From Clostridiales bacterium (GTDB taxonomy: Bacteria; Bacillota; Clostridia; Christensenellales; Aristaeellaceae), in contig SVGJ01000019.1 in assembly GCA_015056415.1 (NCBI GenBank), positions 1 through 39,827 on the forward strand: DNA of 39,827 nt. Direction: 5' to 3'. The position numbers and the translations under genes were made by a program. Below are positions 1-39,827 of the stretch, piece by piece. How positions within the stretch are numbered: position 1 is the first letter of the stretch; each line of letters begins with the position of its first letter. A model generated the notes under the pieces. That model was not told the origin of the DNA and did not search any database. It saw only the letters and a list, made by a program, of their open reading frames with translations.

Positions 1-501
1 GAGCAGATCACCTACGAAGGCTATGCCCCCGGCGGCGTGGCCGTGATCGTGGATACCATCACCGATAACCGCAACCGCACTGTGTCCGATGTGCGCCACT
101 GCTTCGCCAAGAACGGCGGCAACCTGGGCAACGCCGGCTCCGTGGCCTTCATGTTTGACGAGAAGGGCGTGCTGGTGGTGGAGCGCACCCCCGGCAGCGA
201 CGAGGACGAAATGATGATGCTGGCCCTGGACGCCGGCGCCGAGGATATGAAGGCCGAGGAAGACGTGTACGAGATCTACACCGCTCCCTCCGATTTCTCC
301 GCCGTGCGCGAAGCCCTGGAGCAGCAGGGCCTGACCTTCCTCTCCGCCGAGGTGAGCAAGATCCCCCAGAACACCGTTTCTGTGGACGATCCCGACACCC
401 TCAAGAACATCCAGAAGCTCCTGGATATGCTTGACGACAATGACGACGTGACCAACGTCTATCACAACGCCGAGCTTCCCGAAGAGGAAGACGAGGACTG
501 A
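1..501 (+). CDS. YebC/PmpR (TACO1) family protein, C-terminal part
   Basis: The 5' end lies outside the window; the frame is open from base 1 and ends at TGA 499-501. The visible 166 residues show family features: GYAPGGVAVIVD near the start, then a NRNRT segment, a GGNLG/GSVAFMF core and a C-terminal alpha/beta domain, with a very acidic tail ending EEEDED. YebC proteins are about 240 aa, so roughly the last two thirds are present. The family was long annotated as a DNA-binding transcriptional regulator; more recent work links members to relief of ribosome stalling at proline-rich stretches, so the molecular role here should be left open. A strong terminator follows 23 bp after the stop, so this is the last gene of its transcript. 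The family assignment is confident. Confidence 0.93.
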   Translation, partial: EQITYEGYAPGGVAVIVDTITDNRNRTVSDVRHCFAKNGGNLGNAGSVAFMFDEKGVLVVERTPGSDEDEMMMLALDAGAEDMKAEEDVYEIYTAPSDFSAVREALEQQGLTFLSAEVSKIPQNTVSVDDPDTLKNIQKLLDMLDDNDDVTNVYHNAELPEEEDED

Positions 502-524
502 TCCCTCTCCCCTTTGCTTTTCAG

Positions 525-564
525 CAGACCAGACAGCGCCATCCGCTGCCTGGTCTGTTTTTTT
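525..564 (+). terminator. Rho-independent terminator after the yebC-like gene
   Basis: Arms CAGACCA (525-531) and TGGTCTG (551-557) pair perfectly. An inner CAGCG/CGCTG stem extends the hairpin after a short mismatch, and seven Ts follow at 558-564. Confidence 0.9.
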
Positions 565-607
565 CGGCCGGCCAATCAATGATCCTTTCATCTGTATTGA
601 TTTATTG

Positions 608-636
608 TAGACAAATTCAGCAACAGCTGATATACT
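608..636 (+). promoter_or_regulatory. Sigma-A type promoter for the giant surface protein
   Basis: TAGACA (608-613), a 17-bp spacer and TATACT (631-636) each match the consensus hexamers at five of six positions. Transcription would begin near 643, leaving a leader of about 100 nt before the chosen start codon. Confidence 0.65.
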
Positions 637-639
637 TTA

Positions 640-664
640 TATTATGGTATATTATGCCATAATA
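640..664. promoter_or_regulatory. Inverted repeat at the predicted start site: candidate operator or 5' hairpin
   Basis: TATTATGG (640-647) and CCATAATA (657-664) are perfect 8-bp inverted arms separated by 9 bp. The repeat begins just downstream of the -10 box and covers the predicted transcription start, a typical place for a repressor site; it could also fold as a hairpin at the 5' end of the mRNA. No cognate regulator gene is adjacent. Confidence 0.45.
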
Positions 665-743
665 CTATCCTTCGCGTTTATTCAATTATGTATATTCAGC
701 TACATCCGCCTGCTGATGAGCAAGATACCGGGAGATGAGAGCA

Positions 744-3700
744 ATGAACGCTGTACGCAAAACGCTGCGCTGGGGAGTCCTTGTGCTGATGACTCTGCTT
801 TTGGTGTTCCTGCAAGGGCAAATGCCCTGGGAGGAGGCCTCTGCCCTGGCGGCCCCCAAATATACCACGGTCAAGTTTGAGGCGCATTATGAGGATGACA
901 TGGATAACCTCATGAAGACCCGCGGCACCATTCAAGCCCGGATCGCCCACGGAGATCAGACAGCGGCAGCAAATATTTACGGCTCCAACAACAACACCCA
1001 GTTCTCCGGCTCTGTCAACCTCGTCCTTTATGATGAGACCACCGGCGAAGCCTATCAGTATACCTATCTCGATCCCATCCTGCCCAGAGGCTATCAGCTG
1101 CGCGACCAGAAGTTCGACTATGCCACCAACACCTGGCATTATTATGTGCAGTGGACCGGCAAGCAGGACTACACCGCTACCATCACCCTGCAAAACTGGG
1201 ATCTGGCCACGCCTCTTGCCGACATCACCGATCTCAACTTCCGCCTGGAAATACTTTCCCGTGTCAGCAATAGCGGCTGGTCGCTGGACTGCGGCGCCCC
1301 CGACAGCATGACCTGCCTGGGCGACGGCGTCTGGCAGGCCACCTGGAAGGACGTGACCATCGCTCACCCCGACGTGGACACCACCAAGGGCGAGTGGTCT
1401 GCCTCGGACAGCAATACCAATTACCGCATCACCATGGACTGCGACCAGCTGACCCCCTGGTATGGCGCAGCCACCGTGACCGACGGCGAGACCCATTACA
1501 GCGCAAGCACCACCACCACCAGCAATGAGGCTTCCTTCAGCCAGAGGTACGTGAAAGAGCTGGATTGGTATCTGCGCATCAGCAACAGTGTGGAGGGCTC
1601 CAAGTACGTCACCGGCCCCTATGCCGAGTTCTACGATGTTTCTCCCTACAGCATCTGGCTGGTGGATGAGAATGGCGTGGAGGTTCCCGGCACCCGCAAA
1701 GCCATGGAACACACCTATATCAACTCCTTCGGCGGCTCCGCTGCCGCCCAATATTCCTGGACCATCCCCGGCTTTGACGAAGACGGCAACCGCAATAAAA
1801 ACGACCGCTGGAAGATCATGACCGACTTCTCGGTTTCCAACCTGCCGCCCTACTGGCGTCAGCGGAAGATCTACTACGGCGATACCCTGCACATCAGCAC
1901 CGGCCGCTTTACCATTTCTCACACGAGCGGCTTTCTAACCTGGGATGATAACGCCAACGCCCTCGGCCTGCGGCCCGAAAGTCTCTCCTATCGCTTCCGG
2001 CTGGCAGACGGCTATGAAACCCGCCCCGGCAGCGAATATATCCAGTCCGCCGAGTTCGCCTGGAAGAAAAGTGTTACCGTTTATGGCGACACCAGCGCCG
2101 TTTATCCGCTGTATGACCTGGAAGGCAACGAGCTGGACTATATCATGGAGGCGGATAACCCCTCCAGCTACTATGAGATGGAGCTTATCAAGGAGCGGGA
2201 CGACCGTGTAGGCGCGGAGCCCATGTCCTCCACCGACGATTACCGCGTCAAGCGCTACAGCCTTGTCATGACCCTGCCCACCAGGAAGATCACCGCCTCC
2301 GTGGGCTTCGAGAACGAGACCGACGAGGGCAAGAACCGGCCCAGCATGATGGTCTTCGTCATCAAGTATGCCGATGGGACCGAGGTGCCCTTCAATAATC
2401 CCATCCGCACCGCCGACGCCGGCAGCAACTGGATCGCCGAGTGGGACGTGCCCCTGTACGACGCCAACGGCAACCTGGCCGAATACAAAATCGAGCCCAT
2501 CACCAATCCGCCTCTCCATGCCCTGACCAAGGATTCCCCCGTCGTGACCAAATCCACCGACGATGAGACTGGCGAAACAACCGAGAACCACGCCTTCACC
2601 TATGTGGAGCAGGAAAACTGGAACTACGCCATCGACCTCATCTGGGACAAGAGCGATCCCGCCCAGTGGTACGAGCTGTACGAGATCGTTCAGAGCAACA
2701 ACAAAGCCCGCGATGTGAAGTATAAGCTTACCATCCGCGTCAACGCCGCCCAGTACGACGTGGGCGATCTTGAAGTGCGTCTTCCCTACCACATGGTAGG
2801 CGTCGACAATTACAACAACGATGCCTATTACGCCCCCGCGGATATCGGCGTGCCCAAGGATCCGCTGTACAACGCCAGCAATCCTTTCAATTACTACATC
2901 GATGATCACGGTACCGCCGACAAGGGCGATGACGAGATCGTCTTCAGAAACTGGACGCCCATCACCGACAGTATCAACCAGACCATCGAGGTAAAGTACT
3001 CCGTCTGCCCCAGCCAGATGCGCGACACCACGCTGTCCGTCTTCCAGGCTACGGGCAAGGGCATTGCCACCTATCAGAACGCCGCCGGCGAGCAGGTGGA
3101 GCAGCCCGCCGAGACAAAGGTCACCTCGCCTATCACCTACGGCATCGACAACGGCCATTCCGCCAGTATAACCATCTACGAGAGCAGCAGCAAGATCCTG
3201 TATGAGGGCGACAGCTTCCAGCTGGGCGACTATCGCTATTCCATCACGCCTTCCCAGCATGACGAATATGTCTATGTCGGGTACGACATGCTATACAGCG
3301 TCACTCCGAACCAGTTCCTCACAGGCACCCTTCAGCTCGAGATTCCCGAAGGCGCCTATATCCTGGAGTTTGACCGCTATACCAACTTCACCAAGGATAC
3401 CAGCGCTGAGAACACCTGGAATCATACAAATATCATTTATCCCACACTGAACAAGGATAACCCAAACACTTATGATTCCTTCCAGGTAGTGGTGGCTTAT
3501 CCCCGCACCAATCCCGGCGCCGAGGATGAGGAGTATGATCTCTGGCTGAAGGCCACCTACAACACCCATACCCTTCATGAGCACGAGAATGACAAAGTGG
3601 AAGGCCTTGACTTCAACGATGAGCACGTCGACGTTGAAGAAGTCCACAAGACCTGGACGCCCAAGAAAGCAGCCGCGCCTTCCGGCTCCATTTACTCCGC

Positions 3701-6700
3701 CAGCAAGAGCGGCACCAGCATGCCCGAGTATGGCATTGAATACTTCAACGCCGGCACGGACATCACCACGCCCTACTTCAGTGCCTCCACCACTGTCAAT
3801 GGTAACCTGCTGAAGAAGCCCTTCCAGATCATCTCCGCAGACGACGCCATGTTCGCCCGCATGCAGGGACCGGACGGCACCACCGAGTGGGTCCATCTGA
3901 CCGCAGAGGATTACTTCTTCCATAAGGCACAGGTTTTCGTCTCCTGGAGCCGCTACGACGAGGAAACTGGAAGCAACGTTTACGACAATGTGCCCCGGGG
4001 CGATTTCATCCTCCAGGGCCAGACGGCTTACGGCGACCAGTGGGAGGAGATCGGCCGCGCTCAGCTGCCCGAGAATGTCGGCACTTCAAGCGGCATGTAC
4101 CTCTCCTTTGACGAAGCGCTGTTTGAAGGAAAGCGCTATACCGGCATGCGCGTGATATCCCCCGAGGGGCTCACGGGTTCTGTTTCACTCAGGCTCTATG
4201 TGTATACCACCTTACTGGCGGATTCCCCTCTGTATCAGTCGTATATCGCCGATGGGGCCACGAAGATCGAGTTTGATAACTACAGCGCGCACTACATCTA
4301 TGTGCAGGACCCGGTCACCGGCGAATATGAATGGTTCAACGGCTACGCTGTGCCCTACAACATCACAGACGCCTCCATCAACGGCCTGAACGAGAAGGAC
4401 TATAACCGTCTGAACAGCTATGTGATGCGCTACCATCAAAACCTGTCCACCGGCTACACCAGCAAAACCAGCAGCATCAGCAAAACGCTGCTTTCCTCCA
4501 CCAACGACAACGTAAACAGCAAGGTGGACGCCCGCTTCTCCGTCACCGTTCGCGAAGGGCATCGCTATGCCAACAGCATTCCCGGCTATTTCGACGAGCT
4601 TGCCTGGCAGGAGGGCGTCTTCTACGACTTGCTGCCTCCCGGCTATACGCTCAACGAAGCCGCGGGCATCAAGGTGACCGGCGGAAACTCCAGCCTGCCC
4701 TGCTCACTGGTCAGGTACGAGACGGTTGATAACTATAAGAACAGCGGCCGCCAGCTGGTGCGCTTCTATGTGCAGTACGACGGCGAAAAGGGTACCAACT
4801 GGTCCCATTCCAGCAACAGCTATTACGGCCCGGCATTCACCATCGAATACTCCGCCTCCATCTCCTGGACGGAGTGGAGCTACGCGCCCAGCGGCTACAA
4901 CCTTGTCGCCTTCCAGGAGGGACACGGCGAAAAGGGCCAGCCGATCTACAACGCCCTCCCGGACGATGGCGCCTATTTCAATAAAACCACCTTCGGCACC
5001 GATATGCAGGAGGTCATGTCCGACCTGAACGGCGATGGCGATACCACCGGCAGCAATACCCTGTGCTCCAGCCTGTACTTCTCCGTGGACGTGGTGGGCG
5101 CCTATGCCACCGGCGTCAATAAGCTGGTCAAGGCAAACAGCGGCTACTACCGCATGCATGATGTGGCGGATCTGAGCGGCGACTACAGCTACAAGATCAG
5201 CTTCACCGCCAGCGAAGGCGGCACCACACGGGATCTGGTGCTCTTCGACATCCTGGAGGAGGCCGCCAACACCGGCACCACCAACGGCGTGGCCAACGCC
5301 AACGAGATCTGGTGGGAGGGCACGCTCACCGGCGTGGATACGGGCCTGCCCATCCGCCAGGGCATCCAGCCCCGGGTATTCTATTCCACCTCCGAGTCAC
5401 TCACCTACGGCGCGATCGACAAGGTGCTGAATGATGACAAGACCCCCGTTCTGAACTACCTGGCCGATACCTCCGTATGGAAGGAATGGACCGGCGCCAA
5501 TCCTCCGGCGGATCTTTCAGCCGTAACGGCGCTTGCCTTCGACCTGACCACCAACACGGAGGGCGAGCCCTATGTGTTCGAGGGCAGCTCCGCCACCTAT
5601 GTGGAGATCTTCATGCAGGCTCCCGCGACCCTGCCCGAGGAAGTGCTTGCCTACAACCGCCCCTCCTACTTCACCACCTTTACCACCGGCGCCCAGCACT
5701 CCGAGGGAACGAGCACCCACAACATCAACGACCGCGTGACCGTGGAGCTGCGTGACCTGAAGGACTTCTCCTTCATCAAGCTGGGCGAGTACGAGGAAAT
5801 CGACGGCGTGAAGCAGTATGAACCCCTTAGCGGCATCTGCTTTGATCTCTACCGCTGCACCCACGAATGCGATAAAGACTGCGCCGACGCCTGCATCCAT
5901 GCTCACACCGGCAAACCCGGCAGCGCCGACGCCTGCTGGGATACCAATATCCTCCGCACGGTCTACAGCATGGCGGATGGCTCCGTCAATTTCAACAAGC
6001 TGTCCTCGGGCAGCTATGCCGTTGTGGAAACATCGACCCGCACCGGCTTCATCGCCCTGAATGATATGTGGTGGATCATCGATGTGGACGCCACCGCCAA
6101 GGGCGGCATCAGCCAGCCGGTCAACGGCGGCACCGCGGCCAATCACGTTTCCCTGAGCCAGGACGCGTCCGGCGCCTATACGCTGAAGAACGACCGCGTC
6201 CGCAAGGAGATAACCGTATATAAGTATTGGCAGAATGAGAACAAGGATTACTCCTACCGTCCGGAAAAGATCCTGATCGATCTTTACCAGAATGGCGAAA
6301 TGTACCGTGAGGGCATCGAGCTCGAGGTCCCGACAAACACCACGAGCCACCGTTTCGTGATCGAAAACCTGTACACCTACTCCTTCCAGGGTAAAACGAA
6401 CACCTTTACCGTTGAGGAGCGGCCCGTGCCCGGATACTCCTGCGATATCCAGACGGAAACCAACCGGTTCAATATCTACAACTCCCGCCTGGGCATCATG
6501 CAGATCAGCAAGCAGGTGGTCGACGGCGATACCGGCAAGGACTTCACCTTCCACATCACCCTGACGCAGAACGACGCGCCTGTAACCGGCGATTTCGGGC
6601 TGCTGCGAGTGGACGCCGAAGGCCAGCAGACCACAGGGACAGTCACCGCCACCGACCACGGCGTACTGACCGTAACAGCCAGACACGGCGAGACCGTCAC

Positions 6701-8582
6701 CGTGCTGGATCTTCCCGTTGGCGCTGTCTATTCCGTTGAGGAGGAGGCCATCCCCGGGTACACGCCCACGCTCACGCAGGGCGCTGCTACCGGCACCGTC
6801 ACCTCCGGAGGAATCTACACCCTGGCGTTCACCAATACCTATGACGCCACGGGCACGCTGGAGCTGACCGCCTTGAAGACGGTCAACGGCCAGGCCATCG
6901 CCCCCGCCGAGGCAGAGAAGTTCTCCTTCACCCTGACCGGTACCGATGGCTCCAACCAGACAAAGCAAAACGATGCTGACGGCCAGGTGACCTTCGACGC
7001 GATCCGATACACGCTTTCCGACGCGGGCAAGAGCTTCCTGTACACCGTGAAGGAGAGCCAGGAGGACATTGCCGGCTACACCCCGGATGATCGCGAATAC
7101 ACCATCGCCGTATGGGTATCCGATCAGGGCGATGGCACGCTGGAGGTGCGCAAGGCCATCCAGACCGGCGGCCAGAGCGTGACGGAAATCACCTTCGACA
7201 ACGCCTATGAAGCCTCCGGCGAATGGACCCCCACCGCCTCCAAGACGGTCAACGGCGCCGAGCCCCGCGAGGATCAGGTGTATGAATTCCTGCTGACGGG
7301 CGAAGGCGAGGAGCTGCCGGCAGAGAACCTCAAGGGTGAGATCACCTTTGAAACCCTGCGATATGACCTGGCCGACGCAGGCAAGACCTACACCTACACG
7401 GTGAAGGAGATCACCGCGCCCACGGACCAGCTTGTCCCGGATGCGACGGAATACACAGTGAACGTTTCCGTGAAAAACAACTACGATGGCACGCTGACGG
7501 TGGAGCCCACCATCGTCAAGGCCGGGGAAGCCACGCAGACCATTGCCTTTGACAACACCCTCTACGCGCCGCTGACCATCAGCAAGACGGTGGAAGGCTG
7601 CGAGACCGCCGAGACCTTCGCCATAACGGTGCGCCTGTTCGACGCAAACGGCACGGAGCTCACCGAAGCCTTCGCCTTCACCGGCGATGCGGAGGGCGAG
7701 ATCACCAGCGGCGGATTCATCCAGCTGGGGCATGGCCAGAGCGTGACCATCAGCGGCCTGCTTCCCGGCATGACCTACAGCGTGGAGGAAGAATCCGACA
7801 CGGCCTTCACCACCATGGTGAACGGCAGCGAAGGCGCCCTGGCTGAAGGCACCCTGGCCGAGGACGCCAACGAGGTCAGCTTCGTGAACACCTTCCGAAC
7901 CACCACGTTCACGGTAACGAAGCACTGGCAGGGCGGTGGCGGCGGCGCCATTGAACTGACGCTGTATGCCAACGGCGAAAAGGTCGCTCCCCAGCCCGCC
8001 CCCACCCGTGACGGGAACGTATACATGTATACCGATCTGCCTATGTACGGCGAGCAGGGCGAGTTCCTGGTGTACTCCGCCAAAGAGAAATACGTGGATG
8101 GCTTCACCACCATCTACAGCAACATCTCTCCCTTCAGCGAGGAAACCAGGGCCATCTATGATGGCGGTACGATCATCAACAAGGCCATCGTGGAGGCGGA
8201 CTTCTCGGTCAAGAAGGTCTGGAGCGGCCTGGCCGAGGGCGAGACCGCGCCGGAGATCACCCTGGTGCTGTACCGTAACGGCGTGGCCACCGACGAGAAG
8301 ACCCCCACCCCCGACCGCTACGGCTGGTACAAGTACTACGACCTGCCCGGCGAGGTGGACGGCGAGCCCGCCATCTACACGGTGAAGGAAGAAGTCCTTG
8401 AGGGCTACGAGACCAGCTATACGCTCTCCGACGGTTCCTCCGCCGACTATGCTGACAACGGCGGTACCATCACCAACGCGAAGGTGCCCGCCACCGGCGA
8501 TCAGAGCCATGTGCTGCTTTGGACGGCGCTGCTGGGCGTCTCCGCCGCGCTGCTGCTGGTCCTGAAGCGCCGCAGGGCATAA
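744..8582 (+). CDS. Giant cell-wall-anchored surface protein with CnaB/pilin-type isopeptide domains
   Basis: Predicted 2612-aa secreted, sortase-anchored adhesin-like protein. ATG 744 is chosen because GGGAG (730-734) sits 9 nt upstream; the in-frame ATG 735 directly abuts that site. Residues 1 to about 35 form a signal peptide (basic start, hydrophobic core, ALA-AP cleavage region). Residues about 40-1670 are a long beta-rich region I cannot assign. Tandem stalk modules follow: a SpaA/CnaB-like domain (about 1671-1815) with a Cys/His-rich insert, a CnaB domain (about 1821-1915), a DUF7601-like module (about 1916-2037), two FctA/Spy0128-like pilin domains (about 2038-2272), another DUF7601-like module (about 2273-2388) and two CnaB domains (about 2389-2580). 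The C-terminus has VPATG at about 2581-2585, a hydrophobic segment and KRRRA. Domains of this kind usually form Lys-Asn isopeptide bonds. It is monocistronic, with its own promoter and terminator. No sortase gene is visible. The ligand is unknown. Confidence 0.93.
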   Translation: MNAVRKTLRWGVLVLMTLLLVFLQGQMPWEEASALAAPKYTTVKFEAHYEDDMDNLMKTRGTIQARIAHGDQTAAANIYGSNNNTQFSGSVNLVLYDETTGEAYQYTYLDPILPRGYQLRDQKFDYATNTWHYYVQWTGKQDYTATITLQNWDLATPLADITDLNFRLEILSRVSNSGWSLDCGAPDSMTCLGDGVWQATWKDVTIAHPDVDTTKGEWSASDSNTNYRITMDCDQLTPWYGAATVTDGETHYSASTTTTSNEASFSQRYVKELDWYLRISNSVEGSKYVTGPYAEFYDVSPYSIWLVDENGVEVPGTRKAMEHTYINSFGGSAAAQYSWTIPGFDEDGNRNKNDRWKIMTDFSVSNLPPYWRQRKIYYGDTLHISTGRFTISHTSGFLTWDDNANALGLRPESLSYRFRLADGYETRPGSEYIQSAEFAWKKSVTVYGDTSAVYPLYDLEGNELDYIMEADNPSSYYEMELIKERDDRVGAEPMSSTDDYRVKRYSLVMTLPTRKITASVGFENETDEGKNRPSMMVFVIKYADGTEVPFNNPIRTADAGSNWIAEWDVPLYDANGNLAEYKIEPITNPPLHALTKDSPVVTKSTDDETGETTENHAFTYVEQENWNYAIDLIWDKSDPAQWYELYEIVQSNNKARDVKYKLTIRVNAAQYDVGDLEVRLPYHMVGVDNYNNDAYYAPADIGVPKDPLYNASNPFNYYIDDHGTADKGDDEIVFRNWTPITDSINQTIEVKYSVCPSQMRDTTLSVFQATGKGIATYQNAAGEQVEQPAETKVTSPITYGIDNGHSASITIYESSSKILYEGDSFQLGDYRYSITPSQHDEYVYVGYDMLYSVTPNQFLTGTLQLEIPEGAYILEFDRYTNFTKDTSAENTWNHTNIIYPTLNKDNPNTYDSFQVVVAYPRTNPGAEDEEYDLWLKATYNTHTLHEHENDKVEGLDFNDEHVDVEEVHKTWTPKKAAAPSGSIYSASKSGTSMPEYGIEYFNAGTDITTPYFSASTTVNGNLLKKPFQIISADDAMFARMQGPDGTTEWVHLTAEDYFFHKAQVFVSWSRYDEETGSNVYDNVPRGDFILQGQTAYGDQWEEIGRAQLPENVGTSSGMYLSFDEALFEGKRYTGMRVISPEGLTGSVSLRLYVYTTLLADSPLYQSYIADGATKIEFDNYSAHYIYVQDPVTGEYEWFNGYAVPYNITDASINGLNEKDYNRLNSYVMRYHQNLSTGYTSKTSSISKTLLSSTNDNVNSKVDARFSVTVREGHRYANSIPGYFDELAWQEGVFYDLLPPGYTLNEAAGIKVTGGNSSLPCSLVRYETVDNYKNSGRQLVRFYVQYDGEKGTNWSHSSNSYYGPAFTIEYSASISWTEWSYAPSGYNLVAFQEGHGEKGQPIYNALPDDGAYFNKTTFGTDMQEVMSDLNGDGDTTGSNTLCSSLYFSVDVVGAYATGVNKLVKANSGYYRMHDVADLSGDYSYKISFTASEGGTTRDLVLFDILEEAANTGTTNGVANANEIWWEGTLTGVDTGLPIRQGIQPRVFYSTSESLTYGAIDKVLNDDKTPVLNYLADTSVWKEWTGANPPADLSAVTALAFDLTTNTEGEPYVFEGSSATYVEIFMQAPATLPEEVLAYNRPSYFTTFTTGAQHSEGTSTHNINDRVTVELRDLKDFSFIKLGEYEEIDGVKQYEPLSGICFDLYRCTHECDKDCADACIHAHTGKPGSADACWDTNILRTVYSMADGSVNFNKLSSGSYAVVETSTRTGFIALNDMWWIIDVDATAKGGISQPVNGGTAANHVSLSQDASGAYTLKNDRVRKEITVYKYWQNENKDYSYRPEKILIDLYQNGEMYREGIELEVPTNTTSHRFVIENLYTYSFQGKTNTFTVEERPVPGYSCDIQTETNRFNIYNSRLGIMQISKQVVDGDTGKDFTFHITLTQNDAPVTGDFGLLRVDAEGQQTTGTVTATDHGVLTVTARHGETVTVLDLPVGAVYSVEEEAIPGYTPTLTQGAATGTVTSGGIYTLAFTNTYDATGTLELTALKTVNGQAIAPAEAEKFSFTLTGTDGSNQTKQNDADGQVTFDAIRYTLSDAGKSFLYTVKESQEDIAGYTPDDREYTIAVWVSDQGDGTLEVRKAIQTGGQSVTEITFDNAYEASGEWTPTASKTVNGAEPREDQVYEFLLTGEGEELPAENLKGEITFETLRYDLADAGKTYTYTVKEITAPTDQLVPDATEYTVNVSVKNNYDGTLTVEPTIVKAGEATQTIAFDNTLYAPLTISKTVEGCETAETFAITVRLFDANGTELTEAFAFTGDAEGEITSGGFIQLGHGQSVTISGLLPGMTYSVEEESDTAFTTMVNGSEGALAEGTLAEDANEVSFVNTFRTTTFTVTKHWQGGGGGAIELTLYANGEKVAPQPAPTRDGNVYMYTDLPMYGEQGEFLVYSAKEKYVDGFTTIYSNISPFSEETRAIYDGGTIINKAIVEADFSVKKVWSGLAEGETAPEITLVLYRNGVATDEKTPTPDRYGWYKYYDLPGEVDGEPAIYTVKEEVLEGYETSYTLSDGSSADYADNGGTITNAKVPATGDQSHVLLWTALLGVSAALLLVLKRRRA

Positions 8583-8594
8583 CCCCGATATCCG

Positions 8595-8632
8595 ACACGC
8601 CAGGGCTGATCAAGCGGCTCTGGCGTGTTTTT
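8595..8632 (+). terminator. Rho-independent terminator after the surface protein
   Basis: ACACGCCAG (8595-8603) pairs perfectly with CTGGCGTGT (8620-8628), followed by a T run to 8632. Confidence 0.9.
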
Positions 8633-8673
8633 CATCTCATGTTTTTCCAAGGCGGCGGATCGTCTTTCCCCTG

Positions 8674-8701
8674 TTGCTTCTCCCCTCAAACGTGCTATAA
8701 T
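8674..8701 (+). promoter_or_regulatory. Promoter of the nucleoside phosphorylase operon
   Basis: A perfect TATAAT (8696-8701) is preceded by TGC, an extended -10 arrangement. A weak -35 (TTGCTT, 8674-8679) lies 16 bp upstream. The predicted start is near 8708, shortly before the AGGAGG at 8721. Confidence 0.65.
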
Positions 8702-8734
8702 ATCCATAGATTCTTTCGCAAGGAGGCCTCCTCC

Positions 8735-10063
8735 ATGAACATGGTGAACATCATCACAAAGAAAAAGCTGGGCCAGGAGCTTACCGCCCAGGAGATCGAA
8801 TATTTCGTTCAGGGCGCCGCGAAGCAGACCATCCCGGATTACCAGCTGGCAGCGCTGCTCATGGCGATCCGCCTCAATGGCATGAGCGCTCAGGAGACCA
8901 CCCATCTGACCCTTGCCATGCGGGATTCCGGCGACGTTTGCGACTTATCCGCCATTCCCGGGGTGAAGGTGGATAAGCATTCCACCGGCGGTGTGGGCGA
9001 TACCACCACGCTGGTGCTGGCCCCCCTGGTAGCCGCCTGCGGCGTACCGGTGGCCAAGATGAGCGGCCGTGGCCTGGGCCACACCGGCGGCACGCTGGAT
9101 AAGCTGGAATCCATCCCCGGGCTGAGCGTGGAGCTCACCGAGGAGGCCTTCATCCGGCAGGTGAAAAGCCTGAGCGTGGCGGTCATCGGGCAGACGGGCT
9201 CCCTGGCCCCCGCCGACAAGACCCTCTACGCCCTGCGGGACGTTACCGCCACGGTAGACAGCCTGCCGCTGATCGCCTCCTCCATCATGTCCAAGAAGCT
9301 GGCCTCCGGCGCTGACGCCATCGTGCTGGACGTGAAGACCGGCTCCGGCGCGCTGATGCAGACCGTGGAGGAATCCATCCAGCTGGCGCAGGCCATGGTC
9401 GAGATCGGCACCCTGGCCGGGAAGCCGGTCACCGCCATCGTCACCGGCATGGAGCAGCCCCTGGGTACCCATGTGGGCAACGCCCTGGAGGTCAAGGACG
9501 CCATCGACGTGCTATCCGGGCGCACCACCGGCGCGCTGCTGGAGGTCTCGCTGCTGCTGGGTAGCCATATGCTGGTGCTGGCGGGACACTGCGCCACCCC
9601 CGGCGAGGGCCGCGCCCTGCTGCAGGATGCGCTGGACACCCGCCGCGGCCTTGCAAAACTGAAGGAAATGATCGCTGCCCAGGGCGGGGATCCCGCCGTC
9701 TGCGACGATGTGACGCGCCTCCCCCAGCCCGCCGTGATCCGCACCGTAAAGGCAGGCTGTACCGGCTATGCCGCCGAAATGGATACCACCGCCCTGGGGC
9801 TTGCCGCCCAGGCCATGGGCGCGGGCCGTGTGCAGAAGACCGATGCGCTGGACTACTCCGTGGGCTTCACTCTGCCGGTGCGCATTGGCGACCACGTGCA
9901 GCCCGATACCACTCTATGCACCCTTTACGCCCGCAGCGAGGAGGACGCCGCCAAGGCCGAAGCTGCCATCCGGGCCGCCATCCGCTTCTCTGCTAAGCCT
10001 GTGGCTGCCCCGCCGCTGTGCTACGCCATCGTGACCGCGGACGGCGTGGAGAGGTTCGCCTGA
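8735..10063 (+). CDS. pdp: Pyrimidine-nucleoside phosphorylase
   Basis: Cytoplasmic salvage enzyme that phosphorolyses uridine, deoxyuridine or thymidine to the free base and (deoxy)ribose-1-phosphate. The 442-aa product has the usual family length (about 430-440). It carries the signature KHSTGGVGD around residues 80-90, which binds phosphate and pyrimidine, followed by KMSGRGLGHTGGTLDKLES, and a C-terminal alpha/beta domain. ATG 8735 is favoured because AGGAGG (8721-8726) is 8 nt upstream; another ATG at 8741 is spaced less well. The frame is open further upstream, but that stretch lies before the predicted promoter. The uracil-DNA-glycosylase-like gene starts 26 bp downstream, so the two are probably co-transcribed. 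Whether it is a broad-range Pdp or a thymidine-specific DeoA cannot be told from sequence alone. Confidence 0.93.
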   Translation: MNMVNIITKKKLGQELTAQEIEYFVQGAAKQTIPDYQLAALLMAIRLNGMSAQETTHLTLAMRDSGDVCDLSAIPGVKVDKHSTGGVGDTTTLVLAPLVAACGVPVAKMSGRGLGHTGGTLDKLESIPGLSVELTEEAFIRQVKSLSVAVIGQTGSLAPADKTLYALRDVTATVDSLPLIASSIMSKKLASGADAIVLDVKTGSGALMQTVEESIQLAQAMVEIGTLAGKPVTAIVTGMEQPLGTHVGNALEVKDAIDVLSGRTTGALLEVSLLLGSHMLVLAGHCATPGEGRALLQDALDTRRGLAKLKEMIAAQGGDPAVCDDVTRLPQPAVIRTVKAGCTGYAAEMDTTALGLAAQAMGAGRVQKTDALDYSVGFTLPVRIGDHVQPDTTLCTLYARSEEDAAKAEAAIRAAIRFSAKPVAAPPLCYAIVTADGVERFA

Positions 10064-10089
10064 GACCCAACCACGAAGGAGGACGCCCT

Positions 10090-10683
10090 ATGAACATCAA
10101 GCAGGAACTGGAGCGCCGCCTGGGTACGCCGCATCATATCCAGCTCAACGATATCGACATCGACCCCGCCGGCATCCGCGCCATCCTGATCAATGAGGTC
10201 GTTCCGGCTGACCCGGCACAGGACTTCTACGGCAGCAGCGGCGAGCAGTACCTTTCCACCACTATCCCGCTATTTCAGAAGGCCGGGTTGCCCGTGGAGA
10301 GCATCGGCGATATCCTGCGCATGGGCGTCTACATCACCAACGCTGTCAAAACGCCCAAGGCGGATTATGCCGTGGAGAAGGCCAGCATCGAGGAAAGCCT
10401 GCCCTGGCTGGAGCAGGAGCTTGCCCTTTTCCCGAATGTGAAGGTCATCATGCTCATGGGCGATGTGGCCCGGAAGATGTTCAACCAGATCGCCCGGAAG
10501 ACTGTCAGGCGCAATGTTATTCCCTCCGGCGCGACCTACAAGCTGCGCTCAACACCCTTCTACTTTGGGGATATCCGCGTCATGCCCTCCTACATCATAA
10601 CGGGCGGCAACCTCCTGATCGAGAAAAGCAAGGTCACCATGGCCGCCCAGGACATCGCCGCCATGGCAGAGATCATCCGATAA
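10090..10683 (+). CDS. Uracil-DNA-glycosylase superfamily protein
   Basis: A 197-aa protein resembling the short clostridial members of the uracil-DNA glycosylase superfamily, which would remove uracil from DNA. ATG 10090 follows AAGGAGG (10076-10082) by 7 nt. Visible features are an early DPAQDFYGSSG segment in the position of the catalytic loop, a hydrophobic strand leading into LMGDVARKMFN (typical of the core beta strand and helix), and MPSYIITGGN near the C-terminus, which would correspond to the substrate-facing loop. I cannot see the four-cysteine Fe-S pattern of family 4/5 enzymes, so the exact family and the catalytic residue are uncertain. It lies 26 bp after pyrimidine-nucleoside phosphorylase and before a terminator, so the pair forms a small pyrimidine salvage and repair operon. 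Confidence 0.65.
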   Translation: MNIKQELERRLGTPHHIQLNDIDIDPAGIRAILINEVVPADPAQDFYGSSGEQYLSTTIPLFQKAGLPVESIGDILRMGVYITNAVKTPKADYAVEKASIEESLPWLEQELALFPNVKVIMLMGDVARKMFNQIARKTVRRNVIPSGATYKLRSTPFYFGDIRVMPSYIITGGNLLIEKSKVTMAAQDIAAMAEIIR

Positions 10684-10689
10684 AGCCAG

Positions 10690-10713
10690 ACCGGACGTCG
10701 TGTCCGGTTTTTT
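10690..10713 (+). terminator. Rho-independent terminator after the UDG-like gene
   Basis: ACCGGAC (10690-10696) pairs with GTCCGGT (10702-10708), followed by a run of Ts to 10713. Confidence 0.88.
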
Positions 10714-10737
10714 CTTTGTTCCAAAACATATATGACA

Positions 10738-10766
10738 TTGACGTGCCACGCCCCGCATGATAGGAT
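10738..10766 (+). promoter_or_regulatory. Sigma-A promoter of azlCD
   Basis: TTGACG (10738-10743), a 17-bp spacer and TAGGAT (10761-10766). The predicted start near 10773 lies at or after the in-frame TTG at 10772, which argues for ATG 10808 as the azlC start. Confidence 0.65.
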
Positions 10767-10807
10767 GAACCTTGTTCCATACATACGAAATCGAGGCGAA
10801 GCTCCCC

Positions 10808-11509
10808 ATGAACCGTTTATTCCTCAAGGGTGTGAAGCACGGCATACCCATCGCGCTGGGGTACCTCTCGGTGTCCTTCACCTTCGGCATGAAGGCCGTG
10901 GGCGATGGCCTCACCTGGGCGCAGGCGGTGCTGATCTCCATGACCAACGTCACCAGCGCCGGCCAGTTCGCGGGGCTGCCGCTGATGCTGGCCCAGGCCT
11001 CCCTGATCGAGGCGGCGCTGACCCAGTTTATCATCAACCTCCGCTATGCCCTGATGGGCGTATCCCTCTCGCAGAAGCTGGATCGTTCCATGACAACCCC
11101 GCACCGGATGTGCTTCTCCTTCTGCAATACGGACGAGATCTTCGCCGTGGCCTCCTCCCAGCCGGAAAAGGTGAGCAAGTGGTACCTCTACGGCCTGATG
11201 TCCACCCCCTGGCTGGGCTGGGCGCTGGGCACGCTACTGGGCGCCGTGGCCGGACAGCTGCTGCCGGTGTTCTTCCGCTCCGCCCTGGGCATTGCCATCT
11301 ACGGCATGTTCCTGGCCATCATCCTGCCCCCCGCGCGCAGGGAACACCCGGTGCGGGTGGTGGTGCTCATCGCCGTGGGGCTGAGCCTGTGCTTCCGCTA
11401 TATTCCCGGACTGAACCAGCTCTCCAGCGGATTCGTGATCATCATCTGCGCGGTGGTCGCCTCCACTATGGGCGCGCTGCTGTTCCCCGTAAAGGAGGAT
11501 GAGGCATGA
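10808..11509 (+). CDS. azlC: AzlC family branched-chain amino acid export permease
   Basis: Large subunit of a two-component exporter of the LIV-E/AzlC family, for which export of branched-chain amino acids or their analogues is the known role. The 233-aa product is almost wholly hydrophobic with several membrane segments and has the family opening GIPIALGYLSVSFTFGM and the TNVTSAGQFAGL and QFIINLRYALMG segments. ATG 10808 is used: upstream in-frame starts lie at or before the predicted transcription start, and the first membrane segment begins about ten residues after this Met. A modest GAGG (10793-10796) lies upstream. Its stop overlaps the azlD start as ATGA, indicating translational coupling. 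The actual substrate is not evident. Confidence 0.9.
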   Translation: MNRLFLKGVKHGIPIALGYLSVSFTFGMKAVGDGLTWAQAVLISMTNVTSAGQFAGLPLMLAQASLIEAALTQFIINLRYALMGVSLSQKLDRSMTTPHRMCFSFCNTDEIFAVASSQPEKVSKWYLYGLMSTPWLGWALGTLLGAVAGQLLPVFFRSALGIAIYGMFLAIILPPARREHPVRVVVLIAVGLSLCFRYIPGLNQLSSGFVIIICAVVASTMGALLFPVKEDEA

Positions 11510-11823
11510 GCTGGAGCGATTTTTTTCCCTACCTGCTGGTAATGGCCGGCGTGACCTATCTGATCCGTATGCTGCCGCTGACGGTCTTCCGCAGGGAGAT
11601 CAGGAGCGTGTTCGTCAAATCCTTTCTGCATTACGTTCCCTATGCTGTGCTTGGCGCCATGACCTTCCCCGATGTGCTCTATTCCACCGACAGCCTGTGG
11701 ACGGCGCTGGCAGGCCTGGTGGTGGCTATCATCATGGCCTGGCGCGGCCGCAGCCTGCTGACGGTGGCCATTGGCGCCTGCCTGGCCGTCGCCGCGGCGC
11801 AGGGCGTGATGCTGCTGCTGTAA
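11506..11823 (+). CDS. azlD: AzlD domain protein, small exporter subunit
   Basis: A 105-aa membrane protein with about four hydrophobic segments, the usual size and composition of AzlD. TYLIRMLPLTVF in the first third and YVPYAVLGAMTFPDVL in the middle are typical of the family. It partners AzlC to form the exporter. ATG 11506 overlaps the azlC stop codon by four bases, and the GGAGGATGAGGC just upstream supplies the ribosome-binding site inside azlC. A terminator follows eight bases after the stop. Confidence 0.9.
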   Translation: MSWSDFFPYLLVMAGVTYLIRMLPLTVFRREIRSVFVKSFLHYVPYAVLGAMTFPDVLYSTDSLWTALAGLVVAIIMAWRGRSLLTVAIGACLAVAAAQGVMLLL

Positions 11824-11830
11824 TTCGTTC

Positions 11831-11863
11831 AGCCGCCTGTTGAAAAGTACAGGCGGTTCTTTT
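11831..11863 (+). terminator. Rho-independent terminator after azlD
   Basis: CCGCCTGT (11833-11840) pairs with ACAGGCGG (11849-11856), followed by a T-rich stretch interrupted by one C. Confidence 0.82.
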
Positions 11864-11865
11864 GC

Positions 11866-11892
11866 ACCCTGTTTTCCTCCGCGCATAGTCTG
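11866..11892 (+). promoter_or_regulatory. Possible mother-cell (sigma-K or sigma-E) promoter of the cotJ operon
   Basis: AC (11866-11867), 16 bp, then CATAGTCTG (11884-11892) resembles the sigma-K pattern AC-N16/17-CATANNNTA, with the last base off. GCATAGTCT also matches the sigma-E -10 at the invariant GCATA and final T. No sigma-A hexamers are seen between the preceding terminator and the gene. Weak motif evidence, supported by the coat function of the genes. Confidence 0.35.
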
Positions 11893-11940
11893 ATCATGCA
11901 GGCCCCGCCTGCAATACCCACAGGAAGGATGACCTGCCCT

Positions 11941-12678
11941 ATGCGTAACGATTTCATCGGCGCCAGCATCGACGGCGACGCCCGTGCCGCCTGCGGCTGC
12001 CATGGCAACGGAGCCAACACCATCAACACCGCCGGCTGCGGCTGCGACAACAACCGGCAAGCCCGCTGCGGCTGCGGCAACACCCGCCAGAGCCGCCAGA
12101 ACAGCAACTCCTGCGGCTGCGACGACTGCGAAAAGGATTACTCCCGCCAGAACAACAAGCCCTGCGGCTGCGATTACGACAACCGCCAGTCCCGCAAAGG
12201 CGGCTGTGACGACTGCGAGAAGGATTACTCCCGCCAGAACAATAAGCCCTGCGGCTGCGATTACGACAATCGCCAGTCCCGCAAAAACCGCTGCGACGAC
12301 TGCGACTATTCCTGCGGCGGCCGCGCCCCCGCCATGGTGTATGCCGAACACCACGATCTGGACAGCATGTACTGTGCGGAAAAGGCCCTCATCCGCGGCA
12401 CGCTCTTCGGCTGCCTCGACAAGCCCATGTGCAACGAGCAGTGTAGCGGCGACGCCTGCGCTACCAAGTGTCAGGAGGACAAATTCGCCATCTGGGAGCT
12501 GCGGCTGTACCTGAACACCCACCCCTGTGATCAGAAGGCGCTGGCCCTGCTGCGCAAGCTCACCGAACAGATGGATGAGGACTGCGCCTGCGCCTACACC
12601 TCCGACTGCAACCGCTGGTCCTGGCTCGATGGCCCCTGGCCCTGGGAATATCAGCGCTGCTGCGGAAAGGAGGCATAA
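11941..12678 (+). CDS. Fused CotJA-CotJB spore coat protein with cysteine-rich repeat N-terminus
   Basis: Predicted inner spore-coat protein of 245 aa, structural rather than enzymatic. ATG 11941 is preceded by AGGAAGGA (11922-11929) at 11 nt; ATG 11929 is an alternative four residues longer. Residues 1-128 hold 18 cysteines, mostly as CGC or CDDC, with two near-identical 29-residue units. Residues about 129-165 match CotJA (AMVYAEHHDLDSMY, then a GTLFGCLDKPM motif). Residues about 180-238 match CotJB (FAIWELRLYLNTHP and DGPWPWE). In Bacillus and most Clostridia CotJA and CotJB are separate short proteins, so this is a fusion with a new N-terminal domain. The whole protein has 30 cysteines (12%), suggesting disulfide cross-linking or metal binding in the coat. 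cotJC starts three bases after the stop, in the canonical JA-JB-JC order. Domain recognition is confident; the role of the Cys region is inference. Confidence 0.88.
   Translation: MRNDFIGASIDGDARAACGCHGNGANTINTAGCGCDNNRQARCGCGNTRQSRQNSNSCGCDDCEKDYSRQNNKPCGCDYDNRQSRKGGCDDCEKDYSRQNNKPCGCDYDNRQSRKNRCDDCDYSCGGRAPAMVYAEHHDLDSMYCAEKALIRGTLFGCLDKPMCNEQCSGDACATKCQEDKFAIWELRLYLNTHPCDQKALALLRKLTEQMDEDCACAYTSDCNRWSWLDGPWPWEYQRCCGKEA
12121..12306 (+). repeat. 87-bp coding tandem repeat in the CotJA/B fusion
   Basis: Two 78-bp blocks at 12121-12198 and 12208-12285 are almost identical at the DNA level and spaced 87 bp apart. A third partial copy begins at 12295 (CDDCDYS). The period is a multiple of three, so copy-number change would keep the frame. 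Each unit encodes CDDCEKDYSRQNNKPCGC and a charged spacer. Confidence 0.9.
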
Positions 12679-12681
12679 GCC

Positions 12682-13293
12682 ATGTTTGTGTATGAAAAGA
12701 AGCTGCAATATCCCGTTCGTATCCGCAAGCCGGACCAGCGCATGGCCTCGGTGATCATCAGCCAGTACGGCGGCCCCGACGGTGAGCTGGGCGCCTCCCT
12801 GCGCTACCTGAGCCAGCGCTATTCCATGCCCTACAACGAGCTGAAGGGCCTGCTGACCGATGTGGGCACCGAGGAGCTGGGCCACCTGGAGATGGTGGGC
12901 AGCATGATCCATCAGCTGACCCGCGATCTTTCCGACAAGCAGATCCAGGACAGCGCCTTCGCGCCCTACTTTACCGATCACGGTCTGGGCGTGTATCCCC
13001 AGTTCGCCAGCGGTCAGCCCTATCATGCCGCTGCCATGGCGGTGAAGGGCGATCCCATCACCGACCTGCATGAAAACCTGGCTGCCGAGCAGAAGGCCCG
13101 CACCACCTATGAAAACCTGATCCACCTGGCCGACGACCCTGACGTCATCGACGTGCTGCGCTTCCTGCGCGCCCGCGAGATCGTCCACTACCAGCGCTTT
13201 GCCGAGGCCCTGGCCATCGTGCAGGATCGCCTGGAGGAAAAGAATTTCTATTCCTTCAACCCCTCGCTGCAGTGCGAGTGCAAAAACAAATAA
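12682..13293 (+). CDS. cotJC: CotJC spore coat protein, manganese-catalase family
   Basis: Spore-coat protein of the Mn-catalase/ferritin-like superfamily, 203 aa, normal for CotJC. ATG 12682 follows AAAGGAGG (12666-12673) by 8 nt. The N-terminal MFVYEKKLQYPVRI, the EELGHLEMVGSMIHQL segment and the later AEQKARTTYENL and REIVHYQRF segments supply the Glu/His pairs expected for a di-manganese site, so peroxide-scavenging activity is possible, although the main known role is as a coat component. The C-terminus NPSLQCECKNK adds two cysteines, in keeping with the Cys-rich partner encoded just upstream. It is the last gene before a terminator. Confidence 0.93.
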   Translation: MFVYEKKLQYPVRIRKPDQRMASVIISQYGGPDGELGASLRYLSQRYSMPYNELKGLLTDVGTEELGHLEMVGSMIHQLTRDLSDKQIQDSAFAPYFTDHGLGVYPQFASGQPYHAAAMAVKGDPITDLHENLAAEQKARTTYENLIHLADDPDVIDVLRFLRAREIVHYQRFAEALAIVQDRLEEKNFYSFNPSLQCECKNK

Positions 13294-13310
13294 ATCCAAC
13301 ACCCCGGCAG

Positions 13311-13337
13311 GCGGCGTGTATGCACACGCCGCTTTTT
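13311..13337 (+). terminator. Rho-independent terminator after cotJC
   Basis: GCGGCGTGT (13311-13319) pairs perfectly with ACACGCCGC (13324-13332) around a 4-nt loop, followed by five Ts. Confidence 0.9.
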
Positions 13338-13369
13338 GCACATCCTGCTGGCAGGAGGTTTTCACACGC

Positions 13370-13654
13370 ATGAAGGAATGGCGGGATGATTTGGCGAAAA
13401 AGATGGATGAGCACCTGCAGCGGCTGGAACAGCTCCATCTGGCGGAATACCTGGCATACGCGCAGGATCGCAGGCGGCTCATCCGCAATCACTTTCTGGG
13501 CGGACTGGCCCGGGGCGCCGGCATGGCCGTCGGCTTTACGATCCTGGGCGCCATACTGGTGATCTTTTTGCGGCATCTGGCGGAGCAGAACCTGCCCCTC
13601 ATCGGCGATTTTCTGGCACAGATCGTCACCGTGGTGCAGCGTAGATTGGAGTAA
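13370..13654 (+). CDS. DUF5665 domain-containing small membrane protein
   Basis: A 94-aa protein of unknown function. The N-terminal half is charged and helical (KKMDEHLQRLEQLHLAEYL), followed by RNHFLGGLARGAGMAVGFT, which leads into a single membrane helix (about residues 50-70), then an amphipathic tail. This is the arrangement seen in DUF5665 proteins of Clostridia. ATG 13370 has AGGAGG (13353-13358) 11 nt upstream. lspA starts two bases after its stop, so it heads an operon with lspA, the pseudouridine synthase and the nucleotidyltransferase. I could not identify a convincing promoter in the 32 bp between the cotJC terminator and this gene. Confidence 0.8.
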   Translation: MKEWRDDLAKKMDEHLQRLEQLHLAEYLAYAQDRRRLIRNHFLGGLARGAGMAVGFTILGAILVIFLRHLAEQNLPLIGDFLAQIVTVVQRRLE

Positions 13655-13656
13655 TT

Positions 13657-14130
13657 ATGCGTAGATTCGGCTGGATCGCCCTGGCGGCGCTGGTGGTGGA
13701 TCAGCTTACCAAGCTGGCTGCCCGGCAGCTGACGGCGGCCGTCACCCTGATCCCCGGCGTGGTGGGCCTGCGCTATGCCGAGAACACCGGCATGGCCTTC
13801 AGCCTGTTTTCAGGCAGGCCCTGGCTGCTGGGGCTGCTCAGCGCGGCGCTGATCGTCCTGGGCTTTGCGGTGCTGCGGCGCTACCGCCTGGGTGCCGTGG
13901 CGCAGATCGCCGCCATGCTGATGCTGGGCGGCGCAGCAGGCAATATGATTGACCGGCTGTTCATCGGCTATGTGGTGGACATGATCGAAGTCCTTTTCAT
14001 TGATTTTGCGATTTTCAACGTGGCGGACGCCGCCCTCACCGTGGGCTGCGTGCTGATGGCCTGGTCGCTTTTGTTCAGGCCCAAGGATTGGAGCGAGAAG
14101 CATGGAAACACAGAAGGAGACCCTGTTTGA
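13657..14130 (+). CDS. lspA: Lipoprotein signal peptidase (signal peptidase II)
   Basis: Membrane aspartyl protease that cleaves the signal peptide of prolipoproteins after lipidation of the +1 cysteine. The 157-aa product has four membrane segments and the two catalytic aspartates in their conserved boxes: GNMIDR (Asp99) and FNVADAALT (Asp124). The RYAENTGMAFSL box lies in the first half. ATG 13657 is two bases after the DUF5665 gene, and the GGAG in its last codons can serve as ribosome-binding site. The 3' end overlaps the next gene by 29 bp, and this lspA-rluD order is common in Firmicutes. Confidence 0.96.
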   Translation: MRRFGWIALAALVVDQLTKLAARQLTAAVTLIPGVVGLRYAENTGMAFSLFSGRPWLLGLLSAALIVLGFAVLRRYRLGAVAQIAAMLMLGGAAGNMIDRLFIGYVVDMIEVLFIDFAIFNVADAALTVGCVLMAWSLLFRPKDWSEKHGNTEGDPV

Positions 14131-15019
14131 GGTCACAGGCGACGGCCGAAGGCTGGACGTGCTGCTTTCCGAGATCACCGGCCTGACCCGCTCCCGGGTG
14201 GCAGGCCTGATGGAAGACGGCCTGTGTCTGCTGGACGGCAAGCCGGAAAAAAAGGCCGGTACCAAGGCTAAACCCGGCCAGCGGGTACTGCTGACCCTGC
14301 CCGCGCCCAAGCCCGCCATCCCCCAGGCGGAGGACATCCCCCTGGAGATCCTCTATGAGGACGCCGACCTGGCCGTGGTGGTGAAGCCCTGCGGCATGGT
14401 GGTGCATCCCGCCGCCGGCAACGAGGACGGTACCCTGGTCAACGCCCTGCTGCACCACCTGGACAGCCTGGGTGGCATCGGCGGTGAGCTTCGCCCGGGC
14501 ATCGTGCACCGGCTGGATAAGGATACCAGCGGCCTGCTGCTGGTGGCCAAGAACGACGCCGCGCAGCTGGCCCTGAGCCAGCAGCTGCAGGACCGGGCCA
14601 TGGAAAAGCACTACCGCGCGCTGGTGGACGGCAATTTCAAAGAGGAATCGGGCCGCGTCAACGAGCCCCTCGCCCGCAGCAAGAAGGACAGGAAAAAGAT
14701 GGCCATCGACCCCGAGGGCCGCGAGGCCATCACCGATTGGCAGGTGCTCGCCCGCGGCCGGGGCGTGACGCTGGTGGACGTGCATATTCTCACCGGACGC
14801 ACCCATCAGATCCGCGTACATATGAAGCACCTGGGGCACCCCGTCTGCGGCGATCCCATCTACGGCAGCTCCCGGGGCGCGAAGGTCCCCCGGCTGATGC
14901 TCCACGCGTACTCCCTGGCCTTCACCCACCCTGCCACCGGCCAGCGCATGACCTTCACCGCGCCCCTGCCCGCGGAGTTCCTGAAGGGGCTGCAAGCCCA
15001 CGGTATATGCCTATGCTGA
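14102..15019 (+). CDS. RluA/RluD family pseudouridine synthase
   Basis: Converts uridine to pseudouridine in RNA, most likely 23S rRNA as for RluD and Bacillus YlyB. It is 305 aa. An S4 RNA-binding domain occupies about residues 12-75 (RLDVLLSEITGLTRSRVAGL) and the catalytic domain follows, with the signature HRLDKDTSGLLLVAKN containing the catalytic Asp139 and a later TGRTHQIRVHMKHLGHPVCG segment. It begins inside the last codons of lspA (29-bp overlap), with GGAG at 14089-14092 as a possible ribosome-binding site, so translation is coupled. The precise target uridines cannot be read from sequence. Confidence 0.95.
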   Translation: METQKETLFEVTGDGRRLDVLLSEITGLTRSRVAGLMEDGLCLLDGKPEKKAGTKAKPGQRVLLTLPAPKPAIPQAEDIPLEILYEDADLAVVVKPCGMVVHPAAGNEDGTLVNALLHHLDSLGGIGGELRPGIVHRLDKDTSGLLLVAKNDAAQLALSQQLQDRAMEKHYRALVDGNFKEESGRVNEPLARSKKDRKKMAIDPEGREAITDWQVLARGRGVTLVDVHILTGRTHQIRVHMKHLGHPVCGDPIYGSSRGAKVPRLMLHAYSLAFTHPATGQRMTFTAPLPAEFLKGLQAHGICLC

Positions 15020-15804
15020 CCCAGGCCATAAGTGTCATGACCGGGCGCATCGCCGCCATCCTGGCGGAGAACGTGCGCTCCATTCTCCTCTATGGCTCCA
15101 TCCCCCTGGATGATTTCCGGCCCGGCTGGAGCGATATCGACCTGATGGTCCTTACCCGGAAGTCCATTTCTCCCGCGCAAGCCAACGAGCTTGTCACACT
15201 GCGTCAAGCCCTGGCGGCACAGGATCCGGATAACCCCTTCTTCCGCTCCTTTGAGGGCGGCATGCTGCCCCTGGAAAGCGTCCTTTCCGGCAAAGAGGAC
15301 ACTGTTGTTTACTGGGGTACCGGCGGCCAGCGGCTGGATCGGCGTTTCCACGTTGACTGCTTCACCATGCTGGAGCTGTGCCAGCACAGCCGCCTGCTTA
15401 TGGGCGAGGATATCCGCCCCCTGCTTCCCGTGCCCAGCTACAGGGAGCTTGTTGCCGGCGTTGCCGCGCACCTGGCCTCTATCCGCCAGCACGCGCGAAT
15501 CACCAGCGCGCGCCTGTATTCCTTCGGCTGGCTGCTGGACATTGCCCGCTGCCTGTATACGCTGCGCACCGGCTGCATCACAGCCAAAACTCGCGCGGGC
15601 TTCTGGGCCCTGGAGCAAAACCTCTGCCCGGCGCCGGACACATTGAAATCGGCCCTTTCCGCACGACAGGATCCCACCGCTGCCCTCCATGACCCGCAGC
15701 TTATGGCCCTGGCCGGCCGCCTTGGCCCCGACATTCAGCGCTTTGCCGATGAGCTGGAATCGGAGCTTGCCAAAGCAATGCACAGCAAAGGTACTGATGT
15801 CTGA
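15007..15804 (+). CDS. AadA-like nucleotidyltransferase (aminoglycoside adenylyltransferase fold)
   Basis: A 265-aa member of the nucleotidyltransferase superfamily. The pol-beta-type core is near the N-terminus: GS at residues 30-31, then SDIDLMVLT with the metal-binding Asp43 and Asp45. The C-terminal half is a helical domain like that of ANT(3'')/AadA and DUF4111 proteins, with ARCLYTLRTGCITAKTRAG and FWALEQN segments. AadA enzymes adenylate streptomycin or spectinomycin, but many chromosomal relatives have unknown substrates, so resistance must not be assumed. ATG 15007 overlaps the preceding gene by 13 bp and ATG 15013 is two codons in; neither has a good Shine-Dalgarno sequence, so translation is probably coupled. 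The stop codon lies within the terminator hairpin. Confidence 0.78.
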   Translation: MPMLTQAISVMTGRIAAILAENVRSILLYGSIPLDDFRPGWSDIDLMVLTRKSISPAQANELVTLRQALAAQDPDNPFFRSFEGGMLPLESVLSGKEDTVVYWGTGGQRLDRRFHVDCFTMLELCQHSRLLMGEDIRPLLPVPSYRELVAGVAAHLASIRQHARITSARLYSFGWLLDIARCLYTLRTGCITAKTRAGFWALEQNLCPAPDTLKSALSARQDPTAALHDPQLMALAGRLGPDIQRFADELESELAKAMHSKGTDV

Positions 15805-15827
15805 TCCGCCTGCGTGGCGGATCTTTT
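15803..15827 (+). terminator. Rho-independent terminator between convergent genes
   Basis: GATCCGCC (15803-15810) pairs with GGCGGATC (15816-15823), followed by four Ts. The T run serves the plus strand; the minus side has no clear T run. Confidence 0.8.
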
Positions 15828-16587
15828 ACGTTGCGCCCTGAGCCAGCACGGCATAGCTCTCCACGCCCTCGGCAACCGCCTGCCCCAGCTTTTCCTGATA
15901 CGCCGGTGAAAGCAGCAGCTTTTCCTCCGCCGGGTTGGAGATGAACCCGCACTCGATCAGCACCGAGGGGACCTCCAGCTGCAGGATGAAGTAATCCCCG
16001 GCCAGGGCAGCACGCTGTTTTTTCGGCTGCAGATGGATGATCAGCGCCTCCTGCATAGCCCCTGCCAGCAGCCTGCCACTGTCGCTGCCCTGACGATAAA
16101 ACACCTGCGGCCCGGATTCCGACCGGCTGCGGTATTCGTTCATGTGGATGGAGAGCACCATATCCACCTTGCCCTCCACGGCAATGGCCACGCGGTTTTC
16201 CATGTCCTCACGCTTCATGGTTTTGTTGGCGGGGCGGTTATCGGTGCACAGATCCTCATCCCCGGCGCGGGTCATGAACACCTCCGCGCCCCGGGCGACA
16301 AGGGCCTTCTCCACCTGCCTGGCCACTGCCAGGTTGATCTCCTTTTCCCACACGCCGCTGTCCCGGGCGCGGGCGCCGCCATCATAGCCGCCATGCCCCG
16401 CGTCCACCAGGATGCGCCAGCCGTTCAGCGGCAGCATCGCCCCGGGCGCCTCTGCCTCCAGCGGCATGGGGGATGACCGCGGCTGCCGCTCAAAGGCCGC
16501 CACCGCCGTGAAAATCCCCAGCATGACCACCAGCAGCACCGCCATGGTCAGCTTGCGCTCCCCCTTCTTTCCCGGCAGCCATCGCAT
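15826..16587 (-). CDS. cwlD: N-acetylmuramoyl-L-alanine amidase, CwlD type
   Basis: Zinc amidase of the Amidase_3 family that removes the stem peptide from muramic acid. CwlD homologues do this in the spore cortex so that muramic-delta-lactam can form, which germination enzymes recognise. The 253-aa product has an N-terminal membrane anchor (about residues 13-31) and the zinc and catalytic motifs in order: DAGHGGYDGG, a Glu in EKEINLA, SIHMNE, and a terminal IECGF. ATG 16587 is preferred over the upstream GTG 16596 because GGAGG lies 8 nt before the ATG and directly abuts the GTG. The sporulation role fits the nearby cotJ operon; a vegetative amidase is the alternative. It is convergent with the AadA-like gene and divergent from the YwaF-like gene. 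Confidence 0.88.
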   Translation of the reverse strand: MRWLPGKKGERKLTMAVLLVVMLGIFTAVAAFERQPRSSPMPLEAEAPGAMLPLNGWRILVDAGHGGYDGGARARDSGVWEKEINLAVARQVEKALVARGAEVFMTRAGDEDLCTDNRPANKTMKREDMENRVAIAVEGKVDMVLSIHMNEYRSRSESGPQVFYRQGSDSGRLLAGAMQEALIIHLQPKKQRAALAGDYFILQLEVPSVLIECGFISNPAEEKLLLSPAYQEKLGQAVAEGVESYAVLAQGAT

Positions 16588-16606
16588 ACCCTTCACCTCC
16601 GCAGCA

Positions 16607-16635
16607 AGCCTATGCCGGCGGAAATCGTTACATGA
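16607..16635 (-). promoter_or_regulatory. Possible sigma-E promoter of cwlD
   Basis: On the minus strand TCATGTA (16635-16629), 13 bp, then GCATAGGCT (16615-16607) fits the sigma-E pattern (KMATATW, N13-15, GCATACAAT) at the key positions. The implied start near 16600 leaves only a very short leader beginning at the GGAGG, which weakens the call. cwlD is a sigma-E target in Bacillus. Confidence 0.3.
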
Positions 16636-16720
16636 CCGTGGCAGGATTATCCAGCCTGCTGTCGAATTATCACTGTGCTAAACCCGTACTTCTACCTGTG
16701 CAACGCAAGGAAGGACGATC

Positions 16721-17548
16721 ATGGAAATTCTGTTAAGGATCCTGGATTGGCCTATGGAAAGGCCTGAGCTGTATGGCTGGTATCATCTGCTGTGGTTTGT
16801 GATATCCTTTGCCGCCGTGTGGCCGCTTTGTGTGATGTACAAGCGAAGCAAACAGCCGGAAAAGCACGTTCGCAGGGTGGTTTTTTACACCGCGGTGCTG
16901 GTGACGGTGTTTGAGCTGCTTCATCAGATCAATTACAACCTCGTCTGGAGGGACGGAGCGCTGCAATGGGATGTGCAGTGGTACGCCTTCCCCTTCCAAT
17001 TCTGTACCACGCCCATGTACATCGGATTGCTGACAGGGCCCTTCAGAAAGGGGCGTATACACGATTCCCTCTGCGCATACCTGGCCACCTACGCCGTTTT
17101 CGCGGGGCTGTGCGTGATGATCTACCCCGGGGACGTTTATACCGGAACCATTATCACCAATGTGCAGACCATGATCTGCCACGGCTCCATGATCACCATC
17201 GGCATTTACCTGTTCTACACCGGCCACGTGAAACTGGAGTACCGCACGATCCTCAAGGCCATCCCCGTCTTTGCCGCGTGTATCTCCATCGCCATGCTCC
17301 TCAACGAGATCGCGTATCGCTCCGGCCTGCTGGCCTCGGGGCACACCTTCAATATGTTCTTCATCAGCCCCTATTGCGAGCCCTCGCTGCCGGTGTATTC
17401 CATCGTGCAGGCCTATGTGCCCTATCCCTGGTGCCTGATCATCTACATCCTGGCCTTCTCGCTGGCGGCCTTCCTGGTGCTGCTGGCGGCGATGGGCATC
17501 GGCAAGCTGTCGGCAAAACGCGGCGCACGGCAGACGCTTTCCGCATAA
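16721..17548 (+). CDS. YwaF / TMEM164-like integral membrane protein
   Basis: A 275-aa protein with about six to seven membrane segments, matching the YwaF (TIGR02206-like) family of unknown function. Visible traits are YHLLWFVISF in the first helix, a conserved-looking central FPFQFCTTPMYIGL segment, NVQTMICHGSM, LNEIAYRSG and PYPWCLIIYILAF in the last helix. The repeated polar positions inside helices (His, Gln, Asn, Tyr) suggest a membrane enzyme or transporter rather than a simple anchor. ATG 16721 follows AAGGAAGGA (16707-16715). It appears to be transcribed alone, with a terminator 6 bp after the stop. The function is not known. Confidence 0.8.
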   Translation: MEILLRILDWPMERPELYGWYHLLWFVISFAAVWPLCVMYKRSKQPEKHVRRVVFYTAVLVTVFELLHQINYNLVWRDGALQWDVQWYAFPFQFCTTPMYIGLLTGPFRKGRIHDSLCAYLATYAVFAGLCVMIYPGDVYTGTIITNVQTMICHGSMITIGIYLFYTGHVKLEYRTILKAIPVFAACISIAMLLNEIAYRSGLLASGHTFNMFFISPYCEPSLPVYSIVQAYVPYPWCLIIYILAFSLAAFLVLLAAMGIGKLSAKRGARQTLSA

Positions 17549-17553
17549 TATCG

Positions 17554-17579
17554 ACCTCCGGCCCTGTGCCGGAGGTTTT
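17554..17579 (+). terminator. Rho-independent terminator after the YwaF-like gene
   Basis: ACCTCCGGC (17554-17562) pairs perfectly with GCCGGAGGT (17568-17576) around a 5-nt loop, followed by four Ts. Confidence 0.88.
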
Positions 17580-17604
17580 CATTTGCGCGCATCTGTGGTA
17601 TAAT
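17576..17604 (+). promoter_or_regulatory. Extended -10 promoter of mnmG
   Basis: Perfect TATAAT (17599-17604) preceded by TGG (extended -10). The -35 (TTTTCA, 17576-17581, 17-bp spacer) overlaps the T run of the preceding terminator. The predicted start is near 17611, about 18 nt before the mnmG ATG. Confidence 0.65.
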
Positions 17605-17628
17605 CGTCCGGTATGAAGGAGGGATATC

Positions 17629-19485
17629 ATGGCGGATCTTGTGGTGATCGGCGGCGGTCATGCCGGGTGCGAGGCCGCGCTGGCCGCGGCGCGCATGGGC
17701 ATGGATACCCTGCTTTTGACCCTGAATATGGACGGCATCGCGCTCATGGCCTGCAACCCGGTGATCGGCGGCTCGGCCAAGGGGCACCTGGTGCGCGAGC
17801 TGGACGCCCTGGGCGGCGAGATGGGCCGCGCCATCGATGACACCTTCCTGCAGAGCCGTATGCTGAACCTGAGCAAAGGCCCCGCCGTTCACAGCCTGCG
17901 GGCCCAGGCCGACAAACAGGCCTACCAGAACCGTATGCGCAAGGCCCTGATGAGCCAGGAGCGGCTCACCGTGCGCCAGGGCGAAGCCGCCTCCATTGAG
18001 GTGGAGAACGGCCGCGTCCGTGCCGTGACCACCATGACCGGCCAGCGCATCCCCTGCCAGGCGGTGGTGGTGGCCAGCGGCGTGTATCTCAAGAGCCGCA
18101 TCATCATCGGCGAACACCAGCAGGACGGCGGCCCCCAGGGGCTGATGAACGCTACGGGCCTTTCCTCCAGCCTGCAGGAGCTGGGCTTTGAGCTGCGCCG
18201 GTTCAAAACCGGCACCCCCGCCCGTGTGGACGTCCGCTCCATTGATTTTGACGAAATGACGCCCCAGCCCGGCGATGAGCCGGTTGTCCCCTTTTCCTTC
18301 ATGACCGACAGGGAGCTGCACAATACCCACCAGTGTTACCTGACCTGGACCACCCCCGAGACCCACGAGATCATCCGGCGCAACCTGCACCGCGCGCCGC
18401 TGTATTCCGGCAAGATCCACGGTGTGGGCCCCCGCTACTGCCCCAGCATCGAGGATAAGATCGTCAAGTTTGCCGATAAGGACAGGCATCAGGTCTTCCT
18501 GGAGCCGGAGGGCAACGAGAGCCGGGAATGGTACGTGCAGGGGATGTCCACCTCCCTGCCGGAGGACGTGCAGTGGGAGATGTACCGCTCCGTGCCCGGC
18601 CTGCGCCGCTGCCAGCTGACCCGCCTGGCCTACGCCATCGAGTACGACTGCATCGACAGCCGCGAGCTGCGCCCCACCCTGGAAAGCCTGCGGATCGGCG
18701 GGCTGTTCTTCGCCGGGCAGATCAACGGCACCAGCGGCTACGAGGAAGCCGCCTGCCAGGGCCTGCTGGCAGGCATGAACGCCGCGCTGCAGCTGCAGGG
18801 CAGGCAGCCGGTGATCCTCACCCGGGACATGGCGTACATCGGCGTCATGACCGATGACCTGACCACCAAGGGCACCGACGAGCCCTACCGCATGATGACC
18901 TCCCGCGCGGAGCACCGCCTGCACCTGCGCCAGGACAATGCCGACCTGCGCCTGACTCAGCTGGGCTACGAGGCCGGTCTGGTCACCGGGGAGCGCATGG
19001 AGCGCACCCGCCGCAAACAGCAGGCTACCGCCGCGCTGCTGGAGGAGCTCAAGCACACCCGCTACGCCCCCGGAGAGGCCCGGGACGCGTGGCTCACCGC
19101 CCACGGCCAGCCTGTGGCCGCCACCTCTCTGAGCGCGGAGGAGCTGCTGCGCCGCCCGGAGATCACCCTCGACCACCTGACCGAAATGACGCCCGCCCTG
19201 GCTGACCACCCCGCCCCTGCCCGCGAGCAGGCGCAGATCGCCGTGAAATACGCCGGCTACCTGGACAAGCAGGACGCGCTGATCCGCCGTGCCCGGGCCA
19301 TGGAGGATATGCTCCTGCCCGAGGACGCGGATTACAGCAGCATCTCCACCCTGCGCCTGGAAGCACGGCAGAAGCTGACCAGGCAGCGCCCCCGCTCCCT
19401 GGCCGCGGCCAGCCGCATCCCCGGCGTTTCCCCCGCCGATGTGGCTGTTCTTATGGTGTGGCTGGAGAAAATGCGAAATCAGTAA
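17629..19485 (+). CDS. mnmG: tRNA uridine-5-carboxymethylaminomethyl(34) synthesis enzyme MnmG (GidA)
   Basis: FAD-dependent subunit of the MnmE-MnmG complex that modifies U34 of certain tRNAs, using methylene-tetrahydrofolate and NADH. The 618-aa length is normal. The N-terminal dinucleotide-binding motif VIGGGHAGCEAA is followed by NPVIGGSAKGHLVRELDALG, and SGVYLKSRIIIGE and FKTGTPARVD are other family landmarks. GQINGTSGYEEAACQGL forms the second FAD-binding region, and the C-terminal helical domain binds tRNA. ATG 17629 has AAGGAGGG (17616-17623) 5 nt upstream. In many Firmicutes mnmG sits with mnmE, jag or rsmG; here those are absent and the next gene, 18 bp downstream, is a drug/metabolite transporter. 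Confidence 0.97.
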   Translation: MADLVVIGGGHAGCEAALAAARMGMDTLLLTLNMDGIALMACNPVIGGSAKGHLVRELDALGGEMGRAIDDTFLQSRMLNLSKGPAVHSLRAQADKQAYQNRMRKALMSQERLTVRQGEAASIEVENGRVRAVTTMTGQRIPCQAVVVASGVYLKSRIIIGEHQQDGGPQGLMNATGLSSSLQELGFELRRFKTGTPARVDVRSIDFDEMTPQPGDEPVVPFSFMTDRELHNTHQCYLTWTTPETHEIIRRNLHRAPLYSGKIHGVGPRYCPSIEDKIVKFADKDRHQVFLEPEGNESREWYVQGMSTSLPEDVQWEMYRSVPGLRRCQLTRLAYAIEYDCIDSRELRPTLESLRIGGLFFAGQINGTSGYEEAACQGLLAGMNAALQLQGRQPVILTRDMAYIGVMTDDLTTKGTDEPYRMMTSRAEHRLHLRQDNADLRLTQLGYEAGLVTGERMERTRRKQQATAALLEELKHTRYAPGEARDAWLTAHGQPVAATSLSAEELLRRPEITLDHLTEMTPALADHPAPAREQAQIAVKYAGYLDKQDALIRRARAMEDMLLPEDADYSSISTLRLEARQKLTRQRPRSLAAASRIPGVSPADVAVLMVWLEKMRNQ

Positions 19486-19503
19486 TAAGAAAGAAGGCTT
19501 ATC

Positions 19504-20397
19504 ATGTCTTCCTACCTGCTCGTCCTGCTGGGCGTTGTGATGGTCTCCTATTCCGGGCCGCTGGTGAAGGGCGGCCTGCTGGCCGGGGCCAATCCGGCCT
19601 CCATGGCCTTCACTCGGATGCTCCTGGCAGCCGCGCTGCTGCTTCCTGTGATGTTCATCCGGCGCAAAGGCCAGTCCGAGGCCCCCATCCGCTCCCTGCG
19701 CCGCATGACCCGCAAGCAATGGCTGTGGAGCCTGGCCGCCAGCGGATTCCTGGCGGTGCATTACCTCACCTGGATGACCAGCCTGGATTCCACCAGCACC
19801 TTTGCCTCGGTGGCGCTGGTATGCACGCAGCCTCTGTTTGTGGCGGCGGTAAGCGGGTTCATCCTCAAGGAACCCTTGCCCCGCAAAGCCCTGCCGGGTG
19901 CCATCGTGGCCCTGATCGGCGCGGGACTGATCGGCCTGAACAGCATGACCGGCATGAGCGGCAATATCGCCGGCGACCTGCTGGCCCTGGCCGGAGCCGC
20001 CTGCATGGCCGGCCACTGGCTGTGCAACCGCTACGCCCGCCGCACCGTGGAGGCCGAGCCCTTCGCCCTGCTGCTCTATGCGCAAACGGCGCTGCTGCTC
20101 CTGCTCATGCTGCCCTTTACCGGCGGCTTCCGGATGACCGGCACAGCCTGGCTCTACAGCCTTGGCTTGGCCGCGGGCTCTACGCTGCTGGGCCACATGA
20201 TGTTCACCTTCGCCCTGGGCAAGGTCTCTGCCACGGTGGTGTCCTTCGCCATCCTGGGCGAGCCTGTGGGAGCCATGCTCTGGAGTATGCTCATGTTCGG
20301 CGAGGTGCCTACACCGCTGCTTCTCGTGGGCGGCGGTGTGGTGCTTGTCGGACTGACGCTGTATCTTATCGGCTCCATGAAGCACGAGACGGCCTGA
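19504..20397 (+). CDS. DMT superfamily transporter (EamA family)
   Basis: A 297-aa inner-membrane protein with ten predicted helices in two EamA repeats. The first repeat opens with LGVVMVSYSGPLVKGG and includes FTRMLLAAALLLPV, TSTFASVALVCTQPLFVA and a LIGAGLIGLNSM helix; the second has the matching TVVSFAILGEPVGAMLWS and a terminal VVLVGLTLYLIG. EamA proteins export or import small metabolites, and the substrate cannot be predicted. ATG 19504 is 18 bp after mnmG, with AGAAGG upstream, so it is probably read from the mnmG promoter. A separate promoter for ftsY begins right after its stop. Confidence 0.88.
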   Translation: MSSYLLVLLGVVMVSYSGPLVKGGLLAGANPASMAFTRMLLAAALLLPVMFIRRKGQSEAPIRSLRRMTRKQWLWSLAASGFLAVHYLTWMTSLDSTSTFASVALVCTQPLFVAAVSGFILKEPLPRKALPGAIVALIGAGLIGLNSMTGMSGNIAGDLLALAGAACMAGHWLCNRYARRTVEAEPFALLLYAQTALLLLLMLPFTGGFRMTGTAWLYSLGLAAGSTLLGHMMFTFALGKVSATVVSFAILGEPVGAMLWSMLMFGEVPTPLLLVGGGVVLVGLTLYLIGSMKHETA

Positions 20398-20398
20398 C

Positions 20399-20427
20399 TT
20401 GCCCCGGAAGCGTAAATGTGGTAAACT
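20399..20427 (+). promoter_or_regulatory. Promoter of ftsY
   Basis: TTGCCC (20399-20404), 17 bp, TAAACT (20422-20427) with TGG directly before it (extended -10). The predicted start is near 20434. Confidence 0.55.
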
Positions 20428-20460
20428 GTTTGTTGAATCGAACCTCAGGAGGTTATTCCC

Positions 20461-21375
20461 ATGAGCGAAACGAAAAAGAAGGGCCTTTTTGCCCGCCTGC
20501 GCGAGGGTCTGAGCAAGACCCGCGGCAATCTGACCGATAAAGTCGACGAGCTGGTCAAGGAGACCCGCAGGATCGATGAGGATTTTTATGAGGAACTGGA
20601 GGATATCCTGATCCTTTCCGATTGCGGTGTGAAGGCCACCACCGCCATCATGGATGAACTGCGCGCCCGCGTAAAAGCCGGCAAGATCAACGACGCCAAC
20701 CAGGCCAGAGAGATCCTCAAGCAGATCATGGTGGAGCAGATGGACATCCCCCGCCCGCCGCTGAAGTGGCCCATGGTCATGCTGGTGGTCGGCGTGAACG
20801 GCGTGGGCAAGACCACCACCATCGGCAAGCTTTCGCTGCGCTTCCAGTCCATCGGCCGCAAGGTCATGCTGGCCGCCGGCGATACCTTCCGCGCCGCCGC
20901 TGCCGAGCAGCTGTCTATCTGGGCCGAGCGCTCCCGTGTGCCCATCGTCAAGCATGACGAGGGCGCCGATCCCGCCGCCGTGGTGTTCGACGCGGTGAAA
21001 TCCGCCAAGGCCCAGGACGCCGACCTGCTCATCGTGGATACCGCAGGCCGCCTGCACAACAAAAAGAACCTCATGGATGAACTGAACAAGATGCGCCGTG
21101 TTATCGACCGCGAATACCCCGAGGCCGACGTGCGCTGCATCCTGGTGCTGGACGCCACCACCGGCCAGAACGGCCTGGCCCAGGCCCGCGCCTTCAAGGA
21201 AGTGTGCGAGATCGGCGGCATCATCCTCACCAAGCTGGACGGCACCGCCAAGGGCGGCATCGCCCTGGCCATCCGCCAGGAGCTGGAGGTACCCGTGTGG
21301 TACATCGGCGTGGGCGAGGGCATCGACGATCTGCAGCCCTTCGTCGCCAGGGATTTCGTAGAAGCATTGTTTTAA
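20461..21375 (+). CDS. ftsY: Signal recognition particle receptor FtsY
   Basis: SRP GTPase that docks ribosome-nascent chain complexes to the membrane translocon together with Ffh and 4.5S RNA. The 304-aa product is the short Firmicutes form without the long acidic A domain. Residues about 1-95 form the helical N domain. The G domain starts with the P-loop GVNGVGKTTT (from residue 111), followed by AAGDTFRAAAAEQL (G2), DTAGRLHNKKNLMDEL (G3), TKLDGTAKGG (G4) and the closing GVGEGIDDLQPF. ATG 20461 has AGGAGG about 7 nt upstream. It has its own promoter and is followed by a hairpin-rich region. ffh is not in the window. Confidence 0.97.
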   Translation: MSETKKKGLFARLREGLSKTRGNLTDKVDELVKETRRIDEDFYEELEDILILSDCGVKATTAIMDELRARVKAGKINDANQAREILKQIMVEQMDIPRPPLKWPMVMLVVGVNGVGKTTTIGKLSLRFQSIGRKVMLAAGDTFRAAAAEQLSIWAERSRVPIVKHDEGADPAAVVFDAVKSAKAQDADLLIVDTAGRLHNKKNLMDELNKMRRVIDREYPEADVRCILVLDATTGQNGLAQARAFKEVCEIGGIILTKLDGTAKGGIALAIRQELEVPVWYIGVGEGIDDLQPFVARDFVEALF

Positions 21376-21390
21376 TGTGTGAGGTGCGGA

Positions 21391-21420
21391 AGGGCGGCTT
21401 TTTCTGGGAAAAAGCCCCCT
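21391..21420 (+). other. Strong hairpin downstream of ftsY
   Basis: GGCTTTTT (21396-21403) pairs with AAAAAGCC (21409-21416), and AGGG/CCCT extends the stem outward with one bulged C. No T run follows, so it is not a classic terminator. The left arm can alternatively pair with 21431-21443 (12 of 14 positions). Confidence 0.55.
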
Positions 21421-21443
21421 CTTTCGCCCTCCCCGAAAAAGCG

Positions 21444-21473
21444 GCGACTTTCGCGCAGAAGGTCGCATTTTTT
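21444..21473 (+). terminator. Rho-independent terminator between ftsY and the GNAT gene
   Basis: GCGACTTT (21444-21451) pairs with AAGGTCGC (21459-21466) including one G-U pair, followed by A and six Ts. Confidence 0.75.
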
Positions 21474-21496
21474 CTTACCGTTTGGGAGGTGTTGCT

Positions 21497-22051
21497 ATGC
21501 AGCATAAGGGGACGTGTACCATTGGGACCGAAAGGCTGATCCTGCGGCGCTTTACGTTGGAGGACGCGCAGGCTATGTATGAGAACTGGGCCGGCGACCC
21601 GGAGGTGACCAGATACCTGATGTGGCCGACGCATTCCAGCGTGGATGTGAGCCGCTGGGTGCTGGGGCAATGGTGCCCGCAGTATGAGAAGCCGGATTAC
21701 TACCAGTGGGCCATCGTGCTCAGGGAGCTGGGCCAGCCCATTGGCAGCATTTCCGTGGTGGAACACGACGACCGGGTGGCCAAGGCGCACATCGGCTATG
21801 CCATGGGGCGCAAGTGGTGGCATCAGGGCATCATGTCCGAGGCTGCTCAGGCCGTGATGGATTTTCTCTTCGACGAGGTGGGTATGCGGCGCGTCGAGGC
21901 ACGGCACGACCCGCGCAATCCCCATTCCGGCGGCGTGATGAAAAAGTGCGGCATGAAGTACGAGGGAACCCTCCGTCAGTCCGACTGGAACAATCAGGGC
22001 ATCTGCGACGCAAGCTATTACGCCCTGCTGGCGGAGGATCGCCGGAAATGA
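21497..22051 (+). CDS. GNAT family N-acetyltransferase (RimJ/RimL-like)
   Basis: A 184-aa acetyltransferase using acetyl-CoA. The opening TERLILRRFTLEDAQAMYENW is typical of the RimJ/RimL-like (Acetyltransf_3) group. The acetyl-CoA pyrophosphate loop region is IGYAMGRKWWHQGIMSEA around residues 98-115, and the C-terminal NPHSGGVMKKCGMKYEG segment is the usual motif B. Members acetylate ribosomal proteins, small amines or antibiotics; the substrate here is unknown. ATG 21497 has GGGAGG (21484-21489) 7 nt upstream. The stop overlaps the next ATG (ATGA), so the two genes are translationally coupled. No obvious promoter lies between the terminator T run and the Shine-Dalgarno, so expression may depend on read-through. 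Confidence 0.88.
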   Translation: MQHKGTCTIGTERLILRRFTLEDAQAMYENWAGDPEVTRYLMWPTHSSVDVSRWVLGQWCPQYEKPDYYQWAIVLRELGQPIGSISVVEHDDRVAKAHIGYAMGRKWWHQGIMSEAAQAVMDFLFDEVGMRRVEARHDPRNPHSGGVMKKCGMKYEGTLRQSDWNNQGICDASYYALLAEDRRK

Positions 22052-22608
22052 CCACCGTATACTTTGTGCGCCATGCCGAACCCAACTATCATAACCATGA
22101 CGACCTGACCAGAGAGCTTTCCGCCAAAGGGATGGAAGACCGTCATAAAGTCACGCGCCTGCTGGCTGATCTTCCTGTGGACGCAGTGCTCTCCAGCCCC
22201 TTCCGGCGCGCCGTGGACACCGTGAAGCCCCTGGCTGACAGCCGCGGCCTGCCCATCCGCACGGTGGAAGCCTTCCGTGAGCGCCGGGTGGACAGCTGCT
22301 GGATCGAGGATTTCAACAGCTTCTGCCAGGCCCAGTGGGCAGACTTTGACTTCCGCCTGACCGACGGTGAATCCCTGCGGGAGGTGCAGGCACGCAATGT
22401 AGCCGCCCTGCGGGCCGTGCTGCGGGAATACTCTGGGCAGACCGTGGTCATCGGCAGCCATGGCACAGCGCTCAGCACCATCATCAACCGCTACGATCCG
22501 GCCTTCGGCTATGAGGCGTTCCGCCAGATCCGCGGCCTGATGCCGTGGGTGGTGCGCTTCACCTTTGAGGGCGAAGGCTTCCTTGCCTGGGAAACCTGTC
22601 CCCTGTGA
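22048..22608 (+). CDS. Histidine phosphatase family protein (phosphoglycerate-mutase-like)
   Basis: A 186-aa member of the histidine phosphatase superfamily. The catalytic phospho-histidine lies in VRHAEPNYHNH (His9), and the downstream LSSPFRRAVDTVKPLA carries the conserved Arg. GESLREVQARN gives the general-acid Glu region and IGSHGTALSTIINRY the second catalytic His. The first motif is RHAEP rather than the RHGET of true phosphoglycerate mutases, favouring a small-molecule or protein phosphatase. It begins with an ATGA overlap with the GNAT gene. A bidirectional terminator follows directly after the stop. Confidence 0.88.
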   Translation: MTTVYFVRHAEPNYHNHDDLTRELSAKGMEDRHKVTRLLADLPVDAVLSSPFRRAVDTVKPLADSRGLPIRTVEAFRERRVDSCWIEDFNSFCQAQWADFDFRLTDGESLREVQARNVAALRAVLREYSGQTVVIGSHGTALSTIINRYDPAFGYEAFRQIRGLMPWVVRFTFEGEGFLAWETCPL

Positions 22609-22647
22609 AAACAAAAAAGTGGCCCGAAGGCCACTTTTTTTGTTTTT
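22609..22647. terminator. Bidirectional terminator between convergent genes
   Basis: AAGTGGCC pairs with GGCCACTT (core at 22617-22636) around a CGAA loop. An A-rich 5' flank and T-rich 3' flank give U runs on both strands, serving the histidine phosphatase gene and the minus-strand HPr-like gene. Confidence 0.9.
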
Positions 22648-22650
22648 CCG

Positions 22651-22908
22651 TCAGGGAATGCGGTAGGCGTCCACAAAGGAGGGGATGAAACCATCATTGG
22701 TATCATTCACCAGATACAGCTCCTCCGGGAAATCCATCATGGTGTACATCACGCCGATGACAGACTTGGCGTTCACACGGTGATTGCCGGTGGAATTCTC
22801 GATAGCGAAGGAATCCTCCTGCTTGCACAGATCCTGAATGAAAGAAATCACTTCCGTCTGATTGCTGAGGCGGATATGAGCTCTGGTATGCGGCTTGATC
22901 GTAGTCAT
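22651..22908 (-). CDS. HPr-like protein lacking the phosphotransfer histidine
   Basis: An 85-aa protein with the HPr (PTS phosphocarrier) fold by sequence pattern: strand IRLSNQTEVISFI, helix, then NAKSVIGVMY, which matches the HPr helix around the regulatory serine, and a final acidic strand region. The position of the His15 box (normally GIHARPA) reads LSNQTE, so PTS phosphotransfer is not expected. Ser49 in AKSVIGV corresponds to HPr Ser46, the HPrK target. This combination recalls Crh, the catabolite-repression HPr of Bacillus, although many clostridial His-less HPr-like proteins remain uncharacterised. ATG 22908 has GAGGAG upstream. It has a strong promoter with a cre-like box further upstream and is monocistronic. 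Confidence 0.75.
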   Translation of the reverse strand: MTTIKPHTRAHIRLSNQTEVISFIQDLCKQEDSFAIENSTGNHRVNAKSVIGVMYTMMDFPEELYLVNDTNDGFIPSFVDAYRIP

Positions 22909-22990
22909 TTGCTATTTCTCCTCTCTACACTTTCCTCGGGCTGACTTGACAGCCATCTATGTGCAGGCGCTGTTTTCAGTCGCCCGGCAC

Positions 22991-23012
22991 GGCACAAGCG
23001 CTTCGCTTTGCC
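22991..23012 (-). other. Hairpin at the predicted 5' end of the HPr-like mRNA
   Basis: On the minus strand GGCA-AAGCG and CGCTT-TGCC arms (one bulged G, 3-nt loop) fold starting at the predicted transcription start. A 5'-terminal hairpin of this kind may protect the mRNA from decay or be a protein-binding site. Confidence 0.45.
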
Positions 23013-23018
23013 ATGCAC

Positions 23019-23047
23019 ATCATAGCAAAGGTGGAAACCCCTGTCAA
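23019..23047 (-). promoter_or_regulatory. Consensus sigma-A promoter of the HPr-like gene
   Basis: Minus strand: TTGACA (23047-23042), 17-bp spacer, TATGAT (23024-23019). The -35 is perfect and the -10 is five of six. The predicted start is near 23012. Confidence 0.8.
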
Positions 23048-23091
23048 TAGTTTCTGCAAGAATTTATTGATTTTTCTTTGTATTTTTGGTG

Positions 23092-23105
23092 TGCAAACGT
23101 TTCCA
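23092..23105. promoter_or_regulatory. cre-like box (CcpA/LacI-family operator)
   Basis: TGCAAACGTTTCCA matches the classical cre consensus TGNAAACGNTTNCA at every defined position. It lies about 45 bp upstream of the -35 of the HPr-like gene, roughly 80-93 bp before the start, a distance at which CcpA tends to activate rather than repress. No CcpA gene is in the window. Confidence 0.6.
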
Positions 23106-23184
23106 ATGTGCTAATTATGCAAGTTGTATTGTGTGTTCCTTCATTATTTTGTCTTATCTGGTAGAAAATTTCCATTCTTGCATG

Positions 23185-23215
23185 AAAAAAGCGCTCCCCG
23201 GGCGGGGAACGCTTG
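23185..23215 (-). terminator. Rho-independent terminator of the ppk2 gene
   Basis: On the minus strand AAGCGTTCCCC pairs with GGGGAGCGCTT (one G-U pair), followed by a U run encoded by the As at 23185-23190. Confidence 0.85.
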
Positions 23216-23225
23216 ATGATGCTCG

Positions 23226-24089
23226 TCAGTCTTCCATTTCCAGCTCCACCATGATCTGCGGGATCTTTGCCTCCTCGGCAGGATCCAGCGGCGGGAACTG
23301 GGGATCCATCTTTTCCAGAATATCCGCCAGGATCTCGCTCATCAGGTAGCGGGTATACCATTTGTTGTCCGCAGGCAGCACATACCAGGGGCATTCCGGC
23401 GTAGCCGTCTCATTGATGCAATCCTCGTATGCGGCATCATACTCAGCCCACAGAGCCCTTTCCTTCATATCGGAGGTGGAGAGCTTCCAGTGCTTCTCTG
23501 CCAGCTCCAGGCGGTCAAGGAAGCGGCGGCGCTGCTCATCGCGGCTCACATGGAGGAAGATCTTCACCATCCGCAGGCCGTTTTCATACAGGTAGGTCTC
23601 CCAGGAGCGGATCTGCCGGAAGCGGCGCTCAAAGAAATCTCCTGTCACGCAGCGCTGGGCCAGGCGGTAGGTCTTCTCCAGATGATGCACCCGCACGGCC
23701 AGCACATCCTCGTAATGGGAACGGTTGAACAGGCCGATCTTTCCCCTGGGCGGCAGCGCCTGATGGATGCGCCACAGATAATCATGGCTCAGCTCGGTAG
23801 CGTTGGGCGCCTTGAAGGAATGCACCTCCAGCGCGGCGGGATTCAGCCCGGAGAACACCTTTTTGATCAGGCTGTCCTTGCCTGCGGCGTCCCGGGCCTG
23901 CAGGGCGATCACCAGCCCCTCCTGCCCGGCGGCATAGAGCTTCTCCTGCAGTTCGGCAGCCCGGGCGATATTCTTCGCCGTTTTCTCCACCAGCACGGCC
24001 TTATCCTTTTTGTGATCGCCGGCAGTGGTGGGCATATCCTTCAGGCAGACCTTGCGGGATCCATCGAACAGATACTCTTTCGCAGTCAC
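23226..24089 (-). CDS. Polyphosphate kinase 2 family protein (polyphosphate:AMP/ADP phosphotransferase)
   Basis: A 287-aa cytoplasmic kinase of the PPK2 family that moves phosphate between polyphosphate and nucleotides. The Walker A region is ARDAAGKDSLIKKVFSG (about residues 65-82), followed by SFKAPNATELSHDYLWR, the lid segment LPPRGKIGLFNRSHYEDVL with the Walker B region, and VSRDEQRRRFLDRL. The AAGKDSLIKKVFSGLNP form and the FNRSHYEDVLAVRVH segment resemble the class II/III enzymes that phosphorylate AMP or ADP. The start is GTG 24089, with GAGGAG about 9 nt upstream; no better in-frame ATG lies near. It has its own TTGTCA-17-TATAAT promoter and terminator, so it is monocistronic. Confidence 0.9.
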   Translation of the reverse strand: MTAKEYLFDGSRKVCLKDMPTTAGDHKKDKAVLVEKTAKNIARAAELQEKLYAAGQEGLVIALQARDAAGKDSLIKKVFSGLNPAALEVHSFKAPNATELSHDYLWRIHQALPPRGKIGLFNRSHYEDVLAVRVHHLEKTYRLAQRCVTGDFFERRFRQIRSWETYLYENGLRMVKIFLHVSRDEQRRRFLDRLELAEKHWKLSTSDMKERALWAEYDAAYEDCINETATPECPWYVLPADNKWYTRYLMSEILADILEKMDPQFPPLDPAEEAKIPQIMVELEMED

Positions 24090-24120
24090 GTTGAACGCTC
24101 CTCACTTCATACTGAGGCCT

Positions 24121-24149
24121 ATTATACACCTTTGTCGATTTTCTGACAA
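24121..24149 (-). promoter_or_regulatory. Sigma-A promoter of the ppk2 gene
   Basis: Minus strand: TTGTCA (24149-24144), 17 bp, TATAAT (24126-24121). The -10 is perfect and the -35 is five of six. The predicted start is near 24114, giving a leader of about 25 nt. Confidence 0.8.
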
Positions 24150-24155
24150 CCATGG

Positions 24156-24182
24156 AAAAAGGGCGGTCAATGCTGACCGCCC
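24156..24182 (-). terminator. Rho-independent terminator of pyrH
   Basis: Minus strand: GGGCGGTCA (24182-24174) pairs perfectly with TGACCGCCC (24169-24161), followed by five Us from the As at 24156-24160. Confidence 0.9.
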
Positions 24183-24195
24183 CCATATACTGATA

Positions 24196-24906
24196 TCAGG
24201 GATGAACAAAGGTGCCGATATCGCTTCCCTCCAGCACCTTGATCAGGTTCTTGGGATCATCCAGGCCGAAGACCCGCACCATGGGCAGGTCATTCTCCGC
24301 GCACAGGGCGAAGGCGGCTGCATCCATGACCTTCAGGCCGCGGGCAAGGGCCTCGCGATAGGTGATATCCTTGATCAGGGTAGCGCTGGGATCCTTGTTG
24401 GGATCGGCAGTGTACACACCATCGATGTTCTTGGCCATCAGGATGGCGTCGGCCTGCATCTCAATGGCGCGCAGGGCCACAGCCGTGTCCGTGGAGAAGA
24501 AGGGGTTGCCGCTGCCGGCCGCGAACAGCACGATCCTGCCCTCGGAGAGATGGCGGCGGGCTGCCATGGCGTTGAAGGGCTCGCAAAAGCGGGTCATATC
24601 CACGGCGGACTGCACGATCACATCCATGCCGGCCTTGCGCAGGGCATCAGCCACGCACAGGCAGTTGATCACGGTACCCAGCATACCCATCTGATCGGCG
24701 GTAACGGCGTCCATGTTGGCGGCAGGGCCCTGACGGCCGCGCCAGATGTTGCCCGCGCCGATGACCACGCCGATCTCCACACCCAGGTCATGCATCTCGC
24801 GGATGATCTCCGCAGTTTCGCGAACCTTGTCGAAATCGAACAGATCGGCGCCGGACTTAAGAGCCTCGCCGGAAAGCTTGAACAATACGCGCTTATAAAC
24901 GGCCAT
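24196..24906 (-). CDS. pyrH: UMP kinase
   Basis: Phosphorylates UMP to UDP with ATP, the committed step towards UTP and CTP. The 236-aa length is typical of bacterial hexameric UMP kinase. Landmarks are FKLSGEAL near the N-terminus, IGAGNIWRGR, AVTADQMGMLGTVINCL, AAGSGNPFFSTDTAVALRA and the ATP-binding segment KNIDGVYTADPNKDP. ATG 24906 follows a strong AAAGGAGGTC by about 8 nt; the frame is open upstream but that stretch precedes the Shine-Dalgarno. In most bacteria pyrH lies in rpsB-tsf-pyrH-frr. Here it stands alone with its own promoter and terminator, between the ppk2 gene and a YczE-type membrane protein. Confidence 0.96.
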   Translation of the reverse strand: MAVYKRVLFKLSGEALKSGADLFDFDKVRETAEIIREMHDLGVEIGVVIGAGNIWRGRQGPAANMDAVTADQMGMLGTVINCLCVADALRKAGMDVIVQSAVDMTRFCEPFNAMAARRHLSEGRIVLFAAGSGNPFFSTDTAVALRAIEMQADAILMAKNIDGVYTADPNKDPSATLIKDITYREALARGLKVMDAAAFALCAENDLPMVRVFGLDDPKNLIKVLEGSDIGTFVHP

Positions 24907-24942
24907 GGAAAAGACCTCCTTTGTAACATTACACCAATGGAT

Positions 24943-24972
24943 ATTATATACCACAACGGGCGCTCCGGTCAA
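24943..24972 (-). promoter_or_regulatory. Promoter of pyrH
   Basis: Minus strand: TTGACC (24972-24967), 18-bp spacer, TATAAT (24948-24943). The -35 sits immediately beyond the stop codon of the upstream YczE-type gene, so pyrH can be transcribed independently. Confidence 0.7.
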
Positions 24973-24975
24973 TCA

Positions 24976-25626
24976 TTATCCCCGCCGGCCATGGAGGATC
25001 GGCTGCGCGACGGTACGGTTGAACAGGTCGATCAGCGGACCCATGAAGAAGGCCGTCATCACCGTGCCAATGCCCACAAAGGTGACGATCTGCGCCGGAT
25101 CGCCCCCGGAGATCAGGTAGCAGCCCACGCCCAGCAGAATGCACACCAGGTCCGTGCCAATGCGGATATACTTGAATTTTCCCAGCTTCCACCTGTTGCT
25201 CATCACCAGCGCGATGGCGTCATAGGTAGAAACGCCCATGTCCGCCGTAATGTACAGCGAGGAGCCCAGGCACAGGATCACAAAGCCCAGCACAAAGGCG
25301 ATGCAGCGCACCAGCATGCTCGCCGCGGGGAAGATCGCCAGCAGCGTCGCGTGGGAAAACTCCACCACATACCCCAGCAGGAACAGATTGATGAAGGTCG
25401 CGATGCTGATGTAGTGCCTGTCAAACACCAGGGCGAAGATCAGCAGCACCGCGTTGACGATCACATACAGCGTGCCAAAGGAGATGGGGATCAGCGCGTC
25501 CAGGCCGCTCATCAGCGACTGGAAGGGATCCACACCAAAGGCCGCCAGCTTGAAGATGCCCACGCTGACGCCGCCAACCAGCACGCCCAGCACCGAAAGC
25601 AGGATTCGTTTCACATTTGTGTTCAT
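24976..25626 (-). CDS. YczE/YitT-type integral membrane protein
   Basis: A 216-aa protein with about five to six membrane helices. The start MNTNVKRILLSVLGVLVGGVSV, the FGVDPFQSLMSGL loop, FGTLYVIVNAVLLIFALV and the GVSTYDAIALVMSN segment correspond to the YczE/YyaS/YitT group. In Bacillus, YczE is linked to lipopeptide production, but the biochemical role is unknown. The GVDPF and GVSTYD loops look like an internal repeat of one structural element. ATG 25626 lies downstream of a good promoter and a 5' hairpin; a weak GGGAG serves as ribosome-binding site. No terminator is seen after it, so it may read into pyrH. Confidence 0.82.
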   Translation of the reverse strand: MNTNVKRILLSVLGVLVGGVSVGIFKLAAFGVDPFQSLMSGLDALIPISFGTLYVIVNAVLLIFALVFDRHYISIATFINLFLLGYVVEFSHATLLAIFPAASMLVRCIAFVLGFVILCLGSSLYITADMGVSTYDAIALVMSNRWKLGKFKYIRIGTDLVCILLGVGCYLISGGDPAQIVTFVGIGTVMTAFFMGPLIDLFNRTVAQPILHGRRG

Positions 25627-25655
25627 AGGCTGTACTCCCGTTCATTGTTTCATAC

Positions 25656-25671
25656 CGGCAAGGCTTTGCCG
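25656..25671 (-). other. Short hairpin at the predicted 5' end of the YczE-type mRNA
   Basis: CGGCAA and TTGCCG arms around a 4-nt loop, right at the predicted transcription start (near 25671). It could be a stabilising 5' stem or an operator. Confidence 0.4.
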
Positions 25672-25677
25672 CCCATT

Positions 25678-25706
25678 ACAATAAGGTATTTGCCATCAGC
25701 TGTCAA
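25678..25706 (-). promoter_or_regulatory. Sigma-A promoter of the YczE-type gene
   Basis: Minus strand: TTGACA (25706-25701), 17 bp, TATTGT (25683-25678). Perfect -35, four of six in the -10. Confidence 0.65.
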
Positions 25707-25722
25707 GCCTTCTCTTTTCCGC

Positions 25723-25749
25723 AAAAAACCGGAGCCTCTCCGGCTCCGG
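25723..25749 (-). terminator. Rho-independent terminator of the DUF1538/P-II operon
   Basis: Minus strand: CCGGAGCC (25749-25742) pairs with GGCTCCGG (25736-25729), followed by six Us from the As at 25723-25728. Confidence 0.9.
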
Positions 25750-25756
25750 CAACATT

Positions 25757-26452
25757 TTATTCTTCCGCAGGTGTTTCCTCTTCCTCCATCTCCACCTGCC
25801 GCAGGCCCGCCACCTGAGATACGGGCAGCGAGAAGCAGATGGCCGCGGCGTCCGTCTGGGGGCCGGCCTGCTCCACGATGGCTTTCATGATGGCTGCCTT
25901 CTTGCCGGCCTCGCTGACGATGAGCACCACGTCCTTCTCGCTGGCCAGGGAGATGCCCAGGAACTTGCCGGCCTCCTTGCTGCCGGTGCCCTTGCCCATC
26001 ATCACGGTGCCGCCGGTGGCGCCGGCGGAGCGGGCGGCGTGCATCACCTCGTCAGAATGGCCCTCATTGAGGATCACGTAGATCAATTCATGGGAAAACT
26101 CCATCTTCGGCTTGCCGCCGCCGGGAGTCATATTATCGGTCAGGTACGCCATGGTTCGACCTCCTCCAACGCTCTTGATGGGAACGGAAAGCATGATGCC
26201 GTTGCCGGGTATGTCCACAAACATCCGCAGCTTGGCGGCGCGCATGAGCCGCTGGGTCTGTTCTCCATCGGCCACGGTGCACAAAAGGGCCTTTTCGGTT
26301 GGCACAAGCCCGTAAATGGAAAGGTGCTCCACCGTGGCCGTGCCCTGACAGAGCATCGTCACCGTCATGGGCAGCTTGAGATTCTGGCAGATGCCCTCCA
26401 GCGTTTCGCGGCGGTCGCGGTTGACGATCGCCATCACCAGATTCAGCTCCAT
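25757..26452 (-). CDS. Tandem P-II-like regulatory protein
   Basis: A 231-aa protein with two P-II-like halves. The first (about residues 1-105) begins LVMAIVNRDRRETLEGICQN, and the second (about 125-220) begins ELIYVILNEGHSDEVM and contains GATGGTVMMGKGTGSKEAG, the P-II nucleotide-binding and T-loop region. Classical P-II is about 112 aa and trimeric, so a fused pair implies a different assembly. The Tyr of the uridylylated T-loop is not evident. The C-terminus is acidic. ATG 26452 has GGGAGG about 7 nt upstream; the longer frame would run into the DUF1538 gene. It starts one base after the DUF1538 stop. P-II-like proteins commonly gate transporters, so control of the neighbouring DUF1538 permease is the natural inference. 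Confidence 0.8.
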   Translation of the reverse strand: MELNLVMAIVNRDRRETLEGICQNLKLPMTVTMLCQGTATVEHLSIYGLVPTEKALLCTVADGEQTQRLMRAAKLRMFVDIPGNGIMLSVPIKSVGGGRTMAYLTDNMTPGGGKPKMEFSHELIYVILNEGHSDEVMHAARSAGATGGTVMMGKGTGSKEAGKFLGISLASEKDVVLIVSEAGKKAAIMKAIVEQAGPQTDAAAICFSLPVSQVAGLRQVEMEEEETPAEE

Positions 26453-26453
26453 A

Positions 26454-27974
26454 TCACACCTCCCACAGTTCGATGACGTCGGTCTCGCCATAGGCCAGCT
26501 CGGGCTGCTTTTCCTCGCCGCGGACCTTGATCACGTAGATCAGACCCATGATCTGCACGGTGATCAGGGGCATCATGGCCACCAGGGCCACCAGGCCGAA
26601 GGCGTCGGTCATGATGTTGCCGCCCATGGCCGTGCAGGCGCCCATGGCAAAGGGCAGCATAAAGGTGGCCGTCAGCGGGCCGGAAGCCACGCCGCCGGAG
26701 TCGAAGGCGATGGCCGTAAAGGTCGGCGGCACAAAGAACGCCAGCACCAGCGCCACCGCATAGCCGGGGATCAGCAGCCACATGATGGACATACCCGTCA
26801 GCACGCGCAGCATGGCCAGGCCGTTGGCCAGGCTTACCGCGATGGACAGGGCGTAGTGCATTGCCTTGGCGGAGATCGCGCCGGCGCTGAGCTCCTCCAC
26901 CTGCTTGTTCAGCACGTGAACGGCGGGCTCGGCATTGATGATGAACCAGCCCATCACCATGGCGATGGGAACCAGCAGGAAGCGCAATTCAGGCGCGGTG
27001 AGACGCTCGCCCAGGATAAAGCCCAGGGAGGAAAAGCCCACGTTCACGCCGGTGAGGAACAGCACCAGACCCACGCAGGTCAGCGCCAGGCCCAGCAGGA
27101 TGCGCAGCAGGGGCAAGCGGTGGAGCTTGAGCGCCACCACCTGGAAAATCATGAAGAACACCACGATGGGCAGCAGCGCCATGAGCACCTCCAGCAGATA
27201 CTCCGGCAGGGCGTGGAGATAACCCTCGCCCATTTCCACGGTGGTGGCGTAATTGCTCACCACAGAGGCCGCCGCGTCGGAGGGCACATCGCGATAGATG
27301 AAGCTGAGGATCAGCACCGCCAGGATCGGGCCGACGGAGCACAGCGCCACCAGACCGAAGGAGTCCGTCTGCGCGTTGGCGTCGCTGCGGATGGAGGCAA
27401 CGCCCACGCCCAGCGCCATGATAAAGGGCACCGTCATGGGGCCGGTGGTCACACCGCCGGAATCGAAGGCCACGGAGAAGTAGTCCGGCTCAGTCAGGGC
27501 GGCCAGCAGGAACACCACCGCATACAGGCCCACCAGCAGCCACTTCATGGGGATCCTGAAAAGGATGCGCAGCATGCTCACCATCAGGAACAGGCCCACG
27601 CCAACAGCCACCACAAGGATCAGCACCAGCGTGTTGATGTTGGGCACATTGGCGGCCAGCACCTGCAGATCCGGCTCGGCCACGGTGATGGCCACGCCCA
27701 GCAGAAAGCTGACAATAAGGATCAGCGGCAGGTTGCGGCTCTTGGTGAGCTTCGCGCCCATGTGGGAGCCGATCTGCGACATGGAAACATCGCTGCCCAT
27801 GGTGAAAAGGCCCATGCCCACGATCAGCAGCACTGCGCCGATCAGGAACGCCAGGAGCAGGTCAGGCGTCACCGGTACGAAGCTGAAGCACATCACCGCC
27901 ACGGTAAGGGTGATGGGCAGCACCGCAGCAGCTGCCTCCCGGAACTTTTCAAAGAACATTTTCTTCGGGTTCAA
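26454..27974 (-). CDS. DUF1538 domain membrane transporter-like protein
   Basis: A 506-aa integral membrane protein with about 12 helices and two DUF1538 repeats. Each repeat contains the same signature: AFDSGGVTTGP at residue 169 and AFDSGGVASGP at residue 423, each followed by a TDSFGLVAL or TDAFGLVALVAM helix. Such internally repeated polar loops are typical of transporters; the substrate is unknown. TTG 27974 is chosen because AAGGAG lies 7 nt upstream; ATG 27959, five codons later, has no close Shine-Dalgarno and is the alternative. It forms an operon with the tandem P-II gene one base downstream. It is preceded by a structured leader of about 200 nt. The family call is confident. Confidence 0.88.
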   Translation of the reverse strand: MNPKKMFFEKFREAAAAVLPITLTVAVMCFSFVPVTPDLLLAFLIGAVLLIVGMGLFTMGSDVSMSQIGSHMGAKLTKSRNLPLILIVSFLLGVAITVAEPDLQVLAANVPNINTLVLILVVAVGVGLFLMVSMLRILFRIPMKWLLVGLYAVVFLLAALTEPDYFSVAFDSGGVTTGPMTVPFIMALGVGVASIRSDANAQTDSFGLVALCSVGPILAVLILSFIYRDVPSDAAASVVSNYATTVEMGEGYLHALPEYLLEVLMALLPIVVFFMIFQVVALKLHRLPLLRILLGLALTCVGLVLFLTGVNVGFSSLGFILGERLTAPELRFLLVPIAMVMGWFIINAEPAVHVLNKQVEELSAGAISAKAMHYALSIAVSLANGLAMLRVLTGMSIMWLLIPGYAVALVLAFFVPPTFTAIAFDSGGVASGPLTATFMLPFAMGACTAMGGNIMTDAFGLVALVAMMPLITVQIMGLIYVIKVRGEEKQPELAYGETDVIELWEV

Positions 27975-28174
27975 TGATATGCTCCTTTCACACAGATGAT
28001 AGCCGCTTCCCCAGGCAGCAAAAAAGCCCTCCGCTGCCAAAGGGGTCGGCAAAAAACACGGCGGCATCCGTCGCATCGACCTCTGGCTTGGAAGGCATAC
28101 AAATATAGCTTGCTTCACAATCGAGATAAATCAGGGGCTGACCCCTGATGACAGACTCCACCACTTATTCGATC
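27975..28174 (-). promoter_or_regulatory. Long structured 5' leader of the DUF1538/P-II operon, possible riboswitch or attenuator
   Basis: About 200 nt without a gene between the predicted start and the TTG. Going 5' to 3' on the minus strand there is an 8-bp hairpin ATCAGGGG/CCCCTGAT (28149-28130), an unpaired-looking stretch, a GT6 run near 28050, then a long segmented stem: GCCG/CGGC, CCCC/GGGG and GGCAGC/GCTGCC. A second T6 run lies in the loop of that stem. A competing CCCT/AGGG stem directly before the second T run could act as a terminator. I do not recognise a known riboswitch class. Confidence 0.45.
28130..28149. repeat. Inverted repeat in the DUF1538 leader
   Basis: ATCAGGGG (28130-28137) and CCCCTGAT (28142-28149) are perfect inverted arms around CTGA, about 25 nt after the predicted transcription start. 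It may be an RNA hairpin or a DNA operator. Confidence 0.7.
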
Positions 28175-28180
28175 ATTATG

Positions 28181-28209
28181 ATGCTATCATGGATTAAAAT
28201 ATTTGTCAA
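28181..28209 (-). promoter_or_regulatory. Promoter of the DUF1538/P-II operon
   Basis: Minus strand: perfect TTGACA (28209-28204), 17 bp, TAGCAT (28186-28181; four of six). The predicted start is near 28174. Confidence 0.6.
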
Positions 28210-28223
28210 CTTTTAATATGTAG

Positions 28224-28251
28224 AAAAAATCCTCCGCCACGCGGCGGAGGA
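28224..28251 (-). terminator. Rho-independent terminator of the GH9 operon
   Basis: Minus strand: TCCTCCGCC (28251-28243) pairs perfectly with GGCGGAGGA (28238-28230), followed by six Us from 28229-28224. It closes the four-gene operon that starts with GH9. Confidence 0.92.
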
Positions 28252-28260
28252 CAGGTCGGA

Positions 28261-29007
28261 TCAATACGGGCTGTTGAATTCGGCCTCCGCCTTGGCCACG
28301 GCGGCCTCCAGCGTCATGCCGGTGAAGTGGGGCGCGGCCAGGTTGCGGCCGGATTTCTTGTCATCCACAAAGGCGCCCACAACAATGCCGGGAATAGCGC
28401 TGGCCGGATCGTTGGGAGCCTGGGGGCCGCCCAGGTCGGTGCGGCACCAGCCGGGATCGGTCAGGTTGATGAGCACGTCCGTCCCCTGCACCTTGCTGCC
28501 CAGGTCGATGGTGATCTTGTCCAGGGCGGCCTTGCTGGCGGAATAGCCCGCCTGCTGGGGATCCAGCGCGATGCCGCTGGTGGTGTTCAGGATGCGGCCA
28601 AAGCCACGCTCCATCATCTTGGGCAGGAAGTGATAGCAGATCATGGCCGGAGCCACCGTGTTGATCTTGAAGGACTCCATGTAGTCCTCCACGGGGGTCT
28701 TGCAGTAATCCACCCGGTAGGCGATCTGCATACCGGCGTTGTTCAGCACCACGTCCACCTGCGTGCCGCGGCGGTCGATCTCCGCAAGCATTGCCTTCAC
28801 GGCGTCCAGGTCAGAAAGCTCAGCCTCCAGGGCATAGGCCTCCACGCCCAGGGCTTTGACCTCCTCCAGCACCTTCTCGGTATGGGCCAGCTTGCGGCTG
28901 TGGAGGATGCAATTTGCGCCCTGCTCCGCCATGAACTTCGCCGTCAGATAGCCGATGCCGCGCGCCGCGCCGGTGATCAGGCACCAGCGGCCCTTCATAT
29001 CAACCAT
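28261..29007 (-). CDS. Classical short-chain dehydrogenase/reductase (SDR)
   Basis: A 248-aa NAD(P)-dependent oxidoreductase. The cofactor loop TGAARGIG is near residue 12, NNAG near residue 90, the catalytic Ser lies in NTTSGIA and the catalytic Tyr/Lys in YSASKAALDK. After the catalytic motif comes DPGWCRTDLGG, a PG motif typical of the family. The basic HSRKL after strand 2 suggests NADPH preference. The substrate is unknown; its place as the last gene of an operon with GH9, an alcohol dehydrogenase and an epimerase-like protein suggests a carbohydrate-derived carbonyl or alcohol. ATG 29007 follows AAGGAGGTC by about 7 nt and overlaps the previous gene by 8 bp. Confidence 0.9.
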   Translation of the reverse strand: MVDMKGRWCLITGAARGIGYLTAKFMAEQGANCILHSRKLAHTEKVLEEVKALGVEAYALEAELSDLDAVKAMLAEIDRRGTQVDVVLNNAGMQIAYRVDYCKTPVEDYMESFKINTVAPAMICYHFLPKMMERGFGRILNTTSGIALDPQQAGYSASKAALDKITIDLGSKVQGTDVLINLTDPGWCRTDLGGPQAPNDPASAIPGIVVGAFVDDKKSGRNLAAPHFTGMTLEAAVAKAEAEFNSPY

Positions 29008-30022
29008 GCCTGATGACCTCCTTGGCGGCCTCCAGGGCAGCGATCACCTTATCGCACCACTGGTCAAACTCGGGGTCATCCTGCTGCAGCTCGGGAGTGG
29101 CCAGCATATGCCGCACCGTCTTGCGCAGGCCCTGATCGGCACGCACCGTGCAGGTGAAGCCCGGCACCGCGCGCTTGACCTTGCTGTTGTCGAAGACCAC
29201 AGTGTTGGACTTGTCGCCAGTCAGGCCGCCGCGATAGTCGTACTTGCCCACCTCGTGCAGGAAATCGGAGGGCACATGATACGCCTTCAGCTCCACGCCC
29301 AGCTCGTCGGCCAGGATGGCGTAGATCTGGTTCCAGGTGACGGACTCGTCGCTGGTGATGTGATAGCTCTCGCCGATGGCGTGGATATTGCCCATCAGAC
29401 CGATGAAGGCCTTGGCGAAATCGGTATTGAAGGTGATGGTCCACAGGCTGGTGCCGTCGCCCTGGATGATCACGGGCTTGCCTTCCATCATGCGCTTGAG
29501 CACCTGCCAGGAGCCCTTGTCGCCATGGGCGCCCACGGGGACGTTGCGCTCGTCATAGGTGTGGCTGGGGCGGATGATGGTCACAGGGAAGCCGCACTCG
29601 CGGTACTGCTTCATCAGGTACTCCTCGCAGGCGATCTTGTTGCGGGAGTACTCCCAATAGGGATTGGCGAGAGGCGTGCTCTCGGTGATCTTATAATCGG
29701 AGAGGGGCTTCTGGTAGGCCGAGGCGGAGGAGATGAACATGAACTGCTTCGCCTTGCCCTGGAAAAGGCGGAAATCCCGCTCCAGCTGAGAGGGCACAAA
29801 GGCGATGAAATCGCACACGCAATCGAAGGAGAGGTCCTTGATGGCCTCAGCCACCTGAGCCTCATCGTTGATATCCGCGGTGATGGTCTTCACGCCCGCG
29901 GGGAGCTCCGTGGCACGGTTGCCGCGGTTGAGCAGGTACAGCTCCCAATCGGGATTCTCCGCCAGCTGACGGGTGATGGCCATGCTGATGGTGCCGGTGC
30001 CGCCGATGAACAATGCTTTCAT
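29000..30022 (-). CDS. NAD-dependent epimerase/dehydratase-like protein (extended SDR)
   Basis: A 340-aa extended SDR. The N-terminal MKALFIGGTGTISMAITRQL is the GxxGxxG cofactor site (with Ser in the last position), NRGNR follows strand 2, SSASAYQ contains the catalytic Ser/Thr region and YSRNK the catalytic Tyr and Lys. IIRPSHTYDERNVP and the loop GDGTSLWTITFNTDFAKAF are typical of nucleotide-sugar epimerases and related dehydratases. Whether the substrate is a nucleotide sugar or a free sugar derivative is unclear. It lies 17 bp after the alcohol dehydrogenase gene and overlaps the downstream SDR by 8 bp, so it is an internal operon gene. Confidence 0.88.
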   Translation of the reverse strand: MKALFIGGTGTISMAITRQLAENPDWELYLLNRGNRATELPAGVKTITADINDEAQVAEAIKDLSFDCVCDFIAFVPSQLERDFRLFQGKAKQFMFISSASAYQKPLSDYKITESTPLANPYWEYSRNKIACEEYLMKQYRECGFPVTIIRPSHTYDERNVPVGAHGDKGSWQVLKRMMEGKPVIIQGDGTSLWTITFNTDFAKAFIGLMGNIHAIGESYHITSDESVTWNQIYAILADELGVELKAYHVPSDFLHEVGKYDYRGGLTGDKSNTVVFDNSKVKRAVPGFTCTVRADQGLRKTVRHMLATPELQQDDPEFDQWCDKVIAALEAAKEVIRHG

Positions 30023-30039
30023 GCTTTTTCCTCCTTATT

Positions 30040-31221
30040 TCAGACAGTCGCGTTGGCCGCGATATGATAGATCTTCGCCACGTCCTCGCCGCTCAGGTTG
30101 ACGAAGCCGCCGGTGCGGCCATCGCCCAGGCCCAGCTTTTCCACCAGCACGGGGATATCCTCTTCCTTCGCGCCCAGCTCGGCAAAGTTGATGGGCAGGC
30201 CCAGCTCCTTGAGGAACCGGCGGAAGCAGCGGATGCCCTCCATGGCGGTGGCCTCGGGCTTCTCAAAGTTCATGGCACAGCCGAAGACGCGGGTGGCCAT
30301 CTGGGCGAAGCGCATGGGGTTATGGGGCATGACGAACTCCATCCACGCGGGCATGACCACGGCCAGGCCGGCGCCATGGGCCACATCGTACAGGCCGGAG
30401 AGCTCGTGCTCCAGGTTGTGGCTGTTCCAGTCCTGGCTGCGGCCCACGCCGCAGATGTTGGTGTGCGCCACCGTGCCGGCCCACATGATATTCGCGCGGG
30501 CCTCGTAGTTATTGGGATCGGCGATGACCCGGGGAGCTTCCTTCACCATGGTGCACAGCACAGCCTCGCACAGGCGGTCGGTGATCTCCACCTCGGCAGT
30601 GTTGGTGAAATAGCGCTCAAACACGTGCGCCATGATGTCCGCCGCGCCACAGGCCGTCTGATAGGCGGGCAGGGTGCAGGTCAGTTCGGGATTCATGATG
30701 GAGAAGCGGGGGCGCAGAGCGTTGCTGCCGGCGCCGCGCTTGAGGCCGGTGGCCTCCTGGGTCACCACGGTATCACCGCTGCCCTCGCTGCCGGCGGCGG
30801 CGATGGTCAGCACGGTGGCCACGGGCAGCGCTGCCCTGATGCGTGCCTTGCCGGAATAGAAATCCCAGAAGTCGCCCTCGTACACAACGCCCGCGGCAAT
30901 GGCCTTGGCGGAGTCGATCACGGAGCCGCCGCCCACGCACAGGATGAAGTCAACGCCCTCCCTGCGGCACAGGTCGATGCCCTCGTACACCAGGGTATCA
31001 CGGGGGTTGGGCTTCACGCCGCCCAGCTCCACATAGGGCACGCCGGCCTCCTTGAGCGAATCGGTCACCCGGCCCATAAGGCCGCTCTTCACGGCGCTTC
31101 CGCCACCAAAGTGCACCAGCACCTTGGTGCCGCCGTATTTCTTCACCAGCTTGCCGGCCTCATTCTCGCGGCCGCGGCCGAAAACGAACTCAGTAGGGCT
31201 GTAGAAATTGAAATTATCCAT
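30040..31221 (-). CDS. Iron-containing alcohol dehydrogenase (BdhA/YqhD-like)
   Basis: A 393-aa group III alcohol dehydrogenase, probably NADPH-dependent butanol/aldehyde reductase-like. The N-terminus NFNFYSPTEFVFGRG is characteristic. GGGSVIDSAKAIAAG is the cofactor motif. The metal ligands come from ADIMAHVFERYF (Asp and His), HNLEHELSGLYDVAHGAGLA (two further His). YqhD-like enzymes reduce aldehydes formed from sugars or lipids. It lies 14 bp downstream of GH9 and 17 bp upstream of the epimerase-like gene, in one operon. Detoxifying or recycling a sugar-derived aldehyde is an inference from context. Confidence 0.93.
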   Translation of the reverse strand: MDNFNFYSPTEFVFGRGRENEAGKLVKKYGGTKVLVHFGGGSAVKSGLMGRVTDSLKEAGVPYVELGGVKPNPRDTLVYEGIDLCRREGVDFILCVGGGSVIDSAKAIAAGVVYEGDFWDFYSGKARIRAALPVATVLTIAAAGSEGSGDTVVTQEATGLKRGAGSNALRPRFSIMNPELTCTLPAYQTACGAADIMAHVFERYFTNTAEVEITDRLCEAVLCTMVKEAPRVIADPNNYEARANIMWAGTVAHTNICGVGRSQDWNSHNLEHELSGLYDVAHGAGLAVVMPAWMEFVMPHNPMRFAQMATRVFGCAMNFEKPEATAMEGIRCFRRFLKELGLPINFAELGAKEEDIPVLVEKLGLGDGRTGGFVNLSGEDVAKIYHIAANATV

Positions 31222-31235
31222 CTTGTTTCACCTCA

Positions 31236-33728
31236 TTATTCCCGTCCCAGCAGCTGACGGGCAGCCAGCACCAGGAACATATAATTGGAGGAGCCGCCGC
31301 CCAGCACATACTCCGTCTGCTGCCACAGGAAGGGCCAGTTGAGCAGCTCGGGGAAATCGGGGCGGATGAGCGCCGTGCCGGAGATCACGCCGCCGGGGAT
31401 GTAGGAGCGATCGGCACGGTTCATGCCGTAGGCGGTGGTGGCAGAGTGCGCGCCCACGCCGGAGGCAAAGGACGCCGTGTTGCTGCCGGGATGGCAGCCC
31501 AGCACGAAGTTCAGCGCGCTGTAGAGCATCTCCGGGCCGAAGACGTCCGGGAAGGCCTTGTGCAGGAAATAATACTCGAAGCCCAGCCGCTGGATCAGCC
31601 AGCCGGCGCCCCAGATGTGGGGACGGTAGGGAATGCCGTAGGGAGTCTCGGCGCTCATTTCGTCCATGCCAGCCTTCACCTGCACCATGGCCTCGCGGAT
31701 GGCGGCGGTATAGTCCGCATCGTCCACCAGCTTCACCACCCGGGCGACGATCCAGCCCAGACGCTTGATCTCCCCGATGGTAAAGTCCTTCTCTGCCAGC
31801 AGGTGGGCGCGGTACTTCTCTTCACCGGTGGTGATGAGCAGCTCTGCCGCGGCATGCACCTTGGCGCCCCGGGCAAGATCATTGCGGGCAGCGTCGGTGA
31901 TCTCATAAAGCTCGCGGGCAGCCTGCAGCGCGTCGGCGGAGAGCTGGTCGTTGAAGCCCTTCAGCGCACGGGACACGCCAGCCAGCTGGGCGGCGGTGGT
32001 CAGCTCGCGGAAGGGGTTGTCCTCGGTGAAGACCCAGCGATCATCCGCGCCGCCCTTGATATTATCGGTCATGTTGGAGGCGTCGCCCAGCATGACATAC
32101 TGGCGCAGGTCATTGGCGATAATGCCACGATACAGCCTGCCCAGCGCCTTCCAGCCGGCGATCACGGTCAGCGCGCCGTGCTCGATCTGCTGGAGGATAT
32201 CGTTCTTGCCGTCGGGCTGGTGGATCTCGGTGATCTTGCGCTCCTGGTCGATGGTGGTGGCGTCGTAATTCACATTGAAGGCCTCGTAGGCCAGGGTGAG
32301 GATATACGCCTCGCCTGCCTGGGATTCCACACGCAGGTCAAAGTCGCCGGCGTCGTGCCAGCCGCCCACGTTCAGGCCGGGCACCTGGTCGCCGGGGTTA
32401 TACCTGGTCATGGTGGAGGGGCCCTGGAGGTAGCCGTCCACATGGTTGAAGTTCACGGGCGCCATGCGGGCGTCATCATCATGGCAGAGGCCATGCCACA
32501 CGCGGTACTTCTCGTTCACGCGCATATGGCACATCTGCACCGGCAGGAAGTACTCCAGCACAGGCTGCCACACGCCGCGGTCATACACATCCTCGGCGAT
32601 GCGGAAGACGGCAGATTTCGATCCGCCGTAGCAGACCTGATACAAGCCTTCCTCCTTCACGGCAGAGAAATCAAACTGCAGGTAGTTGTAGCGCAGGAAC
32701 TGGCCCCACATCTTGCCCTTTCCGGAGCATACCAGTTCCGGGCCGTTCTCGCCGATGCGGTAGAGCTCCACGTTCTCCCGGCGCTCGTCCCGGCTGTCCA
32801 TTTCGATCATCGCCACCTTGGGCTGGCCAGGCATATAGCCCACCTGGGACACCTGCACCACAGGCTGGTAGAGCCAGCTTTCCTCCACATGGGGGGTGAT
32901 GACCCACTCAATGGCGGCCTTGTCCATGCCGGCGGGCACCTCGGAGCTGATGACGAACCAGCCGTTGTTGTGGTTCATGCGGCCATCGTAGAGCTTCAGG
33001 TCAGAGGTCTTCGTCTCGATGGTGAAGCGGTTCAGCGCGTCATCGGGACGCACGGTGAAGCGGCGGCCCACGGCATAGGGCTCGGCGATGATGTCATCGG
33101 CAATGATGGGGCTGTAGCCCTTATTGTCGCCGGAGAGATGCGCGCGGTCGGCAATGATGCCCTCCCTGGGCTTCAGGGTGGCGGTCTTGTCGTAATTGGT
33201 GGGCATATTCATGGTGGGGCCGTTGGGCTGCTGGGGGAAGATGCCCTGCTTGCCGTCCATGATCCAGGGCTTGCCGAACAGCTCGCCGGGGAACAGCTCC
33301 AGGTTGAAGCACATCTTGCCCACGTACTCCTGGGGGATGGGCTTGTCCAGGTCCACGGTGACGCGCACTGCGTCGCCCTCGCCCTTCACGGTGACGGTGT
33401 AATCAAACTCGTAATCCGGGTAGATCATGGGGTTGAAGCCCCGCAGGTGCCACTCCATATCCGGATAGTGCAGCGCGGTGGCGATGGTGCTCTCCTCCGT
33501 GCTCAGCTTGCGCTCGCCCTGCTTGGGCAGGGGCTGCCACTGGCCGGGGGTCTGCTCGAAGCGGATATCGCCGTTGGTGGCCACGCGGTGGCCATGCATC
33601 AGGATGCTCACGCCGCTCTGATGGCCCGCGGGATAGATGTCGTCAAAGGCCATTACGTCCACGCCATGATGTTGGAAATACCCTTTCTTTTTATTCAGGA
33701 TAAAGCCATGTTCCTTCTTGCTGTTCAT
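31236..33728 (-). CDS. Glycoside hydrolase family 9 protein, apparently cytoplasmic
   Basis: An 830-aa GH9 enzyme, an inverting beta-glycanase or exo-acting glucosidase family. ATG 33728 has GAGGAA 7 nt upstream. Residues about 1-290 are a beta-rich region I cannot name. About 290-380 is an Ig-like CelD_N domain (VSQVGYMPGQPKVAMIEM). The (alpha/alpha)6 catalytic domain then carries GGWHDAGDFD with Asp459 and Asp462 (base/water-positioning) and, near the end, QQTEYVLGGGSSNYMFL with the acid Glu806; CHPGSNTASFASGVG precedes it. There is no signal peptide or anchor, unlike secreted cellulases, so it should act on imported beta-glucan oligosaccharides. It heads an operon with an alcohol dehydrogenase and two SDR genes, and is divergent from an esterase gene. 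Confidence 0.92.
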   Translation of the reverse strand: MNSKKEHGFILNKKKGYFQHHGVDVMAFDDIYPAGHQSGVSILMHGHRVATNGDIRFEQTPGQWQPLPKQGERKLSTEESTIATALHYPDMEWHLRGFNPMIYPDYEFDYTVTVKGEGDAVRVTVDLDKPIPQEYVGKMCFNLELFPGELFGKPWIMDGKQGIFPQQPNGPTMNMPTNYDKTATLKPREGIIADRAHLSGDNKGYSPIIADDIIAEPYAVGRRFTVRPDDALNRFTIETKTSDLKLYDGRMNHNNGWFVISSEVPAGMDKAAIEWVITPHVEESWLYQPVVQVSQVGYMPGQPKVAMIEMDSRDERRENVELYRIGENGPELVCSGKGKMWGQFLRYNYLQFDFSAVKEEGLYQVCYGGSKSAVFRIAEDVYDRGVWQPVLEYFLPVQMCHMRVNEKYRVWHGLCHDDDARMAPVNFNHVDGYLQGPSTMTRYNPGDQVPGLNVGGWHDAGDFDLRVESQAGEAYILTLAYEAFNVNYDATTIDQERKITEIHQPDGKNDILQQIEHGALTVIAGWKALGRLYRGIIANDLRQYVMLGDASNMTDNIKGGADDRWVFTEDNPFRELTTAAQLAGVSRALKGFNDQLSADALQAARELYEITDAARNDLARGAKVHAAAELLITTGEEKYRAHLLAEKDFTIGEIKRLGWIVARVVKLVDDADYTAAIREAMVQVKAGMDEMSAETPYGIPYRPHIWGAGWLIQRLGFEYYFLHKAFPDVFGPEMLYSALNFVLGCHPGSNTASFASGVGAHSATTAYGMNRADRSYIPGGVISGTALIRPDFPELLNWPFLWQQTEYVLGGGSSNYMFLVLAARQLLGRE

Positions 33729-33782
33729 GCTGCTTCCTCGCATTTCTGTTGTTGAAAGATGTTTTACCCATTGGTTGCTTGG

Positions 33783-33811
33783 ATTCTATCACAGTCTGCA
33801 AAAAAACACAA
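33783..33811 (-). promoter_or_regulatory. Promoter of the GH9 operon
   Basis: Minus strand: TAGAAT (33788-33783), preceded by a TG two bases further up (TGTGATAGAAT), with a weak -35 TTGTGT (33811-33806) at 17 bp. The weak -35 next to an inverted repeat suggests activator control. Confidence 0.5.
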
Positions 33812-33815
33812 GAAC

Positions 33816-33836
33816 GCAACCGTTGCTCCCGCAACG
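33816..33836. promoter_or_regulatory. Overlapping inverted repeats between divergent glycan genes: candidate operator
   Basis: GCAAC-C-GTTGC (33816-33826) and CGTTGC-TCCC-GCAACG (33821-33836) overlap, giving three alternating copies of one half-site. They lie 5 bp upstream of the GH9 -35 box and about 70 bp from the esterase promoter, a position suited to a shared activator or repressor. Confidence 0.5.
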
Positions 33837-33908
33837 AAATTTTTACGAAAACTGCGCTGGGGGACGTCAGCGCCCGGGCAAACAGGCCGCCCACGGCGCG
33901 GAATCCAC

Positions 33909-33936
33909 TTGAAACACGCCGGAAATCTGGTACAAT
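33909..33936 (+). promoter_or_regulatory. Promoter of the GDSL esterase gene
   Basis: TTGAAA (33909-33914), 16 bp, TACAAT (33931-33936) with TGG before it (extended -10). The predicted start near 33943 coincides with an in-frame ATG, so translation more likely begins at ATG 34000. Confidence 0.6.
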
Positions 33937-33999
33937 GGTCGCATGAACGCTGTCCGCACACAGCGCGGGCAAAATTTCAGCCAGGATGGTGATCCTTCC

Positions 34000-35526
34000 A
34001 TGACCGACGACCGGTTTGCACATCCGGAGCTCTCCGCCACCCCCAGAGCCGCCATCTGGGTGGTGGGCGATTCCACCGTCTCCGGCTTTGACGATAACTA
34101 TTACATCCCCCGCCAGGGCTGGGGCGAGCAGCTCAGCCGCTATTTGCGCGCCGATGTATACAACCTGGCCCGTTCCGGCGCTTCCTCGAAGGACTTCACC
34201 ACCATGCCCGAGTATCACACGCTGCTGAAGGGCAGCGCCGATGTTCCCGCCATGGGCAGAGCGGGCCGGGACAGCTACCTGCTCATCGGCTTCGGCCATA
34301 ACGACCAGAAGACCGAGGAGGCCCGCTTCACCGACCCCAACGGCGACCATCTCACCGCGGGCAGCTTCGCCCACAGCCTGTATATCAACTACATCCGGCC
34401 CGCGCGGGATGCCGGCGTGATCCCCGTTGTGGTCACCCCCATCGCCCGTCTGACGGACAGCAACACCGCCGAATCCTACCTCAGCGAGTCCGGCCACATC
34501 ACCGGGGACGCCGTCATCGGCGGCAGGACCTACCCCGGCGGCAATTATGCCCAGGCCATCCGCGATATGTGTGCCACCCTGGACGTCCCCTGCATCGACC
34601 TGACCCGCGCCACCATCGCCATGAACATCACCCTGGGCGATGACGCCCGGTGGCTCCATGCCTTCAACGGCGCCAGAGCAGAGGGCGGACGCCTTATCCC
34701 CACCGCCCTGGACAAGACCCACACCAGCTCCTATGGTGCGAAGATGCACGCCTGGCTCATCGCCGATCTTGGCAGAGACGTTTTCGCCGGATGCCTGAAG
34801 CCCGGCGTATCCGCCCCTGCCCATGAGCATGACTTCGCCGCCGCCATCAATCCGGATTACGTCCCCGTGATCTATCAGCCGCCCACAGCCGTCTCCGCCA
34901 GCTGGCCTGCCTTCACCGATGGGCAGGGGCATGTGTGGCACGGCTCCGTTTTCGGCGACATAGGCGATAACAGCAAGGCGCTGGGCGGCAGCTTTACCGC
35001 CGCCATCCGGGGCGACGCCCTGACCCTTTGCGTAAGGGACAACTGCGGCAAGATCGCCGCCACCACCGACGGCATGATCTTCTACTACACCGCCCTGCCC
35101 GCAGGCACGCCCTTCACGCTCACCGCCACCGCCACGGTGAACGCCCTCTTTGCCAACAATCAGGTAAGCTTCGGCCTCATGGCCCGCGACGATCTCTACA
35201 TCGATGCCTGCGTAAGCGCGACCATGGGCGATTACGTGGCCGCGGGCTCCCGCAGCCAGGGTGCGTACAACTGCTTCGGCCGGAAATCCGGCGAATTGTT
35301 CAACGGCCCCGCCGCCACCGCCGTCTACGGTCCCGGCGACACCCTGAAGCTGCATCTCGCCGCCACCGCCGACGGCTTCGCCCTGCGCTACGGTGATAAC
35401 GCCCCCGTCTCCGCCGGCTTCGACTACGCGCTCACCTCCATCGACCCGGAGCACGTCTACGTAGGCTTCTACGCCGCGCGCAACGCCAGTGTGACCTTCT
35501 CGGATATATGCCTGACCACCGGATGA
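34000..35526 (+). CDS. SGNH/GDSL hydrolase, rhamnogalacturonan acetylesterase-like (CE12 type)
   Basis: A 508-aa predicted carbohydrate O-deacetylase. Block I GDSTVSGF carries the nucleophile Ser25, block II is ARSGASS (Gly60), block III GFGHND (Asn101), and block V DKTHTSSYGA has Asp238 and His241. The GDST form and the pattern of block V match rhamnogalacturonan acetylesterases, which remove acetyl groups from pectin. Residues about 290-508 are a separate beta-sandwich-like region. There is no signal peptide, so it should act on imported acetylated oligosaccharides. ATG 34000 is preferred: AGGA and GGTGATC (33983-33994) resemble an extended Shine-Dalgarno, while the upstream ATG 33943 sits at the predicted transcription start. 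It is divergent from GH9. Confidence 0.83.
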   Translation: MTDDRFAHPELSATPRAAIWVVGDSTVSGFDDNYYIPRQGWGEQLSRYLRADVYNLARSGASSKDFTTMPEYHTLLKGSADVPAMGRAGRDSYLLIGFGHNDQKTEEARFTDPNGDHLTAGSFAHSLYINYIRPARDAGVIPVVVTPIARLTDSNTAESYLSESGHITGDAVIGGRTYPGGNYAQAIRDMCATLDVPCIDLTRATIAMNITLGDDARWLHAFNGARAEGGRLIPTALDKTHTSSYGAKMHAWLIADLGRDVFAGCLKPGVSAPAHEHDFAAAINPDYVPVIYQPPTAVSASWPAFTDGQGHVWHGSVFGDIGDNSKALGGSFTAAIRGDALTLCVRDNCGKIAATTDGMIFYYTALPAGTPFTLTATATVNALFANNQVSFGLMARDDLYIDACVSATMGDYVAAGSRSQGAYNCFGRKSGELFNGPAATAVYGPGDTLKLHLAATADGFALRYGDNAPVSAGFDYALTSIDPEHVYVGFYAARNASVTFSDICLTTG

Positions 35527-35544
35527 CCCCCCCGTTCCCCCCCC

Positions 35545-35580
35545 CGCTGCCGGAAGATTCCTTCTCCGGCGGCGATTTTT
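35545..35580 (+). terminator. Rho-independent terminator after the esterase gene
   Basis: CGCTGCCGGA (35545-35554) pairs with TCCGGCGGCG (35565-35574) with one G-U pair, followed by A and five Ts. Confidence 0.88.
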
Positions 35581-35584
35581 CATC

Positions 35585-35613
35585 TTGATTTTCCCAATAC
35601 TTTCCGCTACAAT
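35585..35613 (+). promoter_or_regulatory. Promoter of the GH3 gene
   Basis: TTGATT (35585-35590), 17 bp, TACAAT (35608-35613). The predicted start is near 35620, about 60 nt before the ATG. Confidence 0.65.
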
Positions 35614-35681
35614 GCAGGTAATCACGATACCCGATCTGCAAATAACCCGGCTTTCCACATACACCAAAGGAGGATCGACCT

Positions 35682-38027
35682 ATGACTACTTTCCCCAAAT
35701 GGCAGCGCATCCGCTATATGCCCCCCACCCCCATCGGCGAGAACGGTCAGCGCGTCACCGCCTGTGAGAAGCACATCGCCCTGTGCCGTGAAGCCGGCTG
35801 CGAAGGCATGGTGCTCCTGAAGAACGACGAGAAGCTCCTGCCCTTCGCCAAGGGTACGAAGCTGGCCCTGTTCGGCAAGGGCACGGTCGACTACGTCAAG
35901 GGCGGCGGCGGTTCCGGCGATGTGACGGTCAGCTATATCCGCAGCCTGCTGGACGGCCTGCGCATCAAGCAGGAAGAGGGCAAGGTGGAGCTCTTCGCCC
36001 CCCTGAACGACTATTACTCCGCTTACATGAAGGAGCAGTATGCCCAGGGCGCCGAGCCCGGCCGCTGCCCCGAGGCCGCTGTTCCCGCCGAGCTGCTGGA
36101 GCAGGCCCGTGCCTTTACCGATACCGCCGTCATCACCCTGTGCCGCTTCTCCGGCGAGGGCTGGGACCGCACTGGCGCGCCCTATGACGGCGATTTCTAC
36201 CTCAGCCATGAGGAGGAGGCCATGGTGCAGGCCGTGCAGGCCGCCTTCCCCCGCATCGCCGTGGTGCTGAACACCGGCGGTATGATGGACACCCTCTGGT
36301 TCAAGGATAACGCCAAGATCCAGTCCTCCCTGCTGGCATGGCAGGCGGGCATCGAGGGCGGCCTGGCCACGGCGGACATCCTCTGCGGCGACGCCTGCCC
36401 CTCCGGCCGTCTGACGGACACCTTCGCGGTGAATTTCGCCGCCTATCCCTCCTCCGATACCTTCAACGAGTCCGAGGATTACGTCACCTATAACGAGGAT
36501 ATCTTCGTCGGCTACCGCTACTTCGAGACCATCCCCGGCGCGGCCGAGAAGGTGAGCTATCCCTTCGGCTACGGCCTGAGCTACACCACCTTTGAGATCT
36601 CCAACGCCGCTGCCCGCGCCGATGGCGGTAAGATCACCGTCACCGCCAGGGTGACCAACACCGGCAACGTTGCCGGCAAGCAGGTGGTGCAGGTCTATTG
36701 CGAGGCGCCCCAGGGTAAGCTGGGCAAGCCCGCCCGCGTGCTGGCAGGCTTCGCCAAGACGGCGCTGCTCCAGGCCGGCCAGAGCGAAGAGGTGACCATC
36801 TCCTTCACCCCCTACACCTTCGCCAGCTATGATGATATCGGCGCGGTGAGCAAGTCCGCCTGGGTGCTGGAGAAGGGCGAATACTTCTTCCATGTGGGCA
36901 GCAGCGTCCGCGATTGTGTGAAACTGGCCTATACCTACACCCTGGAAGAGGATCAGGTGCTGGAGCAGCTCACCGCCCGCTGCCAGCCCCGCCAGCTGAC
37001 CTGGCGTCTCAAGGCCGACGGTACCCGCGGCGAGGTGGAGAATCTCCCCGCCCTGCCCAAGCCGGAGATCAACCCCGACGTGCCGGAAAGCACCCCGCCC
37101 ACCGAAATGAAGTTCAACGCCCTGCCCAACTTCCAGCGGGCCGAATACACCCTGATGGACGTGGCCGAGGGCAAGATCACCCTGGATGCCTTCATGGAGA
37201 CCCTCTCCATTGAGCAGATGGTGTGCCTGCTGGGCGGCCAGCCCAACCGCGGCATCGCCAACACCTGGGGCATCGGCGGCCTGGACAGCCACGGCATCCC
37301 CAATGTGATGACCGCCGACGGCCCTGCCGGCCTGCGCATCCAGCCCCAGTGCGGCGTGAACACCACTGCCTTCCCCTGCGCCACGCTGCTCTCCTGCTCC
37401 TGGAACGAGGAGCTGGTGGAACGCATCGGCGTCGCCGCCGCCCTGGAAGTGAAGGAAAACGGCATCGGCAGCTGGCTCGCCCCCGCCATGAACATCCACC
37501 GCAATCCCCTGTGCGGCCGCAACTTCGAGTATTATTCCGAGGATCCCCTGGTGGCCGGCCGTATGGCCACCGCCATGGTGAAGGGCGTACAGAGCCAGGG
37601 CGTCGCCACCTCTGTGAAGCACTTCGCCTGCAACAACAAGGAGGTCAACCGCCGCGACAGCGATTCCCGCCTCTCCGAGCGCGCCCTGCGCGAGATCTAC
37701 CTCAAGGGCTTTGAGATCGCCGTGAAGGAAGCTCAGCCCATCACGCTGATGACCTCCTACAACATCATCAACGGTATCCGCGCCTCCGAGAACCGCGACC
37801 TGCTTACCGACATTCTCCGCGGTGAATGGGGCTTCAGGGGCGTTGTCACCACCGACTGGTGGACCAACGGCACTCACTACAAGGAGATCGCCGCCGGCAA
37901 CGACATCAAGATGCCCAAGGGCAACCCCGAGAACACCCTGAAGATGATCCTGGAAGGCAAGCTGGATCCTGAGTGCGTCCGCACCAGCGCCCGCCGCCTG
38001 ATGGAAGCCATCCTGCGGCTCGACTAA
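35682..38027 (+). CDS. GH3 beta-glucosidase with inverted domain order
   Basis: A 781-aa retaining glycosidase of family 3, probably a beta-glucosidase acting on short oligosaccharides in the cytoplasm. The domain order is reversed from the usual: the alpha/beta sandwich (GH3_C; EGMVLLKNDEKLLPF onwards) is at about residues 40-290, a fibronectin-III-like domain (VTARVTNTGNVAGKQVVQVY) at about 310-400, and the TIM barrel at about 480-781. The barrel holds GPAGLRI, GRNFEYYSEDP, KHFACNN (from Lys646) and the nucleophile Asp725 in VTTDWWTNG. The acid/base likely comes from the loop of the sandwich domain. There is no signal peptide. ATG 35682 follows AAAGGAGGATC. It has its own promoter and terminator, next to the esterase and GH9 genes. 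Confidence 0.94.
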   Translation: MTTFPKWQRIRYMPPTPIGENGQRVTACEKHIALCREAGCEGMVLLKNDEKLLPFAKGTKLALFGKGTVDYVKGGGGSGDVTVSYIRSLLDGLRIKQEEGKVELFAPLNDYYSAYMKEQYAQGAEPGRCPEAAVPAELLEQARAFTDTAVITLCRFSGEGWDRTGAPYDGDFYLSHEEEAMVQAVQAAFPRIAVVLNTGGMMDTLWFKDNAKIQSSLLAWQAGIEGGLATADILCGDACPSGRLTDTFAVNFAAYPSSDTFNESEDYVTYNEDIFVGYRYFETIPGAAEKVSYPFGYGLSYTTFEISNAAARADGGKITVTARVTNTGNVAGKQVVQVYCEAPQGKLGKPARVLAGFAKTALLQAGQSEEVTISFTPYTFASYDDIGAVSKSAWVLEKGEYFFHVGSSVRDCVKLAYTYTLEEDQVLEQLTARCQPRQLTWRLKADGTRGEVENLPALPKPEINPDVPESTPPTEMKFNALPNFQRAEYTLMDVAEGKITLDAFMETLSIEQMVCLLGGQPNRGIANTWGIGGLDSHGIPNVMTADGPAGLRIQPQCGVNTTAFPCATLLSCSWNEELVERIGVAAALEVKENGIGSWLAPAMNIHRNPLCGRNFEYYSEDPLVAGRMATAMVKGVQSQGVATSVKHFACNNKEVNRRDSDSRLSERALREIYLKGFEIAVKEAQPITLMTSYNIINGIRASENRDLLTDILRGEWGFRGVVTTDWWTNGTHYKEIAAGNDIKMPKGNPENTLKMILEGKLDPECVRTSARRLMEAILRLD

Positions 38028-38038
38028 CCCCGCACGGC

Positions 38039-38075
38039 AAAGGGCCGGCGCCTGACGGGCGCCGGCCCTTTCTCT
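38039..38075 (+). terminator. Hairpin terminator after GH3
   Basis: A very stable 14-bp stem, AAAGGGCCGGCGCC (38039-38052) with its perfect complement at 38058-38071. The U run is short (TTT then CTCT), so termination efficiency is uncertain. Confidence 0.75.
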
Positions 38076-38087
38076 ACGCTGCGCAGG

Positions 38088-38116
38088 TTGTCACCCCGAT
38101 CCATTCCGTGTATGAT
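38088..38116 (+). promoter_or_regulatory. Promoter of the HTH-desulfoferrodoxin gene
   Basis: TTGTCA (38088-38093), 17 bp, TATGAT (38111-38116); each hexamer matches five of six consensus bases. The predicted start is near 38123. Confidence 0.75.
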
Positions 38117-38142
38117 GGAGCACGAAAGGAAGGTGGAGCATC

Positions 38143-38745
38143 ATGGATCACTATATCACCGGAGCTACGATCAGGCGTCTGCGGGAGGCGGCGGGGCTGA
38201 CCCAGGCGGAGCTTGCCCTCAGGCTGTGCGTCAGCGACAAGACCATTTCCAAATGGGAGACCGCCAAAGGCCTGCCCGACATTTCGCTGATCGAGCCCCT
38301 CGCCAACGCGCTGAAGATCTCCGTGATCGAACTGTTCAGCGGCGAATGCGTCACCAACGCCAACCGCTCCTGCAACATGAAGCGCTCCAGGCTTTACGTC
38401 TGCCCCATCTGCGGCAATGTGATCCACGCCGCCGGCGGAGCAGTCATCAGCTGCTGCGGCGTCACCCTGCCCCCGCTGGAGGCCGAGGAACCCGATGAAA
38501 ACCACGCCATTCAGGTCGCCCGCACCGATGGCGATTACTACGTGACCCTGCGACATCCCATGAGCAAGACGCACTACATCTCCTTCATCGCCTTTGTTAC
38601 GGACAGCCGCTTTGACATGGTCAAGCTCTACCCCGAGGGCAGTGCGGAAGCCCGGTTCTTTTCCCATGGCCGGGGCGAGATCTACTGCTATTGCAATCAG
38701 CACGGGCTGATGAAGCTCACCCTGGATCCCCGCAAGCTGAAATAA
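38143..38745 (+). CDS. XRE-type HTH regulator fused to a desulfoferrodoxin (superoxide reductase-like) domain
   Basis: A 200-aa two-part protein. Residues about 5-65 are a Cro/C1-type helix-turn-helix (IRRLREAAGLTQAELA, then SDKTISKWETAKGLPD). Residues about 84-200 resemble desulfoferrodoxin: Cys87, Cys90, Cys104 and Cys105 match the rubredoxin-like centre I, and His121, His138, His144, Cys184 and His187 match the five ligands of the superoxide-reducing centre II (HPMSKTHY, YCNQHG). The Lys of the usual EKH motif is Asn120 (ENH), which may slow superoxide turnover and favour sensing. The likely role is a redox- or iron-responsive transcription factor. ATG 38143 follows a GGAAGGTGGAG region. 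It has its own promoter. Its targets are not evident; neighbouring glycan genes are possible. Confidence 0.85.
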   Translation: MDHYITGATIRRLREAAGLTQAELALRLCVSDKTISKWETAKGLPDISLIEPLANALKISVIELFSGECVTNANRSCNMKRSRLYVCPICGNVIHAAGGAVISCCGVTLPPLEAEEPDENHAIQVARTDGDYYVTLRHPMSKTHYISFIAFVTDSRFDMVKLYPEGSAEARFFSHGRGEIYCYCNQHGLMKLTLDPRKLK

Positions 38746-38794
38746 AAAACGATCCCACGATCTCCAGCGCAAGGAAATCGTGGGATCCGTTTTG
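38746..38794. terminator. Bidirectional terminator between convergent genes
   Basis: GATCCCACGAT (38751-38761) pairs with ATCGTGGGATC (38777-38787). An A run lies on the left and a T run on the right, so both the HTH gene and the minus-strand glycosidase can terminate here. Confidence 0.85.
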
Positions 38795-38795
38795 T

Positions 38796-39827
38796 TTAGC
38801 CAACCACGCCGGGCACCTCATAGCGGATACGCATCTCAGGCGCCTTTTCCAGCACGGTGCGGTAGTTGATATCCCAGTCCACGCTGCCGTCGTCCACGTT
38901 CAGGCCGTCAGCAGGGGGCGCGAACACCTTCATGGTCATGGTGACAGGGCCCTCCAGGGGCTTATCGAAGAAGGCGCTCATCATGTCGATGGTCTTGGTC
39001 TTCGGGGCCTTGTAGAACCAGCGGCCGTTCAGCTCCACCATCAGGCCGATCTCCTGCTCCACGGTCATCTCGCAGAACTCGGGATTGCCCTCGAACTCGA
39101 TGGGGATGGCAATGCCCTCGGCGTCCTCGGAGCCGCCCCAGCGCATTTCCACGGGGAAGGCGGCTTCCTCCACGTCCTCGTTCATCTCGGGCATGAACCA
39201 GGGATCATAGAGCACCTGGTCGCGGTACTGGGCCAGCATGGGCTGCTCAATGCCAACGGCCTTGTTGTTGGGATCCTCGATCTCCAGGCCCAGGCGGCCG
39301 CGGTCACGGAACTGATACAGGCTGATGCCCTTGAACCAGTCCACCTTGTTATCGCGCCAGTAATGGGCGAAGCGCACCACGGACTCGCCCTGCATGCAGG
39401 GGCCGGTGACGTCGCCATCGGTGTTGAACTCGGCGGTGATCATGGGCTTGCTCTCGCCTGCCAGCTCAACGGCGCGCTTGTGGGTGCGGATGAACTGATC
39501 CACGATCATGCCGATGGAATCAGCCTTGTAGCGGCCGCCGCCCACCTCGGCAACGTCATAGGGCCAGCCGTAGTGCAGGGCCGGATAGCCGTCGCAGCTC
39601 CACAGGTCGGAGGCGGCATAGCAATCCTTGAAGGCCTCTTCCTTTTCCACGTGGCCGTCGCTCTTGCCCCAGCCGCCGCAGAAGATGGTCTTCACGTTGG
39701 GGGCTTCCTCGTTGAGGATCTTCGCAAAGCGCACAAAGAACGCGCCCACCTGCTCGTAGGTATAGCGCTTGTTGTGCTGGAACCAGGTGCCGCAGCACTC
39801 GTGGTTGATGCGGATCATCATCCGGCC
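38796..39827 (-). CDS. TIM-barrel glycoside hydrolase-like protein, C-terminal part
   Basis: The 5' end lies beyond the window; the visible frame is open to base 39827 and ends at TAA 38798-38796, giving about 343 residues. The ATGs near the edge are inside the protein: MMIRINHECCGTW looks like the barrel strand carrying the acid/base Glu (R-x-N-H-E), as in clan GH-A enzymes. About 120 residues later KPMITAEFNTDGDV would carry the nucleophile Glu, followed by SLYQFRDRGRLGLE. The last 130 residues are a beta-rich accessory domain. I cannot assign a numbered family with confidence (GH5, GH26 and GH39-like are possible). The context of GH9, GH3 and an acetylesterase supports glycan degradation. 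Confidence 0.7.
   Translation of the reverse strand, partial: GRMMIRINHECCGTWFQHNKRYTYEQVGAFFVRFAKILNEEAPNVKTIFCGGWGKSDGHVEKEEAFKDCYAASDLWSCDGYPALHYGWPYDVAEVGGGRYKADSIGMIVDQFIRTHKRAVELAGESKPMITAEFNTDGDVTGPCMQGESVVRFAHYWRDNKVDWFKGISLYQFRDRGRLGLEIEDPNNKAVGIEQPMLAQYRDQVLYDPWFMPEMNEDVEEAAFPVEMRWGGSEDAEGIAIPIEFEGNPEFCEMTVEQEIGLMVELNGRWFYKAPKTKTIDMMSAFFDKPLEGPVTMTMKVFAPPADGLNVDDGSVDWDINYRTVLEKAPEMRIRYEVPGVVG

Follow-up and report, generated by a model that had tools for sequence, protein, structure and literature searches.

Whether CotJA and CotJB are really encoded as a single protein at this locus, and what such a protein, bearing a cysteine-rich extension, would do for the catalase-like enzyme encoded just behind it, are the questions raised by the window, that is, the whole stretch of 39,827 nucleotides analysed here. 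In B. subtilis, cotJA, cotJB and cotJC are described as tricistronic (PMC8745062). The locus resembles the cotJ operon of B. subtilis and the cotJB/Mn-catalase operons of C. difficile in that it holds the same two Pfam families, with CotJC last. In these organisms, however, CotJA and CotJB are each a short protein of its own, whereas here they lie in one open frame. Moreover, we know of no cysteine-rich CotJ extension in B. subtilis or C. difficile. The features of the locus are the following.

11865..11893, + strand: sigma-K-like promoter, CAC, 16 bases, CATAGTCTGA (pattern match, alignment of congeners)
11897..11913, + strand: inverted repeat TGCAGGC-CCC-GCCTGCA between promoter and ribosome site (sequence, alignment)
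11922..11928, + strand: likely ribosome binding site AGGAAGG, 12 bases before the ATG (sequence)
11941..12678, + strand: fused gene, 245 aa, with Cys-rich domain, CotJA and CotJB (open reading frame, Pfam, relatives, CotJC tree)
11941..12324, + strand: residues 1-128, built of repeats, 18 Cys (repeat and residue counts)
12113..12286, + strand: two tandem units of 87 bases (29 codons), 94% identical in DNA (repeat comparison)
12328..12426, + strand: CotJA domain, residues 130-162 (Pfam)
12427..12465, + strand: linker of 13 residues, 163-175 (gap between the two Pfam matches)
12466..12648, + strand: CotJB domain, residues 176-236 (Pfam)
12682..13293, + strand: intact cotJC, 203 aa, Mn-catalase family (PF05067, E 4.7e-55)
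13081..13092, + strand: unoccupied insertion site in cotJC, GCTGCC^GAGCAG (comparison with occupied relatives)

CotJA and CotJB joined in one protein before CotJC

The fused frame is open over its 245 residues, with no internal stop, and hmmscan against Pfam detects in it CotJA (PF11007, 26.4 bits, E 6.4e-6) and CotJB (PF12652, 47.2 bits, E 2.6e-12), each over its curated cut-off (25 and 29 bits, respectively), and no further family. The initial annotation had placed the CotJA part at residues 129-165; the profile does match there, at residues 130-162, with a score barely above the cut-off. In fused relatives, the CotJA score is 47 bits in one congener (G003) and 22.3 bits, below the cut-off, over the whole frame of a cysteine-poor member (G015). 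When 17 fused proteins were scanned together at E 0.01, all 17 matched both CotJA and CotJB, which were their sole domains, the N-terminus being without a Pfam match. The AlphaFold model of the JA-JB core is weak (mean pLDDT 66, pTM 0.57), with ten-residue pLDDT means above 80 solely at its residues 51-80, and comparison of the fused core with solved structures gave no match at E 1.

The start of cotJC lies three bases past the TAA of the fused gene, as originally read. The likeness of its product to Mn catalases, also proposed at the outset, is borne out at the level of sequence: CotJC aligns over 179-187 residues with two proteins of known structure, pseudocatalase 1jku and Alr3090 (6j42), and keeps Glu and His residues that are presumably the ligands of the Mn site, although it is shorter than these catalases (203 versus 236-266 aa). 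On the minus strand, a 696-aa open frame (window 11398-13488) runs antisense to the fused gene and cotJC; GC-rich third codon positions are its probable cause.

The genome of the window, in which the fused gene is present in a single copy, is a draft in 82 contigs (84% complete), and this fragmentation would be the ground for suspecting an assembly or sequencing artefact, with two genes joined via a lost stop or a frameshift. Neither a stop nor a frameshift, however, separates the JA and JB parts in the window or in the other 28 fused assemblies. In addition, the fused genomes form one clade, and in eight genome pairs pN/pS amounts to 0.20-0.45 for JA-JB (0.02-0.24 for CotJC residues 1-135, 0.40-1.25 for the N-terminus), JA-JB being under purifying selection. 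An open fused frame in 29 genomes excludes chance or assembly error, and an artefact of this kind is regarded as extremely improbable. What is encoded just before CotJC is a single conserved protein, under selection, that unites CotJA and CotJB.

With regard to the upstream region, an in-frame ATG at 11896 was considered as the start and rejected: conservation favours 11941, since the head MRN[DE][FY]IG is conserved from there on and the preceding DNA holds the promoter. Specifically, upstream alignments of congeners have CAC-N16-CATA-N3-TG(A) in common, and the pattern found upstream of the fused genes resembles what we take to be the sigma-K promoter consensus. In the window, CAC-N16-CATA-N3-TGA matches once against 0.03 expected, and is present in three of 100 shuffles; the pattern was taken from these same alignments and its rarity is thus post hoc, while the form without the final GA is not unusual in the window. 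A looser form, AC-N15..18-CATA-N3..4-TGA, precedes 19 of the 29 fused genes (three of the ten lacking a match have less than 430 bases of upstream sequence) and totals 33 matches, those 19 included, in 434 kb (both strands, all loci used). The inverted repeat, possibly an operator or a leader hairpin, is kept in six aligned group A genomes, two of which differ at the last base, and has a similar version in three group C genomes. An AGGAAG-like site at about equal distance from the start is found in most aligned relatives. SpoIVA is present in the genome of the window, in 26 of the 29 fused genomes and in 147 of the 308 genomes across the family; the fused genomes in which it was not found (G010, G011, G179) are 65-73% complete. 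In C. difficile, a sigK mutant is reported to show lowered expression of the cotJB-type/Mn-catalase operons (PMC3789822).

Distribution and origin of the fused frame

The same architecture was sought with a profile of the fused core, which matched 49 of 308 genomes of the family and revealed both domains in one open frame in 29 of them, the window's included: 16 of the 18 members of the window's genus (g1), 12 genomes of g14 and one of g16. Among the other 20 matched genomes, 19 have separate CotJA and CotJB frames and one (G174) is a genome in which CotJA was not found; likewise, 33 of 34 unfused genomes examined have two frames, G174 being the 34th. cotJC comes next on the same strand in all 29 fused cases. 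A search of 100 relatives found CotJB in 35 and CotJA in 35, over the cut-off in 34. As for named genomes, a close-relative search with the full protein gave no match, while alignment of the core gave 213 relatives, the best 80 of which comprise 27 fused and 53 separate cases, a ratio biased by the query being itself fused. The named fused relatives among these best 80 are for the most part Clostridia assembled from gut metagenomes, often those of deer, sheep, goat and buffalo; Candidatus Limiplasma stercoravium and a 'Christensenellaceae bacterium' are among them. The fused CotJA-CotJB with a cysteine-rich extension belongs to one group of uncultured gut bacteria.

The history of the fusion was read on a tree of CotJC (first ~135 residues; 56 rows, 28 fused and 28 unfused), which omits one fused genome (G183) and six unfused loci because of a short or weak CotJC. 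The fused state changes once on this tree, with branch support of 99/92 and in 97% of 200 bootstrap trees; as the 28 fused rows form one clade, the fusion has a single origin there. Within the family, cotJB of unfused genera (g25, g30 and g82 among them) can start within cotJA or a few bases from its end, in another frame, so that the loss or gain of a few bases, shifting the frame, could have given rise to the fusion. A second CotJA-CotJB fusion, devoid of the Cys domain, is found in another family (f67) among the matches listed from 391 genomes of the class. It occurs in two genomes, G381 and G658, in both of which cotJC breaks off early, and both domains are over the Pfam cut-offs in the following frames.

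L205, 1243-1743, + strand: fused frame in f67 (G381)
L206, 1661-2425, - strand: fused frame in f67 (G658)

In two further genomes among the same listed matches (G559, G589), CotJA and CotJB are separate. In the open-licence literature, judged by titles and abstract openings, no report of a CotJA/CotJB fusion was found.

The cysteine-rich N-terminus and its possible role

Counting finds the 18 cysteines ascribed to residues 1-128, and 12 more in the remainder of the protein. The interpretation given in the initial annotation, in which the fusion would fix the JA:JB stoichiometry and the Cys region would add disulfide cross-links or metal binding, holds in part: the fusion is real and Cys is the best kept of the common N-terminal residues, but the domain was not part of the fusion event, six of the 29 fused proteins being without it. 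In particular, 23 of the 29 fused frames have at least ten Cys before CotJA and six have 0-3 (G015, G179, G181, G183, G185, G187), in counts that start at the last stop, so as to include codons 5' of the start, and in which contig ends cut some frames; G015 has two Cys in its whole protein. On the tree, the Cys-domain trait changes at least four times inside the fused clade and six times overall. Elsewhere in the order, cysteine-rich stretches are also borne by unfused CotJA frames (33 Cys in G091 and 12 in G073) and by unfused CotJB frames (21 Cys within DPCK repeats in G060, 9-15 in genus g30), those of G091 and G060 being confirmed by Pfam.

L005, 1747-2658, - strand: Cys-rich unfused CotJA frame (G091)
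L008, 1498-2070, - strand: Cys-rich unfused CotJB frame (G060)

On these three grounds, the Cys domain is a trait separate from the fusion event. The recurrence of such stretches on different CotJ subunits is our best argument that they serve the module. Among the CotJC tails read (14 of the 28 fused rows, the window's own excluded), two or more Cys are found in members of the window's genus alone, and the association of this tail with Cys in the fused protein had no statistical support, with one or two independent pairs.

The N-terminus changes fast yet retains Cys best among its common residues. Over 15 pairs, 77% of Cys is kept (of 504 aligned), the corresponding figures being 62% for G, 56% for R, 52% for N, 49% for D, 48% for A and 30% for S. 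Three residues with small counts equal Cys or come close to it: 80% for I, 92% for M and 70% for W. For G000-G006 and G000-G004, two pairs with aligned N-termini 45-48% identical, pN/pS exceeds 1, so that much of the domain may be undergoing relaxed or diversifying change; in three other pairs it is 0.40-0.57. The length and spacing of the repeat units vary widely among congeners, and in the window four of the five codons that differ between the tandem units do so synonymously, which suggests that the thing kept is the protein rather than the DNA. A CGCD-repeat pattern run over the whole genome gave 19 matches, four in the fused gene and 15 scattered, against nine for the reversed-pattern control, and with this one pattern no second Cys-repeat gene was found in the window's genome.

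Part of this picture would fit a fast-evolving spore-surface or spacer region, whose cysteines would derive from slippage of CGC-unit repeats and serve no dedicated chemistry: change is fast, with pN/pS up to 1.25, the repeats differ by species, and short or Cys-poor versions exist. Slippage, however, sits poorly with the retention of Cys above most neighbouring residues, with the largely synonymous differences between the tandem units and with the reappearance of Cys-rich stretches on different subunits, and this explanation is considered improbable. A metal store for Zn, Mn or Fe, feeding or buffering for example the Mn enzyme CotJC, is another alternative. Dense CGC and CxxC motifs stand amid Asp and Asn, the CxC and CxxC spacing is equally compatible with metal binding, the CotJB frame of G060 carries its DPCK repeats, and the adjoining gene encodes a homologue of Mn catalases. 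Nonetheless, Mn is rarely bound by thiols, residues 1-128 hold just one His, and so variable a unit length and spacing suits loose cross-linking over a defined cluster. Both readings fit the sequence data; a metal store, the main rival, is regarded as rather unlikely, and a cross-linking Cys module is preferred.

The reading that we favour, with confidence somewhat on the positive side, is that the fused protein acts as a spore-coat adaptor, a one-piece CotJA-CotJB for CotJC equipped with a Cys cross-linking module. Specifically, the protein would be made late in the mother cell, as the sigma-K-like promoter suggests, and its CotJA and CotJB parts would hold the Mn-catalase-like coat enzyme CotJC, a role attributed to the separate proteins of other spore-formers. 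On meeting oxidising conditions, the Cys-rich N-terminus may form disulfides with itself and with its neighbours, by analogy with CdeC, and such cross-links would fix the catalase layer into the coat. Cross-linking would not be essential to the adaptor, given that six of the fused proteins are without the Cys domain and that one of them has so few cysteines.

Many cysteines are likewise found in CdeC/CdeM of C. difficile, ExsY/CotY of Bacillus and CsxA of C. sporogenes, proteins of the spore outer layers which, as far as we know, are not attached to CotJ domains. In the Pfam scan of 17 members, no sequence relation to CdeC or ExsY/CotY was found, and the likeness would be an analogy of working and not membership. 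CdeC, which has 37 Cys and carries repeats, is described as self-assembling, its lamellae disappearing when treated with DTT, and Cys-rich exosporium proteins as self-assembling partly via disulfides (PMC7677010).

cotJC as a split gene in relatives

The cotJC gene of the window is whole, with an unoccupied insertion site. In 10 of the 29 fused genomes, however, cotJC is cut short, always at one codon, ...LAA^E. In three of these both halves lie on one contig and strand, separated by inserts of 11,179 bases (G015, L149 1290-12468), 10,872 bases (G180, L150 2032-12903) and 9,150 bases (G182, L151 1784-10933), each bearing the 8-base core GCAGCAGA at either end; removal of the insert in a script restores open cotJC frames of 200, 198 and 210 codons, respectively. 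The elements that interrupt cotJC after codon ~137 are thus 9-11 kb long and carry a large serine recombinase and varied cargo. The recombinase lies beside the 3' half of cotJC in 10 of 11 genomes examined there, and beside the 5' half in G176; in the three that were scanned, Resolvase and Recombinase domains are accompanied by a Zn-ribbon. The cargo differs among the three elements listed, and no phage structural gene was recognised by eye.

The interruption extends beyond the fused genomes. Among the 80 named loci (L069-L148, the best 80 of 213), cotJC is whole in 51, meets a contig edge in one and breaks early in 28, counts of early ends rather than of located second pieces, in which single sequencing errors are possible at each locus. 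The breaks fall at codon ~137 (13 loci), 62-68 (seven), 31-33 (five), 54 (two) and 44 (one), and three places, QYGG^PDGE, LLTDIG^TEEL and LAA^EQKAR, account for 25 of the 28. In the alignment, these three places adjoin Glu/His motifs, which we take to be ligands of the Mn site. Among the matches listed, 15 come from genomes assembled into a single contig, and in these (loci L210-L227) cotJC lies in distant pieces in eight and is whole in seven. Four of them have it in three pieces (G371, G481, G545, G497), with breaks at codons ~33 and ~58-66. The pieces lie on opposite strands and 227 kb apart in G524, and 157 kb apart in G383, which indicates that not every split cotJC is a simple insert. 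Serine-recombinase genes are present in the cotJC gaps examined, and each of eight scanned has matches to Resolvase and Recombinase. In addition, a cotJC piece is found on six (L196, L197, L198, L199, L200, L201) of nine IMG/VR contigs that encode a related recombinase, so that such elements are partly classed as viruses; in three of them (L198, L199, L201) the recombinase is oriented towards the 5' half of cotJC, as in G176.

The elements that interrupt cotJC are likely of a skin-like class, and by analogy with skin, gin and yin (PMC5595907, PMC10747680) they would excise in sporulation. No report of cotJC as a split gene was found in the open-licence literature, as judged by titles and abstract openings. 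The nearest precedent found is prophage phi027, which adjoins cotG, a CotJC homologue of C. difficile.

Judging from these sequence features, the joined CotJA-CotJB with its fast-changing Cys-rich extension is most likely a scaffold that would lock the catalase-like enzyme into the coat. A broader possibility, which we put forward tentatively and at somewhat less than even confidence, is that the CotJ module has been repeatedly remodelled to fix the coat catalase: here through a self-curing, Cys-linked CotJA-CotJB clamp, and elsewhere, in many other Clostridia, through the splitting of cotJC by excisable serine-recombinase elements aimed at metal-site motifs, so that the catalase would need one or two exact excisions in the mother cell.

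That CotJA and CotJB occur naturally in one piece implies that the pair act side by side with CotJC, and lets structure and binding be studied on one construct. Moreover, Cys-rich and Cys-poor versions within one clade represent a natural comparison for asking whether Cys cross-links harden the catalase layer. If excision during sporulation is true, the sigK-skin phenomenon would be extended to the gene of a coat enzyme, and at an unusual frequency.
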